Shown here one piece after another: positions 1-64,000 of a stretch of 64,000 nucleotides of DNA (position 1 is the first letter of the stretch; every line of letters starts with the position of its first letter). Source of the DNA: an uncultured Clostridia bacterium. Its GTDB lineage: Bacteria; Bacillota; Clostridia; TANB77; CAG-508. The stretch covers positions 1 to 64,000 of the forward strand of contig CASCUT010000006.1 in assembly GCA_949155365.1 (NCBI GenBank). The letters are read 5' to 3'. The notes beneath the pieces are model-generated. The model worked only from the letters and a program-made list of their open reading frames with translations, was not told the DNA's origin and did not search any database. The position numbers and the translations under genes were made by a program.

Positions 1-52
1 AAAAAGCATATAATATATCGTACAAACAATATATTGTTTTTTAGATAGATGA

Positions 53-90
53 AATACAGATAACGAAAATGGTTATCTGTATTTTGCTTT
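53..90 (+). terminator. Rho-independent terminator of an upstream gene
   Basis: A perfect 12-bp stem (AATACAGATAAC pairing with GTTATCTGTATT, loop of 7) is followed by a T-rich tract. It ends a transcript entering from the left edge. Nothing coding was found in the first 312 bases; the rest holds this hairpin and the metG promoter. Confidence 0.75.
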
Positions 91-231
91 TGGTCATTGA
101 ATTCGCACTCAAATTATTTTAGCAATTGGTGTATTTTACAAAAGGATAGATATTTATGGTTAAGAGAGTATGAATGAAAGGAAAAGAAGAAAAAATAGAA
201 AAAGGAGTTTCATTTTTTATGATGTAAATTC

Positions 232-260
232 TTGTATTTGCAAAAGAATTATGCTAAAAT
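232..260 (+). promoter_or_regulatory. metG promoter (SigA type)
   Basis: TTGTAT, a 17-base spacer ending in TGC, then TAAAAT: an extended -10 promoter about 50 bases ahead of the metG start. No T-box leader signature was found in the short leader. Confidence 0.6.
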
Positions 261-273
261 AGAAAAGGATTAA

Positions 274-1896
<1,623 letters not shown>

Positions 1897-1916
1897 AAAA
1901 AGAAGGAGTACTAAAA

Positions 1917-2084
1917 ATGGATCAAAAACATAGAGAATATTGTATTCGATTGGGAAACCCATTTATGAGAGAAGAACGCTATGAAAATCAATATAGAGCA
2001 GAAGAAGCAGATTCTTCATGGGTGCCAGAAACGCAAATGAAAGAACAAAACTGGATAAAAAATAGCAAAAAATTCACAAATTAG
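1917..2084 (+). CDS. Small hypothetical protein, 55 aa
   Basis: A short open frame with a good ribosome site (GAAGGAG) begins 20 bases after the metG stop and ends just before a terminator, so it fits a real metG-linked gene. The product is charged and soluble-looking, with no membrane segment or signal peptide. It contains the string RLGNPFMREERYE near residue 11 and a central Ser-Ser-Trp-Val-Pro. I do not recognise the family. Its operon position is the only hint to a role. Confidence 0.55.
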   Translation: MDQKHREYCIRLGNPFMREERYENQYRAEEADSSWVPETQMKEQNWIKNSKKFTN

Positions 2085-2120
2085 ACATAATTAGAAAGTA
2101 TAATCAAATAATAGAAAAAA

Positions 2121-2157
2121 TAGAGCAATCGTCAAACCATGAAATTGCTCTACTTTT
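2121..2157 (+). terminator. Terminator of the metG operon
   Basis: TAGAGCAAT pairs perfectly with ATTGCTCTA across a 14-base loop and runs into ACTTTTGT. It closes the metG-small gene transcript before the response regulator. Confidence 0.7.
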
Positions 2158-2223
2158 GTATTAGAAACGAAAAGAGAAGAGAAAACCAATTCTAGTAGAG
2201 AGTAAAAAAGGAGAAATGAAGCG

Positions 2224-2901
2224 ATGAGAGATGTCAATGTATTAATGGTGGATGATGAATTTAGAATGCGTAAATTAGTAAAAGACTTTTTAGTGCAAAA
2301 GCAATATAAAGTATTAGAAGCAGAAGATGGAGAAGAAGCTTTAAGGGTATTTCAAGAAAATCAAAATAAAATTGATATTATCTTACTAGATGTGATGATG
2401 CCAAAACTAGATGGATGGTCAGTGCTTCGTCAAATTAGACAAATGTCTAAGGTTCCTATTATAATGCTAACAGCAAGAGGCGAAGAGCAAGACGAGTTAT
2501 TTGGATTTGAATTAGGAGTAGACGAATATATAGCAAAGCCATTTAGCCCTAAAATATTAGTTGCTAGAGTAGAAGCTATTTTAAATCGTACCAAACCAAA
2601 ACAAAATGAAATGATAAACTATGGTGGAATTGAGATTGATGTGGATGGAAGAACTGTAAAAGTAGATGAAAAGCCAATTGAATTGAGTCTAAGAGAATAT
2701 GAACTATTAACCTATTTAATAAACAATAATGGAATTGCTCTATCCAGAGATAAAATTTTAAATAATGTATGGAATTATGATTATTATGGAGATTCTAGGA
2801 CAATTGATAGTCATATAAAAAAAATTCGCCACAAATTAGGAAAAAAAGGAAAATACATTGAAACAATTCGAGGAATCGGTTATAAGTTTGAAGTAAAATA
2901 G
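2224..2901 (+). CDS. OmpR/PhoB-family response regulator
   Basis: DNA-binding response regulator of 225 residues. The receiver domain (1-120) has the acidic pair Asp10-Asp11, the phospho-acceptor Asp56 in LLDVMMP, Thr83 and Lys105. A PhoB-type winged helix follows (about 130-225, ending GYKFEVK). The start has GGAGAAATGAAGCG upstream. The partner kinase starts 10 bases after the stop, so the two form one operon. The signal cannot be told from sequence. Confidence 0.93.
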   Translation: MRDVNVLMVDDEFRMRKLVKDFLVQKQYKVLEAEDGEEALRVFQENQNKIDIILLDVMMPKLDGWSVLRQIRQMSKVPIIMLTARGEEQDELFGFELGVDEYIAKPFSPKILVARVEAILNRTKPKQNEMINYGGIEIDVDGRTVKVDEKPIELSLREYELLTYLINNNGIALSRDKILNNVWNYDYYGDSRTIDSHIKKIRHKLGKKGKYIETIRGIGYKFEVK

Positions 2902-2910
2902 GAGAAAAAT

Positions 2911-4488
2911 ATGAATTATATAAAAGAAAAATTAAAATCAGTACGTGTTAGACTATTTCTTTGCTTATGTATTGTGGTTACAATGATTGTATTATTTTTA
3001 ATTGTGATTAATAATGTGATATTGGAAAGTTTTTATTTATATTCGAAAACAAAAAATGTAAAACTAGCATATCAAAAAATAAATAGTTATTTTAATTCTA
3101 TAGAACAAGATCAAAATACAACGATTGATATAGAAGAAGAGTTAAACCGTATTGCAATAAAAAATGATTTTGACATTCTAATCATGAACAATCAAAATAT
3201 ATTAATGTATAGTTCAGATAAAAGCTTAACTGGAGTGGTAAAGAAAATAAATGAAATGATTTTGAATACACAAAGTCAAAGCTTAATCGTAGAAAATAGG
3301 AAACAAAATCAACATCATATTATATACCAAGATAGTAAAGTAACGATTCGCCGAATTATAGACGAAAAAGATAGTATGAATTATATCTTTTTATCTGCTA
3401 CCTTAGATAATGGAGATGTTCTTTACATTAGAATTCAAGTAGCTTCTATTCAAGAAAGTGTACAAATTTCCAACCGTCTATTAATTTTAATTGGAGGAGT
3501 GTCAATTCTAATTGCAAGTGTATTGGCTTCTTTTATCTCAAGAAGATTTACACAGCCAATTTTAGAATTAAATGATATTGCACAAAATATGTCAAAATTA
3601 GATTTTAGTAAAAAGTATCGCATGAATGATACCGATGATGAGATTAATCATTTAGGAAAAAGCATTAATATAATGTCAGAAAAATTGGAAACAACAATTA
3701 AACAACTAAGAGAGAACAATTTAGAATTAGAACGAGACATTGAAGAAAAATCAAAAATTGATGAAATGAGAAAACAATTTATATCAGACGTATCTCATGA
3801 ATTAAAAACACCAATAGCGCTAATTCAAGGTTATGCAGAAGGGCTAGTAGAAAATGTAAATACAGATGAAGAATCAAGGAAATTTTATGCAGAAGTAATT
3901 TTAGATGAAGCAGGAAAAATGGATACTTTGGTAAAACGACTATTAGAGTTAATGAAACTAGAATACGGAAAAAGAGAATTTAACAATAGTCAATTTAATA
4001 TTGTAGAATTAATTGAAGAAGTGATTCGAAAATGTGATGTCATGTTAAAAGAAAAAGAAATTACAGTACAATTTAACAATCATAAAGAAGTATATGTGGT
4101 AGCAGATGAATTTTACATTGACCAAGTAGTAACCAATTACATTACCAATGCAATTAAGCATTGTGGAGAAAAGAATGGAAAACGAGAAATTAAAATCGAT
4201 ATACAAGAAGGAGAGAAAATAAGAATTTCAGTTTATAATACAGGAGATCCTATTCCAGAAAGTGAATTAGATAGAATATGGAAACGTTTTTATAAAGTAG
4301 ATAGTTCTAGAAATAGAGAGAATGGAGGAACTGGAATTGGACTTGCTCTAGTAAAGGCAATTATGAACAACTATGGAAATGATTTTGGTGTTATCAACAA
4401 AGAAGATGGTGTAGAGTTTTATTTTGCGTTAGAAGTAGAAAGACGGAGAATGAGTGAAAGCAAATATAGTGTAAGAGGAATAAGTTAA
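2911..4488 (+). CDS. Sensor histidine kinase with HAMP domain
   Basis: Membrane sensor of 525 residues and partner of the preceding regulator. A transmembrane helix (about 12-32), an extracellular sensing region of some 150 residues and a second helix (about 190-210) lead into a HAMP linker. The dimerisation domain carries the phospho-acceptor His296 in VSHELKTP. The ATPase domain shows the N box (NYITNAIKH) and the G box GTGIGLALVKA. The extracellular part matches no ligand-binding family I know. A bidirectional terminator follows. Confidence 0.93.
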   Translation: MNYIKEKLKSVRVRLFLCLCIVVTMIVLFLIVINNVILESFYLYSKTKNVKLAYQKINSYFNSIEQDQNTTIDIEEELNRIAIKNDFDILIMNNQNILMYSSDKSLTGVVKKINEMILNTQSQSLIVENRKQNQHHIIYQDSKVTIRRIIDEKDSMNYIFLSATLDNGDVLYIRIQVASIQESVQISNRLLILIGGVSILIASVLASFISRRFTQPILELNDIAQNMSKLDFSKKYRMNDTDDEINHLGKSINIMSEKLETTIKQLRENNLELERDIEEKSKIDEMRKQFISDVSHELKTPIALIQGYAEGLVENVNTDEESRKFYAEVILDEAGKMDTLVKRLLELMKLEYGKREFNNSQFNIVELIEEVIRKCDVMLKEKEITVQFNNHKEVYVVADEFYIDQVVTNYITNAIKHCGEKNGKREIKIDIQEGEKIRISVYNTGDPIPESELDRIWKRFYKVDSSRNRENGGTGIGLALVKAIMNNYGNDFGVINKEDGVEFYFALEVERRRMSESKYSVRGIS

Positions 4489-4495
4489 AAATAGC

Positions 4496-4527
4496 AAAAC
4501 AGCCCGCAAATTTTTGCGGGCTGTTTG
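4496..4527. terminator. Bidirectional terminator between convergent genes
   Basis: AACAGCCCGCAAA pairs with TTTGCGGGCTGTT. T-rich runs flank it on both strands, so it serves the histidine kinase on the plus strand and the lipoprotein gene on the minus strand. Confidence 0.8.
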
Positions 4528-4531
4528 CGAA

Positions 4532-4870
4532 TCATTCGCTTTTAGCAGACTGCAGTTCTTTTAAAGCTACCTGGGTAGCAAGCATAAGATCATTCAAATG
4601 CTCTGAGGTCATATCCTCTTCATACTGCTGTTTAGCCTCTAAATACTGGTTATAACTTTCTTCTGAGATACAACCGCCGAAGCCATATTGCAGTTCCAAA
4701 TATGCCTGATGATAACCTTGCTGTCTTACTGACTCGATATAGGATGTAAAGTCACTGGTTTCCCAATAAGAAGACTGGGAAGCCTTTTCTTTTGACTGTC
4801 CACATCCTGCAAGAATGCTACAAGATAACCCTACCATACAGATAACTGCCAACAGTTTTTTGATTCTCAT
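4532..4870 (-). CDS. Small predicted lipoprotein, 112 aa
   Basis: A type II signal peptide is obvious: basic MRIKK, a hydrophobic core, then the lipobox LAGC near residue 22, predicting a lipid-anchored extracellular protein. The mature part is about 90 residues, Gln/Glu/Tyr-rich, with no family I recognise. The AAGGAGG site is well placed. The gene stands out in base and codon use: it uses CTG, GCC, CAG and GTC freely and stops with TGA, unlike the A/T-ending codons of its neighbours. It looks like a recent transfer. Confidence 0.8.
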   Translation of the reverse strand: MRIKKLLAVICMVGLSCSILAGCGQSKEKASQSSYWETSDFTSYIESVRQQGYHQAYLELQYGFGGCISEESYNQYLEAKQQYEEDMTSEHLNDLMLATQVALKELQSAKSE

Positions 4871-5301
4871 GTTTTTTCCTCCTTATGATTGTACATGATT
4901 ACTCGGAGGACATTGCCTCCGAAATTTACTAGTTCAAAGGCAACAAAGTACATACTATAATACTATGATACCATATTTTACATAAAATAGAAAGCCCTAG
5001 GAGGCAATTTTATGCGAAAAAACTTTAATAAGTCGAAAATTGAAAGAAAAAGGCGATGAAAAGTTCTTTACAAACTGGAAAAACTATGGTAACATAAAAC
5101 CAGATTTTAAATTGCAATTTTAATTTCAAAAAATTTAAGTTCAAGAAAGAGATATCAATCTTAAAAAAATCCATGGAAACAGAAGAATAATAAAAGCACA
5201 AAAGAAAAGGAAAGAAGAATCAAAAGAAATAAAGCAAACAAAGGAATAGGAAAAAACAGAAGAAAAGAAATGCAAGGAAAAAAGGAGGCGAAAGAATATG
5301 T
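4871..5301. other. Intergenic region before the sortase operon
   Basis: No convincing gene. It holds the lipoprotein ribosome site, a 7-bp hairpin (CGGAGG/CCTCCG, 4903-4922) in the lipoprotein leader, a 15-codon open frame at 5012 with a TAGGAGG site (too short to call), and a long A-rich tract. A weak candidate promoter for the sortase operon is TTTACA-N17-TAACAT near 5068-5096. Confidence 0.4.
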
Positions 5302-5910
5302 ATGTTTGCCTATAGCAAAAGAAAAGGGATAATGGTTTCCATTATTATGACCATTTTAATAGGAGGAGCTTTCTATTTCATCCAAATGCAATTGCAAAGC
5401 AATCAAAAGAAGGAAGAAAATGCTACCTTTATTCTAAAGACAAGTCAAATAGACAATATTACCACTTCACTTGTCAAGAAAGAAGAAATCGAAAGGGAAG
5501 AAAGGATACAAAACCAATATCAATCCAATCCTTGGAGAATTTTAATTCCAAAGATAAACTTAGATGCCCCTATTTTAGAAGGTACTAGTAAAGAAGTACT
5601 AAGAAGAGGTGTAGGACATTTTACTACCACCAGTAAGTGGAATGGAAATGTAGTACTAGCAGGTCATAATCGAGGGTACAAATATAACTTTTTTCAAGAA
5701 ATAAAGAGGCTCGAAAGAGGAGATACCATTGAGTATCAAACAGAGCAAGGGACAAGAACTTATGAAGTAATAGGAAAAAGAAAGATAAAAGAAACCGATT
5801 TATCCTGTTTAGAAAATACGAAAGAAAACCAATTAAAACTTATTACTTGCTTAGAAAATATGCCTGAATACAGAATTTGTATTCAGGCAAAAGAAATAAA
5901 AACAGAATAG
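5302..5910 (+). CDS. Sortase (class D-like)
   Basis: Cell-surface transpeptidase of 202 residues with one N-terminal membrane anchor (about 10-30). The catalytic set is visible: His122 in LAGHN, Cys183 in LITCLE and Arg192 in EYRICI. Sortases cut LPXTG-like signals and join proteins to the wall or to pilus subunits. It heads an operon with two TasA-like proteins and a SipW-type peptidase; none of these has an LPXTG tail, whereas the CnaB protein at 13892 ends in LPKTGF and is the best nearby substrate. An ATG 4 bases upstream opens a five-codon frame in another phase and was not used. Confidence 0.88.
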   Translation: MFAYSKRKGIMVSIIMTILIGGAFYFIQMQLQSNQKKEENATFILKTSQIDNITTSLVKKEEIEREERIQNQYQSNPWRILIPKINLDAPILEGTSKEVLRRGVGHFTTTSKWNGNVVLAGHNRGYKYNFFQEIKRLERGDTIEYQTEQGTRTYEVIGKRKIKETDLSCLENTKENQLKLITCLENMPEYRICIQAKEIKTE

Positions 5911-5953
5911 GTTGATAAATAAAAAATACAAATCAAAAAGAAAGGAAGAAAAA

Positions 5954-6541
5954 ATGAAAAAATCAAAAAGAAAAGGAATATATATTGTCTTATTACTATT
6001 GCTAGTAGTAGGAATATTCTTACTTGGAAATAGTTATTCTAAATATGTGACACAAGTAGATGGAAAAGGAGTAATAGAGGTAGCCAAATGGGCCTTCCTA
6101 GTAAATGGACAAACAGCTAGCATTACCAATTTAAGCCTAGCACAGACATACCAAAGTGATACCTTAGTGGAAAACCACATTGCACCAGGAACAAGAGGAT
6201 CCTTTGACATTATAGTAGATGCAACAGGTTCAGATGTGGGAATTGACTATAAAGTTACGTTTGCGAATGAAACCAATAAACCCAATAACATGAAATTTTA
6301 CTATAATGGAATAATGGCCAATAGTATTAAAGAATTAGAAACACTGTTAGCTGGAAATATTTCTGCAGAAACAGAAAATAAAATAAGAACAATGACAATA
6401 GAGTGGGAATGGAGCTATGAGACAGGAACAACAAAAGAAGAAATAAAAAGACAAGATAGTATCGATACACAAGATGGCCAAACATTAAATCAATATCAAT
6501 TTGATATCTTAATAACGGGAACACAAGTAGAGCCAAACTAA
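5954..6541 (+). CDS. TasA/CalY-like secreted protein (first copy)
   Basis: A protein of 195 residues with a basic N-terminus, a hydrophobic stretch (about 8-28) and then SYSKYVTQVDGKG. The S-K-Y boundary followed by an Ala/Val-Lys-Trp strand is typical of SipW-dependent signal peptides of the TasA/camelysin group, whose members form biofilm fibres in Bacillus. The ATG at 5954 was chosen because AAAGGAAG precedes it; an in-frame TTG at 5912 has no site. The SipW-type peptidase gene follows 14 bases downstream, supporting a substrate-peptidase pair. Function beyond the fold is inferred. Confidence 0.7.
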   Translation: MKKSKRKGIYIVLLLLLVVGIFLLGNSYSKYVTQVDGKGVIEVAKWAFLVNGQTASITNLSLAQTYQSDTLVENHIAPGTRGSFDIIVDATGSDVGIDYKVTFANETNKPNNMKFYYNGIMANSIKELETLLAGNISAETENKIRTMTIEWEWSYETGTTKEEIKRQDSIDTQDGQTLNQYQFDILITGTQVEPN

Positions 6542-6555
6542 GATAGGAATCTTTT

Positions 6556-6993
6556 ATGAAATGTAAAAAAAGAAAGAAAGTAGGTTGGATAGGCTGCCTT
6601 TTTCTAATCTTAGGCTCTTTGTTTTTTATCTTCCCCCAATATCCATTAAAAGAAATATGTCCCATCCATTTTTTTATCATTCAAACTGGCAGTATGCTTC
6701 CAGAAATAGAGATAGGAGAAATGGTGGTAGTAAAGAGAAAAAAAGACTATCAAAGAGGTGATATTATCACCTATCAAGTTCATCATTCTTATTTTATTAC
6801 CCATCGCATTATTGAAAAAACAGAAGAAGGTTTTTATACGAAAGGAGATTTTAATAATACAAAAGATGAAGAAATCATAACACAAGAAGAAATACAAGGA
6901 AAAGTAATACTACATTCTAAATTATTAGGTAGGCTCTATCAATACCGTTTTGTTATAATAGGAATTCTTGTTGTATTACTAGTAATAGCCTAG
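6556..6993 (+). CDS. sipW: SipW-type (ER-type) signal peptidase I
   Basis: Membrane signal peptidase of 145 residues. The catalytic Ser is in TGSMLP; the general base is His in ITHRII instead of the Lys of ordinary bacterial type I enzymes; and the downstream acidic motif is TKGDFNNTKDEE. These are the marks of the ER/archaeal-like SipW branch. Hydrophobic helices lie at both ends (about 10-30 and 122-144). In Bacillus subtilis SipW processes TasA and its partner. Here it sits between two TasA-like genes, so they are the likely substrates. Confidence 0.85.
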   Translation: MKCKKRKKVGWIGCLFLILGSLFFIFPQYPLKEICPIHFFIIQTGSMLPEIEIGEMVVVKRKKDYQRGDIITYQVHHSYFITHRIIEKTEEGFYTKGDFNNTKDEEIITQEEIQGKVILHSKLLGRLYQYRFVIIGILVVLLVIA

Positions 6994-7015
6994 AAAGAAA
7001 GGAGAGATATGGCAA

Positions 7016-7567
7016 GTGCCAGAAAAAGTAAAAAAAATAAAAAAACAAAAGAAAAAAACGAAAGAGGAAGAAGAAAAAAGTAAGATAGGAATTATTATAA
7101 GTATAATTGTTATTATCTTGCTTGGTATTTTAGTAGGAATTAGTTTCTCAAAATATCAAGAAAAAATAACGGAAAAAGGCTTTTTATCAATAGCAAAACC
7201 AGTTTTAGAAGTAAGAAGAGAACAGAGTATGATGATAACCGCATTAAAACCAAAAGCCGTATATTGCTTTGAAGTTCGAAATTACAAAGAAAATGAGAGG
7301 CAGGAAATACAAAGGAATGAAGTGGAAATGGAATACTATATTGAAATGATAAGTGAGATAGATGAGGAAATTCAATTTAATTTATACCAAGGCGAAAAAC
7401 AAATACCATTAAATAATCGAAAAACAGAAACAATAAAGTTAACCAAAGGAGAAGAACAAACACATTCCTATCGCTTAGAAGTTACGTATGACAAAGAAAA
7501 GAGTACAAAAGAAGAAGATATTAAGGCAGAGGTAGAAATTAAAATACATTCTATTCAAAAAGCATAA
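7016..7567 (+). CDS. TasA-like secreted protein (second copy)
   Basis: A protein of 183 residues with a highly basic start, a membrane/signal stretch (about 24-44) and then SFSKYQEKITEKGF, the same S-K-Y boundary seen in the gene upstream of sipW. The mature part is short and strand-rich. The GTG start lies about 10 bases from AAAGGAGAG; an ATG at 7009 opens a 24-codon frame in another phase. Placed directly after sipW, it is probably a second fibre subunit or minor anchor protein, as TapA is to TasA. That role is inferred. Confidence 0.62.
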   Translation: MPEKVKKIKKQKKKTKEEEEKSKIGIIISIIVIILLGILVGISFSKYQEKITEKGFLSIAKPVLEVRREQSMMITALKPKAVYCFEVRNYKENERQEIQRNEVEMEYYIEMISEIDEEIQFNLYQGEKQIPLNNRKTETIKLTKGEEQTHSYRLEVTYDKEKSTKEEDIKAEVEIKIHSIQKA

Positions 7568-7579
7568 AAGAGGTGAAAT

Positions 7580-9154
7580 ATGAAAAAGAAGCAAATCGGT
7601 TTAATCGTACTATTCTTATTAAGTTATCTCACTTTTTCAAGTTCTGTTTGGGCAAAATATAGGATAGAAGAAAAGTTTCTAATTGCTACCATACAAATTG
7701 ATAGGACGAGACCAAACTTATCGGTTCAATATTCAGAAGAAAAGATAACAAGAGAAAATGTAATCGTAACCATTATAGCAGAGGAAGAGATACAAGAAGT
7801 AGAAGGTTGGCAATTAAAAGAAGATAAAAAAACATTAGTGAAAGAATATGAAAAAAATACAGAAGAAGAAATCATAGTGAAGGATTTAGCTGGTAATGAA
7901 ACAAAAGAAAAGATTATCATAAAAAATATAGATAAAGAGGCCCCTATTATTTTCATACAAGAAATTACCAATAGCAATCAAGAATATCCAAATTATGCGA
8001 ATCAAGAACAAACGATAAAAGTGAAGATACAAGTAGTCGATGACAGAAAAATAAGTGGAAAGTTAGATGCTTCCCATATCAAAATAAGAGTAGGCGAAAA
8101 ACAAATTGAACCAAAGAAAAAGACATTAATATACGAAAAGGAGGAGGAAAAAGAAAATCTTATTACTCTAACATTAGGAGGAATCACAGAAGAGGGAAAG
8201 TTAGTAATAGAAATTCCAAAAGGAAGTATCAAGGATGAAGGAAATCATGAAAGTGAAGAAGTCATAAAAGATACGAAAATAGAAATAGATAATACAAAAC
8301 CACAAGGGGTATATTCGCAACAGGAAAAAGAACAAAAAAAGATAGAAGCGGTAATTACAGCAAATGAACCAATTCGAAGATTGGAAGGATGGAATTTAGA
8401 AGAAGAAACAAAGTTAAAAAAGACATTTACAAACAATTTATCTTATACCACAACAATTCAAGATTTAGCAGGAAATGTAAGTGAAGTAGAAATTCATATT
8501 ACTGGTGCAGAAAATATTGTATTAAGCTATGCTTCTCATAATTCTGTTGTAGGATGGAGCTATGGGTATGGAAATTACGATATAGCAGGGATGGAAGCAA
8601 TTAAAAAAAATCCAATTTATAAAACAGAAAGTTTAGCATTTCGCATAGCAGGAAATGTGCCAAAAGACTTTTTACAAGCAAAAGCATATGTGCATACGAA
8701 TTGGGGAGAAGGAAGCACAGCTCAATGTACCTATATGAAAACCATTTATCATGGAGGATGGAACCCAGCAGAAAATGAATGGAAACAGGAGACAACAGAA
8801 AATGCGATTATACTAAAAGATAAAACCTACTTCCAATTAGGTGGTGCAGGAGTAAACAGAGAATATAACACAGATATAAATGGAAATGGAAGTATTACAC
8901 CAGAAATGACAAAACAATATCGATTTGGTATTTCAGCTCTTAGTTTAAAACTAAAAAAACAAGAGGAATACGCAATTGTTTATCAAGTATATATTCATCA
9001 AGTGGGATGGTTGCCAACAGCAAAAAATGGAGAGATTACTTGTTATCAAAAAGATAAACCAATATCTGCCCTTCGTGTAGCATTAGTACCAAACTCTGAG
9101 TTAAAATCAGTAGTAACTTTTTGGAATAAAGAAACAGGAAAAATAATAAAATAG
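7580..9154 (+). CDS. Large secreted protein with Ig-like segments and a ChW-like C-terminus
   Basis: A secreted protein of 524 residues with a signal peptide ending near VWAKY. Two related segments carry the string DLAGN (near 93 and 297), typical of bacterial Ig-like repeats. From about 320 a different domain begins; its last 60 residues contain VYQVYIHQVGWLPTAKNGE and end with a pattern like clostridial hydrophobic W (ChW) repeats, which occur in surface proteins. No LPXTG tail or second membrane helix is present, so it is probably released or bound non-covalently to the fibre made by this operon. Confidence 0.6.
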   Translation: MKKKQIGLIVLFLLSYLTFSSSVWAKYRIEEKFLIATIQIDRTRPNLSVQYSEEKITRENVIVTIIAEEEIQEVEGWQLKEDKKTLVKEYEKNTEEEIIVKDLAGNETKEKIIIKNIDKEAPIIFIQEITNSNQEYPNYANQEQTIKVKIQVVDDRKISGKLDASHIKIRVGEKQIEPKKKTLIYEKEEEKENLITLTLGGITEEGKLVIEIPKGSIKDEGNHESEEVIKDTKIEIDNTKPQGVYSQQEKEQKKIEAVITANEPIRRLEGWNLEEETKLKKTFTNNLSYTTTIQDLAGNVSEVEIHITGAENIVLSYASHNSVVGWSYGYGNYDIAGMEAIKKNPIYKTESLAFRIAGNVPKDFLQAKAYVHTNWGEGSTAQCTYMKTIYHGGWNPAENEWKQETTENAIILKDKTYFQLGGAGVNREYNTDINGNGSITPEMTKQYRFGISALSLKLKKQEEYAIVYQVYIHQVGWLPTAKNGEITCYQKDKPISALRVALVPNSELKSVVTFWNKETGKIIK

Positions 9155-9171
9155 AAAAAGTAAAAAATTCA

Positions 9172-9201
9172 TTGACACGATTCGATTCTTAAAGATATAA
9201 T
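9172..9201 (+). promoter_or_regulatory. Strong promoter of the CNNM/CBS gene
   Basis: Consensus TTGACA, an 18-base spacer and consensus TATAAT. Transcription would begin near 9208, too close to the ATG at 9214 for that codon to have a ribosome site. This decides for a GTG further downstream. Confidence 0.75.
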
Positions 9202-9252
9202 AAAAGCGATAAAATGGGGAATAATTATAAAATAGAGAGGAATGTGAGACAA

Positions 9253-10538
9253 GTGATAACACAAATCATAATTTTATTTATTTTAATTTTACTAAATGCT
9301 TATTTTGCAGCTTCAGAAATCGCTTTTATTTCTTTAAATGATACGAAAGTAGAAAGACAAGCAAAAGAAGGAAATAAAAGAGCAAAACAAATAGAAAAAA
9401 TGTTAAAAAATCCAAGTAAATTTTTAGCGACGATTCAAATTGGTATTACACTAGCTGGTTTTTTATCTAGTGCGTTCGCTTCCGATGCTTTTGCGGATCT
9501 TTTAGCACCAGCCTTAAATCGAGTTTTTCCTATAATTTCTGTAGAAATTTTTAGAGGAATTTCGATTGTCATTATTACCATTATTCTGTCTTTCTTTACT
9601 TTGGTATTAGGAGAATTAGTACCAAAAAGATTGGCAATGAAGTATTATGAAAAAATAGCATTTGCTACAATCCCAATTATTCGAGCAATCTCTGTAGTAA
9701 CAGCACCGTTTGTTAAAATATTAACCATAGTAACGAATTTGATTTCTAAATTATTTGGTATTTCTGAAATGAAGAGGAAATTGTTACAGAAGAAGAAATC
9801 AAAATGATGATTGACGAAGGGGAAGAAAAAGGAACTATCGAGGAAGATGAAAAAGAAATGATACACAATATCTTTGAATTTAATGATATTACAGTATCAG
9901 AAGTAATGACACATCGAACCGATGTCTATGCTATTGATATTAGCTCTAATATTAATGAAATTCTGCAAGAAGTAGATACGTATAAATATAGTAGAATTCC
10001 AGTATATGAAGAAAACATTGACGATATAAAAGGAATTTTATTTGTGAAAGATTTACTAAAATATTCTTACGAAAAGAAAGAAGTGGATATTAAAAATATC
10101 ATGAGAGAGGCATATTTCGTGTCAGAGAATAAGCCAATCAATGAATTATTTAAAGATTTACAAAAAAATAAGATACAAATGGCGATTGCCATTGATGAAT
10201 ATGGTGGAACAGCAGGAATTGTTACCATGGAAGACTTATTAGAAGAAATTGTAGGAAATATTTTTGATGAATATGATGAAGTAGAAGATGAATATGAAAA
10301 AATTGATGATTATACATTTCGAATTAGTGGAGGAATATCGATTAATAATTTAAAGAAAATATTACAGGTAGAAATTCCAGAAGGCGAATATGAGACATTA
10401 TCAGGATATTTACTAGAACTATTAGGAAGAATTCCAGAAGAAGGAGAAAAACCAATTATAGAGACCGAACATATCAATTACAAAATAGAAGAATACGAAG
10501 ACAAAAGAATTTTATGGGTAAAAGCTTGTAAAGGATAG
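9253..10538 (+). pseudogene. CNNM/CBS-domain transporter-like protein (HlyC/CorC family), frameshifted
   Basis: The first frame (to 9807) encodes a CNNM membrane domain with NAYFAASEIAFISL and several helices. The second frame (from about 9770) continues without loss into two CBS domains (SEVMTHRTD, IDEYGGTAGIVTMEDLLEEIVG) and a CorC/HlyC tail. The break is at TCTGAAATGAAGAGG near 9767-9769: one added A restores SE-x-EEEIVTEEEIK. The family exports or senses Mg2+ and other cations. The start was set at GTG 9253 from the promoter position and the GAGAGG site; GTG 9244 is possible. Either a real lesion or a sequence error in a short A run. Confidence 0.85.
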
Positions 10539-10565
10539 AACGAATGAAAAAAATGGAGGAAATAT

Positions 10566-12363
10566 ATGGAACATAAAAAAAGAAAAGTAGAAAATGGAAA
10601 AAGAAATAAAACTGCAATCGTATTATTCGCAATCATACTGATGGGTGTTTTGATAACAGTAGGAGTAATTTTATGGTTAAAACATATCGATAAGAGTTAT
10701 GAGATAGAAACTATTACAGAATTTTCTTATTTTAAATTATTAGAAAATGAGAAATATGGAGTAATTGATACAAAGGGAAATATCTTAGTAGAGCCACAAT
10801 ATGACATGTTGGATATTCCGAATCCATCAAAGGCTGTATTTATTGGGTATTTTAGTTATGATTCACAAAAAGGAGAATATCAAACAGAAGTAATTAACGA
10901 AAAGAATGAAAAGATATTAACCAAATATACCCGGAGTACAACCACTTATGTTTAAAGATGCTTCCGTAGAAGTACCTTATGAAAAGAGTGTACTGTCTTA
11001 TCAGGAAAATGGCAAGTATGGAATTATTGATTTTCAAGGGAATAAGATAACAGATGCAATTTACGATGAAATAACAAGTTTATTATATAAAGAAGGATGT
11101 CTACTAGTAAAACAAGGTAACCAATATGGTGTCATTAATAATAGAGGAAAAGAAATGGTAAAGATAGAATATGATTCTATTACAGCAGATGGTTATTATG
11201 ATACAGATTCCAAATATCAAAAAGCAGGATTTATTGTAGGAAAGAAAAAAGAAGAAGGTTATCGATATGGTTATATTGATAATAAAGGTCAAACAATCCT
11301 AGAAGAAAACTATAATGAAGTGGATCGTATTACAGAAATTACAGAAAACAATGATATTTATTTATTAGCTTTTAAAAATGGACAAGCGGGAATCTATCAA
11401 AATAAAAAGCAAATAATCCCTCATACTTACGAAGAGATTGAATACAATAAACAAAACAATTTATTTTTAGTAGAGAAAAATGAAAAACAAGGAGTAAAGG
11501 ACAGACAAGGAAATGAAATTTTAGCAGTAGAATATGATTATATCATGTTAGAAGAAAATAGCTTAAATGCACAAAAAGGAGAAGAATCTTATCACTTTGA
11601 TTTACAAGGCAAAAAGCAAGAGGTACAAAACAATGTAACATTGATTAGTACAGAAAATAGTGATTATTCTATCAGTATTAATTCACAAGATAAGTTTGGC
11701 ATTGTAGATCATCAAGGAAATACTATTTTAGAAAATGAATATACGTATATTGAATATGCATTTAAAGACTATTTTATATTAACCAAAACAGGAAGTGTCA
11801 GTGTATTAGATGCTAAAAATAGACAAGAAATGTTAAAAGGTTATGATGTAATTCAAAAAGTAGAAAATAAAAATGTATTACAAGCAATTCAAAATAAACC
11901 ATACACTGTTTTATTATATAATGAAACAATGGAAAAAATAGCCTCCTTAAAAGAAGCTAGTATAACTTCAGAAGAACAGTATATTAAATTGATTTCCAAA
12001 ACAGACAGAATGTATTTTGACAACACAGGAAATGCAATTTCGTATCAAGATGTGCAACCAAACCTATCTTTATATGCTTTTAAAGAAAAAGAAAAATGGG
12101 GATTCAAGAACAAGGAAGGAACAGTTGTAATTGCTCCAAACTATGACATGGTAACAGAATTAAATCAGTATGGATATGCAGGAATTAGAAAAGGAGACAA
12201 GTGGGGAGTAATCGATGAAAAAGGAAATGTAGTAGTGGATCCTTCTTATGAAATAGAATGGGAAGAACCAGAATTTATAGGTCCTTATTGTAAACTAAAC
12301 TTTGGTTATGGAATGGTATATTATACGAAGGAATTAACGAAAGAAAATACTACTTTGGAGTAG
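10566..12363 (+). pseudogene. Membrane-anchored WG-repeat protein, frameshifted
   Basis: The first frame (10566-10955) has one membrane helix (about 18-40) and the first WG-type repeat (KYGVIDTKGNILVEPQYD). The second (from about 10932) carries many more repeats of the form YGIIDFQGNKIT and WGVIDEKGNVVVDPSYE. WG repeats form beta-propeller-like arrays in surface and periplasmic proteins; their ligands are mostly unknown. Removing one C from CCC at 10930-10932 joins the frames as TGVQPLMFKD. An intact protein would have about 600 residues. This is the second adjacent gene with a one-base break. Confidence 0.82.
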
Positions 12364-12474
12364 GAAAGTTTATGAAACAATACAGATTTTGTAAAGAATA
12401 GAGAAAGAGGATAGAATAGAGAAGGAATAGGGAAGTAGAATGCTAGGGAAAACAAATAAATTAGCAAAAACTAC

Positions 12475-12503
12475 TTGCGATATCTTAAAAAATGTGATAA
12501 AAT
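12475..12503 (+). promoter_or_regulatory. rpsF operon promoter
   Basis: TTGCGA, a 17-base spacer and TAAAAT. The leader of about 80 bases contains a 7-bp pairing (TGTAAAA with TTTTACA) and may bind S6/S18 for autoregulation, but I could not confirm the known S6:S18 leader motif. Confidence 0.6.
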
Positions 12504-12587
12504 ACTAATGTTGTAAAATGAGATGCACTTTTTACATCCTTACTTACAGCAAAATGTAGGTTGAAATCCAAAAGGAGGTGAACGATA

Positions 12588-12872
12588 ATGAATCAATACG
12601 AAAGTGTTGTCATTATTAATCCAAGAGTAGATGAAGAAGGAGTTAAAGGACTTGTTCAAAAATTTACAGATTTGATTAATACTGATGGTAAAGTAGAAAA
12701 AGTAGACGAATTAGGAAAAAGAAGATTAGCATACGAAGTACAAAAAAATAAAGAAGGATACTATCTAGTATTTTACTTTGAAGCAAATCCAAACCTAATT
12801 TCTGAACTAGAAAGAATTTACAGAATTACAGATGAAGTAATTAAATTCATGACAATTAAAGTAGAAGAATAA
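12588..12872 (+). CDS. rpsF: 30S ribosomal protein S6
   Basis: Ribosomal protein S6 of 94 residues, a normal length. It begins MNQYESVVIINP and contains the conserved LGKRRLAYEVQKNKEGYYLVFYFE. It binds 16S rRNA as a pair with S18. First gene of the classic rpsF-ssb-rpsR operon, with a strong AAAGGAGGTG site. Nothing unusual. Confidence 0.97.
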   Translation: MNQYESVVIINPRVDEEGVKGLVQKFTDLINTDGKVEKVDELGKRRLAYEVQKNKEGYYLVFYFEANPNLISELERIYRITDEVIKFMTIKVEE

Positions 12873-12912
12873 GAAATAAGGGGCCTTTTACAAAGAAAGG
12901 TGAGGTAAAGAA

Positions 12913-13335
12913 ATGAATAAAGTAATTTTAATGGGAAGATTAACAAGAGATCCAGAAGTTAGATACACACAAGCTAACAACACATTGGTAGCTTCATTTA
13001 GTTTAGCAGTTAATAGAAGATTTGTAAGACAAGGAGAAGAAAGACAAGCCGATTTTATTAACATTGTGGCATGGAGCAAATTAGGAGAATTCTGTAGTAA
13101 ATACTTCAAAAAAGGACAACAAGTAGGTGTCATTGGAAGAATTCAAACAAGAACTTGGGATGATGACCAAGGACAAAAACATTATATTACAGAAGTAGTG
13201 GCAGAAGAAGCATATTTTGCAGATAGTAAAAGAGAAGGAGAAAATAGTTCAAACTTTGATGCTACGTTTGGTGCAATGCCAACAGCAGGAAGTTCTGATT
13301 TCGAAGTTTCTTCCGGAGATGATTTACCATTTTAA
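12913..13335 (+). CDS. ssb: Single-stranded DNA-binding protein
   Basis: SSB of 140 residues. The OB fold covers about 1-105 (MNKVILMGRLTRDPEVRYTQ, FINIVAWSKLGEFCSKYFKKG). A low-complexity linker follows, and the acidic tip DDLPF at the C-terminus recruits replication and repair partners. It lies between rpsF and rpsR, the usual order in Bacillota. Confidence 0.97.
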   Translation: MNKVILMGRLTRDPEVRYTQANNTLVASFSLAVNRRFVRQGEERQADFINIVAWSKLGEFCSKYFKKGQQVGVIGRIQTRTWDDDQGQKHYITEVVAEEAYFADSKREGENSSNFDATFGAMPTAGSSDFEVSSGDDLPF

Positions 13336-13368
13336 AATATCACGAAATTAAGATAGGGGGGAAAGAAA

Positions 13369-13650
13369 GTGGCAGATAAAAAACAAAAAAGAAATAACAG
13401 AAACAATAATGTTGATGATGATTTCAATCCAAGATTTAGAAAAATAAGAAAGAAAGTTTGTCCTTTATGTGCAGACAAAAATCTTGTTTTGGATTATAAG
13501 AATGCAGATCAATTAAAGAAATTTATTAATGATAAAGGTAAAATCTTACCAAGAAGAGCAACAGGTGCATGTGCAAAACATCAAAGAGATATTACTTTAG
13601 CTGTAAAGAGAGCAAGACAAATTGCTGTTTTACCATTTACACAAGAGTAA
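13369..13650 (+). CDS. rpsR: 30S ribosomal protein S18
   Basis: S18 of 93 residues with a basic, Asn-rich N-terminus. The core is [32 protein letters not shown]. The Cys pair in KVCPLCADK resembles zinc-ribbon (C+) forms of S18. The start is GTG after a GGGGGGAAAG site. Last gene of the operon; a weak 5-bp hairpin with a long T run follows at about 13690-13715. Confidence 0.95.
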
Positions 13651-13891
13651 GATACATAGAGTGAATAGGGGCTAGATAGAACGTTTAAGACGTTTTATTT
13701 GGTCTTTTTTTTGTTGTTTTTTTGGGAAGTTGAGGAAAAGGAAGAGGTCGTGAAAGAAAGGGATGAATGCTAATTGGAAATAGAATAGGAGAGAATTAGT
13801 GGAGGAAGTTAGTAGTTTATTGAGTAGGAGGGGCGGTTATGAATGGAAAATAGAGTTAGATTAAATTAAGTAAAAAAGAAAGGATGATAGG

Positions 13892-16294
13892 ATGAGGGAA
13901 AAAATGATAGAGAAAGTAGTAATTGTATTACTATTAGTGTTACAGATATGGCAGATAGGAGGAAGTGTACTAGTTGTGCAGGCAAAGATAGAAGAAGGAG
14001 ATGTGGTTTTTTTACAGGGGGACCATGAATGTGATTCTTTGCTGGAATATTGGATGGAAGACTATCAAAGGTGGAGCTATAAGATTGTATGGTATGTGTA
14101 TTATTTAGATCAGAAAGAAGGAAAAAAGTATCCTGCTTTTTGTATAGAGCCAGCCAAGTCGGGAGTAGGTACTGGGTATGATAGTTATGATGGATTGATA
14201 AAGAAAGAGAAGGATAATCGCATTTGGCGTATTTTGAATAAAGGGTATATGGGCTCGAGTTACCAAGACTGGAATTTAGAGTGTGATGATGATTTTTATA
14301 GTGCGACGAAAGTGGCTTTACATTGTTTGGCAGATGGAATTGCACCAAAGGATAAATATATTTTGGGAAATAGAAGTGTGGACGGCAATACGGTAGAAGA
14401 AATTAGACGAAGAGGGGCAAAGGTATTAGAGGTATCGCAAAGTCTTTATGAATATGGAATAAATGGAACAGAGAGATATGAAACTCCTAAAGTAATGATA
14501 GCTAAAAGAGGAGAAAGTAGGGAGGAAACAATAGGAGATACTAGTTATTATGTACAAGATTATCAAGTAACAGGGAATAAAATGTTACAGTCTTATGAAG
14601 TTAATATTCAGAGTTTTCCAAGTGGAACGAAAGTGTTAGATTCTCAAAATCAAGAACAAACAGTTTTGTCAAATGGTTTGTTTAAAATGGCAATCCCAAT
14701 CAATCAAATAAAAAATAATAGAAAAGGAAAAATAGAAATAAATAATGCGAAAATAAAGACAAACCCTGTCTTCTATTGTAAAAGTAGTATTCCAGAAGCA
14801 CAAAGCTATGTTACTTATACAAGTGCTTATGAGACAGCAAATACGAGTATAGAACTAGAGGTAAGAGCCAATAATTGCGATTTACAAATTCAAAAGGTAG
14901 ATAAAGAAACAAAGCAACCGATTCCCAATGTAATGTTTGAGATAAAAGATGAAAAGGGAGTTGTGTTAGAGAAGGTAATTACGAATCAAAAGGGAATTGC
15001 GGAAGTGAAAAATGCGTATCCACAAATGGTAACCATAAAAGAAATAGAAGTACCAGAGCCTTATGTTTTGGCAAAGGAAGAGAAAAAAGTAATGCTAGAA
15101 TGGGGAAAGAAGGTAAGTGTTACGTTTGAAAATGAACGTAAAAAAGGGGAATTAAAAATTAGAAAGATAGATAAAGATAACAGAGAAATTATGTTGGAAA
15201 ATGTCGAATTTGAGTTGTTTGATAGTCAGGGGAAATGGATAAAAAAAGTAGTAACAGATAAAAATGGAGAAGCCGTAATTTCAAATTTAGAGTTAGGAAC
15301 TTATACATTACGAGAAACGAAAACAAAGCAAGGGTATGATTTGGCAAAAGATAGAAACATTGAAATTAAATGGAAGGAACAGGTAGTAGAAATAGTAGAG
15401 AATGAAAAACAAAAAGGACAAATAGAAGTATACAAAACCGATGCGGAGAATAAAAAACATCCATTAAAAGGAGTTGTTTTTGAGGTGTTAAATCAAGAAG
15501 AAAAAAGAGTAGAAACGTTAATAACAGATGAAAAAGGATATGCGATAACAAGTAAATTACCAATTGGAATTTACTATTTGAAAGAAATAAAAACACAAAG
15601 CAAATATAGGCTACCTCAGGAACTAATAAAGATAGAAATAGGCAATAAGGAAACAGCAACTGTTTTTGTTGCTAATCAAAAGCAAAAAGGAAGAATTGAA
15701 ATAGAAAAAGTAGATAAAGAAAATAAAGAAATAAAAATAGCAAATGTAGAATTTCAGGTGTTAGATAGTGAAGATAAAGTAGTAGATACACTAATTACGA
15801 ATAAAGCTGGTTATGCGATTACAAAAGAATTACCGATAGGAAAATATCAGATAAAGGAAATAAAAGCAGATGAAAAATATGTGATAGAAGAGAAAACAAT
15901 AGAAGTAGAAATCAAGGATAGAAAAATAGCATCGGTGGAAATTGAAAATGAAAAGATAAAAGGACAAATAAAAATAAACAAAGTAAGTGCAGAAGATAAC
16001 AAAAGAAATGGAAAACCAAAAGGTTCCCCAATTCAAGGTGTTGAATTTGAAATAAGAAATGAAAAGGGAGAAATCGTACAGATAGTTACTTCAAACGAAG
16101 AGGGAATTGCCATTAGCAAAGAATTGGAAAAAGGGATTTATAAGATAAGAGAAATTAAGGGAAATGAAGATTATGAAATAACAAAAGAAGAGTTTGTAAT
16201 AGAAATAGTAGAACATAAAAAGATAGAAGAGATAACTATTACCAATTTTCCAAAAGAACCAGAAACACCTAAATTACCTAAAACAGGATTTTAA
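13892..16294 (+). CDS. Surface adhesin: thioester-like domain, five CnaB repeats, LPKTGF terminus
   Basis: A secreted protein of 800 residues with a signal peptide (about 8-32, ending VQAK). Residues about 40-200 resemble a thioester (TQXA) domain: FCIEP holds the Cys, but the usual T-Q-x-A is replaced by T-K-V-A in SATKVALHCLADG. Five CnaB/SpaA-type repeats of about 85-90 residues follow, each opening with a Lys strand (such as LQIQKVDKE), with Glu in the middle (IKEIE, LRETK) and closing with Asn (ENERKKG), the set used for intramolecular isopeptide bonds. The protein stops directly after LPKTGF, with no hydrophobic tail. It may be a substrate of the sortase at 5302. Confidence 0.85.
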   Translation: MREKMIEKVVIVLLLVLQIWQIGGSVLVVQAKIEEGDVVFLQGDHECDSLLEYWMEDYQRWSYKIVWYVYYLDQKEGKKYPAFCIEPAKSGVGTGYDSYDGLIKKEKDNRIWRILNKGYMGSSYQDWNLECDDDFYSATKVALHCLADGIAPKDKYILGNRSVDGNTVEEIRRRGAKVLEVSQSLYEYGINGTERYETPKVMIAKRGESREETIGDTSYYVQDYQVTGNKMLQSYEVNIQSFPSGTKVLDSQNQEQTVLSNGLFKMAIPINQIKNNRKGKIEINNAKIKTNPVFYCKSSIPEAQSYVTYTSAYETANTSIELEVRANNCDLQIQKVDKETKQPIPNVMFEIKDEKGVVLEKVITNQKGIAEVKNAYPQMVTIKEIEVPEPYVLAKEEKKVMLEWGKKVSVTFENERKKGELKIRKIDKDNREIMLENVEFELFDSQGKWIKKVVTDKNGEAVISNLELGTYTLRETKTKQGYDLAKDRNIEIKWKEQVVEIVENEKQKGQIEVYKTDAENKKHPLKGVVFEVLNQEEKRVETLITDEKGYAITSKLPIGIYYLKEIKTQSKYRLPQELIKIEIGNKETATVFVANQKQKGRIEIEKVDKENKEIKIANVEFQVLDSEDKVVDTLITNKAGYAITKELPIGKYQIKEIKADEKYVIEEKTIEVEIKDRKIASVEIENEKIKGQIKINKVSAEDNKRNGKPKGSPIQGVEFEIRNEKGEIVQIVTSNEEGIAISKELEKGIYKIREIKGNEDYEITKEEFVIEIVEHKKIEEITITNFPKEPETPKLPKTGF

Positions 16295-16334
16295 ATAAAA
16301 TTTAATGTTGATTTTTACATCAAATAGCTATCTC

Positions 16335-16363
16335 TTTACATAAAAACAAAAATATGCTATAAT
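16335..16363 (+). promoter_or_regulatory. Promoter of the TAC-like operon
   Basis: TTTACA, a 17-base spacer ending TGC, then TATAAT: a strong extended -10 promoter. The leader of about 150 bases contains an inverted repeat (ACACAATT near 16391 with AATTGTGT near 16430), a plausible site for autoregulation by the antitoxin. Confidence 0.7.
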
Positions 16364-16520
16364 TGTAAAAGAAATGATAAATAATATTAACACAATTGAA
16401 ATATTTATCGTATATAATAATTTTGTCGAATTGTGTCGATGAAAAATTCTTGCGTTATTAGCAATTCTAGTATAAAATGTTCTAAAAAAGAGAGAATAAA
16501 AATATACTAGGGGTATAGCA

Positions 16521-17132
16521 ATGAATGAAGAAAATTATACAGGATATCACGGTACTAATAATGTAGCGGCGCAAAAGATTATAGAAGAAAATCAATTTAT
16601 ACCAAGCAAAGATAAAAAAACAAAATTATATTTAGGAAGAGGCGTTTATTTTTATATAGAGTATAAAGATGCAATTTCATGGAATATAAAAGGATATAAA
16701 TACGATAATGAAAAATATCCTAATTTAGAAGAACTAAATCAACAATATGATATAATAAATGTAGATATTGTAGTATTAAAAGATAATATATTAAATTTGA
16801 ATAAAGTAGAAAACATAAAAATATTTGATGAATTAACTAATGAAATAAGAGGGAAATTGGTAACTAAACCAGAATATAAATATGCAAGAAATAAAAATGG
16901 AGCTATTATTAATTATTTAATGAAATTAAAATTATTAACAGATGTAGATATGATTATTAGAAATATAAAAGACCCTATATTAGATTCTGATATACATTCT
17001 ATGAATGACATTTATAGAAAAGTTATATGTGTAAAGAATTTAAATATTATAAAAAATATAAGCATGCATGAGAAAGTAACAATAGAAGATTTTAAAATAG
17101 TAAATTATTTTTATGGAGATAAGGTAAAATGA
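16521..17132 (+). CDS. Putative PARP-fold ADP-ribosyltransferase toxin of a TAC system
   Basis: A protein of 203 residues. Its N-terminus reads GYHGTNNVAAQKIIEENQFIPS and then LGRGVYFYIEYKDAISW: His10-Gly-Thr, a helix, then Gly-x-Gly-Val-Tyr43-Phe. This matches the H and Y elements of the H-Y-E group of ADP-ribosyltransferases (PARP-like, DUF3990-like). The third acidic residue cannot be placed with confidence. It is the first gene of a tight three-gene operon: its TGA overlaps the next ATG, and the third gene is SecB-like. Toxin-antitoxin-chaperone order plus an ART-like toxin recalls CmdTAC of E. coli. The DNA is visibly more AT-rich than the flanks. Confidence 0.62.
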   Translation: MNEENYTGYHGTNNVAAQKIIEENQFIPSKDKKTKLYLGRGVYFYIEYKDAISWNIKGYKYDNEKYPNLEELNQQYDIINVDIVVLKDNILNLNKVENIKIFDELTNEIRGKLVTKPEYKYARNKNGAIINYLMKLKLLTDVDMIIRNIKDPILDSDIHSMNDIYRKVICVKNLNIIKNISMHEKVTIEDFKIVNYFYGDKVK

Positions 17133-17413
17133 ATATTTTTAAGGTAAGCGAAAAAGAAAGAAAAGAAATTATAAGTAAAATATTAAATAATATAACACCA
17201 GAGCAATTATTGGAAGAATTAATTGAGGAAGGTCTAGAAGTTACGAAAGAACCTATAATCAATGATATGTATATAAAGAAAAATATTTATATAGAAGATA
17301 ATATATACAGAGATTTCAACATACATAATATAAGGATAAGCCATAAGTTTATAGTAAACATATTAAAAAAACAAGAAAAAGTAAATGAAAGAAGTATGGA
17401 GGAAGCAGCATAA
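17129..17413 (+). CDS. Putative antitoxin of the TAC-like operon
   Basis: A small charged protein of 94 residues, rich in Glu, Lys and Ile, with no family I recognise. Its start overlaps the upstream stop (ATGA), and its stop touches the ATG of the SecB-like gene (TAAATG), so all three are translationally coupled. In known TAC systems the middle gene is an antitoxin whose C-terminal segment needs the chaperone; here the C-terminal third (HKFIVNILKKQEKVNERS) would be the candidate. No helix-turn-helix is evident. The role is inferred from position only. Confidence 0.5.
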   Translation: MNIFKVSEKERKEIISKILNNITPEQLLEELIEEGLEVTKEPIINDMYIKKNIYIEDNIYRDFNIHNIRISHKFIVNILKKQEKVNERSMEEAA

Positions 17414-17821
17414 ATGGAAAGATATGAAAGTATTTTAAAATTTGAAAAATACATAGTAAATGAAATATATTTCAAAACAAATCAAGAATTTAAAGATAAT
17501 AATGAAGGTACACCAATTGACTTAAACATTGAAACGAAAATAGATATTCAGAAAGATAATATGAAAATTACATTAAATACAACTATATTTGCTAATGCTA
17601 TAGAAAAAAACTATCCTTTTGAAATGAATGTAGAAATAACAGGATTATTTGTTGTTAAAGGCGATGAACCAAATAAATTTGTAAAAAATGCAATTGCTAT
17701 ACTTTATCCATATGTAAGAGCGATAGTATCTACATATACGGCAAATGCAAATATAAGTCCATTAATATTACCAGCTATAAATGTAAATAAATTAATAGAA
17801 GACCAAACTAAAAAAGACTAG
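17414..17821 (+). CDS. SecB-like chaperone of the TAC-like operon
   Basis: A protein of 135 residues resembling SecB: a strand-rich N-terminal half with YPFEMNVEITGLFVVKG, then AIAILYPYVRAIVSTYTANA and a closing SPLILPAINVNKLI. These correspond to the SecB strand ending in G-x-F, the F/Y-P-Y-x-R helix and the final Pro-Ile/Val-Asn segment. SecB for general export is not standard in Clostridia, whereas solitary SecB-like proteins beside toxin-antitoxin pairs (TAC systems) are known to protect the antitoxin. It is last in the operon and ends inside a 20-bp hairpin. Confidence 0.75.
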   Translation: MERYESILKFEKYIVNEIYFKTNQEFKDNNEGTPIDLNIETKIDIQKDNMKITLNTTIFANAIEKNYPFEMNVEITGLFVVKGDEPNKFVKNAIAILYPYVRAIVSTYTANANISPLILPAINVNKLIEDQTKKD

Positions 17822-17844
17822 CAATAGTCTTTTTTAGTTTGGTC
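17801..17844. terminator. Long hairpin terminator overlapping the SecB-like gene end
   Basis: Twenty bases of perfect complementarity (17801-17820 with 17825-17844) close over a GCAA tetraloop, with a T run inside the right arm. The stop codon lies in the hairpin. It ends the TAC-like operon and is near-palindromic, so it may work in both directions. Confidence 0.8.
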
Positions 17845-17902
17845 AAATTTCGATACCAACAACTAACATAATGTAATATGCTTGATACAAGAGGTGGTCA
17901 AT

Positions 17903-18073
17903 ATGAATAATTATAATAGAAGTATACAAGCAATAAAAGAATATGATTGTAAATTGTCAGAAAGAGAATGGAATCAAATAGCAAAATAATATAATTATTT
18001 ATCAGCTAAAGTCTTAACAATGCTAAGTAATAAAAATTTCTCAAAAATAAGTAATGAAATAAGAAGAAAATGA
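17903..18073 (+). pseudogene. Small gene interrupted by one stop codon
   Basis: From an ATG with the site AGAGGTGG, a frame reads MNNYNRSIQAIKEYDCKLSE and on to WNQIAK, stops at TAA (17987), then continues in the same frame as YNYLSAKVLTMLSNKNFSK to TGA at 18071. The joined sequence of about 56 residues reads smoothly through the stop, suggesting a GAA-to-TAA change. I do not recognise the family. The 28-residue first part could still be translated. Confidence 0.45.
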
Positions 18074-18086
18074 ATTGATATTTTTC

Positions 18087-18179
18087 TTGACAAAATAAAA
18101 GTTTACTATATAGTAAATAGAGACTTTATTTGTCAATAAAAATTTCAACATGTGAGCCATCGATGGTTCTATTTTTTTA
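18087..18179 (+). ncRNA. Candidate small RNA unit: promoter, palindromic operator, terminator
   Basis: A promoter (TTGACA, 16-base spacer, TATAGT) is overlapped by a perfect 16-base palindrome TTTACTATATAGTAAA (18102-18117), a typical repressor-site arrangement. Only about 40 bases later lies a terminator-like hairpin (GAGCCA, TCGA loop, TGGTTC) followed by seven Ts. No open frame fits between them, so the transcript would be a regulated RNA of about 60 bases. It could also be what remains of a lost gene or a leader attenuator. Seen only as sequence signals. Confidence 0.4.
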
Positions 18180-18244
18180 TACTATGAAAAACAAACTTAT
18201 TGACTAATAGCAATGCATGTTTCGACAAAGAAAAAAGTAATAAA

Positions 18245-18517
18245 ATGTAAAAAAAGATAATATCTAAATTTTATGGAATTATAATTAGAATGTATTTTAA
18301 AGACAATGAACAACATAAGTTACCACACTTACATGCAAATTACAATGAATATATAGCAATATTTGATTTTTATGGAAATATGATTGATGGAGAAATACCA
18401 AATAACAAAAGAAAAATAATACAAGCTTGGATTGAAATACATCAAGAAGAATGAAACCATTTATGGGAATTACTAGTAAAAGGAAAAGAGGGCTATAAGA
18501 TAGACCCTCTAAAATAA
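18245..18517 (+). pseudogene. Degraded DUF4160 gene
   Basis: The frame reads KIISKFYGIIIRMYFKDNE, then LPHLHANYNEYIAIFDFYGN and GEIPNNKRKIIQAWIEIHQEE, the pattern of DUF4160 proteins (small partners of DUF2442, often described as toxin-antitoxin-like). TAA follows the putative ATG directly, and an in-frame TGA at 18453 interrupts the C-terminal part, after which the frame continues to TAA just before the DUF2442 gene. No ribosome site is visible. It looks inactivated, while its partner gene is intact. Confidence 0.7.
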
Positions 18518-18530
18518 AAGGAGGGATATC

Positions 18531-18773
18531 ATGTTACCACCAAGAATAAAGGAAGTAAAAGTATTAGAAGATTATAAGTTGCTATTAATTTATGAAAATG
18601 GAAAGCAGAGGGTTTATGATATGAAACCAAATTTACAATATGAAGCATTTTCTAAATTAAAAGATTATGCGTTATTTCAAAAAGTGCATCCAGCAGGAGA
18701 AACCATTGAATGGGAAACAGGAGAGGACGTAAGTCCAAAAAGCTTATATTTACATAGTATAGAAAAGAAATAA
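18531..18773 (+). CDS. DUF2442 family protein
   Basis: A protein of 80 residues beginning MLPPRIKEVKVLEDYKLLL, then YENGKQRVYDMKP and ending with EWETGEDVSPKSLYLHS, the recognisable DUF2442 layout. These small proteins usually pair with DUF4160 and are thought to be the antitoxin or DNA-binding half of a module; the biochemistry is not settled. AAAGGAGGG precedes the start. The partner upstream is broken, so this copy is an orphan. Confidence 0.82.
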   Translation: MLPPRIKEVKVLEDYKLLLIYENGKQRVYDMKPNLQYEAFSKLKDYALFQKVHPAGETIEWETGEDVSPKSLYLHSIEKK

Positions 18774-18777
18774 AATG

Positions 18778-18846
18778 ACCTCTTATACGTTTAAACAATA
18801 TCATATTAGTAAATAATATAGATAAAACGTATAAGGGGGATTTTTT
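18778..18846 (+). promoter_or_regulatory. Hairpin that terminates or hides the patatin ribosome site
   Basis: CTTATACGTTT (from 18782) pairs perfectly with AAACGTATAAG (18825-18835), and the preceding CCTC can pair with the GGGG of the patatin ribosome site. A run of six Ts follows. It can be read as the DUF2442 terminator or as an attenuator that masks the downstream ribosome site. Confidence 0.55.
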
Positions 18847-18847
18847 G

Positions 18848-19705
18848 TTGAAGTTAGGAATTGCTTTATCAGGTGGAGGTATTCGAGGAATTGCACATGC
18901 AGGGGTATTAAAAGCCTTAGAAGATAGTGGAATTAAAATTGATATGATTGGAGGCTGTAGTAGTGGAAGTATGATAGCAAGTCTTTATGCTATGGGATAC
19001 AAGCCAGAGTACATTTACGATTTATTTAAGACTTATGCAAAAGATATTGCGGCACTTAATACAAAACCGATTATTTCAGGGATAAAAAGTCATTTTTGGG
19101 GTAAGAAAACGATAGTAACAAGCTTAAAAGATGGAGAACCGATTGAAAGCCTATGTAATAAATTAGCACTAAAAAAGGGAATTAAAAGTATGACAGAAAT
19201 TCCAATGCCAATTGTGATACCAAGTGTTGATATTATGGAATCAAAAGAATATGTCTTTACCAATCAAGTTCCAAAAGAAACAGAAGATGCCTCGCAATAT
19301 ATTACACAAATTAGTGTAGGAAAAGCAGTAAGGGCAAGTAGTAGTTTTCCAGCGGTATTTAATCCTTGCACTGTGGGAACACATGCTTTTATGGATGGAG
19401 GAGCATTAGACAATATTCCTGTCTATGAGGTAAAAAAACAAGGAGCAGATAAAGTAATTGCAGTAAAATTTGATGCAGATCCGATTGATGAAAATAGTAA
19501 TTTAATGGATATTGTCATGAAAACAATTGATATCATGGGAAGTAAAATATCAGAAGAAAGTTTAGAAATGAGTGATATAATATTAAGTGTATATACGGAT
19601 AAGGTGGGGTTATTAGATGTAAAAAAGTTAGATTCTTGTTATCAATATGGTTATAATTGTGTGATGCAAAATATAGAAAAAATACGTAAGAAGGTGATAG
19701 AATAA
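18848..19705 (+). CDS. Patatin-like phospholipase family protein
   Basis: Predicted cytoplasmic or membrane-surface lipid acyl hydrolase of about 285 residues. The glycine-rich oxyanion motif is SGGGIRGIAHAG at the start. The nucleophile elbow GCSSG (G-x-S-x-G) lies near residue 38, and the catalytic Asp is in FMDGGALDN near 180. Two TTG codons compete for the start; 18848 has the better spacing from AAGGGGG. The site is inside a strong hairpin, so translation may be controlled. Substrate unknown. Confidence 0.9.
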   Translation: MKLGIALSGGGIRGIAHAGVLKALEDSGIKIDMIGGCSSGSMIASLYAMGYKPEYIYDLFKTYAKDIAALNTKPIISGIKSHFWGKKTIVTSLKDGEPIESLCNKLALKKGIKSMTEIPMPIVIPSVDIMESKEYVFTNQVPKETEDASQYITQISVGKAVRASSSFPAVFNPCTVGTHAFMDGGALDNIPVYEVKKQGADKVIAVKFDADPIDENSNLMDIVMKTIDIMGSKISEESLEMSDIILSVYTDKVGLLDVKKLDSCYQYGYNCVMQNIEKIRKKVIE

Positions 19706-19777
19706 ATACAAGCACCTTGTAAATGTAGAAAAAATATGCTACAATAGTAAACATGATAAAAGAAATGAGGAAATAAC

Positions 19778-20650
19778 ATGATAGATATGATACTAGATAC
19801 TGTAATAGATGCAATAAAACTATTACCATTTTTATTCATCACGTATCTCATAATGGAATACATTGAACATAAAACTGGTGAAAAAACGAAAAATATAATT
19901 AAAAAATCTGGAAAATTTGGACCATTTTTTGGTTCTATCTTAGGTATCTTTCCACAATGTGGATTTTCAGCGGCAGGAGCCAATTTATATGGAGGAAAAG
20001 TAATTACACTGGGAACTCTTGTTGCTATTTTTTTGTCCACTTCGGATGAAATGATACCAGTGCTTATTTCAGAAGCAGCACCTATTAGCTTAATGTTACA
20101 AATTATAGCAATTAAACTAGCAATTGGAATCTTAGCAGGTTTTGGAATTGACTTAATAGGAAATTTGATAAAAAGGAAACAAAAAGAAGAAGTAGTAGAA
20201 GAGGAAATTGGAAATATATGCGAACATGAACATTGTCATTGTGAAGAAGGAACTTTACCATCTGCGATAAAACATACCTTACATATTTTCTTTTTTATCT
20301 TAATCATTTCATTTGCGATTAATATGATTATTTATTGGATAGGAGAGGAAAACTTATCGAATTTAATTCTCAATATGCCAGTAATAGGTCCAATCATTGC
20401 AGGATTAGTTGGACTAATTCCTAATTGTGCGGGTTCTGTAATCCTAACACAACTATATTTAGGACAAGTTATTTCATTTGGTTCTATGATAGGTGGACTA
20501 TTAGTAGGTTCTGGAATTGGGATTTTAATATTATTTAGAATCAATAAAGATATGAAAGAAAATCTGAAGATATTAGGTTTATTATATGGAATTGGAGTAG
20601 TCTGTGGAATTATGATAGATTGGATTATATCCTTGGGAGTGGTACTGTAA
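19778..20650 (+). CDS. Putative ten-helix metal exporter (ArsP_2/DUF2899 family)
   Basis: An integral membrane protein of 290 residues in two similar halves, each with a Pro-Cys/Asn-Cys motif: GIFPQCGFSAAGANLYGG in the first and GLIPNCAGSVILTQLYLG in the second. Between them lies a cytoplasmic loop with the metal-binding string EHEHCHCEE. This is the layout of the putative manganese/arsenic exporter family (PF11449). The metal cannot be told. It appears to be a single gene, ended by a strong terminator. Confidence 0.8.
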   Translation: MIDMILDTVIDAIKLLPFLFITYLIMEYIEHKTGEKTKNIIKKSGKFGPFFGSILGIFPQCGFSAAGANLYGGKVITLGTLVAIFLSTSDEMIPVLISEAAPISLMLQIIAIKLAIGILAGFGIDLIGNLIKRKQKEEVVEEEIGNICEHEHCHCEEGTLPSAIKHTLHIFFFILIISFAINMIIYWIGEENLSNLILNMPVIGPIIAGLVGLIPNCAGSVILTQLYLGQVISFGSMIGGLLVGSGIGILILFRINKDMKENLKILGLLYGIGVVCGIMIDWIISLGVVL

Positions 20651-20667
20651 AAAATAAATAGCATTGA

Positions 20668-20710
20668 AAAGATAGAATAACTGGATAGCATGTTATTCTA
20701 TCTTTCTTTC
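20668..20710 (+). terminator. Terminator of the metal exporter gene
   Basis: AAAGATAGAATAAC pairs perfectly with GTTATTCTATCTTT across ten bases, followed by CTTTC. Confidence 0.75.
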
Positions 20711-20814
20711 AAAAGGTATAACGTAGGATTGACGAAATTACAATAACATGATATGGTATTATATAAAGTAACTAAAAAATCTTTTGTTTTTTAATAAAAA
20801 TGGAGGAAAATGGA

Positions 20815-21183
20815 ATGCAAAGAAGGAAAAAAGAGTGGAATATCAACATGGCAATGGAAAGAAAAGAAGCGTTTGTGTTTCGGACAAAGGAAACAGGCGT
20901 AAAAGATTATGAAATTGTGATACGAAATGGGAAAATTATTTCGATAGAAGAAAATGCAGGAACAGTAAATGTTATTTTATTCGAGGAAAAAAATAGAGAA
21001 AATCCCCAATATGATGAGAGAGTAAGAATTTCTTTATATGCTTTTGCTAAAAAGGATATCACAAATTTTCAAGAGTTATATTCACTGCTTGCGAAATACG
21101 ATAAATATTATTTTGAATTAGCAAAGCAAATAATAATAGAAATACAAAAAGAATATGAAAAAATCGGAAAAATGCAAGAATAA
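20815..21183 (+). CDS. Hypothetical protein, about 122 aa
   Basis: Not recognised. A small soluble protein with a strand-rich first half (FVFRTKETGVKDYEIVIRNGK) and a helical, charged second half ending YEKIGKMQE. The start at 20815 fits the GGAGGAAA site; an ATG at 20800 would overlap it. TTGACG-N17-TATGGT at 20729-20757 is a plausible promoter. It is a single gene converging on pflA, with a shared terminator between them. Confidence 0.6.
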   Translation: MQRRKKEWNINMAMERKEAFVFRTKETGVKDYEIVIRNGKIISIEENAGTVNVILFEEKNRENPQYDERVRISLYAFAKKDITNFQELYSLLAKYDKYYFELAKQIIIEIQKEYEKIGKMQE

Positions 21184-21188
21184 ACAAT

Positions 21189-21217
21189 TAAGAGGGTTCA
21201 ATTTGAATCCTCTTTAG
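21189..21217. terminator. Shared terminator between convergent genes
   Basis: AAGAGGGTTCA pairs with TGAATCCTCTT (one G-T pair), loop ATT. It serves the hypothetical gene on the plus strand and pflA on the minus strand. Confidence 0.65.
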
Positions 21218-21921
21218 TGTTGTAATATAGCCTTTGCTTTTTCTACATCTTCTTTTGTTGCTGTTTTATACCCTTCTAAAGGATATTGACATCCAAGTTG
21301 CTCCCATTTAAATTTACCTAGGTCATGATAAGGTAAAATTTCTATTTTTTCTACGGTTTTTAAACTAGAAATAAAATCTCTTAGTTGTAGCAAATCTTGC
21401 GGATCATCGGTAATACCAGGTACTAATACTTGTCTAATCCATAAAGGTTTATGATGGTCGCTTAAATATTGAGCAAAAGCAAGTTCTTTCTTACTAGAAA
21501 TACCTGTTAAATCCATACATTTTTTATCATTAATACATTTAATATCTAACAAAAATAAATCAGTTAAATCAATTAATTTTTTGATATCTTCTGTTAAGTC
21601 GAAGGAACCAGAAGTATCAATACAAGTATGAATATGATGTTTTTTTAATATCGTAAATAGTTCTATTAAAAATGGCGTTTGAAGAAGTGGTTCACCACCA
21701 CTGATGGTAACACCTCCATTTGGCATAATATAATTTTGATATCTTAAAACTTTACTTACGATTTCTTCTAAAGAATAGGTACTGCCACCATGTAAGTCCC
21801 AAGTATCTCTGTTTTGACAATATTTACACTTTAAAGAGCAACCTTGCATAAAAATAACAAAACGAACGCCAGGTCCATCGACTGCTCCTAAACTTTCAAA
21901 TGAATGAATACGTGCTTTCAT
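21214..21921 (-). CDS. pflA: Pyruvate formate-lyase activating enzyme
   Basis: Radical SAM enzyme of 235 residues that makes the glycyl radical of pyruvate formate-lyase under anaerobic conditions. The iron-sulphur cluster motif is GCSLKCKYCQNRDTW (C-x3-C-x2-C), followed by GGVTISGGEPLLQ. The start has the strong site AGGAGG. It is encoded downstream of its substrate enzyme on the same strand, but a terminator and about 270 bases separate them, so it may have its own promoter. Confidence 0.96.
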   Translation of the reverse strand: MKARIHSFESLGAVDGPGVRFVIFMQGCSLKCKYCQNRDTWDLHGGSTYSLEEIVSKVLRYQNYIMPNGGVTISGGEPLLQTPFLIELFTILKKHHIHTCIDTSGSFDLTEDIKKLIDLTDLFLLDIKCINDKKCMDLTGISSKKELAFAQYLSDHHKPLWIRQVLVPGITDDPQDLLQLRDFISSLKTVEKIEILPYHDLGKFKWEQLGCQYPLEGYKTATKEDVEKAKAILQH

Positions 21922-22151
21922 AACATCCTCCTAATATATATAAATTAATTTTACTATAAAAAGATACAAAATTCAACACAAATAAGATAAAATATTGACA
22001 AAAAAACAAATATTCTATAACAAATAAATTTCACGATAGATTTATAGCCATCGATAATAAAGAGTTATACCATATAGGAGTTTCACTAAAAAATCTAGGT
22101 AAGAAATGTTTTGCAATTTCTAAGATAAAGAGATTTTATTTATGAAAAATT

Positions 22152-22190
22152 CTAAAAAAAGGAGGTCACTTTATATTGAAGTGACCTCTT
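22152..22190 (-). terminator. pflB terminator
   Basis: On the minus strand AAGTGACCTC/GAGGTCACTT form a ten-base stem directly after the pflB stop, followed by a run of seven Ts. Confidence 0.78.
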
Positions 22191-22195
22191 ATTTT

Positions 22196-24430
22196 TTAGA
22201 ATTTTTCATGAATAGTTCTATTGATAACATCTAATTGTTGTTCTCTTGTTAATTTAATAAAGTTTACGGCATAACCAGATACACGAATGGTTAATTGTGG
22301 GTATTTTTCTGGATGTTCCATTGCATCTTCTAGTAAAGCTCTATCAAATACATTTACATTGATGTGATGTCCTGTTTGTTTGAAGTATCCATCAAGTAAA
22401 CTTACTAAGTTATCTACTTGAGAATCTAATTCTTTTCCAAGTGTTCCTGGTGTAATTGAGAAGGTATAGGAAATTCCATCTTCTGAATATTCATAAGGTA
22501 ATTTTGCGATGGTGTTCATAACGGCAACAGCACCATTGGTATCTCTACCATGTAGAGGGTTTGCACCTGGTCCAAATGGTTCACCAGCACGTCTTCCATC
22601 TGGTGTATTTCCTGTCGCTTTTCCATATACAACGTTAGAAGTAATGGTTAAAACAGATAAGGTATGTTTTGAATTTCTATAAGTAACATGTTTTTGTAAT
22701 TTTCTTAAGAAAGTTTTTACTACTTCTACAGCAATTTCATCTACTCTATCATCATCGTTTCCATATTTAGGGAACTCACCTTCTACTTCGTAGTCAACCG
22801 CTAAGCCAGATTCATCACGAATTACTTTTACTTTTGCATATTTAATAGCAGATAGAGAATCGGCTACTACAGAAAGTCCAGCAATTCCACATGCCATAGT
22901 TCTTAAAATTTCTTTATCATGTAGTGCCATTTCTAATGCTTCATAAGAATATTTATCATGCATATAATGGATTGCATTTAATGCCTTAATGTAAATTTTT
23001 GCTACATAATCCATCATAGTATCAAATTTTTCAGCTACTTCATCATAGTTTAAGTATTCTGAAGTAATAGCTTCAAATTTAGGTGTGATTTGTTTTCCAC
23101 TTTTTTCATCTCGACCACCATTAATAGCATAAAGTAGTGTTTTGGCTAAGTTTGCTCTTGCACCGAAGAATTGCATTTGTTTACCAATTTTCATAGCAGA
23201 TACACAGCAAGCAATTCCATAATCATCCCCTAATGTCGTTCTCATTAAATCATCATTTTCATATTGAATAGAGGATGTTTTAATTGAAACTTTAGAAGTA
23301 TACTTTTTAAAGTTTTCTGGTAAATCATTTGACCATAATACTGTTAAGTTTGGTTCAGGAGCAGGTCCTAAGTTAATTAAGGTATGAAGTACACGGTAAG
23401 AGTTTTTGGTAACTAACGTTCTTCCATCAACACCCATACCACCAATACTTTCTGTTACCCAAACTGGATCTCCACTGAATAATTGGTTATATTCTGGAGC
23501 ACGTAAGAAACGAATCATACGTAATTTCATAACAAAGTGATCCATTAATTCTTGTGCTTCTTCTTCGGTTAAGCTTCCATTTTGAATATCACGTTCCATA
23601 TAAATATCTAAGAAAGTAGAGGTTCTACCAATACTCATAGCAGCACCATTTTGGTCTTTGGTTGCAGCTAAGTATCCAAAGTATAGCCATTGAACGGCTT
23701 CTTTTGCATTAGAAGCTGGTACAGAAATATCAAATCCATATCGATTAGCCATTTTCTTTAAATCTTCTAAAGCAATGATTTGGTCATGAATTTCTTCACG
23801 TTCACGAATAACATTTTCCGTAAATTCATCCACATCTAAAATCTCTAATTCTTGTTTTTTCTCTGCGATTAAGGCATCTACACCATAAAGGGCAACACGT
23901 CTATAATCTCCAATAATTCTTCCGCGTCCATATCCATCAGGAAGACCAGTAATTAAGTGAGAGCTTCTAGCAGCTCTAATATCTGGTGTGTAGACAGCAA
24001 AAACGCCATCGTTGTGAGTTCTTCTTAAATGGTTGTAGATGTAGTCTGTTTCTTTATCTACTTCATATCCATAAGATTCACAAGATTTTTCTACAATTTT
24101 AATACCACCATTTGGCATAATTGCTCTTTTTAAAGGTGCATCTGTTTGAAGACCTACAATTTGTTCTAATTCTTTATTGATATAACCTGCATCATAGGCA
24201 TTAACGGCAGATGGAGTTTTGGTATCAACATCTAATACTTCATGTTCTCTTTCTTTGGCATAAAGTGCTAATACTTCATCCCATAATTTTTTTGTTCTTT
24301 CTGTTGGTTCGGTTAAGAAAGAATCATCTCCAGTATATGGAGTATAGTTGGCTTGAATGAAACCCCTAACATCGATTTCTTTGGTCCATTCACCAAGTTT
24401 ATTGAATCCTTCCCATTGTTTGAATTCCAT
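22196..24430 (-). CDS. pflB: Formate C-acetyltransferase (pyruvate formate-lyase)
   Basis: Converts pyruvate and CoA to acetyl-CoA and formate, the key anaerobic step of mixed-acid fermentation. It has 744 residues, the full family length. The adjacent catalytic cysteines are in [12 protein letters not shown], and the radical glycine is Gly719 in RVSGYAVNF near the C-terminus. The ribosome site is GAAGGAGG. With pflA it shows an anaerobic lifestyle. No defect seen. Confidence 0.98.
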
Positions 24431-24629
24431 GCTAAATCCTCCTTCATTTTATTATATTATAATGTTGTCTATCACTATTAATAGTAACATAGTTTGGGCA
24501 ACTTTTCAATCGTTTTGAGAAGAAAATAGAAAAGATAGGAAATAAAGATAGAATGGAATGAAAAAGCAAAGAAAGTATAGGAGAGATAACGAAAGGATAA
24601 AAGGAAGAGAATCCGTATAAAGGTGGAAA

Positions 24630-24663
24630 TAAAAAAAGAACTTGGAAATGTTTCCAAGTTCTT
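24630..24663 (-). terminator. Terminator of the first XRE gene
   Basis: AAGAACTTGGAAA pairs with TTTCCAAGTTCTT over a two-base gap (likely fewer pairs in practice). A seven-T run follows on the minus strand, right after the gene's stop codon. Confidence 0.75.
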
Positions 24664-24996
24664 TTAAGAAGCATCATTACGCAATAAAATTTGTAAAATT
24701 TCATAGGCTAATTTTTGTTTTCTAGCAGGGCATTTTCTTAAAAGTTCATAAAATTCAGAATGTAAATATTTCTCAGAATGATTCGAAACACCATTTAAAA
24801 TTTCACCTTCAGTGGTTCCTAAAATGTCACATATTTCCGATAATCTTTCTAGATTGATATGAATTTTACCAGTTTCTACTTTACTTAAATAGGCAATCGA
24901 AACTCCCATCTTTTCTACCAATTGTTCTTGCGTTAGTCCTTTTTTCTTTCTTATCTCTTTAATACGCCTACCAATAATATTAAAATCAACCGCCAT
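24664..24996 (-). CDS. XRE-family transcriptional regulator (copy 1)
   Basis: A protein of 110 residues with an N-terminal HTH_3 domain (GRRIKEIRKKKGLTQEQLVEKMGVSIAYLSKVETGK). The C-terminal part (YLHSEFYELLRKCPARKQKLAYEILQILL) is shared with the two genes beside it. The three are tandem paralogues on one strand, each with its own promoter-like signals and terminator. The targets are unknown; none carries a kinase or protease domain. Confidence 0.88.
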   Translation of the reverse strand: MAVDFNIIGRRIKEIRKKKGLTQEQLVEKMGVSIAYLSKVETGKIHINLERLSEICDILGTTEGEILNGVSNHSEKYLHSEFYELLRKCPARKQKLAYEILQILLRNDAS

Positions 24997-25022
24997 TCAA
25001 ATCATTCCTTTCTTTGTTAGTA

Positions 25023-25051
25023 AATATAGCATGAATAAGGTTAATTTTACA
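25023..25051 (-). promoter_or_regulatory. Promoter of XRE copy 1
   Basis: Read on the minus strand: CTGTAAA, a 17-base spacer ending CATGC, then TATATT. The same words (CTGTAAA, CATGC, TATA) at the same spacing precede XRE copy 3, suggesting common control, perhaps by these repressors. Confidence 0.5.
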
Positions 25052-25077
25052 GATAACAATAGGTCGAATTAGAACTA

Positions 25078-25419
25078 TTATTCAAATAAATTAGGAAGAA
25101 CCTCATTTACAGTCTTAGCAATAGCATAAATTAATTTTTGATTTTGAGGTGAGGTTTCTTTTAATAAGTTAGCCATATCAGAATTTAGGTATTGAGGGGA
25201 AGTAAAGGAAGCACCATTTAATATTTCTCCTTCTTTTACTTCTAATACTTCGCAAATTTGATTTAATCGAGAAAGACTTACCTTTAAGTCTCCACGTTCA
25301 ATTCTACTAATGGTAGAATCGGATACATCCAAAGCTTCTGCTAGAGTAGCTTGTGTTATTTTTTTCTTTTTTCGAATGGTTTTAATTCTATTTCCAATAA
25401 TAGAATAATCTAATGCCAT
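25078..25419 (-). CDS. XRE-family transcriptional regulator (copy 2)
   Basis: A protein of 113 residues, paralogous to its neighbours. The HTH is GNRIKTIRKKKKITQATLAEALDVSDSTISRIERGD. The tail YLNSDMANLLKETSPQNQKLIYAIAKTVNEV is an amphipathic helix likely used for dimerisation or effector sensing. The middle string EVKEGEILNGAS corresponds to GTTEGEILNGVS and DVTEGDILNGTS in the other two copies. Regulatory targets unknown. Confidence 0.88.
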   Translation of the reverse strand: MALDYSIIGNRIKTIRKKKKITQATLAEALDVSDSTISRIERGDLKVSLSRLNQICEVLEVKEGEILNGASFTSPQYLNSDMANLLKETSPQNQKLIYAIAKTVNEVLPNLFE

Positions 25420-25515
25420 AATTACTTCTCCTTTTATATCATTAAACTATTTATAATATTTATAAGGTAATATTTACCAGAGCGTTAGAGGTAAATATGT
25501 ACTTATTACGCATGA

Positions 25516-25552
25516 TAAAAAGCTTTCATTACAGAGAATAAAAGCTTTTCCT
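25516..25552 (-). terminator. Terminator of XRE copy 3
   Basis: AAAAGCTTT and AAAGCTTTT pair across a 15-base loop, followed on the minus strand by a short T run. Confidence 0.5.
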
Positions 25553-25555
25553 TTT

Positions 25556-25882
25556 TTAGTCCTTTTCTGCAATTACTTTTGCAACATCATAAATTAATTT
25601 TTGTTTATCAGCAGAACAGTTTTTTAATAGATTAGCAAATTCAAAATCTAAATATTTAGTGGATTTGCTAGAAGTTCCATTTAAAATATCCCCTTCTGTA
25701 ACATCTAAAATTTCACAAATTTGACTTAATCTTTTTAAGTTAATTTGAGAACTACCTCTCTCAATTCTACTTAAAAAAGCAATGGATACATCAATTTGTT
25801 CAGCTAATTGTTCTTGTGTTAAATGTTTTTCTTTTCTTGCTCTTTTTAATCTTTCTCCAATAACACTATAATCGATAGCCAT
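25556..25882 (-). CDS. XRE-family transcriptional regulator (copy 3)
   Basis: A protein of 108 residues with the HTH GERLKRARKEKHLTQEQLAEQIDVSIAFLSRIERGS and the shared tail YLDFEFANLLKNCSADKQKLIYDVAKVIAEKD. The recognition helix (SIAFLSRIERG) is closest to copy 1 (SIAYLSKVETG). A promoter CTGTAAA-N17-TATAGT lies upstream (about 25934-25962 on the minus strand). A GGAGG site precedes the ATG. The tandem array suggests local duplication. Confidence 0.88.
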   Translation of the reverse strand: MAIDYSVIGERLKRARKEKHLTQEQLAEQIDVSIAFLSRIERGSSQINLKRLSQICEILDVTEGDILNGTSSKSTKYLDFEFANLLKNCSADKQKLIYDVAKVIAEKD

Positions 25883-26187
25883 GATTTCACCTCCTTAGCC
25901 ATTAATTTCAAGGTAAAGATTTATCTATCCGGACTATAGCATGTATCAGTAGAAGTTTACAGAAACTTGCAAGTAAACCATAAACTGATAAGTTCGGGAT
26001 TTAAAAATATTTTCTCCAGTAAAGAGAAAAAAATTCATAACTTGGATGAATGGAATAAAATTACAAAAATAGAGTAGAAAGAGTTAGGAAAAACAGATTA
26101 GGTAGAACGGTTTACAATAAAAAAACATTTTCTTGTCTGAAATGATGGATAAACATAGAATGAAAGGAAAGGAGGAGGAAAGAGAAA
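25883..26187. other. Intergenic region between XRE copy 3 and the prepilin remnant
   Basis: Holds the minus-strand promoter of XRE copy 3 near 25934-25962 and the GGAGGAGG ribosome site of the prepilin-like remnant at 26171-26178. I see no other gene, repeat or RNA in it. Confidence 0.5.
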
Positions 26188-26395
26188 ATGAAAAAAATAG
26201 AGGAATAATATTAGTAGCACTAGTAGTAACCCTAATTGTACTAATCCTATTAGCGCGGGTGAGCTTAAATTTAGTAATAGGAAATAATGGAATAATAGAA
26301 AAGGCAAAAAAGACTATATAATAGCAAGTATTAAGGAAAAATTAGAATTGATGGAAGCAAGTGTATTAAGATATGAAATCTATTATTTAAAGTGA
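26188..26395 (+). pseudogene. Remnant of a type IV prepilin-like gene
   Basis: After a strong GGAGGAGG site, the ATG at 26188 enters the wrong frame at a run of seven As; with one A added it would read MKKNRGIILVALVVTLIVL, the classic prepilin N-terminal methylation/hydrophobic helix, then NLVIGNNGIIEKAKK. A second break follows, after which ASIKEKLELMEAS resumes and soon stops. Such prepilin-like proteins usually run to 100 residues or more. With two breaks and a short tail this is a decayed or heavily truncated copy. Confidence 0.65.
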
Positions 26396-26416
26396 AAATA
26401 CCAAGGTAAGAAAAAA

Positions 26417-26466
26417 TACCTACCAGAATGCTAGTTTAGCGTATTGTTCTGATAGGTAGTTTTTTA
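26417..26466. terminator. Bidirectional terminator
   Basis: CTACCAGAA pairs with TTCTGATAG/GTAG around a loop of about 18 bases, with one imperfect pair and T runs on both sides. It mainly serves the DNA-repair gene pair on the minus strand. Confidence 0.6.
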
Positions 26467-26489
26467 GATAATAAGTATAAAAGACTATT

Positions 26490-27260
26490 TTAAGTTGGTG
26501 AGTGATTAAGTTCAGTTAAATCTTGCCAATATTTTTTGGGCATATATTGCATTTGAAGTCTAGGATTGGTTCGTTCTTTGATTGCAATTGTCTCAAAAAA
26601 AGTAGTCCATAGTGTTTGGTAGTTTTTTTCTTCTTCCGAAAGAGAAGGAATGGTAAGAGAAGAACTATCTACTATTTGATATCCTTTCGTATTATAGATA
26701 AAAGCAAGATTTCTATTTTTATCATGAATGATAAAGTTTTGAGTAGGAAGTCTTCTCATAAAGTGTTGGCCTAAATTTTCAAGAATATTATGCTCTGGGT
26801 GAATCGAGGCATAGAGTAGGGGATGGCCAATTTCAATAAAACGGAGTAATCCTTTAAAACGATGGGATTCTCCTAGCACTTTTTTATGCATTTGATGGAC
26901 GGCAAATACGAAATCAAGAGAAAGCATGGTATTAATTTTAGGACCGATTACAAAACCATTTAATAAATAGTTTAAAATATGAATTTCTTTTTCTTTTTCA
27001 TTTGAAAGAAAAGCGTAGTAACTATGATATAGCGTATCATAAGAAATATTTTTTACAATTCCATTAAAAATGCGTTGAGATTTTTCTATGTTTGTTCTTT
27101 TTATTTCGAACTCCTCTAAAAAATTGAAAGTTACCATAGACTCTGGTGTAATGTGTAATGGAATTACTTTTTCAACATAGCAATCAAAAACAATGCTAAG
27201 AAGACCTTCAAAAGTACCATCATAGAGATAAGTCTTATTTATAACATTCCCGTTAAACAT
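26490..27260 (-). CDS. TIGR03915-family putative DNA repair/metabolism protein
   Basis: A protein of 256 residues beginning with the family's opening KTYLYDGTFEGLLSIVFDCY, and carrying FAVHQMHKKVLGESHRFKGLLRF and HPEHNILENLGQHFMRRLP in the middle. The family occurs almost always beside a radical SAM protein (TIGR03916), as here, where the start overlaps the end of that gene by 22 bases. The pair is annotated as putative DNA modification/repair; the chemistry is not established. Its size is normal and it appears intact. Confidence 0.85.
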   Translation of the reverse strand: MFNGNVINKTYLYDGTFEGLLSIVFDCYVEKVIPLHITPESMVTFNFLEEFEIKRTNIEKSQRIFNGIVKNISYDTLYHSYYAFLSNEKEKEIHILNYLLNGFVIGPKINTMLSLDFVFAVHQMHKKVLGESHRFKGLLRFIEIGHPLLYASIHPEHNILENLGQHFMRRLPTQNFIIHDKNRNLAFIYNTKGYQIVDSSSLTIPSLSEEEKNYQTLWTTFFETIAIKERTNPRLQMQYMPKKYWQDLTELNHSPT

Positions 27261-28577
27261 TTTTGTTTATCCTCCTTTGTAGGTAAAAGTGTATCAAAAA
27301 GGGTAGCTTTTTCTTGTATGGAAGGGAGTGTATCAAAGAGCGAAGTTTGCACATAAGAAGAAGGAGTTGTGGAAACACGTTCTAAAAAAAGTAAGTTTTC
27401 AGAAATAAACTTTTGATTAAAACTTTTAATAGGGTCAAAATAGCTTCCATTACAAGTAATAAAATAGCGTGCACGTTTTAATACAATTCCAAGCTTTTTT
27501 AAGTTTTCAAAAGTAAGATTAAACTCTCTTCTAGCAGTGATAATACGTTTGGCAGAAATCACACCTATGCCAGGAACTTTTAAAAGAGTAGCATAATCTG
27601 CCTGATTAATTTCTACTGGAAAATGTTCTAAATGACGAAGAGCCCAATCACATTTAGGGTCGAGTAAAGTGTGAAAGTTAGGATGGGATTCATCTAGTAA
27701 ATCGTCGATTTGAAATCCATAATAGCGAATTAGCCAATCTGCTTGGTATAATCTATTTTCGCGAAGAAGAGGTGGAGAAGCAAGAGTAGGCAAATTAGTA
27801 TCTTCATTAATCGATATATAAGCAGAATAGTAGACACGTTTTAAGTGTAAAGTTTGATATAAACCTTCTGAGAGTTTCATAATTTTTAAATCTGTTTCTG
27901 GCGTTGCTCCTACAATCAATTGCGTTGTTTGACCAGCAGGAACAAATTTGGGCTTAGCGGTTGAAATTTCTTGTTTCGAAAAAGCAATATTTTGTGAAAT
28001 GTATTTCATAGGAGAAAGGATGCCAGCTTTTTCTTTTTGTGGTGCAAGTAGTTTTAAACTATCATTAGAGGGTAGTTCGATATTAATGCTAGTACGGTCT
28101 ACTAGAACGCCTAATTTATCAATTAATTCTTTACTACAACCAGGAATGGTTTTAACATGAATATAACCGATTAAATTGATACTCTTTCCTTAAAATGAAA
28201 ATTGTTTCATAAAGACGCTCCATCGTATAATCTGGATTTCGAATGACGGCAGAGCTTAAAAATAAGCCTTCTATATAATTACGCTTGTAAAATTGGATAG
28301 TTAAATCTGCAATTTCTCTTGGCGTAAAAGTTGCCCTTTTTACAGAGTTAGAGCATCGGTTGATACAATACTTACAATCATAAACACAGCAATTGCTCAT
28401 TAAAATTTTAAGAAGAGAAATGCATCTGCCATCTGCTCCCCAACTATGGCAAATACCAGAAACATCTCCATTTCCAATACCACTTTTAGAATTGGTTCGT
28501 CTGCTTCCAGAAGAACTACAAGAAGCATCATATTTAGCAGAATCGGCTAAAATTTTTAATTTATCTAATAATTCCAT
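27239..28577 (-). pseudogene. Radical SAM protein, putative DNA modification/repair (TIGR03916), frameshifted
   Basis: The N-terminal frame (28577 down to 28152) has MELLDKLKILADSAKYDASC and the radical SAM cysteines in CVYDCKYCINRC. The rest (to 27239) carries the SAM barrel remainder and a helix-hairpin-helix DNA-binding segment (LLKVPGIGVISAKRIITARRE). The frames join as YQFNGYIHVKTIPG if one base (G at about 28169 on the plus strand) is removed. Start chosen at the ATG after AAGGTGG. The partner TIGR03915 gene overlaps its end. A real mutation or a sequence error. Confidence 0.85.
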
Positions 28578-28610
28578 AAAAACCACCTTATACAAATAAA
28601 TGTTTGTATC

Positions 28611-28639
28611 AATATAACATATAAAAACAGAAAAGTCAA
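28611..28639 (-). promoter_or_regulatory. Promoter of the radical SAM operon
   Basis: On the minus strand: TTGACT, 17 bases, TATATT. It lies back to back with the plus-strand promoter of the MazG-like gene. Confidence 0.7.
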
Positions 28640-28658
28640 ACAAAAATTCGTAAAAATA

Positions 28659-28687
28659 TTGACTTTTTATTGTTAGTAACATATAAT
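28659..28687 (+). promoter_or_regulatory. Promoter of the MazG-like/trmL operon
   Basis: TTGACT, 17 bases, TATAAT, followed by an AAGGAGG site and the ATG at 28710. Confidence 0.75.
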
Positions 28688-28709
28688 ACAAACAATAAAG
28701 GAGGAGAAA

Positions 28710-29405
28710 ATGATTTATCAATATCATAAATTAGTAAGAGATAAAATACCACAAGAGATAGAAACCGTAGGAAAAAAGTGTAGCTATTCTATTTTAGAGG
28801 AAGAAGGCTATCAAAAGGAATTAGATAAAAAATTATTAGAAGAAGCAAATGAATTTATTGCAGATCATAGTGCCGAAGAAATGGCAGATTTAATGGAAGT
28901 AATTGAGGCAATTCAAAAAACACATCATTTAGAAAAAGAAAAAGTAGAAACAATACGTTTAGAAAAAAAGACTAAAAAAGGTGGTTTTGAAGAAAAAATC
29001 TATTTAATAGAAGTAGAGGAAGAAGAAAATAATGAAGTAGAAGACCAAAATATAGAAAAGAAACAACAAGCATTATGGAACAACTTACAAGAAACAGATA
29101 GTGTAAGAGAAGTACAACAATATATAAAGGCAGTCAATACGGTTCGTGGCTTTGAAGAGCAACCAATTGAAGAAAGAATGTTGTTATTAACAGAAGAAAT
29201 TGGAGAACTAGCAAAGTCAATTCGAAAAAATGCAACCAATATGAGTACAGATATAAATAAACAATATAATTATGATTCCATTGAAAGTGAAGTAGCAGAT
29301 TGTTTCTATGTACTAGCATCGGTATGCAATAAATTAGAGATTGATATGTTTTCTTCTTTAAAAGAAAAGGAAAAAGAAAATATCCATCGTGTTTGGAAAA
29401 AATAA
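28710..29405 (+). CDS. Two-domain MazG-like nucleotide pyrophosphohydrolase
   Basis: A protein of 231 residues made of two all-alpha NTP pyrophosphatase modules. The first (about 1-90) begins YHKLVRDKIPQEIE and has LLEEANEFI and EEMADLMEV, as in PRA-PH/MazG-like house-cleaning enzymes. The second (about 130-231) has LLLTEEIGELAKSI and SEVADCFYVLASV. The Glu/Asp sets coordinate Mg2+ and cleave NTPs to NMP and pyrophosphate, clearing unusual nucleotides. The two modules are usually separate proteins. trmL follows 11 bases downstream. Confidence 0.82.
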   Translation: MIYQYHKLVRDKIPQEIETVGKKCSYSILEEEGYQKELDKKLLEEANEFIADHSAEEMADLMEVIEAIQKTHHLEKEKVETIRLEKKTKKGGFEEKIYLIEVEEEENNEVEDQNIEKKQQALWNNLQETDSVREVQQYIKAVNTVRGFEEQPIEERMLLLTEEIGELAKSIRKNATNMSTDINKQYNYDSIESEVADCFYVLASVCNKLEIDMFSSLKEKEKENIHRVWKK

Positions 29406-29416
29406 GGAGAGAGAAA

Positions 29417-29917
29417 ATGAAAATTAATATTGTAATGGTAGAACCAGAAATACCACAAAATACAGGAAACATTGCAAGAACTTGTGCAGCAACAGGGGGA
29501 AAGTTACATTTAGTGGAACCACTAGGGTTTGAAATAACAGATAAAGCCTTAAAAAGAGCAGGGCTTGATTATTGGGATAAATTAGATATCGAAAAACATG
29601 CTTCCTTGTCCCAGTTTTTAGAAAAATATAAACCAGAAGAAAACAATATGTATTTTGTTACAACAAAAGGACAAACTTGTTATTCTGATGTAGACTATTC
29701 AAAGCTAGAAGAAGTATTCTTACTATTTGGAAAAGAAACAAAAGGCTTACCAGAGGACTTACTTCAAAAATACATCGATAAAACCATTCGTATTCCAATG
29801 AGAGGCACACTTCGTTCCTTAAATTTATCGAATTCAGTTGCAATTGTTATTTATGAAGTATTAAGACAAAAGCAATTTGAAGGGCTAGAAGAAACCAGCC
29901 AATATTTTGAGTGTTAA
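29417..29917 (+). CDS. trmL: tRNA (cytidine(34)-2'-O)-methyltransferase
   Basis: SPOUT-class methyltransferase of 166 residues that 2'-O-methylates the wobble base of certain leucine tRNAs. It begins MKINIVMVEPEIPQNTGNIARTCAA and carries the knot motifs LLFGKETKGLP, RIPMRGTLRSLNLSNSVAIVIYE. The start at 29417 follows AAGGAGAG; an upstream in-frame ATG would lie inside the preceding gene. Its last bases overlap the convergent gene on the other strand by four. Confidence 0.95.
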   Translation: MKINIVMVEPEIPQNTGNIARTCAATGGKLHLVEPLGFEITDKALKRAGLDYWDKLDIEKHASLSQFLEKYKPEENNMYFVTTKGQTCYSDVDYSKLEEVFLLFGKETKGLPEDLLQKYIDKTIRIPMRGTLRSLNLSNSVAIVIYEVLRQKQFEGLEETSQYFEC

Positions 29918-30462
29918 GTTTTAGTTTCTCCTTTTTCTTCTTGCTTTTCTTGTTTTTGAAATTTGTGTTTTCGATAGTCTTCTACTTGTGCTTTTAAACG
30001 ATTCGATAAATCAAAATCAAGTTTTTCACTTTCTATATCAAGTGGAGTCTTTTTTCGATGACCCGTTTCATCATATTCAAATTTATAATAATTTTCTTGT
30101 ATATAAGCTCTTAGTTGTTCTTGATATTCTTTTGACTTCTCAAGAGCTTTTTGGTTATCTCGTAAAACATCGAAATTTATTCCATGTTTTTGATAAACTT
30201 CTTCACACCTCTTTTGAAATTCTTCCTCTTTTATTGTTAAATTTCTTAGTTCATATTCCAAATTAACTAATTGAGAGTTGATACTGTAGTTATAGAGGAT
30301 GTATGCTTCCACATTTTGTTCTCCTTTTTCCTTCATACGAATTCCAAGTTCATAAGCCATAGCAGTGCATTTCATGACCCAAAGACAGCGACTTTTAGGA
30401 TCAAGAGGAATTAACGCTTCTTTTGTTACTTTTAAATTTTCGCTAAAATTTGATTTCTCCAT
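29914..30462 (-). CDS. Hypothetical helical protein, 182 aa
   Basis: Not recognised. A soluble, highly charged and mostly helical protein, with SRCLWVMKCTAMAYELGIRMKEKG in the first third, coiled-coil-like Glu/Lys stretches in the middle and a Lys/Glu/Gln-rich tail. No signal peptide or membrane segment. AGGGAGG precedes the ATG. It converges on trmL with a four-base overlap of the ends and stands alone on its strand. Confidence 0.6.
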   Translation of the reverse strand: MEKSNFSENLKVTKEALIPLDPKSRCLWVMKCTAMAYELGIRMKEKGEQNVEAYILYNYSINSQLVNLEYELRNLTIKEEEFQKRCEEVYQKHGINFDVLRDNQKALEKSKEYQEQLRAYIQENYYKFEYDETGHRKKTPLDIESEKLDFDLSNRLKAQVEDYRKHKFQKQEKQEEKGETKT

Positions 30463-30570
30463 AAAAGTTCCTCCCTATATTACACAAAATAATTATTGTT
30501 ATTATTGGTAAAAATGAAATGTTTTATACCTAGCAAAAGAGATGTCTTTCTTAAGATTTTATGAAACCAT

Positions 30571-30599
30571 TTGAAGGACGAAGCATTGTATGCTAGAAT
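30571..30599 (+). promoter_or_regulatory. Promoter of the P-type ATPase gene
   Basis: TTGAAG, a 17-base spacer ending TGC, then TAGAAT: an extended -10 promoter about 25 bases ahead of the start codon. Confidence 0.65.
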
Positions 30600-30623
30600 A
30601 ACAAAAGTTAGGAGAAAAAGAGA

Positions 30624-32970
30624 ATGGAAGATAAGTTAAAAATAGGATTAACTTCAAAAGAAGTCGAAGAAAGAAAACAGAAAAATTTAGTAAATGTGGA
30701 CACAACACTTCCTACCAAAAGTGTAAAACAAATTATAAAAGAAAACTTTATTACCTTATTTAATATCTTAAATTTAATATTAGGAATTTGTATCTTTGCA
30801 GTAGGTTCTTATAAAAATATGTTGTTTTTATGGATTGTCATTGTAAATACTGCAATTAGTACGGTACAAGAAATTCATTCTAAAAGAATGATAGATAAAT
30901 TAGCGATTCTTGCTACCCAAAAAGCAAAAGTAATTCGTGATGGGAAAAAACAAGAAATCGAAATTCATGAAATTGTATTAGAGGATATCATTGAACTAGA
31001 AATGGGAAATCAAGTAGCAGTAGATAGTGTGGTGCAAGAAGGAACAGTAGAAGTAGACGAATCTTTTTTAACAGGAGAACCAGATTCAATTTATAAGCAA
31101 AAGGGAGATATGATTTTATCTGGAAGTATTGTTCTTTCTGGAAGATGTCAAGCTAAAGTAGTACATGTAGGGGAAGAAAACTTTGCAAGTAAAATGACAA
31201 ATGGAGTAAAGCATGTTAAAAAAGTAAAATCAGAAATGATGCAATCATTAAGTAAAATTATTCGTATCCTTACTTTTGCAATTATTCCAATTGGCATTTT
31301 GTTATTTAGTAATCAATATTTCCATTTACAAGTAAATCTTCAAGAAGCTGTCGTAAAAACAGTCGCTGCAATGATTGGGATGATTCCAGAAGGATTAGTA
31401 TTATTAACAAGTACGGTTTTAGCGGTTAGTGTAATTCGTTTATCAAAAAGGAAAGTATTAGTACAAGAATTATATTGTATTGAAACATTAGCAAGAGTAG
31501 ATACACTATGTCTTGACAAAACAGGAACATTAACAGAAGGCAAGATGGAAGTAAAAAAATATAGTTCATTAAATGAGAAAAACATGGAAATGGAAAATAT
31601 ACTAGCTAATTTTGCAAACAATTCACAAGATAGTAATGCAACCATGGTAGCAATCAAAGAAAAGTTTAAAAAGCAAAAAGAAATTTGGAAGCCAAAGACG
31701 ATTATTTCATTTTCCTCCCAAACAAAATGGTCTGCAATTACTTTTGAAGAAAAAGGAAGTTATCTATTAGGTGCGCCAGAGATAATAATGAAGCGGAAGT
31801 TTAGAACAATATGAAAAACAAGTAAAAGAGCAGGCAAAAGAATATCGCATATTAGTACTTGCTCATAGTAAAGAAGAATGGAAAGAACCAACCAAAGAAT
31901 TACCACAAGAAATAGAAATAATAGGATTCATCTATCTAAAGGATAAAATTAGAAAAGAAGCAAAAGAAACATTGAACTATTTTAAAGAGCAGGGAGTGGA
32001 TATCAAAATTATTTCAGGAGATAATGTACATACGGTAGCGCAAATTGCAAAAAGAGTGGGAATGGAAGAATGGGAAAATTATATTGATGCAACAACCTTA
32101 GATACAGAAGAAAAAATAAAAGAAGCGGTAGCCAAATATCATATCTTCGGAAGAGTGACACCAACACAAAAAAAAGCAATTATCTTAGCCTTAAAAGAAC
32201 AGGGGAAAACGGTTGCTATGACAGGAGATGGAGTAAATGATGTATTAGCACTAAAAGAAGCAGATTGTAGTATTGCGATGGCAAATGGTAGTGATGCAAC
32301 CAAAAATGTATCACAGCTAATTTTATTAGATTCTAATTTTTCTTCTATGCCACAAATTGTCCTAGAAGGAAGACGCAGTATCAACAATCTAGAACGTTCT
32401 GCTTCCCTATTCTTAGTAAAAACAATCTATTCTGCTATTTTATCAGTAATATTTTTAATAATAGGAGAAGAATATCCATTTATGCCAATTCAACTTAGCT
32501 TAATTAGTTTAGTAACCATTGGAATTCCATCTTTCTTATTAGCACTAGAACCAAACAAAGACAGAGTAAGAGGTAATTTCTTAAAAAACATTATAAAAAA
32601 AGCAGTACCAACTGCAATTACAGTTATTCTATCGGTTCTTACAATTGCAATGGGATATAAATATGGAAAAATTGGGGAAGAAATTTATTCAAGCTTATGT
32701 GTAGTAGTAGCAGGATTTTCAGCCATTTTATTATTAGCAACGTTAGCGAAAACAAGAAAAAGTGAACACAAAAAATATCCAGTATCAAGGTTTCGCATAT
32801 GCTTAACAATTGCTATGTTAGCTTTATTTATGGTGGGATTAACAACATTTAACTGGTGGTTTTCGATTGCACCATTAGAAATAATGCAAAATGCTATAGT
32901 ATTTGTATGTAGTATTTGCACTGCAGATTTTATGATATTAAATTATGTTATGAATAAATGGTGGAAATAA
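30624..32970 (+). pseudogene. P-type cation-transporting ATPase, frameshifted
   Basis: The first frame (to 31814) carries the actuator motif LTGEP, membrane helices with the PEGL-type motif (GMIPEGLVLL) and the phosphorylation site DKTGTLT. The second (from about 31793) carries the hinge TGDGVNDVLALKEADCSIAMA and the C-terminal helices. Removing one A near 31791 joins them as EIIMSGSLEQYEKQ. Joined length is about 780 residues, usual for small Bacillota Ca/Mg-type or orphan P-ATPases. The ion is not clear. Every motif is present, so a single-base error is as likely as a true lesion. Confidence 0.87.
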
Positions 32971-33014
32971 AGACAGCAATGGTTCAAAAATAAGGAAATA
33001 ATATTATTATAAAC

Positions 33015-33042
33015 TTGAAAATTTAATAAAAATAGATATAAT
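33015..33042 (+). promoter_or_regulatory. Promoter of the PPOX gene
   Basis: TTGAAA, a 16-base spacer and consensus TATAAT ahead of the GGGGG-type ribosome site. Confidence 0.6.
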
Positions 33043-33070
33043 AGAAATAATAAAAAGGGGGAAGAAAGAC

Positions 33071-33457
33071 ATGCAAACAAAATTAACAGAAGAACAAATC
33101 AAGTTAATAAAAGAAAATGAATGGATAATTCTTTCTACTGCCAATCAAAATCATCAACCACATTGTATTATTGTAATACCAAGTAGAGTAGAGAGCGAAA
33201 GGATAATATTATCCAATATTCAAATGCAAACAACCATAAAAAACTTAGAAGAAAACAATAAATGTTGCATTAACATTTACTGTGCCAAAGAAAGTGATAC
33301 ACAGATAAAAATTCATGGAAAAGCCACTATTCAAAAAGAAGGTACATTATATGAAGAAATAAAAAATGATGAAGAGACAAATAATTTACCAGAGAATTTA
33401 AAAGTAAATGCGATTATTATTGTTGAGATTGAGAATATTAAAGTTTCAAAAGAATAA
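33071..33457 (+). CDS. Pyridoxamine 5'-phosphate oxidase-like flavin protein
   Basis: A protein of 128 residues with the split-barrel fold pattern: KLIKENEWIILSTANQNHQPHCIIVIPSR, a strand with RIILSNIQMQTTIKNLEEN, then NKCCINIYCAKE and KIHGKATIQKEGTLYEE. These fit the FMN-binding PPOX-like family often called general stress or pyridoxamine oxidase-related proteins. Substrate unknown. Short but complete for this subgroup. Confidence 0.75.
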   Translation: MQTKLTEEQIKLIKENEWIILSTANQNHQPHCIIVIPSRVESERIILSNIQMQTTIKNLEENNKCCINIYCAKESDTQIKIHGKATIQKEGTLYEEIKNDEETNNLPENLKVNAIIIVEIENIKVSKE

Positions 33458-33500
33458 AAAATAGCAAATAATAAAGAGATAAAAAAGGGGCAAAGCAATA

Positions 33501-34094
33501 ATGAAAAGAGTATTAATTTTTGATATCGGAGGAATTATCCTAGATGTAAGCAATGAAGCAATTACTAAATTCCTAGGGATAACAGAAGAAGAAACAAAAG
33601 CATTAAGAAAATTAGTATATAGAGATAGACGCTTTTTAGCATGCCTAAAAGGAAGAATGACACAAGAACAATATAGAGAACAGTTAATAGAGGAAAATCC
33701 AGAAAAGGAAAAAGAAATAGATAAAATATTAAATCCAATTTATCAAGAAAAAGTATTACCATTCATCTCAGATACTTGGAACTATATTTGTGAACTAAGA
33801 AAACAAGGATACAAGATATATTTCCTATCTAACTTAACAAAAGTTAGTTATGAGTATTTAAAAGAAAAATTAAAAATAACGCAATTAGTAGATGGTGCTA
33901 TCTATTCATGGCAAGAAGGACTTACAAAGCCTGAAAAAGAAATTTACGAATTACTTTTAGATAGATATCAAATAAAAAGAGAAGAAGCAATCTTTTTTGA
34001 TGATAAGCTACAAAATATAGAAATGGGAAATCAGTTAGGAATAAAAAGTATTTTATACAAAAGCAAAAAAGATATTGAAGAAAATATAAATTAA
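33501..34094 (+). CDS. HAD-family hydrolase (YihX-like)
   Basis: A phosphatase-like protein of 197 residues. Motif I is IFDIGGIILD (nucleophile Asp), a helical cap follows, motif II is FLSNLT, Lys lies in GLTKPEKEIYELLL (motif III), and motif IV is FFDDKLQNIEMG. This is the haloacid dehalogenase subgroup of small sugar-phosphate phosphatases such as YihX. The specific substrate is not clear. Confidence 0.85.
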   Translation: MKRVLIFDIGGIILDVSNEAITKFLGITEEETKALRKLVYRDRRFLACLKGRMTQEQYREQLIEENPEKEKEIDKILNPIYQEKVLPFISDTWNYICELRKQGYKIYFLSNLTKVSYEYLKEKLKITQLVDGAIYSWQEGLTKPEKEIYELLLDRYQIKREEAIFFDDKLQNIEMGNQLGIKSILYKSKKDIEENIN

Positions 34095-34162
34095 AATTGA
34101 GAAAAAGGAGTACTTAATATAAAGAAAACGTTTTCTAATATTTAAAGAATCAAATAAAAAAC

Positions 34163-34206
34163 CCCTATCGTAGAATAAAGTATAAAACATTATCCTACGA
34201 TAGGGC
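34163..34206 (-). terminator. Terminator of the coat gene pair
   Basis: CCCTATCGTAG pairs perfectly with CTACGATAGGG across 21 bases; on the minus strand it runs into six Ts. Confidence 0.75.
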
Positions 34207-34220
34207 TAAAAAAAGCAATT

Positions 34221-34466
34221 TTATTGAGCCATATATTTTTGTTTCGTAGCATCAATCTTAGTTTGTTCTGCAGTATCAGTTTGATACCAGCCTCTTTCTT
34301 TCATTAAATTATAAATTTTATTTTGAATATCTAATGATTCATTTAACGCATCTTTAAAAGCCATGTGAACTTCAGCAGTAGTAGCTTCAATTGTTCCATG
34401 AAGATATAAATCACACACACCTTTTATTACTAATAATTCATTTTCCATTAAATCTTTATCTTCCAT
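34221..34466 (-). CDS. CotF-like spore coat protein
   Basis: A protein of 81 residues with the CotF-family pattern: LLVIKGVCDLYLHGTIEATTAEVHMAFKDALNESLDIQNKIYNLMKERGWYQ. These short four-helix (ferritin-like) proteins are found in spore coats of Clostridia and Bacillus. It follows a second gene of the same family by nine bases, so the two are cotranscribed and probably expressed in the mother cell. Confidence 0.82.
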   Translation of the reverse strand: MEDKDLMENELLVIKGVCDLYLHGTIEATTAEVHMAFKDALNESLDIQNKIYNLMKERGWYQTDTAEQTKIDATKQKYMAQ

Positions 34467-34475
34467 AAGTACCTC

Positions 34476-34649
34476 CTATAATAGATTTAAAAACTTATTT
34501 GCTAAATCAGTATGCTTTTGAGCCAACTCTCCCATATAAGAAGAAAGAGTAGAATCCGTTAGCTTACCTGATGTCTTAGTCGCACATGATTTCATAAAAT
34601 TTTCATGACCTAAGGCATCCTCAATGTATAAAAGTTCTTTACTCGTCAT
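34476..34649 (-). CDS. Small CotF-related spore coat protein
   Basis: A protein of about 57 residues beginning MTSKELLYIEDALGHENFMKS and ending KHTDLANKFLNLL, with the helix-turn-helix spacing of CotF-type coat proteins. Three possible starts lie in frame; the ATG at 34649 sits six bases from AGGTGGTG, while the GTG at 34661 and the ATG at 34655 overlap or touch it. First gene of the coat pair. Confidence 0.72.
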   Translation of the reverse strand: MTSKELLYIEDALGHENFMKSCATKTSGKLTDSTLSSYMGELAQKHTDLANKFLNLL

Positions 34650-34701
34650 TTCCATCACCACCTAAGAAAAGTATTTCCAAAACTGGAAACGATATACTAC
34701 T

Positions 34702-34780
34702 AAATTTTAGGGACGGGTCTAAAAATTTAAAAAATAAAAACCAAAGAACGATTAAATTTTTAGACCCGTCCCTAAAATTT
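34702..34780. repeat. Palindromic repeat R1 (GGGACGGGTC core)
   Basis: Two perfect 28-base arms (34702-34729 and 34753-34780) containing TTTTAGGGACGGGTCT and its complement, around a 23-base loop. It shares the AAATTTTAGGGACGGG words with the palindrome at 36517. The flanks look non-coding. Confidence 0.85.
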
Positions 34781-34834
34781 ACTTTACAAATGGGAGAGGA
34801 TTTTATATAATCAGAGTAGGAAAGAGGAAATTAT

Positions 34835-35257
34835 ATGAAAAAATTAAATGTGATAATTGTTTACAACAAAGAAGAAAATAAAATATTAATGTGCAAAAGA
34901 GAAAAAGAACCATATAAAGGTAAATTTAATTTGGTAGGTGGCAAACTAGAAGAAAATGAAACAGAATTACAAGGAGCTTATCGAGAACTACAAGAAGAAA
35001 CAGGAATTACGAAAGAAGAAATTGAATTAACACATATTATGAATTTTCAATATCAAATGTCAAATATGGAATTAGAAGTTTATGCAGGAAAATTAAAGAA
35101 AGAGATAAATTTAGTAGAGGAAGTTAACAAATTATATTGGGTAGACAAAAAAGAGAATTTTTTTGATTTGCAAAAATATGCAGGAGAAGGAAACATTGGT
35201 CATATGGTTGAACAAGTCGAGATTTACAAAAATCAGTTATTTACAGAGAATGTCTAA
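34835..35257 (+). CDS. Nudix hydrolase
   Basis: A protein of 140 residues. The Nudix box is complete: GGKLEENETELQGAYREL followed by QEETGI, giving G-x5-E-x7-R-E-x2-E-E-x-G. It begins MKKLNVIIVYNKEENKILMCKRE, as in the MutT/8-oxo-dGTPase-like branch. Substrate not predictable. The GAGG ribosome site is moderate. A metallo-hydrolase gene follows 35 bases later. Confidence 0.9.
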   Translation: MKKLNVIIVYNKEENKILMCKREKEPYKGKFNLVGGKLEENETELQGAYRELQEETGITKEEIELTHIMNFQYQMSNMELEVYAGKLKKEINLVEEVNKLYWVDKKENFFDLQKYAGEGNIGHMVEQVEIYKNQLFTENV

Positions 35258-35292
35258 AAGGTCGAAATAAGAAAAAGAGAGGATAAAGAAAA

Positions 35293-35952
35293 ATGAAAAT
35301 TACAAAATTCCCACAATCCTGTTTGTTGATAGAAACGAAAGGAAAGAAAATATTAGTAGATCCAGGAAATTTAAAATATAAAGAAGATTATTTTCCTGTT
35401 TGGAATAGTGTAGATATCGTATTAATTACACATAAACATCCAGACCATTGCTATGCAGAAATATTAGAAAAGCTAGATAAGAAGATAGAAATTTATGCTA
35501 GTTGTGAAGTGAAACAGAATTATCCAACATTACAAATAAAAGTAGTAAAAGAGCAAGATGTGATAAACATAGAAGATAACATACAAATTGAAATAGTCCA
35601 TGCAGAACATGGTTATATCCCAACAATGAAGACAGGAGCGAAGGTAATTGAAAATATTGGTTATATGATTGACGATAAAGAAACAAGAGTCTATATAACG
35701 AGTGATACAATTTGCTTTGAAAATAACTATCAATGTGATATTCTATGTGCTCCAGTTTCAGACTATGGAGTAGTAATGGGACCATTTGAAGTAGCCTTAT
35801 TGGCAAAAGATACAAATAGTAAATTAGTAATACCACTGCATACAGACAGTCCCAAATTTCCTGTAGATTTCAATTTTGTAAAAGAAATATTTGAAAAGAA
35901 TGAAGTAGAATATGAAATATTAGAAAGTGAAGAAAGTATTGAGATAGAATAG
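35293..35952 (+). CDS. MBL-fold metallo-hydrolase (UlaG-like)
   Basis: A protein of 219 residues with the metal motif THKHPDHC (H-x-H-x-D-H) near 40, a second His in VHAEHGY, an Asp in YITSDTICF and a late His in PLHTDSP. The opening MKITKFPQSCLLIETKGKKILVDPG is typical of the UlaG-like cytoplasmic branch. Part of a run of small unrelated hydrolase genes. Confidence 0.87.
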   Translation: MKITKFPQSCLLIETKGKKILVDPGNLKYKEDYFPVWNSVDIVLITHKHPDHCYAEILEKLDKKIEIYASCEVKQNYPTLQIKVVKEQDVINIEDNIQIEIVHAEHGYIPTMKTGAKVIENIGYMIDDKETRVYITSDTICFENNYQCDILCAPVSDYGVVMGPFEVALLAKDTNSKLVIPLHTDSPKFPVDFNFVKEIFEKNEVEYEILESEESIEIE

Positions 35953-35964
35953 AAGGTGAAAAAA

Positions 35965-36519
35965 ATGGAAAATTATTTTATTATACATGGTTCGTTTAGC
36001 AGTCCATATTCAAATTGGATAGGATGGTTACATGATTTTATAGAAGGAGAAGGAAAACAAGTATATGTACCAGATTTTCCCATTGGAGTAGGATATCAAA
36101 ATTATGAAAATTGGAGCAAACTACTAAAGAATTATTTAGAGTTAGGATTAATAAATGAAAATACTACTATCATAGGTCATAGTATTGCACCAGTATTTAT
36201 ATCAAAATTTTTAACAGAAAACAAAGTAAAAGTAAAAAAATTAATTTTTGTATGTGGATTTAATCAATATCTAGGAATAAATGAAGAATATGATGCAGTT
36301 AATCGATCTATGTATTTTGATAATTTAGAAGAAATAAAGAAATATGCAGATGAAATTATATGCTTTTATTCCGATAATGACCCATATGTAAAATACGAAG
36401 TAGAAAAAGACTTTGCAGACAAAATTGCAACAGAGCAAGTTTTTATACCAAAGGCAGGACATATTAATAGTGAAAGTGGATATGATACATTTGAACAAAT
36501 CATAAATTATTTATTTTAA
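35965..36519 (+). CDS. Alpha/beta hydrolase (RBBP9/YdeN-like)
   Basis: Serine-hydrolase-fold protein of 184 residues. It begins MENYFIIHGSFSSPYSNWIGWL; the nucleophile elbow is IIGHSIAPVF (G-H-S-x-A) near residue 70, with Asp in DNDPYVKYE and His in PKAGHIN near the end. Small enzymes of this type are related to RBBP9. Start chosen at the ATG nine bases inside a possible GTG because AAGGTG then has normal spacing. Its stop codon lies in the palindrome that separates it from the convergent LysR gene. Confidence 0.8.
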   Translation: MENYFIIHGSFSSPYSNWIGWLHDFIEGEGKQVYVPDFPIGVGYQNYENWSKLLKNYLELGLINENTTIIGHSIAPVFISKFLTENKVKVKKLIFVCGFNQYLGINEEYDAVNRSMYFDNLEEIKKYADEIICFYSDNDPYVKYEVEKDFADKIATEQVFIPKAGHINSESGYDTFEQIINYLF

Positions 36520-36596
36520 ATTTTAGGGACGGGGTTAAAAATTTAATTCAACTTTTTTGTTGTTTTTTAAATTTTTAACCCCGTCCCTAAAATTTA
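36517..36596. repeat. Palindromic repeat R2, spans two convergent stop codons
   Basis: Two perfect 30-base arms (36517-36546 and 36567-36596) with the core TTTTAGGGACGGGGTT, loop 20 bases. The left end holds the hydrolase stop and the right end the LysR stop, so it fills the whole gap and should terminate both. Same family as R1. Confidence 0.87.
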
Positions 36597-37485
36597 ATTT
36601 GTTATGATTTCGATTAATTTTTGAGTGGCAAAACTGCTTATTGTATTTTTGGGTAAGACGATTCCTAAGCCTCTGGAAGGAATGGTTTCTTTTAAGGGGA
36701 TTTCAAAAAGTTGTCCTTGTTCTAATTCTTCTTTGGCAAATTCTTTGGTAATGTAAGAGATTCCCATACCAATTTTGGCGAAGTCTTTTACTAAGCCATA
36801 ACTAACGATATCAAATTGGGGATGGAAATCAATTTGATGTTCTAACATCAAATGATTTAAAAAGTTTCTAGTGTTAGATGGCTCTTTTTGCGTAATGATA
36901 GGAAAATTTTTAATTAATTCTTCAAGAGAAATTTTTTGGGGAATTTGCTTTTTATAGGCTAGATTACTAGCAAAACAGTCTTGCAGGGTTCCACAAGGAG
37001 TGATTAGCAAATCTTCATCTGAATGTTCCATAGGAAGATTGACGATAAGAACGTCAAGGCTTCCTTTTTTTAAACCAGATAATAGATGTCGTGTTAATTG
37101 ATTGGTAATTGAAATGTCAATATTAGGATATCGTGTGTGAAATTCTTCAATAAATGGTAGTAAAAAATAGCGTGTGACAGTAGTACTAGCGCCTATTTTG
37201 ATGGTACCTGTTTCTAAATTTTTTAGAGAGGTTAATTTATGCTCTCCATTAATAAAACTTTCTACTCCATTTTTAACAAAGGAATAAAAAATTTTTCCGT
37301 TTTCTGTTAAAGTAACACCTTTAGGACTTCGATGAAATAAAGTAATGCCAAGTTCTTCTTCTAATTTTTTTATGGATTTGGTAATAGCAGGTTGTGAAAT
37401 ATAAAGAGAATGAGAGGCTTTTGTAATACTACCGATAGAGTGCTACTGTATAAAATATTTTGTAGGATTCGTAATTAATATCCAT
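36594..37485 (-). pseudogene. LysR-family transcriptional regulator, frameshifted near the start
   Basis: The true start is probably the ATG at 37485 after TGGAGG, reading MDINYESYKIFYTVA. One extra base near 37440 breaks the frame; with it removed the protein continues SIGSITKASHSLYISQPAITK, the standard LysR helix-turn-helix, then a full substrate-binding domain with LETGTIKIGAST and DVLIVNL. Without it, translation could begin only at an internal ATG (37031) and would lack the DNA-binding domain. It points away from the nitrilase-like gene, a common LysR-target arrangement. Confidence 0.85.
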
Positions 37486-37525
37486 TCCATAACCTCCAGT
37501 TATAATAAACATAAATATTATATAT

Positions 37526-37554
37526 TTGAATTATATCAAAAAAACAAGTATAAT
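37526..37554 (+). promoter_or_regulatory. Promoter of the nitrilase-coaB operon
   Basis: TTGAAT, a 17-base spacer and TATAAT. It lies in the 101-base gap shared with the divergent LysR gene, whose product could act here. Confidence 0.65.
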
Positions 37555-37586
37555 GCAAATAACAAAAACAGAAAGGAGCAAAAAAG

Positions 37587-38444
37587 ATGCGGGTAGATGA
37601 TTATTTATCAGTAGGTATGTTTCAATTAAAAGTTTCATTAGATTGTAATAGTACAGAGGAATATCTGATTGAAACGGAAGAAGTAGATAGGCAACTAGAA
37701 AAAGCTTTTGGAATTATCGAAAAGCAAAAGCCAGACATTTCTTTATTTCCAGAAATGACATATTGTAAAAGGTATGAAACAAGATACCGTCAATTGTCAG
37801 ACAAGAGAATCCTTGTAGCAGGTAGCTACTATAAGGAGAAAATCAATACGACGGTTGTTTTTTCAAACGGAAAGAAGTACGAAATTGCCAAAGGGTATGC
37901 CTCTGGTGCAGAACCAATGGCAAGAATTATTTCCTATGATGAACCACAAGAATTTTTAAGCAAAGAGATTAAGAAACATGAATTTTGGGTAAAAGGAAAA
38001 AAAGTTTATTTATTAAATTGTATGGAATATTATCATATTGCTTATTACTTAGCAAGAAATGAAAACTTAAAAGATAAGCTATTTGGTATATTTGCAATTT
38101 GTTCTAATTCTAATACGAAGGTTTTTGAGCAAGAGACCATTTGTATTCACAACCATAATGAAAGCTTATATACTTTTGTATTAAACTGTGTTGGAACTTA
38201 TAAAGGAGAAGACTATGCAGATGGAAGAAGTTATCTCTATGGACCGGTTTCAGGGCATGAAAAAGAGTGGTTAAGAAAAGAGAAGATAGAAAGCAAAGAA
38301 AATGTCTCTCATATTCTTTCTTTAGCAAAAGATGAACCACAATACATGTATGGAGAATTTTTAATACCAGAAAGATTAAGCAGATATGGAAGAAGTGACC
38401 AATATAGAAACAACCCAAGACAAATCAAAGTAGGAAAATTATAG
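37587..38444 (+). CDS. Carbon-nitrogen hydrolase (nitrilase superfamily)-like protein
   Basis: A protein of 285 residues. The nitrilase triad can be placed: Glu in PDISLFPEMTY, Lys in YEIAKGYASG and Cys in VYLLNCMEYYH. The segment between Lys and Cys is unusual and the overall match is remote, so it is a divergent member. The superfamily hydrolyses amides and nitriles, including pantetheine (vanin type). The next gene, coaB, starts 12 bases after its stop, so a role in coenzyme A or pantothenate metabolism is possible but only inferred from position. Confidence 0.65.
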   Translation: MRVDDYLSVGMFQLKVSLDCNSTEEYLIETEEVDRQLEKAFGIIEKQKPDISLFPEMTYCKRYETRYRQLSDKRILVAGSYYKEKINTTVVFSNGKKYEIAKGYASGAEPMARIISYDEPQEFLSKEIKKHEFWVKGKKVYLLNCMEYYHIAYYLARNENLKDKLFGIFAICSNSNTKVFEQETICIHNHNESLYTFVLNCVGTYKGEDYADGRSYLYGPVSGHEKEWLRKEKIESKENVSHILSLAKDEPQYMYGEFLIPERLSRYGRSDQYRNNPRQIKVGKL

Positions 38445-38456
38445 GAGGGAAAAAGT

Positions 38457-39224
38457 ATGAAGAAAAATATCATTATTACAGCAGGACCAACCAATGAAAG
38501 AATTGATGCCGTGATGAAAATTACTAATATGTCAACAGGAGCATTAGGAAATGTAATCGCAGAAACGTTTTTAGAGGATAAAGAGGAAGAAATTGGAACC
38601 ATTTACTATATTTCCACCAAGATGTCATATAAGCCAAGAATCAAGAGTGAGAAGATACAGTTTGTTACAGTAGAGTCAACACAAGATTTGTTAGAGGCGC
38701 TAAAAAGAATTTTTAGCACAACGAAGATTGATATTATTGTACATTCATCAGCAGTTGGCGACTATGCAGGAAAATATGTTATAAGAGCCGAAGAGTTAGT
38801 GGAAGAAATATGGGAAAAGGTGCAAAAGGCAGAAAGGAAAGAGGAGATAACAAAAGAAAGCTTAATGGCAATCTTTGAAAATCCGATGGCTATCTGCAAT
38901 AATAGCACTAAAATTTCATCCTATGAACCACATTTAATGACCATGCTACAATTAACGCCAAAGGTTATCAGCCAAATCAAGGAAATGGCGCCAGAAGTAA
39001 CGCTAGTAGGGTTTAAGCTTTTAGAAGGAGTTAGTAAAGAAGAACTCTATCAGGTGGCTTCTAATTTAAGGAAGAAAAACAATGCGGACTATATTGTAGC
39101 CAATGATTTATCCAAGATAGGAAATGGAAAGCATTGGGCAATGATTTTAAATGAAGATGGAATGCAAGCAGAATGTGAAACGAAACAAGAAATTGCAAAA
39201 ACATTAGAGAAATTTCTCTTTTAA
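38457..39224 (+). CDS. coaB: Phosphopantothenate-cysteine ligase (stand-alone CoaB-like)
   Basis: A protein of 255 residues, beginning NIIITAGPTNERIDAVMKITNMSTGALG, the CoaB nucleotide-binding opening. VHSSAVGDYAG and the late ADYIVANDLSKIG match the conserved AAVADY and ANDL motifs. It joins 4'-phosphopantothenate to cysteine in CoA synthesis. Most bacteria have a CoaBC fusion; a separate CoaB, as here, is known from streptococci and some Clostridia. coaE and coaD also occur in this window. Confidence 0.82.
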   Translation: MKKNIIITAGPTNERIDAVMKITNMSTGALGNVIAETFLEDKEEEIGTIYYISTKMSYKPRIKSEKIQFVTVESTQDLLEALKRIFSTTKIDIIVHSSAVGDYAGKYVIRAEELVEEIWEKVQKAERKEEITKESLMAIFENPMAICNNSTKISSYEPHLMTMLQLTPKVISQIKEMAPEVTLVGFKLLEGVSKEELYQVASNLRKKNNADYIVANDLSKIGNGKHWAMILNEDGMQAECETKQEIAKTLEKFLF

Positions 39225-39277
39225 GAACAGAACAGGAAATGCCAAGAAATAAGGCATTTCCTGTTTTGTTCTTAAAA
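39223..39277 (+). terminator. Terminator after coaB
   Basis: A 21-base stem (39223-39243 with 39253-39273, one mismatch), core ACAGGAAATGCC/GGCATTTCCTGT, begins right at the coaB stop. Confidence 0.75.
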
Positions 39278-39347
39278 GATTCTATCTTTTTCTTAGTGAG
39301 TGTGTTATAATTAAAAAGTAAAATAAAACCAAAGGAAGGAAAAAAGA

Positions 39348-40154
39348 ATGGAGAAAATGATTGTATTAGGGACAGGAACGGCAAGTGTAGTAGAGAATTT
39401 TAATACTTGTTTTTTATTAGAAAATAAACAAGGAGAATATTTAATGGTAGATACTGGTGGAGGAAATGGAATTTTAAAACAATTAAAAGAAGTTAAGGTA
39501 GAGATAAATGAAATTCACCATATTTTTATTTCACATAAACATATTGACCATTTTTATGGTATGCTTTGGATTTATCGATTTGTTGATCTTTCTATGAGAA
39601 GTGGAAGTTATGAAGGAGAGTTACACATTTACTGCCATGATGAAGTGGCTGAAATTTTAAGAAATCAAATTCATACATTACTAAGAAAGAGTCAACAACA
39701 ATTTATCGATAAAAGAATTTTTATTCATGTGGTGAACAACCATGAAAGAGTAAGAGTATTGAATTATGAGTTGGAATTTTTAGATATCATTTCAAAAAGT
39801 GATAAACAATATGGATTTAAAACAACATTAAATAATGGAAAAACATTGGCATTCTTAGGAGATGAGCCACTAGATGAAGCGTTATACGAAGAGGTAAGAA
39901 ACGTAGATTATTTATTACATGAAGCCTTTTGTTTAGAAACAGAAGCAGAGAAATTTAAACCAAGAGAAAAAAATCATGATACTGCAAAATCAGCAGGTAT
40001 GAAAGCACAAAAAATAGGAGCCAAAAACTTAGTTTTATGGCATACACAAGATAACTTAAAAGAAAAAAGGAAAGAAGAGTATACCAAAGAGGCACAAGAA
40101 AACTTTGAGGGAAAGGTATATGTTCCTAATGATTTAGAAGAAATCGTATTATAG
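39348..40154 (+). CDS. MBL-fold hydrolase, RNase Z-like
   Basis: A protein of 268 residues. It has FISHKHIDHFYGMLW (H-x-H-x-D-H), VNNHERV, LGDEPLDE and the late VLWHTQDN, the ribonuclease Z/tRNase Z-like pattern of the metallo-beta-lactamase fold. A flexible-arm exosite is not evident, so the substrate may be something other than tRNA. The ribosome site is GGAAGGAAAA. Confidence 0.82.
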   Translation: MEKMIVLGTGTASVVENFNTCFLLENKQGEYLMVDTGGGNGILKQLKEVKVEINEIHHIFISHKHIDHFYGMLWIYRFVDLSMRSGSYEGELHIYCHDEVAEILRNQIHTLLRKSQQQFIDKRIFIHVVNNHERVRVLNYELEFLDIISKSDKQYGFKTTLNNGKTLAFLGDEPLDEALYEEVRNVDYLLHEAFCLETEAEKFKPREKNHDTAKSAGMKAQKIGAKNLVLWHTQDNLKEKRKEEYTKEAQENFEGKVYVPNDLEEIVL

Positions 40155-40593
40155 AATAGCGAAAATATTGAATGCATATGGAGAAAATGAGACTTAAGTA
40201 GTAAGAAAAGGGATAAGAATAAAAAAGTGAAATAAAAAGTCACAAAGAGAAGGAAGAATAATAGGAATGTGTTTTGATGTAGTAATTGGTTAGGGCATAA
40301 AGAGAACTTGAATTTGCAAAAAAATATTATGATAAACTTATTCCGTATACACCGTTTAAAACAGGAGTTGCAGAATATATTGACAAAATAGAGTGGATAA
40401 TTGGAAAGAGTTATACAAAAGAATAAAACAATACAGTGATTAAAATGGATTACAAACATAAAAATCTTCAGTGTGTCTGGAGAGTTTTATGTTATATGGT
40501 ATATAGGAATTTAATTTTTGTATTTGTATTTGGTTGAAAAATAGATAAGACTATGATACTATGACACAAAAAAATAAGAGGAGAGTTATGAAT
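40155..40593. other. Gap with a C-terminal gene remnant and a promoter
   Basis: Bases 40301-40426 read, with no start codon, as RELEFAKKYYDKLIPYTPFK and on to WIIGKSYTKE before a TAA, which looks like the end of a lost gene I do not recognise. TTGAAA-N17-TACTAT at 40534-40562 is the likely promoter of the transporter downstream. The rest shows nothing I can support. Confidence 0.4.
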
Positions 40594-41445
40594 ATGTTAA
40601 ACAATGGAATATTATATGTTCTAGGATATTTAGTGCTAGCAACAGCATTTACGCAATTTTTTAAAGTCACAACAAAAACATTAAAAAATGCAGGAGCCTT
40701 AACAATTCTACTACAGTTGATGGCAGGAATGATAGCACTAATTTTATGCCCTTTTTTTGAATTTAAGTTTTCTACCGATATAAATATATATATTATGCTT
40801 GGAATGTCCATCATTTTTTATGCCATAACAGATAGAATGAATACAACGGTAAGAAGCGGAATAGAAGCATCGACATTTAGTATGTTAAAACAATTATCTA
40901 CTACATTTATGATAGTTGCAGGGTTACTATTTTTTAAAGAAGAATTTGTACTAAGTAAATTTATTGGAGCAATGCTTATTATATTTAGTAATATTTTAAT
41001 ATTTTATAAAAAAGGAAAATTTAAATTTGATAAATATATATTACTAGGGATATTAGCCAATATAACATTTACGATTGCATTATTCTTAGATGTAAACATA
41101 TCCGATAACTTCAATTTACCATTCTATGTAGCATTAACTCTGATAATACCAGCATTACTAATCATGATATTCGAGCGAATTAAACCATCACAAATAAAAG
41201 AGGAATTCGTAAAGGGAAATAAAAAAGCAATAATAATAACTGCCATATCTTGGGGAGTAATGATTATTGCCCAATTAAGAGCATATCAATTAGGAAATGT
41301 AACAATAGTAGCACCATTATGTGCATTAACAGTAATATTAAATGTAATTGTAGGATATTTATTTCTAAATGAAAAAGATAATTTGTTAAGGAAAATCATA
41401 TCAGCAATTTTAATTATAATAAGTATTATTTTAATTAAAATGTAA
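40594..41445 (+). CDS. DMT/EamA-family transporter
   Basis: An integral membrane protein of about 283 residues with ten hydrophobic helices in two EamA-like halves. Typical features are the first-half end LLFFKEEFVLSKFIGAMLIIFSN and second-half end VGYLFLNEKDNLLRKIISAILI, both with the conserved glutamate before an amphipathic loop. Substrate unknown. The start at 40594 is eight bases from AGGAGAG; an ATG at 40561 would lie at the promoter -10. Confidence 0.82.
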   Translation: MLNNGILYVLGYLVLATAFTQFFKVTTKTLKNAGALTILLQLMAGMIALILCPFFEFKFSTDINIYIMLGMSIIFYAITDRMNTTVRSGIEASTFSMLKQLSTTFMIVAGLLFFKEEFVLSKFIGAMLIIFSNILIFYKKGKFKFDKYILLGILANITFTIALFLDVNISDNFNLPFYVALTLIIPALLIMIFERIKPSQIKEEFVKGNKKAIIITAISWGVMIIAQLRAYQLGNVTIVAPLCALTVILNVIVGYLFLNEKDNLLRKIISAILIIISIILIKM

Positions 41446-41570
41446 TGATAATGTGGTCGAATTATTAATGGGAAGTATTAAGGAAAATAAAAAAGTTAAT
41501 GCCAAGCCATTAAAAATAGGATACTAATATAAGGAAGAAAGAAAAATCTTCAGGTACGTTCTAAGACAAA

Positions 41571-41612
41571 CCATCCTTGAATACACTTAAACAAAAGTAT
41601 TCAAGATGGAGG
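41571..41612 (+). promoter_or_regulatory. Hairpin overlapping the spoIIID ribosome site
   Basis: CCATCCTTGAATAC (41571-41584) pairs with GTATTCAAGATGG (41597-41609), one bulged C. The right arm runs into GGAGG, the spoIIID ribosome site, and is followed by TTTTCTTT. It could attenuate transcription or block translation until it is melted. Confidence 0.6.
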
Positions 41613-41620
41613 TTTTCTTT

Positions 41621-41890
41621 ATGAAGAGTTACTCAATCGAAGAGCGTGCCAATCAACTAGCACACTATATCATAGATTCAAAAGATACCGTAAGAGGTGC
41701 GGCAAAGAAATTTGGTGTAAGTAAATCGACCGTACACAAGGACTTAAGTGAACGAATAGTAAAGATAAATCCTGCGTTGGCAGCAGAAGTAAGATTAATT
41801 CTAGATGAAAATAAGGCAGAAAGACACATAAGAGGAGGAATGGCGACGAAAATGAAATATATCCATCAGAAAGAAGATAAAGTAGGGTAA
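41621..41890 (+). CDS. spoIIID: Sporulation transcription factor SpoIIID
   Basis: A DNA-binding protein of 89 residues, nearly identical in layout to SpoIIID: MKSYSIEERANQLAHYIIDS, then TVRGAAKKFGVSKSTVHKDLSERI (the helix-turn-helix) and a basic C-terminal helix. It works in the mother cell during sporulation, downstream of sigma-E, switching genes on and off. Start at the ATG eight bases from GGAGG. The upstream hairpin may control expression. Confidence 0.95.
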   Translation: MKSYSIEERANQLAHYIIDSKDTVRGAAKKFGVSKSTVHKDLSERIVKINPALAAEVRLILDENKAERHIRGGMATKMKYIHQKEDKVG

Positions 41891-41891
41891 C

Positions 41892-41921
41892 AAAAAATCC
41901 ACATTTGCTGTGGATTTTTTT
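41892..41921. terminator. Shared terminator, spoIIID and zinc-ribbon gene
   Basis: TCCACA/TGTGGA stem extended by A and T runs on the two sides, making an efficient bidirectional terminator between convergent genes. Confidence 0.78.
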
Positions 41922-41922
41922 C

Positions 41923-42090
41923 TTAGCTATTGAAATTATAATTTCTTCTTTGATCTTTTCTTGCTTTTCTACAAGCAGGACATCTTTGAGGTTCGTTTTC
42001 AAACCCTTTTTCAGCATAAAATTGTTGTTCACCAGCAGTGAAAACAAATTCAGCACCACAATCTTTACATACTAAAGTTTTATCATCCAT
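41923..42090 (-). CDS. Small zinc-ribbon protein, 55 aa
   Basis: A protein of 55 residues: MDDKTLVCKDCGAEFVFTAG, then EQQFYAEKGFENEPQRCPAC and a basic tail. Two C-x2-C pairs (Cys8/11 and Cys37/40) with the stretch E-F-V-F-T-x-G-E-Q-x-F-Y are typical of the probable zinc-ribbon domain (PF13451) found alone in many Bacillota. The AAGGAGG site is strong. Biochemical function is not known; it may bind RNA or a ribosome-linked partner. Confidence 0.88.
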   Translation of the reverse strand: MDDKTLVCKDCGAEFVFTAGEQQFYAEKGFENEPQRCPACRKARKDQRRNYNFNS

Positions 42091-42405
42091 TTTGATTACC
42101 TCCTTCTTCCAATTCTAAATTTAATATCTTTTGACACATATCGACCCTATAATTTAGTATAGAAGGAAATGATCTACTGAATAATAAATAAATTTAAGCT
42201 TTTTCAAAGCCATTCTTACTATATCATACAAGAAAGAAAAAAACAAGCAAAATTAGAAAAAAATTCCAGTTTATTCGGAATGGTTAGAGAAACTATTTTC
42301 CCATCGCTTCTTCTAAACACTGGTTTCTAGAATAGAACAACTATTTGTCACAATCTTACAAAATTCGACATATCATATACTAGAAAAACATATGAGGTGG
42401 ATAGT
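42091..42405. other. Intergenic region between zinc-ribbon gene and yabG
   Basis: Holds the zinc-ribbon ribosome site and, near 42374-42382, CATATACTA, which fits the sigma-K/sigma-E -10 pattern CATAnnnTA ahead of yabG. No other gene or repeat seen. Confidence 0.4.
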
Positions 42406-43270
42406 ATGGGAAAATTTAGAAAAGGTGATATTGTAGGAAGAATTTCATATAACAAAGATGTACTATTTGAAATAAAAAAAATTATCAAAACCAGTAATGG
42501 AAAAGAAATGATGATATTAAAAGGAATCACAGAAAGAATAGAAGCAGATAGTCCATCGGAAGACTTAGAAATTATGGATAAAAGAATTGTAGAAGAAAGG
42601 ATGAAAAGACTAGAAGATAAAATGTCAAATCGCATTCAACAATGTTTAGAAAACCCAAAATATTGTTTTAGTAAAGCAAAAAAGATGTTTTATTGGAAAG
42701 AAGAAGATAGAGGGTTTAAATCTACTTATACAGGAAAAATATTACACTTAGATGGAGATAGACGATATGCGGAAAAATCAGTAAAGTACTATAAAAGTCT
42801 AGGATTAAATGCGATTGTAAAAAATATTCCAGAAAATAAACAGGCACTTATGATCAAAAGCTTACTGGATCGATACGAACCAGATGTATTAGTACTAACA
42901 GGACATGATGGAATGATAAAAAAAGGAACAGGCTTTAATGATATCTATAATTATCGAAATTCAAGACATTTTATTAATACTGTAAATGAAGCAAGAAATT
43001 GGAATACAAAAGGAAAAGAACTTGCCATTTTTGCAGGAGCTTGTCAAAGTTATTATGAAGCAATTATGGCAGCAGGTGCTAATTTTGCTTCTTCTCCACG
43101 GAAGAATTATGATTGACTTTATCGATCCATTAATTGTAGCAGAAAGAATTGCTACGACAGAAAATACAAAGTATTTAACAATACGTGACATTAAAGACGA
43201 ATTAAGAGATGGAGAAGATGGGGTAAGTGGAACAGGTGTAATGGGAAAGAAAATAATCCAAACAATCTAA
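42406..43270 (+). pseudogene. yabG: Sporulation protease YabG, frameshifted near the C-terminus
   Basis: YabG is a mother-cell cysteine protease that trims spore coat proteins. The first frame (to 43116) covers most of it: MGKFRKGDIVGRISY, GKILHLDGDRRYAEKSVKYY, VLTGHDGM and IFAGACQSYYEAIMAAGANFASSP. The rest continues in another frame as RIMIDFIDPLIVAERIATTE to KIIQTI. Removing one base of CGG near 43099-43101 joins them. Start at the ATG five bases from GAGGTGG. As the gene is otherwise whole, an assembly error is plausible. Confidence 0.88.
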
Positions 43271-43271
43271 A

Positions 43272-43305
43272 AAGACATGAGAAACTTTATCTCATGTCTT
43301 CTTTT
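43272..43305. terminator. Shared terminator of yabG and the MBL gene
   Basis: AGACATGAGA pairs with TCTCATGTCT, with T runs in both directions. Confidence 0.7.
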
Positions 43306-44066
43306 CTAAATTCTTTTGCCATTGGTAAGTCAATGATTTGTCCCTCTTTAGCAGAAGCTACATGAGGAAATATTTTTTTTGCCTCTAACACATATTTTTG
43401 CACGGATTCTTCTGGCCAGAAATGAGTTAAAAGTAATCCTTTTACTTGTGCTTCTTTTGCTATGACTCCTGCCTGATAAGCAGTTAAATGTGAATTTATT
43501 TCAGGAAAGCCATGTTCTTTTAACAGACTAGATTCGCAAATTAGCAGATCAGCACCTTGAGCAAACTCAGCTAATTTTGATTTCGCAGAAAAAGAAGTGT
43601 CCGAAGTATAGACAATTGTTTTGTCTCCACTACAAACTTTAATTGCATATGTTTCAACAGGATGGTCTGTTTGACAAAAATAAAGATGCATTTTTCCCAA
43701 CTTAAGAGAAGTCTTCTCATTGATAAAACGATAGCGAGCGAAACTATCTTTTTCACTCATAATATCGGTGGAAATACGACTAGGAGTTTTTGGCATATAA
43801 ATAGAAATCGGTCTTTCTATTCTCTTTTGATTGTGGAAAACAAAAGAAGCATATTGCAAATTATAAATATCATTATAATGGTCACGATGTAGATGACTAA
43901 GAATAACCGATAGATTTTGTAAATCGTGAGGAAAATTTAGAACACTATGACTTCCACTACCACAATCTAGCATAATGTTGGTCTGACCTTCGGTAATTAA
44001 AAAGCCAGGACAATGATGGTTTGGAGTATTATAAGGAGACTGAGTTCCAAGTACTTTTAGTTTCAT
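43287..44066 (-). CDS. MBL-fold metallo-hydrolase (RNase Z superfamily)
   Basis: A protein of 259 residues. LGTQSPYNTPNHHCPGFLI at the start, LSHLHRDHYNDIYNLQYA as the H-x-H-x-D-H motif, VYTSDTSFSAKSKLAEFA and the closing LLTHFWPEES mark the ribonuclease Z-related branch. Its ATG overlaps the stop of coaE (ATGA), so the two are translationally coupled. Specific substrate unknown. Confidence 0.85.
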   Translation of the reverse strand: MKLKVLGTQSPYNTPNHHCPGFLITEGQTNIMLDCGSGSHSVLNFPHDLQNLSVILSHLHRDHYNDIYNLQYASFVFHNQKRIERPISIYMPKTPSRISTDIMSEKDSFARYRFINEKTSLKLGKMHLYFCQTDHPVETYAIKVCSGDKTIVYTSDTSFSAKSKLAEFAQGADLLICESSLLKEHGFPEINSHLTAYQAGVIAKEAQVKGLLLTHFWPEESVQKYVLEAKKIFPHVASAKEGQIIDLPMAKEFRKEDMR

Positions 44067-44650
44067 CTTTCTTCCCCCTCTTTTTGTAATGGACCAAAAC
44101 TAGAAAGCATACGTTTCAGTGTTTCAGGCTGATAATCATTAAAAAACACATAATCAAAATAAAACGAAGAATAATCGATACTGTTAGCGTCTCGTTTAGC
44201 AAAATACTCTTCCGAAATATGGTCTCTTTCCATTACTTTTTCTTTTCTTTTCGTATCATCTGATAAAACTAATACTTTTGAATCACAGATATCCCAATAA
44301 TGAGTTTGAGGTAATAGAATAGCATCCAATACAATGGTAGCATCCTTTTGATTTAATAAACGTTCTAACTTTTTATCCATATAAGCATAAGTTAAATCTG
44401 TTACAACTTGCATATTACTTGGATGGGTAAACGCAATATTACCCAATTTTTTTCGATCAATTTGTCCATCGGAACCTAAGATACCATTACCAAATTTGGT
44501 ACATAACGTATGTGAAATAGAATTATCTAATAATGCTTCATGACACACTTTATCCATATCCACATAAATACCATTTAATTTCTGAGCAAGCAAAGAAGCA
44601 AAGGTAGATTTTCCACTTCCAGATTTTCCAGCTACACCAATTACTGCCAT
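44063..44650 (-). CDS. coaE: Dephospho-CoA kinase
   Basis: A P-loop kinase of 195 residues that phosphorylates dephospho-CoA, the last step of CoA synthesis. Walker A is GVAGKSGSGKST; then VDMDKVCHEALLD and IDRKKLGNIAF, in the places expected for CoaE (normally DAD and RxxL...F). The match is good but not close, so another small nucleotide kinase remains possible. It ends with a TGA that overlaps the next ATG, showing that TGA is a real stop in this organism. Confidence 0.8.
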   Translation of the reverse strand: MAVIGVAGKSGSGKSTFASLLAQKLNGIYVDMDKVCHEALLDNSISHTLCTKFGNGILGSDGQIDRKKLGNIAFTHPSNMQVVTDLTYAYMDKKLERLLNQKDATIVLDAILLPQTHYWDICDSKVLVLSDDTKRKEKVMERDHISEEYFAKRDANSIDYSSFYFDYVFFNDYQPETLKRMLSSFGPLQKEGEER

Positions 44651-44865
44651 ATAGATACACCCTCTCTATCAATAATATGAAATATTATACCATAGTAACA
44701 TAAAATTTTCAATAGGATTTGAGAAATGAGGTCATGAAATAAAGTTAAAAATTACGACATAGCAACAATGTAATACAAAAGTAATGATAATGTAATATAA
44801 ATGTAACAAACGGCAAAAAGCCTTGAAATAAGCGAGATGTAGAGAATGACACAATCTTCTTTGTT

Positions 44866-44894
44866 TTGACATTTTATGCACTTCATGATAGAAT
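44866..44894 (+). promoter_or_regulatory. veg promoter
   Basis: Consensus TTGACA, a 17-base spacer ending TGA, then TAGAAT. The veg promoter of Bacillus is also very strong. Confidence 0.78.
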
Positions 44895-44924
44895 AAACAC
44901 ATCTTAAAGAAGTAGGTGATGAAA

Positions 44925-45206
44925 ATGATTTGTAGAAGTGATATCACAAGTCTAAAAACAGATATTGGAGATATGATTGGACAAAAAATTATTGTGAAAG
45001 GGTCATTAGGAAGAAGTAAATCATTTGAAAAAGAAGCAACGATTCAAAAGGCTTATCCAAACATCTTTGTAGTTAAATATGAAGAAAACGAAAGAAATGT
45101 TACCTATAGTTACACCGATGTTCTAACAAGAACAGTAGAAGTGGACGTATTTGATGGTGAAAATTATTCTCCATTAATTCCACCAATTGCAGAAGTAAAA
45201 GCATAG
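44925..45206 (+). CDS. veg: Veg family protein
   Basis: A protein of 93 residues with the Veg/DUF1021 layout: IGDMIGQKIIVKGSLGRSKS, then ATIQKAYPNIFVVKYEE and VTYSYTDVLTRTVEV. In Bacillus subtilis Veg stimulates biofilm formation by inhibiting SinR; elsewhere its role is unclear. The link is worth noting because this window also has TasA/SipW-like genes and XRE regulators. Start chosen for spacing from AGTAGGTG. Confidence 0.92.
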   Translation: MICRSDITSLKTDIGDMIGQKIIVKGSLGRSKSFEKEATIQKAYPNIFVVKYEENERNVTYSYTDVLTRTVEVDVFDGENYSPLIPPIAEVKA

Positions 45207-45254
45207 AATAACAAAAAAACAAAAGTAAAAAAGAGAAAAAATAATATTATCATA

Positions 45255-45288
45255 AAAATTCCTAAGGATTTAGGAATTTTTTTTATGC
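45255..45288 (+). terminator. veg terminator
   Basis: AAAATTCCTAA pairs with TTAGGAATTTT across GGAT, followed by more Ts. Confidence 0.78.
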
Positions 45289-45335
45289 CCAAGCAATATA
45301 CTCTTAATAACAAAAAATGAAGGAGGTATATGGTT

Positions 45336-46859
45336 ATGGCAGTTACAACGAGTAAACAAACTCTATGCATCAACCAAGTAATTGGACAAAAAACAGATAC
45401 AGCCATGGTAGAGGAAGATTTTGTAGTTCCCGATATTAAACCAGATATATTAAATACCATTCGCAGTAATGGAACCGTTTGTGTCTATAAAAAAGAAGTA
45501 ATGGATGGAAAAGTAAGACTAGATGGTTTGGTAAATGTATATATCATGTATTTAGCAGATGATGAAGAAGCAACTATCAGGAGTTTGAATACGACACTAG
45601 AATTTTCACAAACAGTTGATTTTGAGTCTGTAAAAGCAGGAATGCTATTAGAAGACAAAATAACATTAAAAGCAGTAGAATGTAGAGTTTTAAACGGAAG
45701 AAAAGTAAAAATAAAAGCCATGATGGATATGGATTTAAAAGTACTATCAAACGAAGAGGTAGAATTTGTAAAAGAAGTAGAAGAAATAAAAGATGCTCAA
45801 CTATTAGAGAAAACCTTAAATTTAAATTCATTACTGGGAAATGGAATTACCAAAGTATATGCAAAAGATACCATTATGATTAATAATGCAGATAACCTAG
45901 CAGAAATGTTAAAAGTCGATATTAGTATGATAAACCAAGAAACCAAAATCAGCTATAACAAAGTATTAGTCAAAGCCGATGCTTGTGTGAAAATGATATA
46001 TCTAACAGACGATAATCGAATTTGTACGACCACCAATTTAATTCCAGTAATGGGATTTATTGATATGCCAGATGTAACAGAAGAAAATTTATGTGATGTA
46101 CGATATGAAATAAGAAATCTATTGGTAAAACCAAATAATGTAGAAGAACATTCTATTTATATAGAAGCAGAATTAGAGATAAGTTGTAATGTATATCAAA
46201 TAAAACAAATCAACATCATAGAAGATTTATATAGTCCTAGTGTAAATTTAGTATACAAACAGAAACAAATAAAAGCAATTGCACAAAAAGAGATTGTAAA
46301 AGATTTATGTTCGATTCGAGAAAGACAACTAATACCAGAGATAGGAAATCATAAAATCTATGACGTAGAAGTAAAACCAACCATCATTAATCAAAGTATT
46401 TTAACAGACAGAATTTTATACGAAGGAGAATTAACACTTAATGTCTTATATGGAGCAGAAACAGCTAGTAGAATAGAAAGCAAAGAAATGGTAATTCCAT
46501 TCAACTTTAATATGACGATGGCAGGAGCAACACAAAACTCACAAATAGAAACCAATATTGCAATAACCCTGCAAGATTTCACCATCCTGCCAGATGAAAA
46601 CCTAGAAGTAAAAGTAGATTTGGAATTTACAGTAAACCTATCAAATCATCAAACCATCCATGTAATAGAAGAAATCAACATTGAAGAAGAAAGAAATGAA
46701 GACAGATATAGTCTTATCATTTACTTTGTAAAGCCAGGAGATACCCTATGGAATATTGCCAAAAGATTTCGTAGTACAGTAGCCAATATAGCAACAATAA
46801 ATGCCATCGAAGATGAAAACAAAATAAATGTAGGAGAGCAACTATTTATCCCAATCTAA
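45336..46859 (+). CDS. sipL: SipL-like spore coat assembly protein (SPOCS domains plus LysM)
   Basis: A protein of 507 residues with repeated SPOCS/DUF3794 segments (for example VVPDIKPDILNTIRSNG, then KVRLDGLVNVYIMYL) and a C-terminal LysM domain (YFVKPGDTLWNIAKRF to GEQLFIPI). This is the build of SipL of Clostridioides difficile, which binds SpoIVA through LysM to localise the coat around the forespore. Size is normal. Start chosen nine bases from AAGGAGG. A REP-like palindrome and yunB follow. Confidence 0.88.
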   Translation: MAVTTSKQTLCINQVIGQKTDTAMVEEDFVVPDIKPDILNTIRSNGTVCVYKKEVMDGKVRLDGLVNVYIMYLADDEEATIRSLNTTLEFSQTVDFESVKAGMLLEDKITLKAVECRVLNGRKVKIKAMMDMDLKVLSNEEVEFVKEVEEIKDAQLLEKTLNLNSLLGNGITKVYAKDTIMINNADNLAEMLKVDISMINQETKISYNKVLVKADACVKMIYLTDDNRICTTTNLIPVMGFIDMPDVTEENLCDVRYEIRNLLVKPNNVEEHSIYIEAELEISCNVYQIKQINIIEDLYSPSVNLVYKQKQIKAIAQKEIVKDLCSIRERQLIPEIGNHKIYDVEVKPTIINQSILTDRILYEGELTLNVLYGAETASRIESKEMVIPFNFNMTMAGATQNSQIETNIAITLQDFTILPDENLEVKVDLEFTVNLSNHQTIHVIEEINIEEERNEDRYSLIIYFVKPGDTLWNIAKRFRSTVANIATINAIEDENKINVGEQLFIPI

Positions 46860-46870
46860 GCAAAAAAGAA

Positions 46871-46893
46871 CAATTAGGGACAGTCCCTAATTG
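46871..46893. repeat. Palindromic repeat R3
   Basis: CAATTAGGGAC, one A, GTCCCTAATTG: a perfect 11-base palindrome between sipL and yunB, sharing the TTAGGGAC word with R1 and R2. It can act as a terminator or processing site. Confidence 0.75.
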
Positions 46894-46912
46894 TCCTTGA
46901 AGAGGAAGGCCT

Positions 46913-47638
46913 ATGGATAAAATTTATTCTAGGAGACGTATGTGTTTTCCAAAACTAGAGATGATAGGTTATCAAGGGAAAGCACCTATCCCAAAGAAGC
47001 AAAAATTGAAGATCGTTAAGATAATAGGGATTCTTTTGATTGCAATGCTAACAGCCAAGTTTGTAATACAGTCGATTTCTCCTATGCTAGATAAACAATG
47101 TATGAATATGGCAAAGTCAATAGCAACGAAAGTATCCAATGAACAAGCAACAGCGGTTATGGCAAAATATAAATACGACGATTTGTGCAGTATTACAAAA
47201 GATACAAATGGAAATATTACAATGATTAGTGCTAATATCATCCCAATTAATGAAATTATTTCAGATATTGCAGTAAAAATTCAAGAAGAATTGAATAAAA
47301 CAGAAAATGGAACATTTGGAATAAAAATGGGAAGTATGACAGGAAGTAGGCTATTTTCCGGAAGAGGACCAACGATTGAGATTAAAATGACAACCATTGG
47401 AAACCTAGATACAGACCTAAAATCCGAATTTACCTCTGCTGGAATTAATCAAACACTTCATAAGATATATCTACAAGTAGAATGTCAAGTAGCTGTTCTA
47501 ACACCGTTTCATACCATAGAAGAAACCATTAAAAATCAAGTATTATTAGAAGAAGTAGTAATCGTAGGAACCACACCAAACACATATTATAACTTTGAAG
47601 GAGTTGGCAAAGAAAATGTACTAGAAGTAATAGAATAA
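46913..47638 (+). CDS. yunB: Sporulation protein YunB
   Basis: A protein of 241 residues with one membrane helix near the N-terminus (IIGILLIAMLTAKFVIQSI). It then has NEQATAVMAKYKYDDLC and MISANIIPINEIISDIAVKIQEEL, and the glycine-rich GIKMGSMTGSRLFSGRGPTIEIKM, the YunB hallmark. In Bacillus it is a sigma-E regulated sporulation protein of unknown function. It sits next to sipL, in keeping with mother-cell expression. Confidence 0.93.
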   Translation: MDKIYSRRRMCFPKLEMIGYQGKAPIPKKQKLKIVKIIGILLIAMLTAKFVIQSISPMLDKQCMNMAKSIATKVSNEQATAVMAKYKYDDLCSITKDTNGNITMISANIIPINEIISDIAVKIQEELNKTENGTFGIKMGSMTGSRLFSGRGPTIEIKMTTIGNLDTDLKSEFTSAGINQTLHKIYLQVECQVAVLTPFHTIEETIKNQVLLEEVVIVGTTPNTYYNFEGVGKENVLEVIE

Positions 47639-47703
47639 AGTGTCAAGAAAAAATCAAGAAAAAAATCACTAGTTTTTTTCTTGATTTTTTCTTGACACTT
47701 TAT
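47635..47703. repeat. Large inverted repeat after yunB
   Basis: Perfect 31-base arms (47635-47665 and 47673-47703) with the core GTGTCAAGAAAAAATC, loop of seven. The yunB stop lies in the left arm. It acts as a terminator by structure. Its words differ from the GGGAC family. Confidence 0.85.
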
Positions 47704-47744
47704 GTAATGGGCATTAAAATAATAAATAAGATGTTTCTTTAACG

Positions 47745-47818
47745 ATGTCTCTTTGGGGACGTTTCCTAAAGGGGCATTAAAAATAATGTCACTTTAGGAA
47801 ACGTCCCCAAAGAGACAT
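47745..47818. repeat. Palindromic repeat R4 (GGGGACGTTTCC core)
   Basis: Perfect 27-base arms (47745-47771 and 47792-47818) containing TTTGGGGACGTTTCCTAAAG. It ends only a few bases ahead of the sufC ribosome site. It shares TGGGGACGTTTCC with R5 and R7. Confidence 0.87.
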
Positions 47819-47832
47819 TGGAAGGAGAAAAA

Positions 47833-48543
47833 ATGTTAGAACTAAAAGATATATGTTTTACAAGAGATAACAAGAAAATATTAGATCATATAAATGTAAC
47901 CATTGATACCGATAAATTTGTAGTAATTACTGGACCAAATGGTTCTGGCAAGTCTACTTTGGCTAAAATTATTATGGGAATTGAAAACCCAGATGAGGGA
48001 AAGATTTTATTGGAAGGAAAGGATATTACGAATTTAAGTATTGATGAAAGAGCAAAACTTGGAATAGGGTTTGCGTTTCAACAACCAGTTAGGTTTAAAG
48101 GAATTACTGTGTTTGATTTGCTTAAATTGTCTGCACAAAAAGAAATGAATAAGGCCGAAGCATGTAATATTTTATCAAAGGTCGGGTTATGTGCGAAGGA
48201 ATATGTAGATAGAGAGGTCAACAGTTCTTTATCTGGTGGAGAATTGAAAAGAATTGAAATTGCAACTGTTGCTGTTCGTAATTCTAAATTGACGATTTTT
48301 GATGAACCAGAGGCAGGAATTGATTTATGGAGTTTTCAAAGTTTAATAAAAATATTTGAAGAGATGCGAAAAATAGTAAAGGGAACGACGCTTATTATTT
48401 CACATCAAGAAAGAATTTTAAATATTGCAGATGAATTGATTTTAATGAAAGAGGGACAGATTGAAAAAATAGGTAAAAAAGAAGAATTATTGGGACAAGT
48501 TTTAGAGAAACCTCTATGTTGTAAATTGGGAGGAGAAGCTTAA
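47833..48543 (+). CDS. sufC: SufC-like ABC ATPase for Fe-S cluster assembly
   Basis: A cytosolic ABC ATPase of 236 residues. Walker A is GPNGSGKST, the signature is LSGGELKRIEIA and Walker B is LTIFDEPEAGIDLW, the SufC variant of the usual D-loop region. It powers the SufB scaffold in iron-sulphur cluster building. The next gene, its partner, starts at its stop codon (TAATG). Only SufC and one SufB/D are present, the compact form seen in many anaerobes. Confidence 0.92.
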   Translation: MLELKDICFTRDNKKILDHINVTIDTDKFVVITGPNGSGKSTLAKIIMGIENPDEGKILLEGKDITNLSIDERAKLGIGFAFQQPVRFKGITVFDLLKLSAQKEMNKAEACNILSKVGLCAKEYVDREVNSSLSGGELKRIEIATVAVRNSKLTIFDEPEAGIDLWSFQSLIKIFEEMRKIVKGTTLIISHQERILNIADELILMKEGQIEKIGKKEELLGQVLEKPLCCKLGGEA

Positions 48544-49463
48544 TGGATAAAATAGATAAAGAGTTATTAAAAGAAATTGCAGGATTAGAAGGCGATACTT
48601 TTGAAAGTGCCTACAATATTCGTAAAAATGGAAAGGGAATGGAAAGAAAAGTAACGGAAAATATTAATATTGTTACAAAACAAGACGTTTCTGGAATTGA
48701 TATTTATGTAAAAGAAAATACGAAATTTGAATTTGTTCATATTCCTGTTATTATTACAGAAAGTGGACTAAATGATGTTGTATATAATGATTTTTATATA
48801 GGAAAAAATGCAAATGTAGTTATTATTGCAGGTTGTGGGATACACAATGACCATCACAAAGATTCTCAGCATGATGGAATTCATCGTTTCTTTTTAGAAG
48901 AAGGAGCAAAGGTAAAATACATAGAAAAGCATTATGGAGAAGGAAGGGGAACAGGAAAAAGAATTCTAAACCCAGTAACGGAAGTTCATTTAAAAAAAGA
49001 CGCTACTTTAGAGATGGAATCTGTCCAAATAAAAGGAGTAGATTCTACGATAAGAACGACAAAAGCAATCTTAGAAGAAGATACGAATTTTGTAGTAACA
49101 GAAAAAATTATGACCCATGGTTTGCAAAAAGCAAAAACGACATTTGAAGTAGAGCTTAAGGGAGAAAATGCAAGTACCAAAGTAACTTCAAGATCAGTTG
49201 CAACAGAAAATTCAGTGCAAGAATTTGCTTCAAAAGTAATTGGGAATACAAAATGTTTTGGTCATGTAGAATGTGACGCCATTATTAAAGATAAAGCAAG
49301 AGTTATTGCTATTCCAGAAATTATAGCCAATGATGTAGAAGCTAATTTAATTCATGAGGCATTTATTGGTAAAATTGCAGGAGAACAATTAAAGAAATTA
49401 ATGACCTTAGGGCTAACCGAGAAAGAAGCAGAAGAGGCTATTATTAATGGTTTTTTGAAATAA
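48543..49463 (+). CDS. sufB: SufB/SufD-family Fe-S assembly protein
   Basis: A protein of 306 residues, shorter than the usual SufB (about 465), as in the two-gene SufBC systems of clostridia and methanogens. The beta-helix core is evident (ATLEMESVQIKG, TTKAILEEDTNFVVTEKI, KARVIAIPEIIANDVEANLIHEA) and it ends with LMTLGLTEKEAEEAIINGFL, the typical SufB/D tail. It forms a scaffold with SufC. Translational coupling with sufC is clear. Confidence 0.9.
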   Translation: MDKIDKELLKEIAGLEGDTFESAYNIRKNGKGMERKVTENINIVTKQDVSGIDIYVKENTKFEFVHIPVIITESGLNDVVYNDFYIGKNANVVIIAGCGIHNDHHKDSQHDGIHRFFLEEGAKVKYIEKHYGEGRGTGKRILNPVTEVHLKKDATLEMESVQIKGVDSTIRTTKAILEEDTNFVVTEKIMTHGLQKAKTTFEVELKGENASTKVTSRSVATENSVQEFASKVIGNTKCFGHVECDAIIKDKARVIAIPEIIANDVEANLIHEAFIGKIAGEQLKKLMTLGLTEKEAEEAIINGFLK

Positions 49464-49496
49464 TTAGATAGTAAATGAAAAATAGGTAAAAGTAAG

Positions 49497-49527
49497 ACCA
49501 ACCCCAATAGAAATAGGGTTGGTTTTA
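49497..49527. terminator. Bidirectional terminator after sufB
   Basis: ACCAACCC pairs with GGGTTGGT, T-rich on both strands. It separates sufB from the convergent nrnA. Confidence 0.75.
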
Positions 49528-49539
49528 AATTGAATAATA

Positions 49540-50523
49540 TTAATACGCTATAATAGCCTTAGAAAGTAATTCAAACACCTCTTCATACGGCATAAAAACA
49601 GTGCAACCGGCGGAGTAACTGTGGCCTCCACCTTTACGGAATTTGCCTTCTTTCACAAGAGTAGAACAAATTTCGTTTAAATCAACAGAGTTATCTAAAC
49701 TACGCAAAGAACCTCTAAATTCACCTTTTTCATTTTCAATTAAGAGAATCAAAAAAGTGAAAGGAACCGAGTCCTGTAGTTGTTTAACGATTGCCTTATG
49801 GTTTACCAAGTTTAAATTTTTTTCTGAAGCTAATAAGTCTTTTTGCAATAAGTAGGTGCAAAAAATAGAGTTATTAGAATCAGTAGAATAATATCCTCTT
49901 TCTAAAGTAAGTTTAAAAAGTTCCTGTGTTCTAGTACTTAAGGAACGAAGCTTAGAAGATAGACCATCCATATCAATACCAAAACTCCTAAGTTCAGAAG
50001 CAATTTTTTGGCAGTGACTGGTAACATTTAAGGTAAAATCAGAGGTATCTGAGATAAGGCCGATAGCAATACAAGTAAGAAAGTTCTTGTTTCTACAAGT
50101 AAAAGTATCATATAAGATACAGGTACAAGAGGAAGCAAGAGTATCGATAAGATTGGTATCACCATACAAAGAAATTGTTTCATGGTGATCAATACAAATA
50201 ACCTGTTTGCCATAGGCTAAAAATTCAGATCCTTGAACAAAGGAAAGACCTGGGCAGTCAAGAACTAAGACTACGTCGTATTCGTTTTTGGTAGGAGCCT
50301 TTTTCAAATATTCCATTCCAGGAACAAAAGAAAAATCAGATAAAAACTCTGGAATGATGACATCAATATTCTGTTTTTCTTTTCCCATATAGAGCAAGTA
50401 CCAAAACATAGCAAAAGAGCTAGAAATAGCATCTCCGTCAGGCCTTTGGTGAGAAAGAATAGCAAAAGTATTAGCTTCTTCTAAGATAGGGAAAATAGAG
50501 TTAGTGTTCGTCATTGATAGCAC
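49540..50523 (-). CDS. nrnA: DHH-family phosphoesterase (NrnA-like)
   Basis: A protein of 327 residues. The DHH motifs are LSHQRPDGDAISSSFA, LVLDCPG, CIDHHETIS and a DHHA1 C-terminal domain with GGGHSYSAGC. NrnA breaks down short RNAs (nanoRNA) and 3'-phosphoadenosine 5'-phosphate, and related enzymes degrade cyclic-di-nucleotide products. It overlaps the upstream gene by 23 bases, so the two are cotranscribed. Confidence 0.9.
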   Translation of the reverse strand: MLSMTNTNSIFPILEEANTFAILSHQRPDGDAISSSFAMFWYLLYMGKEKQNIDVIIPEFLSDFSFVPGMEYLKKAPTKNEYDVVLVLDCPGLSFVQGSEFLAYGKQVICIDHHETISLYGDTNLIDTLASSCTCILYDTFTCRNKNFLTCIAIGLISDTSDFTLNVTSHCQKIASELRSFGIDMDGLSSKLRSLSTRTQELFKLTLERGYYSTDSNNSIFCTYLLQKDLLASEKNLNLVNHKAIVKQLQDSVPFTFLILLIENEKGEFRGSLRSLDNSVDLNEICSTLVKEGKFRKGGGHSYSAGCTVFMPYEEVFELLSKAIIAY

Positions 50524-51184
50524 CTCCTATGTTAGGGATTTCTTCGTTAATGAATTTATCTGCGAAAGAAGAAATCGCAGACCAAAGCCTTTCATAATCT
50601 AGAATTTCACCAGTGTAACTAAGATTTTCAGAAAGATAACCATTCAGTTCCTCTCGCCATGTTTTTTCACGTCTTTTGTCAAACACTGGTAAACCGGTCA
50701 GAGGAAGGTGGTCTGGTATTAGATTGAGAGTTTCTTGACTAATATGTCCATCGAATAGCATAAGATGGTTAATTTGGGTATATCCTGCATATAAAATACC
50801 TCCATCAGATGCTTTGGCAAAAAAGCGTTCAGCGGGCCAAGATAGACCATTTCTTGGATTAATTACTTGCATGGTATTGGCATCCCAAATAAACTCGGGA
50901 ATAAGATAACTTTCAAAAAAATGATAATCCAAGTAGAGATGACAAAACATGCCTAACTTAATAGAATGATTTGCATCATAAAGCTCTTTTCTTACTGCTT
51001 TCATATCAGGAACTACAAATCCATTTACAGAAGCAGGAACCCGGTAATGAGAAGCTTTTTTGTTTTCTGGTACCACTAAATCAGGAATTAAATTTCCAGA
51101 AAAAAACTCGACCTTATTTACTTTGTTTTTAAGATGCCGATAAACTTCTTCGGCAAATGCTAAGTGATAAATAATACCTGGCAT
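50501..51184 (-). CDS. Zinc-dependent phospholipase C-like protein, function unknown
   Basis: A protein of 227 residues with histidines and acids spaced as in the zinc-dependent phospholipase C/S1-P1 fold: PGIIYHLAFAEEVYRHL, FFSGNLIPDLV, SHYRVP and GMFCHLYLDYHF. The similarity is to a broad family annotated as zinc-dependent PLC-like and not to a characterised toxin; no signal peptide is present, so it acts inside the cell. It is first in an operon with nrnA. Confidence 0.6.
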   Translation of the reverse strand: MPGIIYHLAFAEEVYRHLKNKVNKVEFFSGNLIPDLVVPENKKASHYRVPASVNGFVVPDMKAVRKELYDANHSIKLGMFCHLYLDYHFFESYLIPEFIWDANTMQVINPRNGLSWPAERFFAKASDGGILYAGYTQINHLMLFDGHISQETLNLIPDHLPLTGLPVFDKRREKTWREELNGYLSENLSYTGEILDYERLWSAISSFADKFINEEIPNIGGAINDEH

Positions 51185-51372
51185 AGTTCTCCTCCTTTAA
51201 CATTAATTAATGATAAATAGTAATAGAACAAAATTGTTATGAAGAGATTATACATAAACCTTCAAATTATGTCAATATCTCTTGAAAAATTTAAAAATAT
51301 ATATTATACTTAGGAAGTAACTTGGTATTATATTTTTATTAGACTCAATGAAAATAATAGGAGGAAAAAGAG

Positions 51373-51879
51373 ATGGCAAATGGAATATTTGCGGGAAGTT
51401 TTGACCCATTTACAGTAGGACATCTATACATTGTTCAAGTAGCAAGTGAATTATTTGAAAAACTGATTATCTGCATTGCAACAAATCCGTATAAGAAAGA
51501 AAGAGCCTTTGAAAAAGAGGGAATGAAACAGGCAATTGAAGAAGCCTTAAAGGCAGAGAATATTACTAATTGTGAAGTTATTTGCTATGAAGGAGAAATC
51601 ATAGATTTAGCAAAAGAAGTAAATGCCAAATATGTCGTAAGAGGAATGCGAAGTGAGGGAGATTTTGTATATGAACAAAAACTGGCAGGGGAATACTACA
51701 AAGGAGGCTTAGAGACGATTTATGCTTCTTCTGGTAGTTATGTAAAAACAATCGATTTAAGTCAAGTTAGTTCTAGCTTAGTTCGAGATAAAATACAAAA
51801 AAATGAGCCTATTAGCCAGTATGTTCCTAAAGCAGTAGAGGAATTCATCTTAAGACAAAGAAAGATAAAAAGAAAGTAA
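51373..51879 (+). CDS. coaD: Phosphopantetheine adenylyltransferase
   Basis: A protein of 168 residues. The nucleotidyltransferase motif is AGSFDPFTVGH (T-x-G-H) and the late motif is SSLVRDKI, as in CoaD. It makes dephospho-CoA from phosphopantetheine and ATP, the step before CoaE. Length is normal. A single gene with GGAGG and a strong terminator. Confidence 0.95.
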   Translation: MANGIFAGSFDPFTVGHLYIVQVASELFEKLIICIATNPYKKERAFEKEGMKQAIEEALKAENITNCEVICYEGEIIDLAKEVNAKYVVRGMRSEGDFVYEQKLAGEYYKGGLETIYASSGSYVKTIDLSQVSSSLVRDKIQKNEPISQYVPKAVEEFILRQRKIKRK

Positions 51880-51883
51880 AAAA

Positions 51884-51922
51884 CAAAAAGTACAGCCAAA
51901 ACAAAGGTTGTACTTTTGTTTT
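51884..51922 (+). terminator. coaD terminator
   Basis: AAAAGTACAGCC pairs with GGTTGTACTTTT (one G-T pair), loop nine. Confidence 0.75.
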
Positions 51923-51993
51923 GAAGAAAAATGGAACTAGTAACAAAACGATTCTACCAAGATACAAAAATTTCAGAATTAAGTTAGTAGGGC

Positions 51994-52033
51994 ATTTCAT
52001 AAAATATCACAATGATCCAATATTTTATGAAAT
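51994..52033. repeat. Inverted repeat upstream of the nucleoside cluster
   Basis: ATTTCATAAAATAT and ATATTTTATGAAAT are perfect 14-base arms around 12 bases, with no T run after either arm. It lies 25 bases before the cluster's -35 box, so an operator or activator site is more likely than a terminator. Confidence 0.5.
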
Positions 52034-52058
52034 AACATAGAAATACAGCCCAAAGAGG

Positions 52059-52087
52059 TTGACAAATTATGTAAAATAATATAAAAT
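52059..52087 (+). promoter_or_regulatory. Promoter of the nucleoside-type cluster
   Basis: Consensus TTGACA, a 17-base spacer and TAAAAT, ahead of the SDR gene. It probably drives all four genes, which are separated by at most about 60 bases. Confidence 0.72.
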
Positions 52088-52146
52088 AACACAGATTTAA
52101 GTAGTAGTTTTTTTATTGAATTCAATAAAAAGAAAGGAGAGCTAGA

Positions 52147-52842
52147 ATGAAAAAAGTAGCAGTTATTACAGGGTGCAACAGAGGGGTAGGAGAAGGGATT
52201 AAAAAACGGTTATTAAAAGCAGGCTATCATGTATATGGACTTAATCGAACCACTACAGAGAACCTAAAAGAAGCAGAAGCTTATCAGGAATATCAATGTG
52301 ATGTTTCCAATCCGAAGCAGGTAGAAGAAGCATGCAAAAACATCCCTGAGAAAATTGACTTATTAGTGTTAAATGCAGGAATTCGAAAATTTGGTAAAAT
52401 TTCAGAGTTAACCGTAGAAGACTTTTCGTATTCGATTGATGTGAACTTAAAAGGTCCTTTCTATGTATTGACTTTTTTATTAGAGCGGGTAAAACTTGCT
52501 AAAGGCACGATTATTTTTATCGGTTCTCATGCTGGGCGTTATCCTTTTGGATTAGGTTCTGCCTATTGTAGTAGCAAAAGAGCAGTAGAGGCACTATCCG
52601 AATGCTTGATGGAAGAGGTAAGAAGAGAAGGCGTAAAAGTCATTCACTTATCCTTAGGTGCTATTAAAAATCGAGAACATGGCTATGAAGAAGAATGGAA
52701 AATCAAACCAGAAGAAATTGGGGAAAGTATTTTAAAGTTAGTAGACATGCCAGACAATTTATTGTTTAGTGATATTAATCTAAGACCACAATCACCCAAA
52801 ATGCTTCCCATGGAAGGCATTGAATTAATGCAGTACAAATAG
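52147..52842 (+). CDS. Short-chain dehydrogenase/reductase (PenB-like candidate)
   Basis: NAD(P)-dependent oxidoreductase of 231 residues. The cofactor motif is ITGCNRGVGEG (a variant of T-G-x3-G-x-G) and the catalytic pair is in SAYCSSKRAVEAL (Y-x3-K), with Ser in FIGSHAG. The family alone does not give the substrate. The company does: a HisG-like domain and a PurC-like enzyme follow in the same operon, as penA and penC accompany the SDR penB in pentostatin biosynthesis, where the reductase makes the 8R-hydroxyl of the diazepine ring. Assignment to that step is inference. Confidence 0.75.
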   Translation: MKKVAVITGCNRGVGEGIKKRLLKAGYHVYGLNRTTTENLKEAEAYQEYQCDVSNPKQVEEACKNIPEKIDLLVLNAGIRKFGKISELTVEDFSYSIDVNLKGPFYVLTFLLERVKLAKGTIIFIGSHAGRYPFGLGSAYCSSKRAVEALSECLMEEVRREGVKVIHLSLGAIKNREHGYEEEWKIKPEEIGESILKLVDMPDNLLFSDINLRPQSPKMLPMEGIELMQYK

Positions 52843-52852
52843 GAGGAGAGAC

Positions 52853-55066
52853 ATGAAGAAAATAGAATGCAATGCAAGTACCGTCATTGAAAAAAAGGAT
52901 TGCTTTATTGAAAGAATTCAGCAAGAAGAGGAAGTTTTGGTAAAGACTATCAATGCTTTTGGAGCTAAGTTTGAAGACCTTTCACAGTTAGAACATCTAA
53001 TGAGTATGAAAAATCCGCCACATCACCATCCGTTAACAGGACCAATTTATGTCGAAGGAGCAAAGCCAGGAGATTTCTTAAAAGTACACATTGAAGAAAT
53101 CAAATTAAAAGAAATGGCACAAATGCTTTCGAAATCGGCAGGAATTGCTCCATTAAGCAAAGCGAAAGATTTTGATTTTAGTAGTCGCTATCCAGTCATT
53201 GCAGAGGTAATCGATGAGGAAAGAAACCTTCGGTATTTCAAAAATCAGTTAAACTTAAAAGCAAGTCCTTGTATTGGAATGATTGCAACGATGCCAAAAG
53301 AAGGTGTTATAAAGACAGGACATATGGGAGAAACGGGAGGTAATTTTGATAATCCATTTCTTACCGAAGGAGTCGATATCTATTTACCAGTAGAAGTAGA
53401 AGGTGCAGGCTTATACTTAGGAGATGTTCATGCCAAACAGGCTTATGGGGAATTAAGTGGAATTGCATTAGAGGCTAGTAGCGAAATAAAGTTAAAAGTT
53501 AGCATCGTAAAGCCTTGGATTCCCTTTGAAAAACCTCCTATTCTTATCATGGGTAAGGAGCCTCTTACGAAACAGAACTCTCTTGCTATCATTGGAATAG
53601 GGAAAAACTTCAAAAATGGAGATGAAGCCGTACGAGATGCGTTCTTTAAGAGCATAGAAGTTGTAAAAAGGCTGAAACCAACCATGTCAGAAAGAATGAT
53701 ACGTTCGTTGTTATCCTTAATTGGTAATTCTATGGCAGGGCAGGCATATTCTAATACTTCAGAATCAACAAGCCAAATTTTGTTAACAGAAGAAGGGCTA
53801 AGGTCTATTTATTACACAGAAAACCCATCCATTTTGCAAGATTTAGAAATGTGTTTGTTTCAGGAAGTAGGGAGTAGTACGAAAACTAAAACGTTAATTA
53901 CCATAGGAGCGGTTAAGGGAAGACTTCAAAAAGTACTTCATCAATATTTAGTTTCCTTGGGAATTGACATTCCTAAGATTAATTCAAGGCAATTGGTTTA
54001 TGATATCGAAACAGAAAAATATGTGTTAAGGATTCATCTATTGAAATGGAAAGATATTACAAAGAATTACAACAAATTCGATTTGGTTATCTATGGAGCA
54101 GATAAATGGCTGGAAAATTCAAACAAAGCGTTTATTGCCTTGAAACATTTTGAGCAAAAAGATTGCCGAATGAGCATTTTAGTACCAGAAGAAAAAAGGG
54201 ACTATCCCATTTCCTATTTCTTAGAAAGAAACATAGCAACTACTTATCCTAATGTATTAAAGCAACATTATGCTATTCGAGATAGCCACATTGTAGAAAT
54301 GGAAGGAAGCGTAGAAGCAAGCATTAAGCTTGGTTGGGCAGATTCTATCTTTGATGTGGTAGAAACAGGAGAAACAGCAAAAGTAAATGGCTTAGTAGAA
54401 CACACCGAAGTAGTAAAATTTGGAGCAGTGTTAGCAACTGCTAGAATTGATAAATTACCATTATTTATCAATTTAGGGATAATCGAGGAAATTCCAGAAA
54501 AAAGATGTATTGCCTTTGATGGAATTGATGGTTCTGGAAAATCTACTTTAGCTAAAAAACTAATACAAAGTGGTTGCTTCAAAAATTCACCAGTCGTATT
54601 AGTAGAGCCATTTTCAGGAAAAGTAGGACGAGATGCCTTTGCACTTTGGAAAGATGCGAAATACCTTTTATGGGCTGAAATTGTAGGAAAACAGCATTGG
54701 TCAGCAAGAAATGTAGTAAATACTGTGTATGACCGTTCCATTCTTACTGCATTAGTAGATAACTTAGAAGAAGGAGGAAAAGAACAAGCACTCAAAGTAA
54801 TAAAGGCTTGGAAACCACTTCCAGACCTATTATTCTACTGTAAATTGGATGCTAAAATTGCATTTGAAAGAAATCAGGCAAGAAAGGAACACGATGAATT
54901 CGAAGAATGGGAGTCATTAAAGCATTATGAAGAGAAGTATGAAGAAGCGGTAAACTTTTTAACAGAAAACAGTCATGTTCAAGTAATTACGATTGATGCA
55001 AGCAAATCGACACAAGAAAACATCGAAAGAATAAAGGAGGTCTTAACACTTGAAAAATTTATCTAA
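52853..55066 (+). CDS. Trifunctional fusion: acetamidase/formamidase-like, HisG-like, thymidylate kinase-like
   Basis: A cytoplasmic protein of 737 residues in three parts. Residues 1-230 are acetamidase/formamidase-like (GPIYVEGAKPGDFLKV, TGHMGETGGNFDN, LYLGDVHAKQAYGE). Residues 230-330 are a helical linker of unclear origin. Residues 347-535 match ATP phosphoribosyltransferase (HisG): GAVKGRLQK, DLVIYGADKWLE, ATTYPNVLKQHY, VEMEGSVEASIKLGWADSIF then DVVETGETAKVNGL. Residues 550-735 are a P-loop nucleotide kinase (AFDGIDGSGKSTLAKK at 553, YDRSIL near 626). No his operon is nearby. A HisG-kinase union is known in fungal Cns3 (cordycepin/pentostatin). Function is inferred. Confidence 0.82.
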   Translation: MKKIECNASTVIEKKDCFIERIQQEEEVLVKTINAFGAKFEDLSQLEHLMSMKNPPHHHPLTGPIYVEGAKPGDFLKVHIEEIKLKEMAQMLSKSAGIAPLSKAKDFDFSSRYPVIAEVIDEERNLRYFKNQLNLKASPCIGMIATMPKEGVIKTGHMGETGGNFDNPFLTEGVDIYLPVEVEGAGLYLGDVHAKQAYGELSGIALEASSEIKLKVSIVKPWIPFEKPPILIMGKEPLTKQNSLAIIGIGKNFKNGDEAVRDAFFKSIEVVKRLKPTMSERMIRSLLSLIGNSMAGQAYSNTSESTSQILLTEEGLRSIYYTENPSILQDLEMCLFQEVGSSTKTKTLITIGAVKGRLQKVLHQYLVSLGIDIPKINSRQLVYDIETEKYVLRIHLLKWKDITKNYNKFDLVIYGADKWLENSNKAFIALKHFEQKDCRMSILVPEEKRDYPISYFLERNIATTYPNVLKQHYAIRDSHIVEMEGSVEASIKLGWADSIFDVVETGETAKVNGLVEHTEVVKFGAVLATARIDKLPLFINLGIIEEIPEKRCIAFDGIDGSGKSTLAKKLIQSGCFKNSPVVLVEPFSGKVGRDAFALWKDAKYLLWAEIVGKQHWSARNVVNTVYDRSILTALVDNLEEGGKEQALKVIKAWKPLPDLLFYCKLDAKIAFERNQARKEHDEFEEWESLKHYEEKYEEAVNFLTENSHVQVITIDASKSTQENIERIKEVLTLEKFI

Positions 55067-55865
55067 AACCTACCAATACTTAAAAAATGTTGATTTTTCA
55101 AAGTTAGAAATCATTGCAGATGGGAAATCAAAAACCATTTATGCCTTAGATGAAAACCTTGCGATTATGTTTTATAAACCGCATTTAAGAAGTGTTACCA
55201 ACCAAAGGGAAGGAATCATTGAAGGAACCGATATTTACCGGATGTATGCCACGATGTTTTTCTTAAACTTAATGGAAGAAAACGGAATTCCTACCGAAAG
55301 AGTCGAAAACAAGATTTTAGACATTAATGGGAGAATGGGAATTCTAATTAAACGGTGTAAACCAGTTCCAATCGAATGGATTCGAAGGTATTATGCAGCA
55401 GGTTCGATTGTCAAACTCTTTCCAATCTTTGTGAAAGAAGGCGATCAATTTGACCCACCTTTAAACAAATACGACGCTAAGATTGATGTAAGTTTGACTG
55501 GTGGAATTGATGACCCAACAATGAACGAAAGCTATATTACAGGTCTTCATCTTTTAAGCAAAGAGCAGTTTGATGAAGCAGATAAAATGCTTTCTCGTAT
55601 TGGAGATATCTTAAATGAGGTATATACCAAAGCAGGAATTAAGTTAGTAGATGTAAAAATGGAATTTGGCATCTTAGATGGAAAAATGATTTTAATTGAT
55701 GAACTGAGTCAAGACTGCATGAGAGCAAATGATATGGTAACAGGAGAAACCCTTACCAAAGACGCTTATCGACAGTGGAAATCACCAGAGGAAGTTTTAG
55801 CAACTTATGAGAAGTTTTTAAACCGGATGTGCCCAGATTATCGAAATCTGGTAGTAACCATATAA
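55050..55865 (+). CDS. SAICAR synthetase (PurC)-like enzyme (PenC-like candidate)
   Basis: A protein of 271 residues, a little longer than housekeeping PurC. It shows KLEIIADGKSKTIYAL (nucleotide-binding strand), VENKILDINGRMGILIKRCK, EWIRRYYAAGSIVK, LTGGIDDPTMNESYI and KLVDVKMEFGILDGKMILIDEL, all in PurC order. PurC ligates aspartate to CAIR. No other purine genes except a PurA-like one lie near, and the neighbours suggest a secondary role like PenC in pentostatin biosynthesis. The start is TTG with AAAGGAGG; it overlaps the preceding gene by 17 bases. Confidence 0.85.
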   Translation: MKNLSKTYQYLKNVDFSKLEIIADGKSKTIYALDENLAIMFYKPHLRSVTNQREGIIEGTDIYRMYATMFFLNLMEENGIPTERVENKILDINGRMGILIKRCKPVPIEWIRRYYAAGSIVKLFPIFVKEGDQFDPPLNKYDAKIDVSLTGGIDDPTMNESYITGLHLLSKEQFDEADKMLSRIGDILNEVYTKAGIKLVDVKMEFGILDGKMILIDELSQDCMRANDMVTGETLTKDAYRQWKSPEEVLATYEKFLNRMCPDYRNLVVTI

Positions 55866-55885
55866 CAATAAACAAGAGCAAAATG

Positions 55886-55906
55886 CGGGTATCGAAAAGA
55901 TACCCG
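55886..55906 (+). promoter_or_regulatory. Intercistronic hairpin
   Basis: CGGGTATC pairs with GATACCCG across five bases between the PurC-like and PurA-like genes, with no T run. It probably adjusts relative expression or RNA stability. Confidence 0.5.
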
Positions 55907-55924
55907 TATAGAAAGGAAGGCAAG

Positions 55925-57220
55925 ATGAAAGTAGACGTAATTGTAGGCGGTTTATATGGAGATGAAGGAAAAGGTAAAGTAGTAAGTTGTTTAGGAAGTA
56001 AGAACCAATATGACTATGTATTTCGGGTAAATGCTTCTACTAATGCCAGCCATTCAGTGCAGTTAGAAGGTTCTGATAAAGTTATTATCACCAAACAGTT
56101 ACCTTCCGTTTTCTTTCAGGAAGAAGTAAAATTTGTAGTTGGACCAGGAGCAGTACTGAATTTAACGGCATTAAGAGAGGAAGTATATGAAAGGCCAGAT
56201 GACATTAGAGATAGAGTGAATATTGCCTCTACCATTGCTTTGCTGATTGAACCCTACATTGAAAAAACAGTAGGTTCTACTATTTCAAAGTCCTTAGGAA
56301 GTACCAATCAAGGAACAGGAGTGGCAGTAGTAGCAAGAACAAGAAGGCATTGTTTAAGACTATATGATGTACAAAATTGTGTCGAAGGAAGAATGAGAAA
56401 AGAAGAATTAATTGAAAAAATCATTTTTACTTCCATTGAAACAGATGAAGGCTACTTTTCTAAGAAACCCAAAAGTTATTTTGTTCAAATTGCAGAAGAA
56501 TTATTGGAAGATTATAAAGCCATTGTTCGAAAAGTTGGTGAATTTTGCATTGATTATACAAAATTCTTAAATGAAATACCAGAAGAAAGCAAGGTATTAA
56601 TAGAAGGTTGTAATGGCATTATGTTAGACAATCTTCACGGTCTGAATCCTTATACAACAAGTGCTTCTACGGCTATCAATGCATTAATGAATGGAGCCAA
56701 TATTTCGCCCTATGAATTAAACGATTCCTACATCATTTGCACAGGCTATTTCTGTTGTTTAAATCGGAGGCCATTTCTTACGGAAATGTCAGAAGAAGAG
56801 GCAGAAAAGATTTATGTTAACAATGATGAAGTAGATAACGCAGAAGGAATGCGAAGAAGAGTGGGATGGTTTGACCTTCCTACCTTAAGAAAAGCACTTA
56901 CTGGGCATAAACATGCTAAACTAATCATGAATAAGCTTGACATTATGAAAGACTTAGAAACCATAAAAGTATGTACGAAATACCTCTTAGCAGATGGAAC
57001 AGAAGTATCTTACATGCCGGATAATCTTTTAGAAGTAGAAGAAGCAATGCCGGTCTATGAAGAATTAGAAGGCTGGGGGGATATCTCGCAGGTAAATAGC
57101 AAAGAGGAATTACCAATAGCATTAAGGAAATTTTTAGAATTTATCGAAAAAGAAACCAACTTTGAAGTTGCTTATATTGGCAATGGAAGAGGACAGGAAG
57201 CTCTTATTAAAATGAAATAG
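55925..57220 (+). CDS. Divergent adenylosuccinate synthetase (PurA)-like enzyme
   Basis: A protein of 431 residues, the normal PurA length. Visible PurA motifs are GGLYGDEGKGKVVS (with the catalytic Asp), NASHSVQLEGSDKVI (catalytic His), STNQGTGVAVVARTRR, VLIEGCNGIMLD, AEGMRRRVGWFD and NKLDIMKDLETI. Many usually invariant surroundings differ (for example QWGDEGKGKI and NAGHT in housekeeping enzymes), so it is a paralogue and may act on another nucleotide. PurA adds aspartate to IMP using GTP. It keeps the GDEGKGK Asp that phage PurZ lacks. Start chosen after AAAGGAAGG. Confidence 0.85.
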   Translation: MKVDVIVGGLYGDEGKGKVVSCLGSKNQYDYVFRVNASTNASHSVQLEGSDKVIITKQLPSVFFQEEVKFVVGPGAVLNLTALREEVYERPDDIRDRVNIASTIALLIEPYIEKTVGSTISKSLGSTNQGTGVAVVARTRRHCLRLYDVQNCVEGRMRKEELIEKIIFTSIETDEGYFSKKPKSYFVQIAEELLEDYKAIVRKVGEFCIDYTKFLNEIPEESKVLIEGCNGIMLDNLHGLNPYTTSASTAINALMNGANISPYELNDSYIICTGYFCCLNRRPFLTEMSEEEAEKIYVNNDEVDNAEGMRRRVGWFDLPTLRKALTGHKHAKLIMNKLDIMKDLETIKVCTKYLLADGTEVSYMPDNLLEVEEAMPVYEELEGWGDISQVNSKEELPIALRKFLEFIEKETNFEVAYIGNGRGQEALIKMK

Positions 57221-57227
57221 TGATACA

Positions 57228-57262
57228 AAACCGCAGGTTCTAACTAGAAACTGCGGTTTACC
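57228..57262 (+). terminator. Terminator of the nucleoside-type cluster
   Basis: AAACCGCAG pairs with CTGCGGTTT, with further pairing of TTCTA/TAGAA inside. It ends the four-gene unit right after the PurA-like stop. Confidence 0.75.
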
Positions 57263-57421
57263 TATATAATTTTATGTAAAATCATATTATAATAGAGAGC
57301 ATAAAAATAGTAAAAAAGTATCCAAACATAATGAAAAAGGAGAAAAGTATGGAAAATAAAAACAGAGAAGCAAAATTATGGACAGAAAGAAGAAAGTAAA
57401 ACTTTTATGAAGATGTTAGGT

Positions 57422-57640
57422 TTAAGAGGATAAAAAACAAGTCCAATAAGGATTACCATCTTTTTTATTGCAACATTGTAAGATCGCTGTACATTTTACG
57501 TCTTGTTTCATAAGAAGACTCATAAAATGTTCTACCTGTGCAGGCTTTTTCCATGATATTCTCTCCTGTTCTGAACCATAACGCTTAAGTTCCATTGTGA
57601 CGCCTTTCATACAATAAAAATTATGTGTTACTGTTTTCAT
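57422..57640 (-). CDS. Small hypothetical Cys-containing protein, 72 aa
   Basis: Not recognised. A basic protein of 72 residues with HFMSLLMKQDVKCTAILQCC near the end and five cysteines in all. GAAGGAG precedes the ATG. It stands alone between the nucleoside cluster and the ribosomal genes. The cysteines lack clear C-x2-C pairing, so metal binding is uncertain. Confidence 0.5.
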   Translation of the reverse strand: MKTVTHNFYCMKGVTMELKRYGSEQERISWKKPAQVEHFMSLLMKQDVKCTAILQCCNKKDGNPYWTCFLSS

Positions 57641-57769
57641 AAAATTCTCCTTCTAGGCAATTGCCAAAGCATAATGGTGTATGGTATCAAATGTAGAGAA
57701 GTAAAACGTTTATCGGAATTTAGTATAACATACAATTTGCATAAAGTTAATAAAGTTGAAAAATAGGTA

Positions 57770-57812
57770 ACAAAAAACTCGAAAGTATAAAATCGACTTT
57801 CGAGTTTTGAAT
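57770..57812 (-). terminator. rplM-rpsI terminator
   Basis: AAAACTCGAAAGT pairs with ACTTTCGAGTTTT around nine bases. T-rich on the minus strand after the rpsI stop. Confidence 0.78.
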
Positions 57813-57814
57813 TT

Positions 57815-58222
57815 TTATCTCTTAGAGAATTGTGGTGCTTTACGAGCTTTTTTAAGACCGTATTTTTTTCTTTCTTTCATACGTGGATCTCTTGTTAAGT
57901 ATCCATTTGATTTTAAAGTTGGTCTGTATTCTGAATTTGCTTCATTTAATGCTCTTGCAATACCATGACGGATAGCTCCAGCTTGACCTGTAAATCCTCC
58001 ACCAACAACTTTAGCAATAACATCATATTTTGCAGTTGTATTAGTTGCAGTTAATGGTTGTCTTACGATAACTTTTAATACTTCTGTTCCGAAATATTCA
58101 TCAATATTTTTTCCGTTAATTGTAACTACGCCAGTACCTTCTACTAATCTAACTCTAGCGATAGATTTTTTTCTTCTTCCAGTACCATAAAAAGCGGTTT
58201 TCACTGATTTTGCTTTAGCCAT
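57815..58222 (-). CDS. rpsI: 30S ribosomal protein S9
   Basis: S9 of 135 residues: [21 protein letters not shown], then [19 protein letters not shown] and the basic tail [18 protein letters not shown] that reaches the P site. It follows rplM with one intervening base, the universal rplM-rpsI order. Confidence 0.98.
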
Positions 58223-58223
58223 A

Positions 58224-58661
58224 TTATTTTACCTCCCAAACTTCTGGTTTTTGAGCGATGTTTTCATGTTCGCTACCAGCATATACTCTTAATTTTTTAA
58301 CCATTTGTCTTCCTAAGCTATTGTGAGGAAGCATTCCTTTTACTGCAAGCATCATGGCTTGTTCTGGTTTGTTTTCCATCATTACTCTTGCAGATGTTTC
58401 TTTCATTCCACCAATGTATCCAGAATGATGTCTGTATACTTTTTGGTCTAATTTCTTTCCTGTTAGAACAGCATCTTTACAATTAATGATAATAACATGA
58501 TCTCCAACATCCATATGAGGTGTGTAAGTTGGTTTATGTTTTCCTCTTAAAATTTTAGCAGCTTCTGTTGCAACTCTTCCTAAAGGAATATTTGTTGCAT
58601 CAATAACATACCATTTTCTTTCAATTTCACTTTTTTTAACGCTATGTGTTGTATTATTCAT
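58224..58661 (-). CDS. rplM: 50S ribosomal protein L13
   Basis: L13 of 145 residues: [28 protein letters not shown], then [30 protein letters not shown] and [25 protein letters not shown]. Normal length and first gene of the rplM-rpsI unit. A structured leader with the features of the L13 leader lies upstream. Confidence 0.98.
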
Positions 58662-58770
58662 GGTAATAAATACCCTCCATTCATTTAATAATATTTTATC
58701 TATGAAACCATGGATAATGATGAACTACCGGGGAGAAGTTCAAGGCTATCTTGGTTACATTCTACATAAT
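58662..58770 (-). ncRNA. Putative L13 (rplM) autoregulatory leader
   Basis: On the minus strand the leader contains AGATAGCCTTGAACTTCTCC, followed by CCGGTAGTTCATCATTATCC; TGAACT pairs with AGTTCA and outer bases can pair further. The position before rplM in a Bacillota genome and the conserved-looking loop fit the Rfam L13 leader, but the covariance model was not run. Confidence 0.5.
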
Positions 58771-58778
58771 GCGATACT

Positions 58779-58807
58779 ATTCTAATACAAAAAAGAGAAA
58801 AAGTCAA
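58779..58807 (-). promoter_or_regulatory. rplM promoter
   Basis: On the minus strand: TTGACT, 17 bases, TAGAAT. It lies back to back with the infC promoter. Confidence 0.75.
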
Positions 58808-58836
58808 GAAAATTCTAAGAAAAAATTAGAAAAGTA

Positions 58837-58865
58837 TTGACAAATGAAAAAGAATGTATTAAGAT
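58837..58865 (+). promoter_or_regulatory. infC promoter
   Basis: TTGACA, a 17-base spacer and TAAGAT, about 280 bases ahead of infC. Confidence 0.68.
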
Positions 58866-59144
58866 AGTACTATCGAAAAAGAAGAAGTTATCCACTTCTC
58901 ACCTTATCTATGTGGAAAAAGGTTAGCAATATTTACTTTCTTAAGTATTAGCTTAAGAGAATATTTATGTGAGATTGGTGGATTAACTTGTAAAAGTTAA
59001 TTCTTTTTTATATTGTAGGAATTTTCAGTCCGAAGGAAAGAAAAGTTCTGTACAAGATAATTATAGGAATTTTTAGAAATTGTTTAAGCAAAGCGAAGTA
59101 CAATTTCTTGAATTCGTTTTATTAAAATTTTGGAGGTGTTTTTT
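58866..59144 (+). ncRNA. Long structured infC operon leader (L20-leader candidate)
   Basis: A non-coding leader of about 270 bases between promoter and infC. It contains several complementary blocks (for example TTAACTT with AAGTTAA near 58984-59000, and GAAATTG/CAATTTC near 59077-59107). In Bacillus the infC-rpmI-rplT operon is controlled by L20 binding to such a leader. Homology to the Rfam L20 leader could not be checked. Confidence 0.45.
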
Positions 59145-59660
59145 ATCAAACAAGATTTACCAATCAATGAACAAATTAGAGCAAAGGAAGTTCAAATTAT
59201 TGACAATGAAGGAAACAAAATTGGACCAATTTCCCTTCATGAAGCCTTAGATATGGCATATGAAAAAAAATTAGACTTGGTACTAGTAGCACCAAATGCT
59301 CAATTACCAGTTTGTAAGTTAATGAATTATGGCAAATACAAATTTGAACAAGCAAAAAGAGAAAAAGAAGCAAAAAAGAAACAAAAAACCTTTGAACTAA
59401 AAGAAATTAGAATTACACCTAATATTGAAGAACACGACTTTGGTTTCAAATGCAAAAACACAAGAAAATTTATTGAAGAAGGAAACAAAGTAAAAATTAC
59501 CGTTAGGTTCCGTGGAAGAGAGTTAAACTATGTAAAACAAGGAGAAACAGCCTTAAATCGCTTTATAGAAGAACTATCCGACATAGCTACTCCAGAAAAA
59601 AGACCAATATTAGAAGGTAAGAATATGTTTATTATATTAGCGAAAAAAATAGAAAAATAA
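59145..59660 (+). CDS. infC: Translation initiation factor IF-3
   Basis: IF-3 of about 171 residues: KQDLPINEQIRAKEVQIIDNEG, LVLVAPNAQLPVCKLMNYGKYKFEQ, KEIRITPNIEEHDF and KVKITVRFRGRE. It keeps ribosomal subunits apart and checks start codons. The only start that fits GGAGGTG (six-base spacing) is a non-standard ATC; upstream TTG and GTG codons lie inside the ribosome site. infC is known for rare AUU/AUC starts that allow autoregulation, since IF-3 itself rejects them. Confidence 0.93.
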   Translation: MKQDLPINEQIRAKEVQIIDNEGNKIGPISLHEALDMAYEKKLDLVLVAPNAQLPVCKLMNYGKYKFEQAKREKEAKKKQKTFELKEIRITPNIEEHDFGFKCKNTRKFIEEGNKVKITVRFRGRELNYVKQGETALNRFIEELSDIATPEKRPILEGKNMFIILAKKIEK

Positions 59661-59713
59661 CAAATAAGCTAATAAATAATAGAAAAAGGAAAAACAAAGA
59701 GGAGGAAAGAATT

Positions 59714-59917
59714 ATGCCAAAGCTAAAAACAAATAAAGCTGCAAAGAAAAGATATTCTTATACAGCAACAGGAAAAGTAAAAAGAACAAAATCAAATAGA
59801 AGACATCTTTTAGCAAATAAAACATCAAGAGCAAAATCAAGAGGAAAAGTACAAGATGCTTATGCAGACAAAACATGTGAAGCAGGAATCAAAAAAATGT
59901 TACCATATGGAAACTAG
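59714..59917 (+). CDS. rpmI: 50S ribosomal protein L35
   Basis: L35 of 67 residues: MPKLKTNKAAKKRYSYTATG, then KRTKSNRRHLLANKTSRAKSR. Typical length and basic content. Second gene of infC-rpmI-rplT, with GAGGAGG. Confidence 0.96.
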   Translation: MPKLKTNKAAKKRYSYTATGKVKRTKSNRRHLLANKTSRAKSRGKVQDAYADKTCEAGIKKMLPYGN

Positions 59918-59947
59918 GAAAAAGAAAATAAGGAAGGTGAAAAAGAA

Positions 59948-60298
59948 ATGGCAAGAGTAAAAACAGCAAGAATAACTCGTAAAAAACATAAAAAAATATT
60001 AAAAAGAGCAAAAGGTTACTATGGAGCAAAACATTACCGTTTTAGAATGGCAAAACAAGCCGTTATGAAATCAGGAATGTATGCATACGTAGGAAGAAAA
60101 GATAAAAAAAGTAATTTTAGAAAACTATGGATTGCAAGAATTAATGCAGGAGCAAGAATGAATGGAACAACTTACAGCAAACTAATTGCTGGTATGAAAA
60201 AAGCCAATATTGTAGTAAACAGAAAAATGCTTGCAGAATTAGCAGTAAGCGATCCAAAAGCATTTACTGAAATTGTAGAAGCTAGTAAAAAAGCATAA
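59948..60298 (+). CDS. rplT: 50S ribosomal protein L20
   Basis: L20 of 116 residues: [61 protein letters not shown]. It is essential for early 50S assembly and is the likely autorepressor of this operon through the leader. Normal length. A terminator and a large palindromic repeat follow. Confidence 0.97.
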
Positions 60299-60309
60299 TA
60301 AAGAAGAAA

Positions 60310-60340
60310 AAGTACAATCTTTTTTAGATTGTACTTTTTT
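60310..60340 (+). terminator. rplT terminator
   Basis: AGTACAATCT pairs with AGATTGTACT across four Ts, followed by six Ts. Confidence 0.8.
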
Positions 60341-60457
60341 GGTGTCCAATGGGGACGTTTCCTTTTGAGTAATCTGTCACTAATGGACAATCAAAATAAA
60401 ATAAAAAAGTACCAAAAGTGACAGATTACCTAAAAGGAAACGTCCCCATTGGACACC
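60341..60457. repeat. Palindromic repeat R5, two inverted copies of a 41-base unit
   Basis: Arms 60341-60381 and 60417-60457 are complementary at 39 of 41 positions, with the core CCAATGGGGACGTTTCCTTTT. The left unit plus its loop edge matches R7 at 62319 at about 44 of 47 positions, so this is a dispersed repeat present here as an inverted pair. Confidence 0.87.
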
Positions 60458-60474
60458 ATAGGCCGATATGAAAA

Positions 60475-60500
60475 ATCCCCCAGTTATACTGGGGGATAAT
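60475..60500 (-). terminator. Terminator of the duplicated-domain gene
   Basis: ATCCCCCAGT pairs with ACTGGGGGAT over three bases; a T run follows on the minus strand. Confidence 0.72.
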
Positions 60501-60532
60501 TATGAATAATCATATCTAACAATCAATTACGA

Positions 60533-61111
60533 TTACCGTTGTATTATTCTTTTACTTTTTTCAATATACATACCAGATTCCATGAAATACTCACGGGCAG
60601 TTACTATAAAAGCATAAATAAGTGCAAAAATTAGAGCTTCAGGAAATAAAAATATAGCGAAAAAGGGGTCTTTGGAAAGTAGATACAAATCCAGTAGGAA
60701 TACTCCAGCAAACAGGGTGAATGAAGCAGTAGAATGAATAAAACCATAAGTTTTTCGCAATTTTGCAGAATCCTGTAAAGTAGCGAAATCCCTTATTTCT
60801 TCTGTTTCTTCTTCGTTTTCCTCGGTTTCATTTTTTTCTTCCTCATTCTCTTCTTTTGACGCTCTTCTTTGCTGTTTCATTCTTTCTTCTTTTTCCATAT
60901 ATTTCCCAGCTTCGAGAAAATGATTATAAAATGACATACAAGAATTAACAAAAACGGCAGTAAAAATTAAAAAAGGTATGAGTAAAAGAGGAAAAGAATT
61001 AGAAAAATGAAACAATCCCCAAAGACTGAATACACATATTCCTAAAGAAAGAAAAGCTAAAATTACATGAACATTACCATAGGTTTTCCGTAAAGTTACT
61101 GAATCTGACAT
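60533..61111 (-). CDS. Membrane protein with a duplicated two-helix domain
   Basis: A protein of 192 residues that is an internal duplication. Each half begins with SVTLRKTYG or SAKLRKTYG followed by -x-x-H, has two hydrophobic helices and ends AGKYMEKEERM or SGMYIEKSKRI. A strongly acidic linker (Glu/Asn-rich, about 85-115) joins them. I do not recognise the family. Start chosen at the ATG after AAAGGAG. Single gene. Confidence 0.7.
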   Translation of the reverse strand: MSDSVTLRKTYGNVHVILAFLSLGICVFSLWGLFHFSNSFPLLLIPFLIFTAVFVNSCMSFYNHFLEAGKYMEKEERMKQQRRASKEENEEEKNETEENEEETEEIRDFATLQDSAKLRKTYGFIHSTASFTLFAGVFLLDLYLLSKDPFFAIFLFPEALIFALIYAFIVTAREYFMESGMYIEKSKRIIQR

Positions 61112-61309
61112 AGTTATGTCTCCTTTCATTAATAAAACAATATTAACGTTACATAAAATGTATTATAATAGATGAAAGTAAATATGTCAAGGAAAATATA
61201 GTAAAAAGTATTGGGATAGAAAAAAAGAAGATAAAAAATAAAGAAGAAAGTATTGACGAAACAGATATTTAAAGATAAGATAAAAATAAAAAAGAGAGGG
61301 AAAAAACAA

Positions 61310-61903
61310 ATGAGAATAGGAATTGATATTGATGGAGTACTAACAGATTATGAAAGATTTGTTGCAGATTATGGAGCAAAATTTTGTACAGAGCACAACA
61401 TACCATATAGTATAAAGCCAGAACATTATGACGAAGGAAAAGTATTTGGATGGACAGAAGAGCAAACAGAAGCATTTTGGAATGAATATTTAGTTTATTA
61501 TGCAAGCAATTATCCTACTAGAGAATTTGCTTCTGAAATGATTCAAAAACTAAAAGAAGAAGGCCATGAAATTTATATTGTAACATCCAGAAACGAATAT
61601 GGACTTCCAAAAGAATATCAAGGAAAAATGAAAGAACTAGTAGAAGCATGGCTAAACAAAAATGCGATTTGCTATGATAAAATTATCTATACAGAGGGAA
61701 GTAAATTAAAATACTGTGTAGGAAACTATGTCGAATTAATGATAGAAGACTACTCAAAACAAGTAAAAGAAATTGCAACACAGATACCAGTATTATGTTT
61801 TGATAGCAAATATAATCAAGAAGCGAAAGGAAAAAATATAACAAGAGTATATAGTTGGTATGACATATACAATAAAATGGGAGATTTTAGGGACGTACCC
61901 TAA
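61310..61903 (+). CDS. HAD-family 5'-nucleotidase-like phosphatase
   Basis: A protein of 197 residues. Motif I is GIDIDGVLTDYE (D-x-D-G-V-L), motif II is IVTSRNEYGLP, Lys lies in CYDKIIYTEGSKLKYC, and motif IV is MIEDYSK. This is the 5'-nucleotidase (NT5C-type)/YqfW-like branch of HAD phosphatases. The start was set ten bases from GAGAGGG. The last codons lie in a GGGAC palindrome that also serves as terminator. Confidence 0.82.
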   Translation: MRIGIDIDGVLTDYERFVADYGAKFCTEHNIPYSIKPEHYDEGKVFGWTEEQTEAFWNEYLVYYASNYPTREFASEMIQKLKEEGHEIYIVTSRNEYGLPKEYQGKMKELVEAWLNKNAICYDKIIYTEGSKLKYCVGNYVELMIEDYSKQVKEIATQIPVLCFDSKYNQEAKGKNITRVYSWYDIYNKMGDFRDVP

Positions 61904-61908
61904 AATCT
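61882..61908. repeat. Palindromic repeat R6 at the end of the HAD gene
   Basis: AGATTTTAGGG pairs with CCCTAAAATCT across five bases. It contains the TTTTAGGGAC word of R1/R2, overlaps the HAD stop codon and lies between convergent genes. Confidence 0.75.
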
Positions 61909-61918
61909 TCTTCTATAT

Positions 61919-62305
61919 TTATTGTTTTTTCATTTTAGGTTTTGAAATTAGAGAAGCTAAATAGCCAAAGAAGACAGCAGCAGCAATACCACCGCTAGAT
62001 GCCTTAACACCACCAATAAAAGCACCAAGCAAACCATTATCTTTTACCGCTTCCATCGCACCTTTGGCAAGGTTAGCACCAAAACCAGTAAGAGGAACAG
62101 TAGCTCCACAACCAGCAAAATCAATCACATATTGGTAAATACCAAGACCACCTAAAATGGCACCTAATGTAACAAATACCACCAAGATTCTAGCAGGTGT
62201 GAGCTTTGTTTTATCAATTAAAATTTGACCAATGATGCAAATCATTCCACCAACTACAAAACAACGAAGTAATTGCATCCAGTCAATACTCTGTAAAAAT
62301 TCCAT
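61919..62305 (-). CDS. spoVAE: Stage V sporulation protein AE
   Basis: A membrane protein of 128 residues with SpoVAEb features: RCFVVGGMICIIGQILIDKTKLTPARILV, GCGATVPLTGFGANLAKGAMEAV, GLLGAFIGGVKASSGGIAAAVFFGYLASL. It is part of the inner-membrane channel for dipicolinic acid in spores. It shares the GG-ICxIGQ and T-GF-N patterns with spoVAC, to which it is related. A dispersed repeat separates it from spoVAD. Confidence 0.93.
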   Translation of the reverse strand: MEFLQSIDWMQLLRCFVVGGMICIIGQILIDKTKLTPARILVVFVTLGAILGGLGIYQYVIDFAGCGATVPLTGFGANLAKGAMEAVKDNGLLGAFIGGVKASSGGIAAAVFFGYLASLISKPKMKKQ

Positions 62306-62318
62306 ATCAATCTCCTTT

Positions 62319-62365
62319 TGTCCAATGGGGACGTTTCCTTTTGGGGAATCTGTCCCTAATGGACA
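62319..62365. repeat. Dispersed repeat R7 inside the spoVA operon
   Basis: A 47-base copy of the R5 unit (TCCAATGGGGACGTTTCC, then TGTCCCTAATGGACA), with imperfect self-complementary ends, filling the gap between spoVAD and spoVAE. Confidence 0.8.
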
Positions 62366-62367
62366 CT

Positions 62368-63379
62368 TTATTTTTCGTTTTCGATTGCGACGGCGTGGGC
62401 AATGCCAGGGATACTTTCGCCTTGTTGGTTTGTTGTGGCATTTGTTAGGGCACCAGTTGCCATTAGCAATATTTTATTTATTTTTTTCTCACGTAATTGT
62501 TTGAAGAAATAGCCAGAGAATACGGTTCCGTATGCAAGCACAACCACTTCCGCCACTGTGGGTGTCTTGTTTTGATTTGTCAAAGATGAGTACACCGCAG
62601 TCATCATAGTTGGCGTTTATGTTGTAACCTTTTGTTTTACATAGGTCTTGGAGAATGTCTTTTCCTATGTGCCCTAAGTCTCCTGTAATGATAGCATCAT
62701 AATAACTTGGCTTTCTTCCTGTGTCTTGAAAGTGGGTGATGAGAGTGTCAAAGGCAGCTGGTGCCATTGCTGCTCCCATGTTATTAGCATCTTTGATCCC
62801 CATATCTACAATTTTTCCAGGAGTGATATGGGTAATGAATGGACCATTTCCTTCTGTGGATAATACTGCAGCACCAGAACCAGTTACTGTCCATTGGGCA
62901 GTAGGAGGTCTTTGATTTCCAAGTTCTAGTGGAAATCGAAATTGTTTTTCCGCACTACAAAAGTGACTAGAGGTAGAGCATAATACATGATTAGCAGCAC
63001 CAGATTCTAGAAAGACACTTCCTAAGCACATGCCTTCTACAAAGGTGGAACAAGCTCCAAAGATACCAAAAAATGGAATATTAAGTTCTCTCAGTCCAAA
63101 ACTAGAAGAGATACATTGATTTAGTAAGTCTCCTGCGAAACAATAGTCAATGCTACTAGCGGGGATAGCAGATTTAGTAATAGCCATATTTACGGTTTCT
63201 TTTATAATTTTACTCTCTGCTTTTTCCCACGTTTTTTCACCCCAGAATTCGTCTTCTAAGCATTGATCGAAGTATCCTGCCATAGGACCTTCTGCTTCTT
63301 TGGGTCCTACAATAGAAGCCGTTTCTACAATGGTTGGTGGGGTATCAAATTGAATGGTTTGTTTTCCTAATCGTTTCAA
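62368..63379 (-). pseudogene. spoVAD: Stage V sporulation protein AD, frameshifted
   Basis: Thiolase-fold dipicolinate-binding protein of the SpoVA channel. The main frame (63379 to about 62535) has KQTIQFDTPPTIVETASIVGPKEAEGP, FGACSTFVEGMCLGSVFL, VTGSGAAVLS, GDLGHIG and HSGGSGCAC. One extra base near 62533 then breaks it; the next frame continues YGTVFSGYFFKQLREKKINK and QQGESIPGIAHAV, matching the family tail in length. The start is TTG, seven to eight bases from AAAGGATG. Every other part is intact, so an assembly indel is likely. Confidence 0.9.
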
Positions 63380-63398
63380 TATTTATCATCCTTTCTAT

Positions 63399-63845
63399 CT
63401 AACTTCCAAATAATGTAGCAATAATCCCAATTAACACAGAAACTGAAATACCATAGACTAAGACAGGTCCTGCTACGGTAAACATTTTAGCACCAACTCC
63501 CATAATGTATCCTTCTGATTTGTATTCAATAGCAGGAGAGACAATAGAATTGGCGAATCCTGTGATAGGAATTAAGGAACCAGCACCTGCAAATTTTCCT
63601 ATTTTATTGAATAGATTAAGTCCTGTTAAGAATGCAGAAATTCCAATTAATATAATAGATACAATCGTATTGGAAGTAGTTACATCCATTCCTTTAAATT
63701 TACAAAAATTAAAAATAAGTTGGCCAATAGAACAGATAAGACCACCTACCCAAAAGGCATTGAAACAATTTTTTAAGATAGGAGAGTTTGGCGATTTTTG
63801 GTCAACATAGTCGCTGTATTGTTTTTGTGTTTCTAAAGGATTCAT
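63399..63845 (-). CDS. spoVAC: Stage V sporulation protein AC
   Basis: A membrane protein of about 148 residues: PNSPILKNCFNAFWVGGLICSIGQLIFNF, GAGSLIPITGFANSIVSPAIEYKSEGYIMGVGAKMFTVAGPVLVYG. SpoVAC is the mechanosensitive channel component of the dipicolinic acid channel. It is first of the AC-AD-AE set. Start chosen as the ATG well spaced from AAAGGA; a GTG three codons upstream is too close to it. Confidence 0.94.
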   Translation of the reverse strand: MNPLETQKQYSDYVDQKSPNSPILKNCFNAFWVGGLICSIGQLIFNFCKFKGMDVTTSNTIVSIILIGISAFLTGLNLFNKIGKFAGAGSLIPITGFANSIVSPAIEYKSEGYIMGVGAKMFTVAGPVLVYGISVSVLIGIIATLFGS

Positions 63846-63866
63846 TTTTATCACATTCCTTTCTTT

Positions 63867-64000
63867 TTAATCTCTATCTCGATCAATGGTAAAGGCTAAG
63901 TCTAATTCTACAAAGTATTCTGCGATTTTCTTTCCATTAATTTTGGCTCTTTGGTCTATAATTTTGACTTCTGTTAGGTAGTCAATCGTTTTAGAAGCTT
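63867..64000 (-). CDS. Dodecin-like protein, C-terminal part (runs off the window)
   Basis: Only the last 43 residues are in the window: ASKTIDYLTEVKIIDQRAKI and, after it, GKKIAEYFVELDLAFTID. The A-S-K-T-I start, the G-K-I-x-E-Y turn and the final hydrophobic strand match dodecins, small flavin-binding dodecamers that store riboflavin or FMN. It is upstream of spoVAC on the same strand, with only some 20 bases between. Confidence 0.65.
   Translation of the reverse strand, partial: ASKTIDYLTEVKIIDQRAKINGKKIAEYFVELDLAFTIDRDRD

What the first reader, a model, noticed from the sequence alone, without database searches (positions are those of the whole stretch)
52059..57262. Candidate coformycin/pentostatin-type nucleoside biosynthesis cluster in a spore-forming Clostridia bacterium
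One promoter and one terminator frame four tightly packed genes: SDR reductase, a protein with a HisG-like domain, a PurC-like enzyme and a PurA-like enzyme. Established knowledge: bacterial pentostatin biosynthesis uses PenA (HisG-like), PenB (SDR) and PenC (PurC-like), and coformycin clusters use the same set. All three are present here with no his or purine operon around. Added parts (acetamidase/formamidase-like, nucleotide kinase and PurA-like) are not in the core pathway as I know it. Inference: the operon makes an adenosine deaminase inhibitor or a related purine-like nucleoside, perhaps with a co-produced adenosine analogue.
Basis: partly seen in the sequence, partly recalled or inferred. 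Interest (0 to 1): 0.93.

Follow-up and report, generated by a model that had tools for sequence, protein, structure and literature searches.

The report
Coformycin-type nucleotide operon in Clostridia
A four-gene operon in an uncultured Clostridia bacterium encodes relatives of the enzymes that make coformycin and pentostatin, so it would likely build a similar ring-expanded purine nucleotide predicted to block adenosine-processing enzymes, but its genome shows no gene for at least two middle steps that sister operons still carry.

Summary
In detail: an SDR reductase, an amidase-HisG-kinase fusion, a PurC-like and a PurA-like gene lie in one tight operon (52147-57220). They are unlikely to be housekeeping genes: family searches found no other hisG or purC and no purH, hisI or hisE in the genome, and a separate housekeeping purA.

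Fourteen genomes, the window's included, carry the operon in two forms. The split form (7 of 7) also encodes a HisA-HisI fusion and a helper protein that Pfam misses but a model and an alignment place near HisE. HisG, HisE, HisI, HisA, a SAICAR-synthetase homologue and an SDR are the coformycin steps as I recall them. The fused form, the window's, keeps SDR, amidase, HisG, kinase and PurC; HisA-HisI was found in 0 of 7 of its genomes.

I rate the window's operon a reduced variant of a coformycin-type pathway (0.5). How it reaches the PurC step without HisI and HisA is open; the fused amidase is the candidate. No PenA/PenC reference sequence was reachable for trees.

The parts
52059..52087 (+). 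promoter-like site TTGACA-17-TAAAAT
   Evidence: 11 of 12 consensus matches; such sites as a class are not enriched over shuffles
52147..52842 (+). SDR reductase; predicted final ketone reduction (PenB/CofA-like role)
   Evidence: PF00106 E 9e-38; first gene of the conserved core order
52853..53881 (+). acetamidase/formamidase-like domain (residues about 1-343 of the fusion)
53882..54487 (+). HisG-like phosphoribosyltransferase domain (residues about 344-545)
   Evidence: PF01634, TIGR00070 93.5 bits, cut-off 75.75; own clade apart from housekeeping HisG
54488..55066 (+). thymidylate-kinase-like domain (residues about 546-737)
55050..55865 (+). PurC-like (SAICAR synthetase homologue); predicted ring-expansion enzyme (CofB/PenC-like role); TTG start after AAAGGAGG
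   Evidence: PF01259; TIGR00081 91.6 bits, below the 189.9 cut-off; own clade
55883..55909 (+). 11-bp hairpin between PurC-like and PurA-like genes
   Evidence: -17.7 kcal/mol, z -7.5
55925..57220 (+). PurA-like GTP-dependent ligase with altered aspartate loop (EVDNAEGM in place of TTTGR); accessory
   Evidence: PF00709, below PurA cut-offs; loop; orthologue in 5 of 14 carriers, each time in the operon, and 0 of 7 non-carriers
57228..57259 (+). terminator-like hairpin
   Evidence: -17 kcal/mol, z -4.9
50501..51184 (-). gene with weak PF00882 (Zn-dependent phospholipase C) similarity; possible partner
   Evidence: 31-36% identical over 94-118 residues to a gene inside four split-type operons; its Pfam score is just under the cut-off (24 against 26.8)

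Best explanation
This operon likely encodes a reduced, coformycin-type pathway that would turn an adenine nucleotide into a ring-expanded (1,3-diazepine) purine nucleotide. Inferred steps: the HisG domain joins PRPP to N1 of an adenine nucleotide; the ring is opened and the added sugar isomerised to a PRFAR-like intermediate; the PurC-like enzyme closes the seven-membered ring to a keto-coformycin-type 5'-phosphate; the SDR reduces the ketone. In seven sister (split-type) operons the middle steps have their own genes: HisI and HisA by family match, and a HisE-like protein by model and alignment only. In the window's fused-type branch HisI and HisA were not found and the HisE-like gene is not in the stretches read; I infer that the amidase domain fused to HisG has taken over at least the ring opening, and who isomerises the sugar is unknown. 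The fused kinase probably prepares the nucleotide substrate or product. The PurA-like enzyme, present in some operons only, probably makes a companion or tailored nucleotide with a donor other than aspartate.
Confidence: 0.5

Rival explanations
1. The fused type has left the coformycin route: having lost HisI and HisA, and from its operon HisE, it makes a different nucleotide from an N1-phosphoribosyl adenine nucleotide, with amidase, PurC-like, SDR and PurA-like as tailoring enzymes.
For: Clean split of HisA-HisI, 7 of 7 against 0 of 7; no HisE-like or NrtR-like gene in the window or the 9 loci read from the 6 other fused-type genomes; the fused form is a branch of its own in the HisG tree (95/98) and the PurC tree (94/98).
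Against: PurC-like residues shared by both types are many and specific (KPHLRS, RYYA, SQDC.RAND), which suggests the same substrate; the SDR and gene order are also kept.
Confidence: 0.3
2. The genes serve primary metabolism: a bypass that regenerates purine nucleotides from ATP, or remnant housekeeping copies.
For: These are the only HisG and PurC found in the genome; two split-type carriers (G123, G194) do have PurH.
Against: No PurH found in 12 of 14 carriers, the window's genome included; one strong HisA/HisF-family hit each in the 3 split genomes searched; PurC-like and PurA-like score far below the housekeeping cut-offs; a separate housekeeping PurA exists.
Confidence: 0.07
3. A nucleotide-modification or anti-phage system like Z-genome synthesis, with the PurA-like enzyme as PurZ and the kinase for dNTP supply.
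For: A PurA-like enzyme and a TMP-kinase-like domain lie together; weak PADLOC matches to the kinase domain.
Against: PurZ model 88 bits, cut-off 300; in IMG/VR none of 19 stretches matching PurC-like patterns and none of 94 matching HisG-kinase patterns encoded a relative; viral and phage PurA rows listed are at most 32% identical (80 of 544 shown; 15 of 208 shown).
Confidence: 0.04

Closest known systems
pen cluster (pentostatin, Streptomyces antibioticus) and cof cluster (coformycin, S. kaniharaensis)
   Same: HisG-like enzyme, SDR and SAICAR-synthase homologue in one cluster (pen; the review says cof bears a striking resemblance; PMC12648386)
   Different: Extra amidase and TMP-kinase-like domains fused to HisG; no SAH-hydrolase or phytoene-dehydrogenase-like genes seen beside it; host genome shows no HisI or HisA; host is a small-genome Clostridia lineage
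adechlorin (ade/ada) clusters of Streptosporangiaceae
   Same: Recruitment of a HisA homologue (AdeK) beside HisG-like and SAICAR-synthetase genes (PMC13055916, passages), as in the split type
   Different: The split type also carries HisI and a HisE-like protein, so the early histidine steps sit in one operon
Cns3 of Cordyceps militaris (kinase-HisG fusion, pentostatin)
   Same: Nucleoside/nucleotide kinase and HisG in one protein (PMC8869658, PMC8719641, passages)
   Different: Opposite domain order (HisG then kinase here), kinase of TMP-kinase type, PurC-like partner present
Housekeeping PurA and phage PurZ
   Same: GDEGKGK, NASH and NKLD stretches kept in the PurA-like protein
   Different: Aspartate loop TTTGR (role recalled) replaced by E.D.AE in 15 of 15 rows of A7

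Membership tests
Pentostatin/coformycin-type gene cluster | HisG-like phosphoribosyltransferase outside histidine synthesis | tested here: met
   HisG domain; no other HisG, and no HisI or HisE, found in the genome by family search; clade apart from housekeeping
Pentostatin/coformycin-type gene cluster | SAICAR-synthetase homologue that is not housekeeping PurC | tested here: met
   91.6 bits against a cut-off of 189.9; no PurH found; own clade
Pentostatin/coformycin-type gene cluster | SDR reductase beside them | tested here: met
   PF00106, conserved first position of the core order
Pentostatin/coformycin-type gene cluster | Access to HisI and HisA activity (clustered or from primary metabolism) | tested here: not met
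   HisA-HisI: none in the window's genome and the 6 other fused-type genomes at E <= 1; HisI model: none in 4 of these 7; HisA-family model: only weak matches. Met in 7 of 7 split-type relatives
Pentostatin/coformycin-type gene cluster | Orthology to PenA/PenB/PenC by tree | not testable with these tools
   No PenA/PenC/CofB sequence reachable; Ren 2020 and Xu 2018 not held
Pentostatin/coformycin-type gene cluster | Production of a 1,3-diazepine nucleoside | not testable with these tools
   no culture or metabolite data
Housekeeping purine synthesis (PurC, PurA) | Scores above curated equivalog cut-offs, with other pathway genes present | tested here: not met
   PurC-like 91.6 of 189.9, PurA-like 252.8 of 395.55; PurH not found
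Phosphoribosyl-ATP pyrophosphohydrolase (HisE), for the split-type helper protein | HisE fold and acidic metal motif | tested here: inconclusive
PurZ / Z-genome synthesis | PurZ equivalog score | tested here: not met
   88 bits against a cut-off of 300

The most novel reading that the evidence does not exclude
Fused-type Clostridia operons run a new, shortened route to coformycin-class nucleotides: one polypeptide (amidase-HisG-kinase) attaches PRPP to an adenine nucleotide and opens the ring, replacing HisE, HisI and HisA, and a PurA-like ligase with a non-aspartate donor makes a companion analogue. Split-type relatives preserve the fuller operon with all four early histidine functions.
Probability: 0.25. 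Interest if true: 0.87.

Novelty: new variant of a known kind. Interest (0 to 1): 0.72.

Why it matters
Pentostatin is a potent adenosine deaminase inhibitor, and the clusters described in the papers I read come from actinomycetes and fungi. A self-contained operon in small-genome Clostridia that appear unable to make histidine or purines de novo would show that the chemistry arose in, or travelled to, another lineage. It also gives a compact test bed: the split type seems to carry every predicted step in one operon, and the fused type tests whether HisE, HisI and HisA can be dispensed with. If these bacteria release such inhibitors they could alter adenosine levels around them.

Tried and rejected
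Housekeeping role: judged unlikely, see the rivals. Phage or defence role: IMG/VR pattern scans with the PurC-like and HisG-kinase alignments found no relative; the PurA-like scan (best 80 of 544 listed) and the phage records (15 of 208 listed) gave only PurA at 32% identity or less; PADLOC gave only weak kinase-domain hits.

Plasmid relatives: 48 records with a PurC match, all listed, at most 31.8% identical. The least similar full-length one, L101, lies by eye near a PurF-like gene and an opposite-strand SDR, and groups with a plasmid purC of Paracoccus at 100/100, so I took it as ordinary.

Spread: 7 of 191 genomes of the order carry the operon; six more matched at 28-32% over the HisG part alone. 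In the class, 2 of 391, both in the same order, at E <= 1e-40. The PurA-like subfamily was in 1 of 398 phylum genomes at E <= 1e-130. In some searches at most 4 candidates per genome were scored. The genome-contig scan used two short patterns and gave 15 loci; two weak ones from Chloroflexota (L061, L062) were not examined. The protein searches listed 68, 120 of 294 and 120 of 2601.

PenA/PenC trees: no reference could be fetched. Literature: nine searches; searches found no paper, and by title and start of abstract no hit describes a Clostridia coformycin cluster.

Tree rows: the PurC and HisG trees hold 13 of 14 carriers (G192 left out, operon cut); L105 dropped out of the PurC tree and L016 and L021 out of the HisG tree because too little of the alignment was filled. 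The tool warned that long branches meet in the PurC tree. The 50 rows shown for the 737-aa model hold no HisG chain; the tool warns that one domain can fill the list.

Full report

These are unlikely to be housekeeping copies. In the genome (94.8% complete, 5.53% contamination) the family searches found no other PurC, no other HisG, no HisI, no HisE, one sub-cut-off HisA-family match of 22.5 bits and no PurH; each family was found in 12 to 14 of 14 control genomes. There is a separate, better-scoring PurA (437.9 bits). So HisG and PurC homologues survive in a bacterium that by these tests seems to make neither histidine nor purines de novo; the other pur genes were not searched.

Relatives. 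Of 191 genomes sampled from the order, 7 carry the operon. The genome-contig scan adds 7 more; 6 of its 13 good loci have the contig lengths of genomes already found. They fall into two types. Fused type, 7 genomes (the window's, G098, G054, G026, G191, G192, G193): SDR, amidase-HisG-kinase fusion, PurC-like, with the PurA-like gene after PurC in three. The G192 contig ends just upstream of PurC, so G192 is typed by its PurC (79% identical) alone. Split type, 7 genomes (G059, G019, G123, G194-G197): SDR, separate amidase, HisG-kinase, PurC-like, then a roughly 150-aa protein (in two an extension of PurC), a HisA-HisI fusion, in four a gene related to the window's 50501-51184 gene, and an NrtR-like regulator in 6 (the seventh is cut by a contig end); PurA-like stands first in two.

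Reading. By recall, Ren et al. 2020 showed that coformycin shares early histidine steps and that a SAICAR-synthetase homologue turns a shared intermediate into 8-ketocoformycin-5'-phosphate, which an SDR reduces; the paper was not held. The review section I read gives PenA as HisG-like, PenB as an SDR acting last and PenC as a SAICAR-synthase homologue of unclear function (PMC12648386). A HisA homologue recruited into adechlorin clusters is reported (PMC13055916, passages). A kinase-HisG fusion, Cns3, is tied to pentostatin in Cordyceps, though one of the two reviews adds that the role of Cns3 in heterologous cordycepin synthesis is not confirmed (PMC8869658, PMC8719641, passages). The split-type gene set matches the recalled scheme step for step.

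PurA-like enzyme. Its close orthologues (63% or more) occur only in operons, 5 of 14 carriers and 0 of 7 non-carriers. Catalytic stretches are kept, but the aspartate-binding loop (recalled) is replaced by E.D.AE in all 15 aligned rows. Three family members have an extra C-terminal region that by eye looks like another kinase (P0236, P0240, P0246). It probably uses a different amine.

History. In trees of 13 carriers the operon's PurC and HisG are each one clade set apart from the housekeeping enzymes sampled (100/100; long branches). In the PurC tree the window pairs with G054 of another family (81% identical, support 91/90) rather than with G098 of the same genus, which hints at transfer within the order; the HisG tree does not repeat that pairing.

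Verdict. Because access to HisI/HisA was tested and not met, I do not file the window's operon as a member of the coformycin/pentostatin family, but as a variant that likely works like it.

Noticed in passing
G000:C20:13382-14827 (L005, L032:8371-9846): A second PurA paralogue, 491 aa, 23% identical to the operon's, between a 299-aa gene and, by eye, a P-loop kinase-like gene.
   Followed up: no
G000:C28:88-1131 (L006, L033:49-1197): A third, short PurA paralogue (382 aa); similar 362-370-aa PurA-like frames occur in G122, G195, G196 and G197.
   Followed up: no
P0236, P0240, P0246: PurA-like proteins of the E.D.AE type with an extra C-terminal region of about 140 residues that by eye has a P-loop and looks like a kinase.
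   Followed up: partly
L027, L029, L057-L060: NrtR-like winged-helix regulator closes six split-type operons; none found in the fused-type stretches read.
   Followed up: partly
L051:1518-2309, L052:8855-9652: UMPH-1 type 5'-nucleotidase gene (PF05822, E 5e-45 in L052; 75% identical copy in L051) convergent with the operon in two fused-type genomes; a candidate for removing the 5'-phosphate.
   Followed up: no
window 55883-55909: Strong hairpin between the PurC-like and PurA-like genes, maybe separating expression of the accessory gene.
   Followed up: partly
G098:C2:192784-193134 (L045) and similar frames: HisA-family matches of 27-35 bits in frames of about 326 aa in carriers and non-carriers; probably other TIM barrels, not examined.
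   Followed up: no
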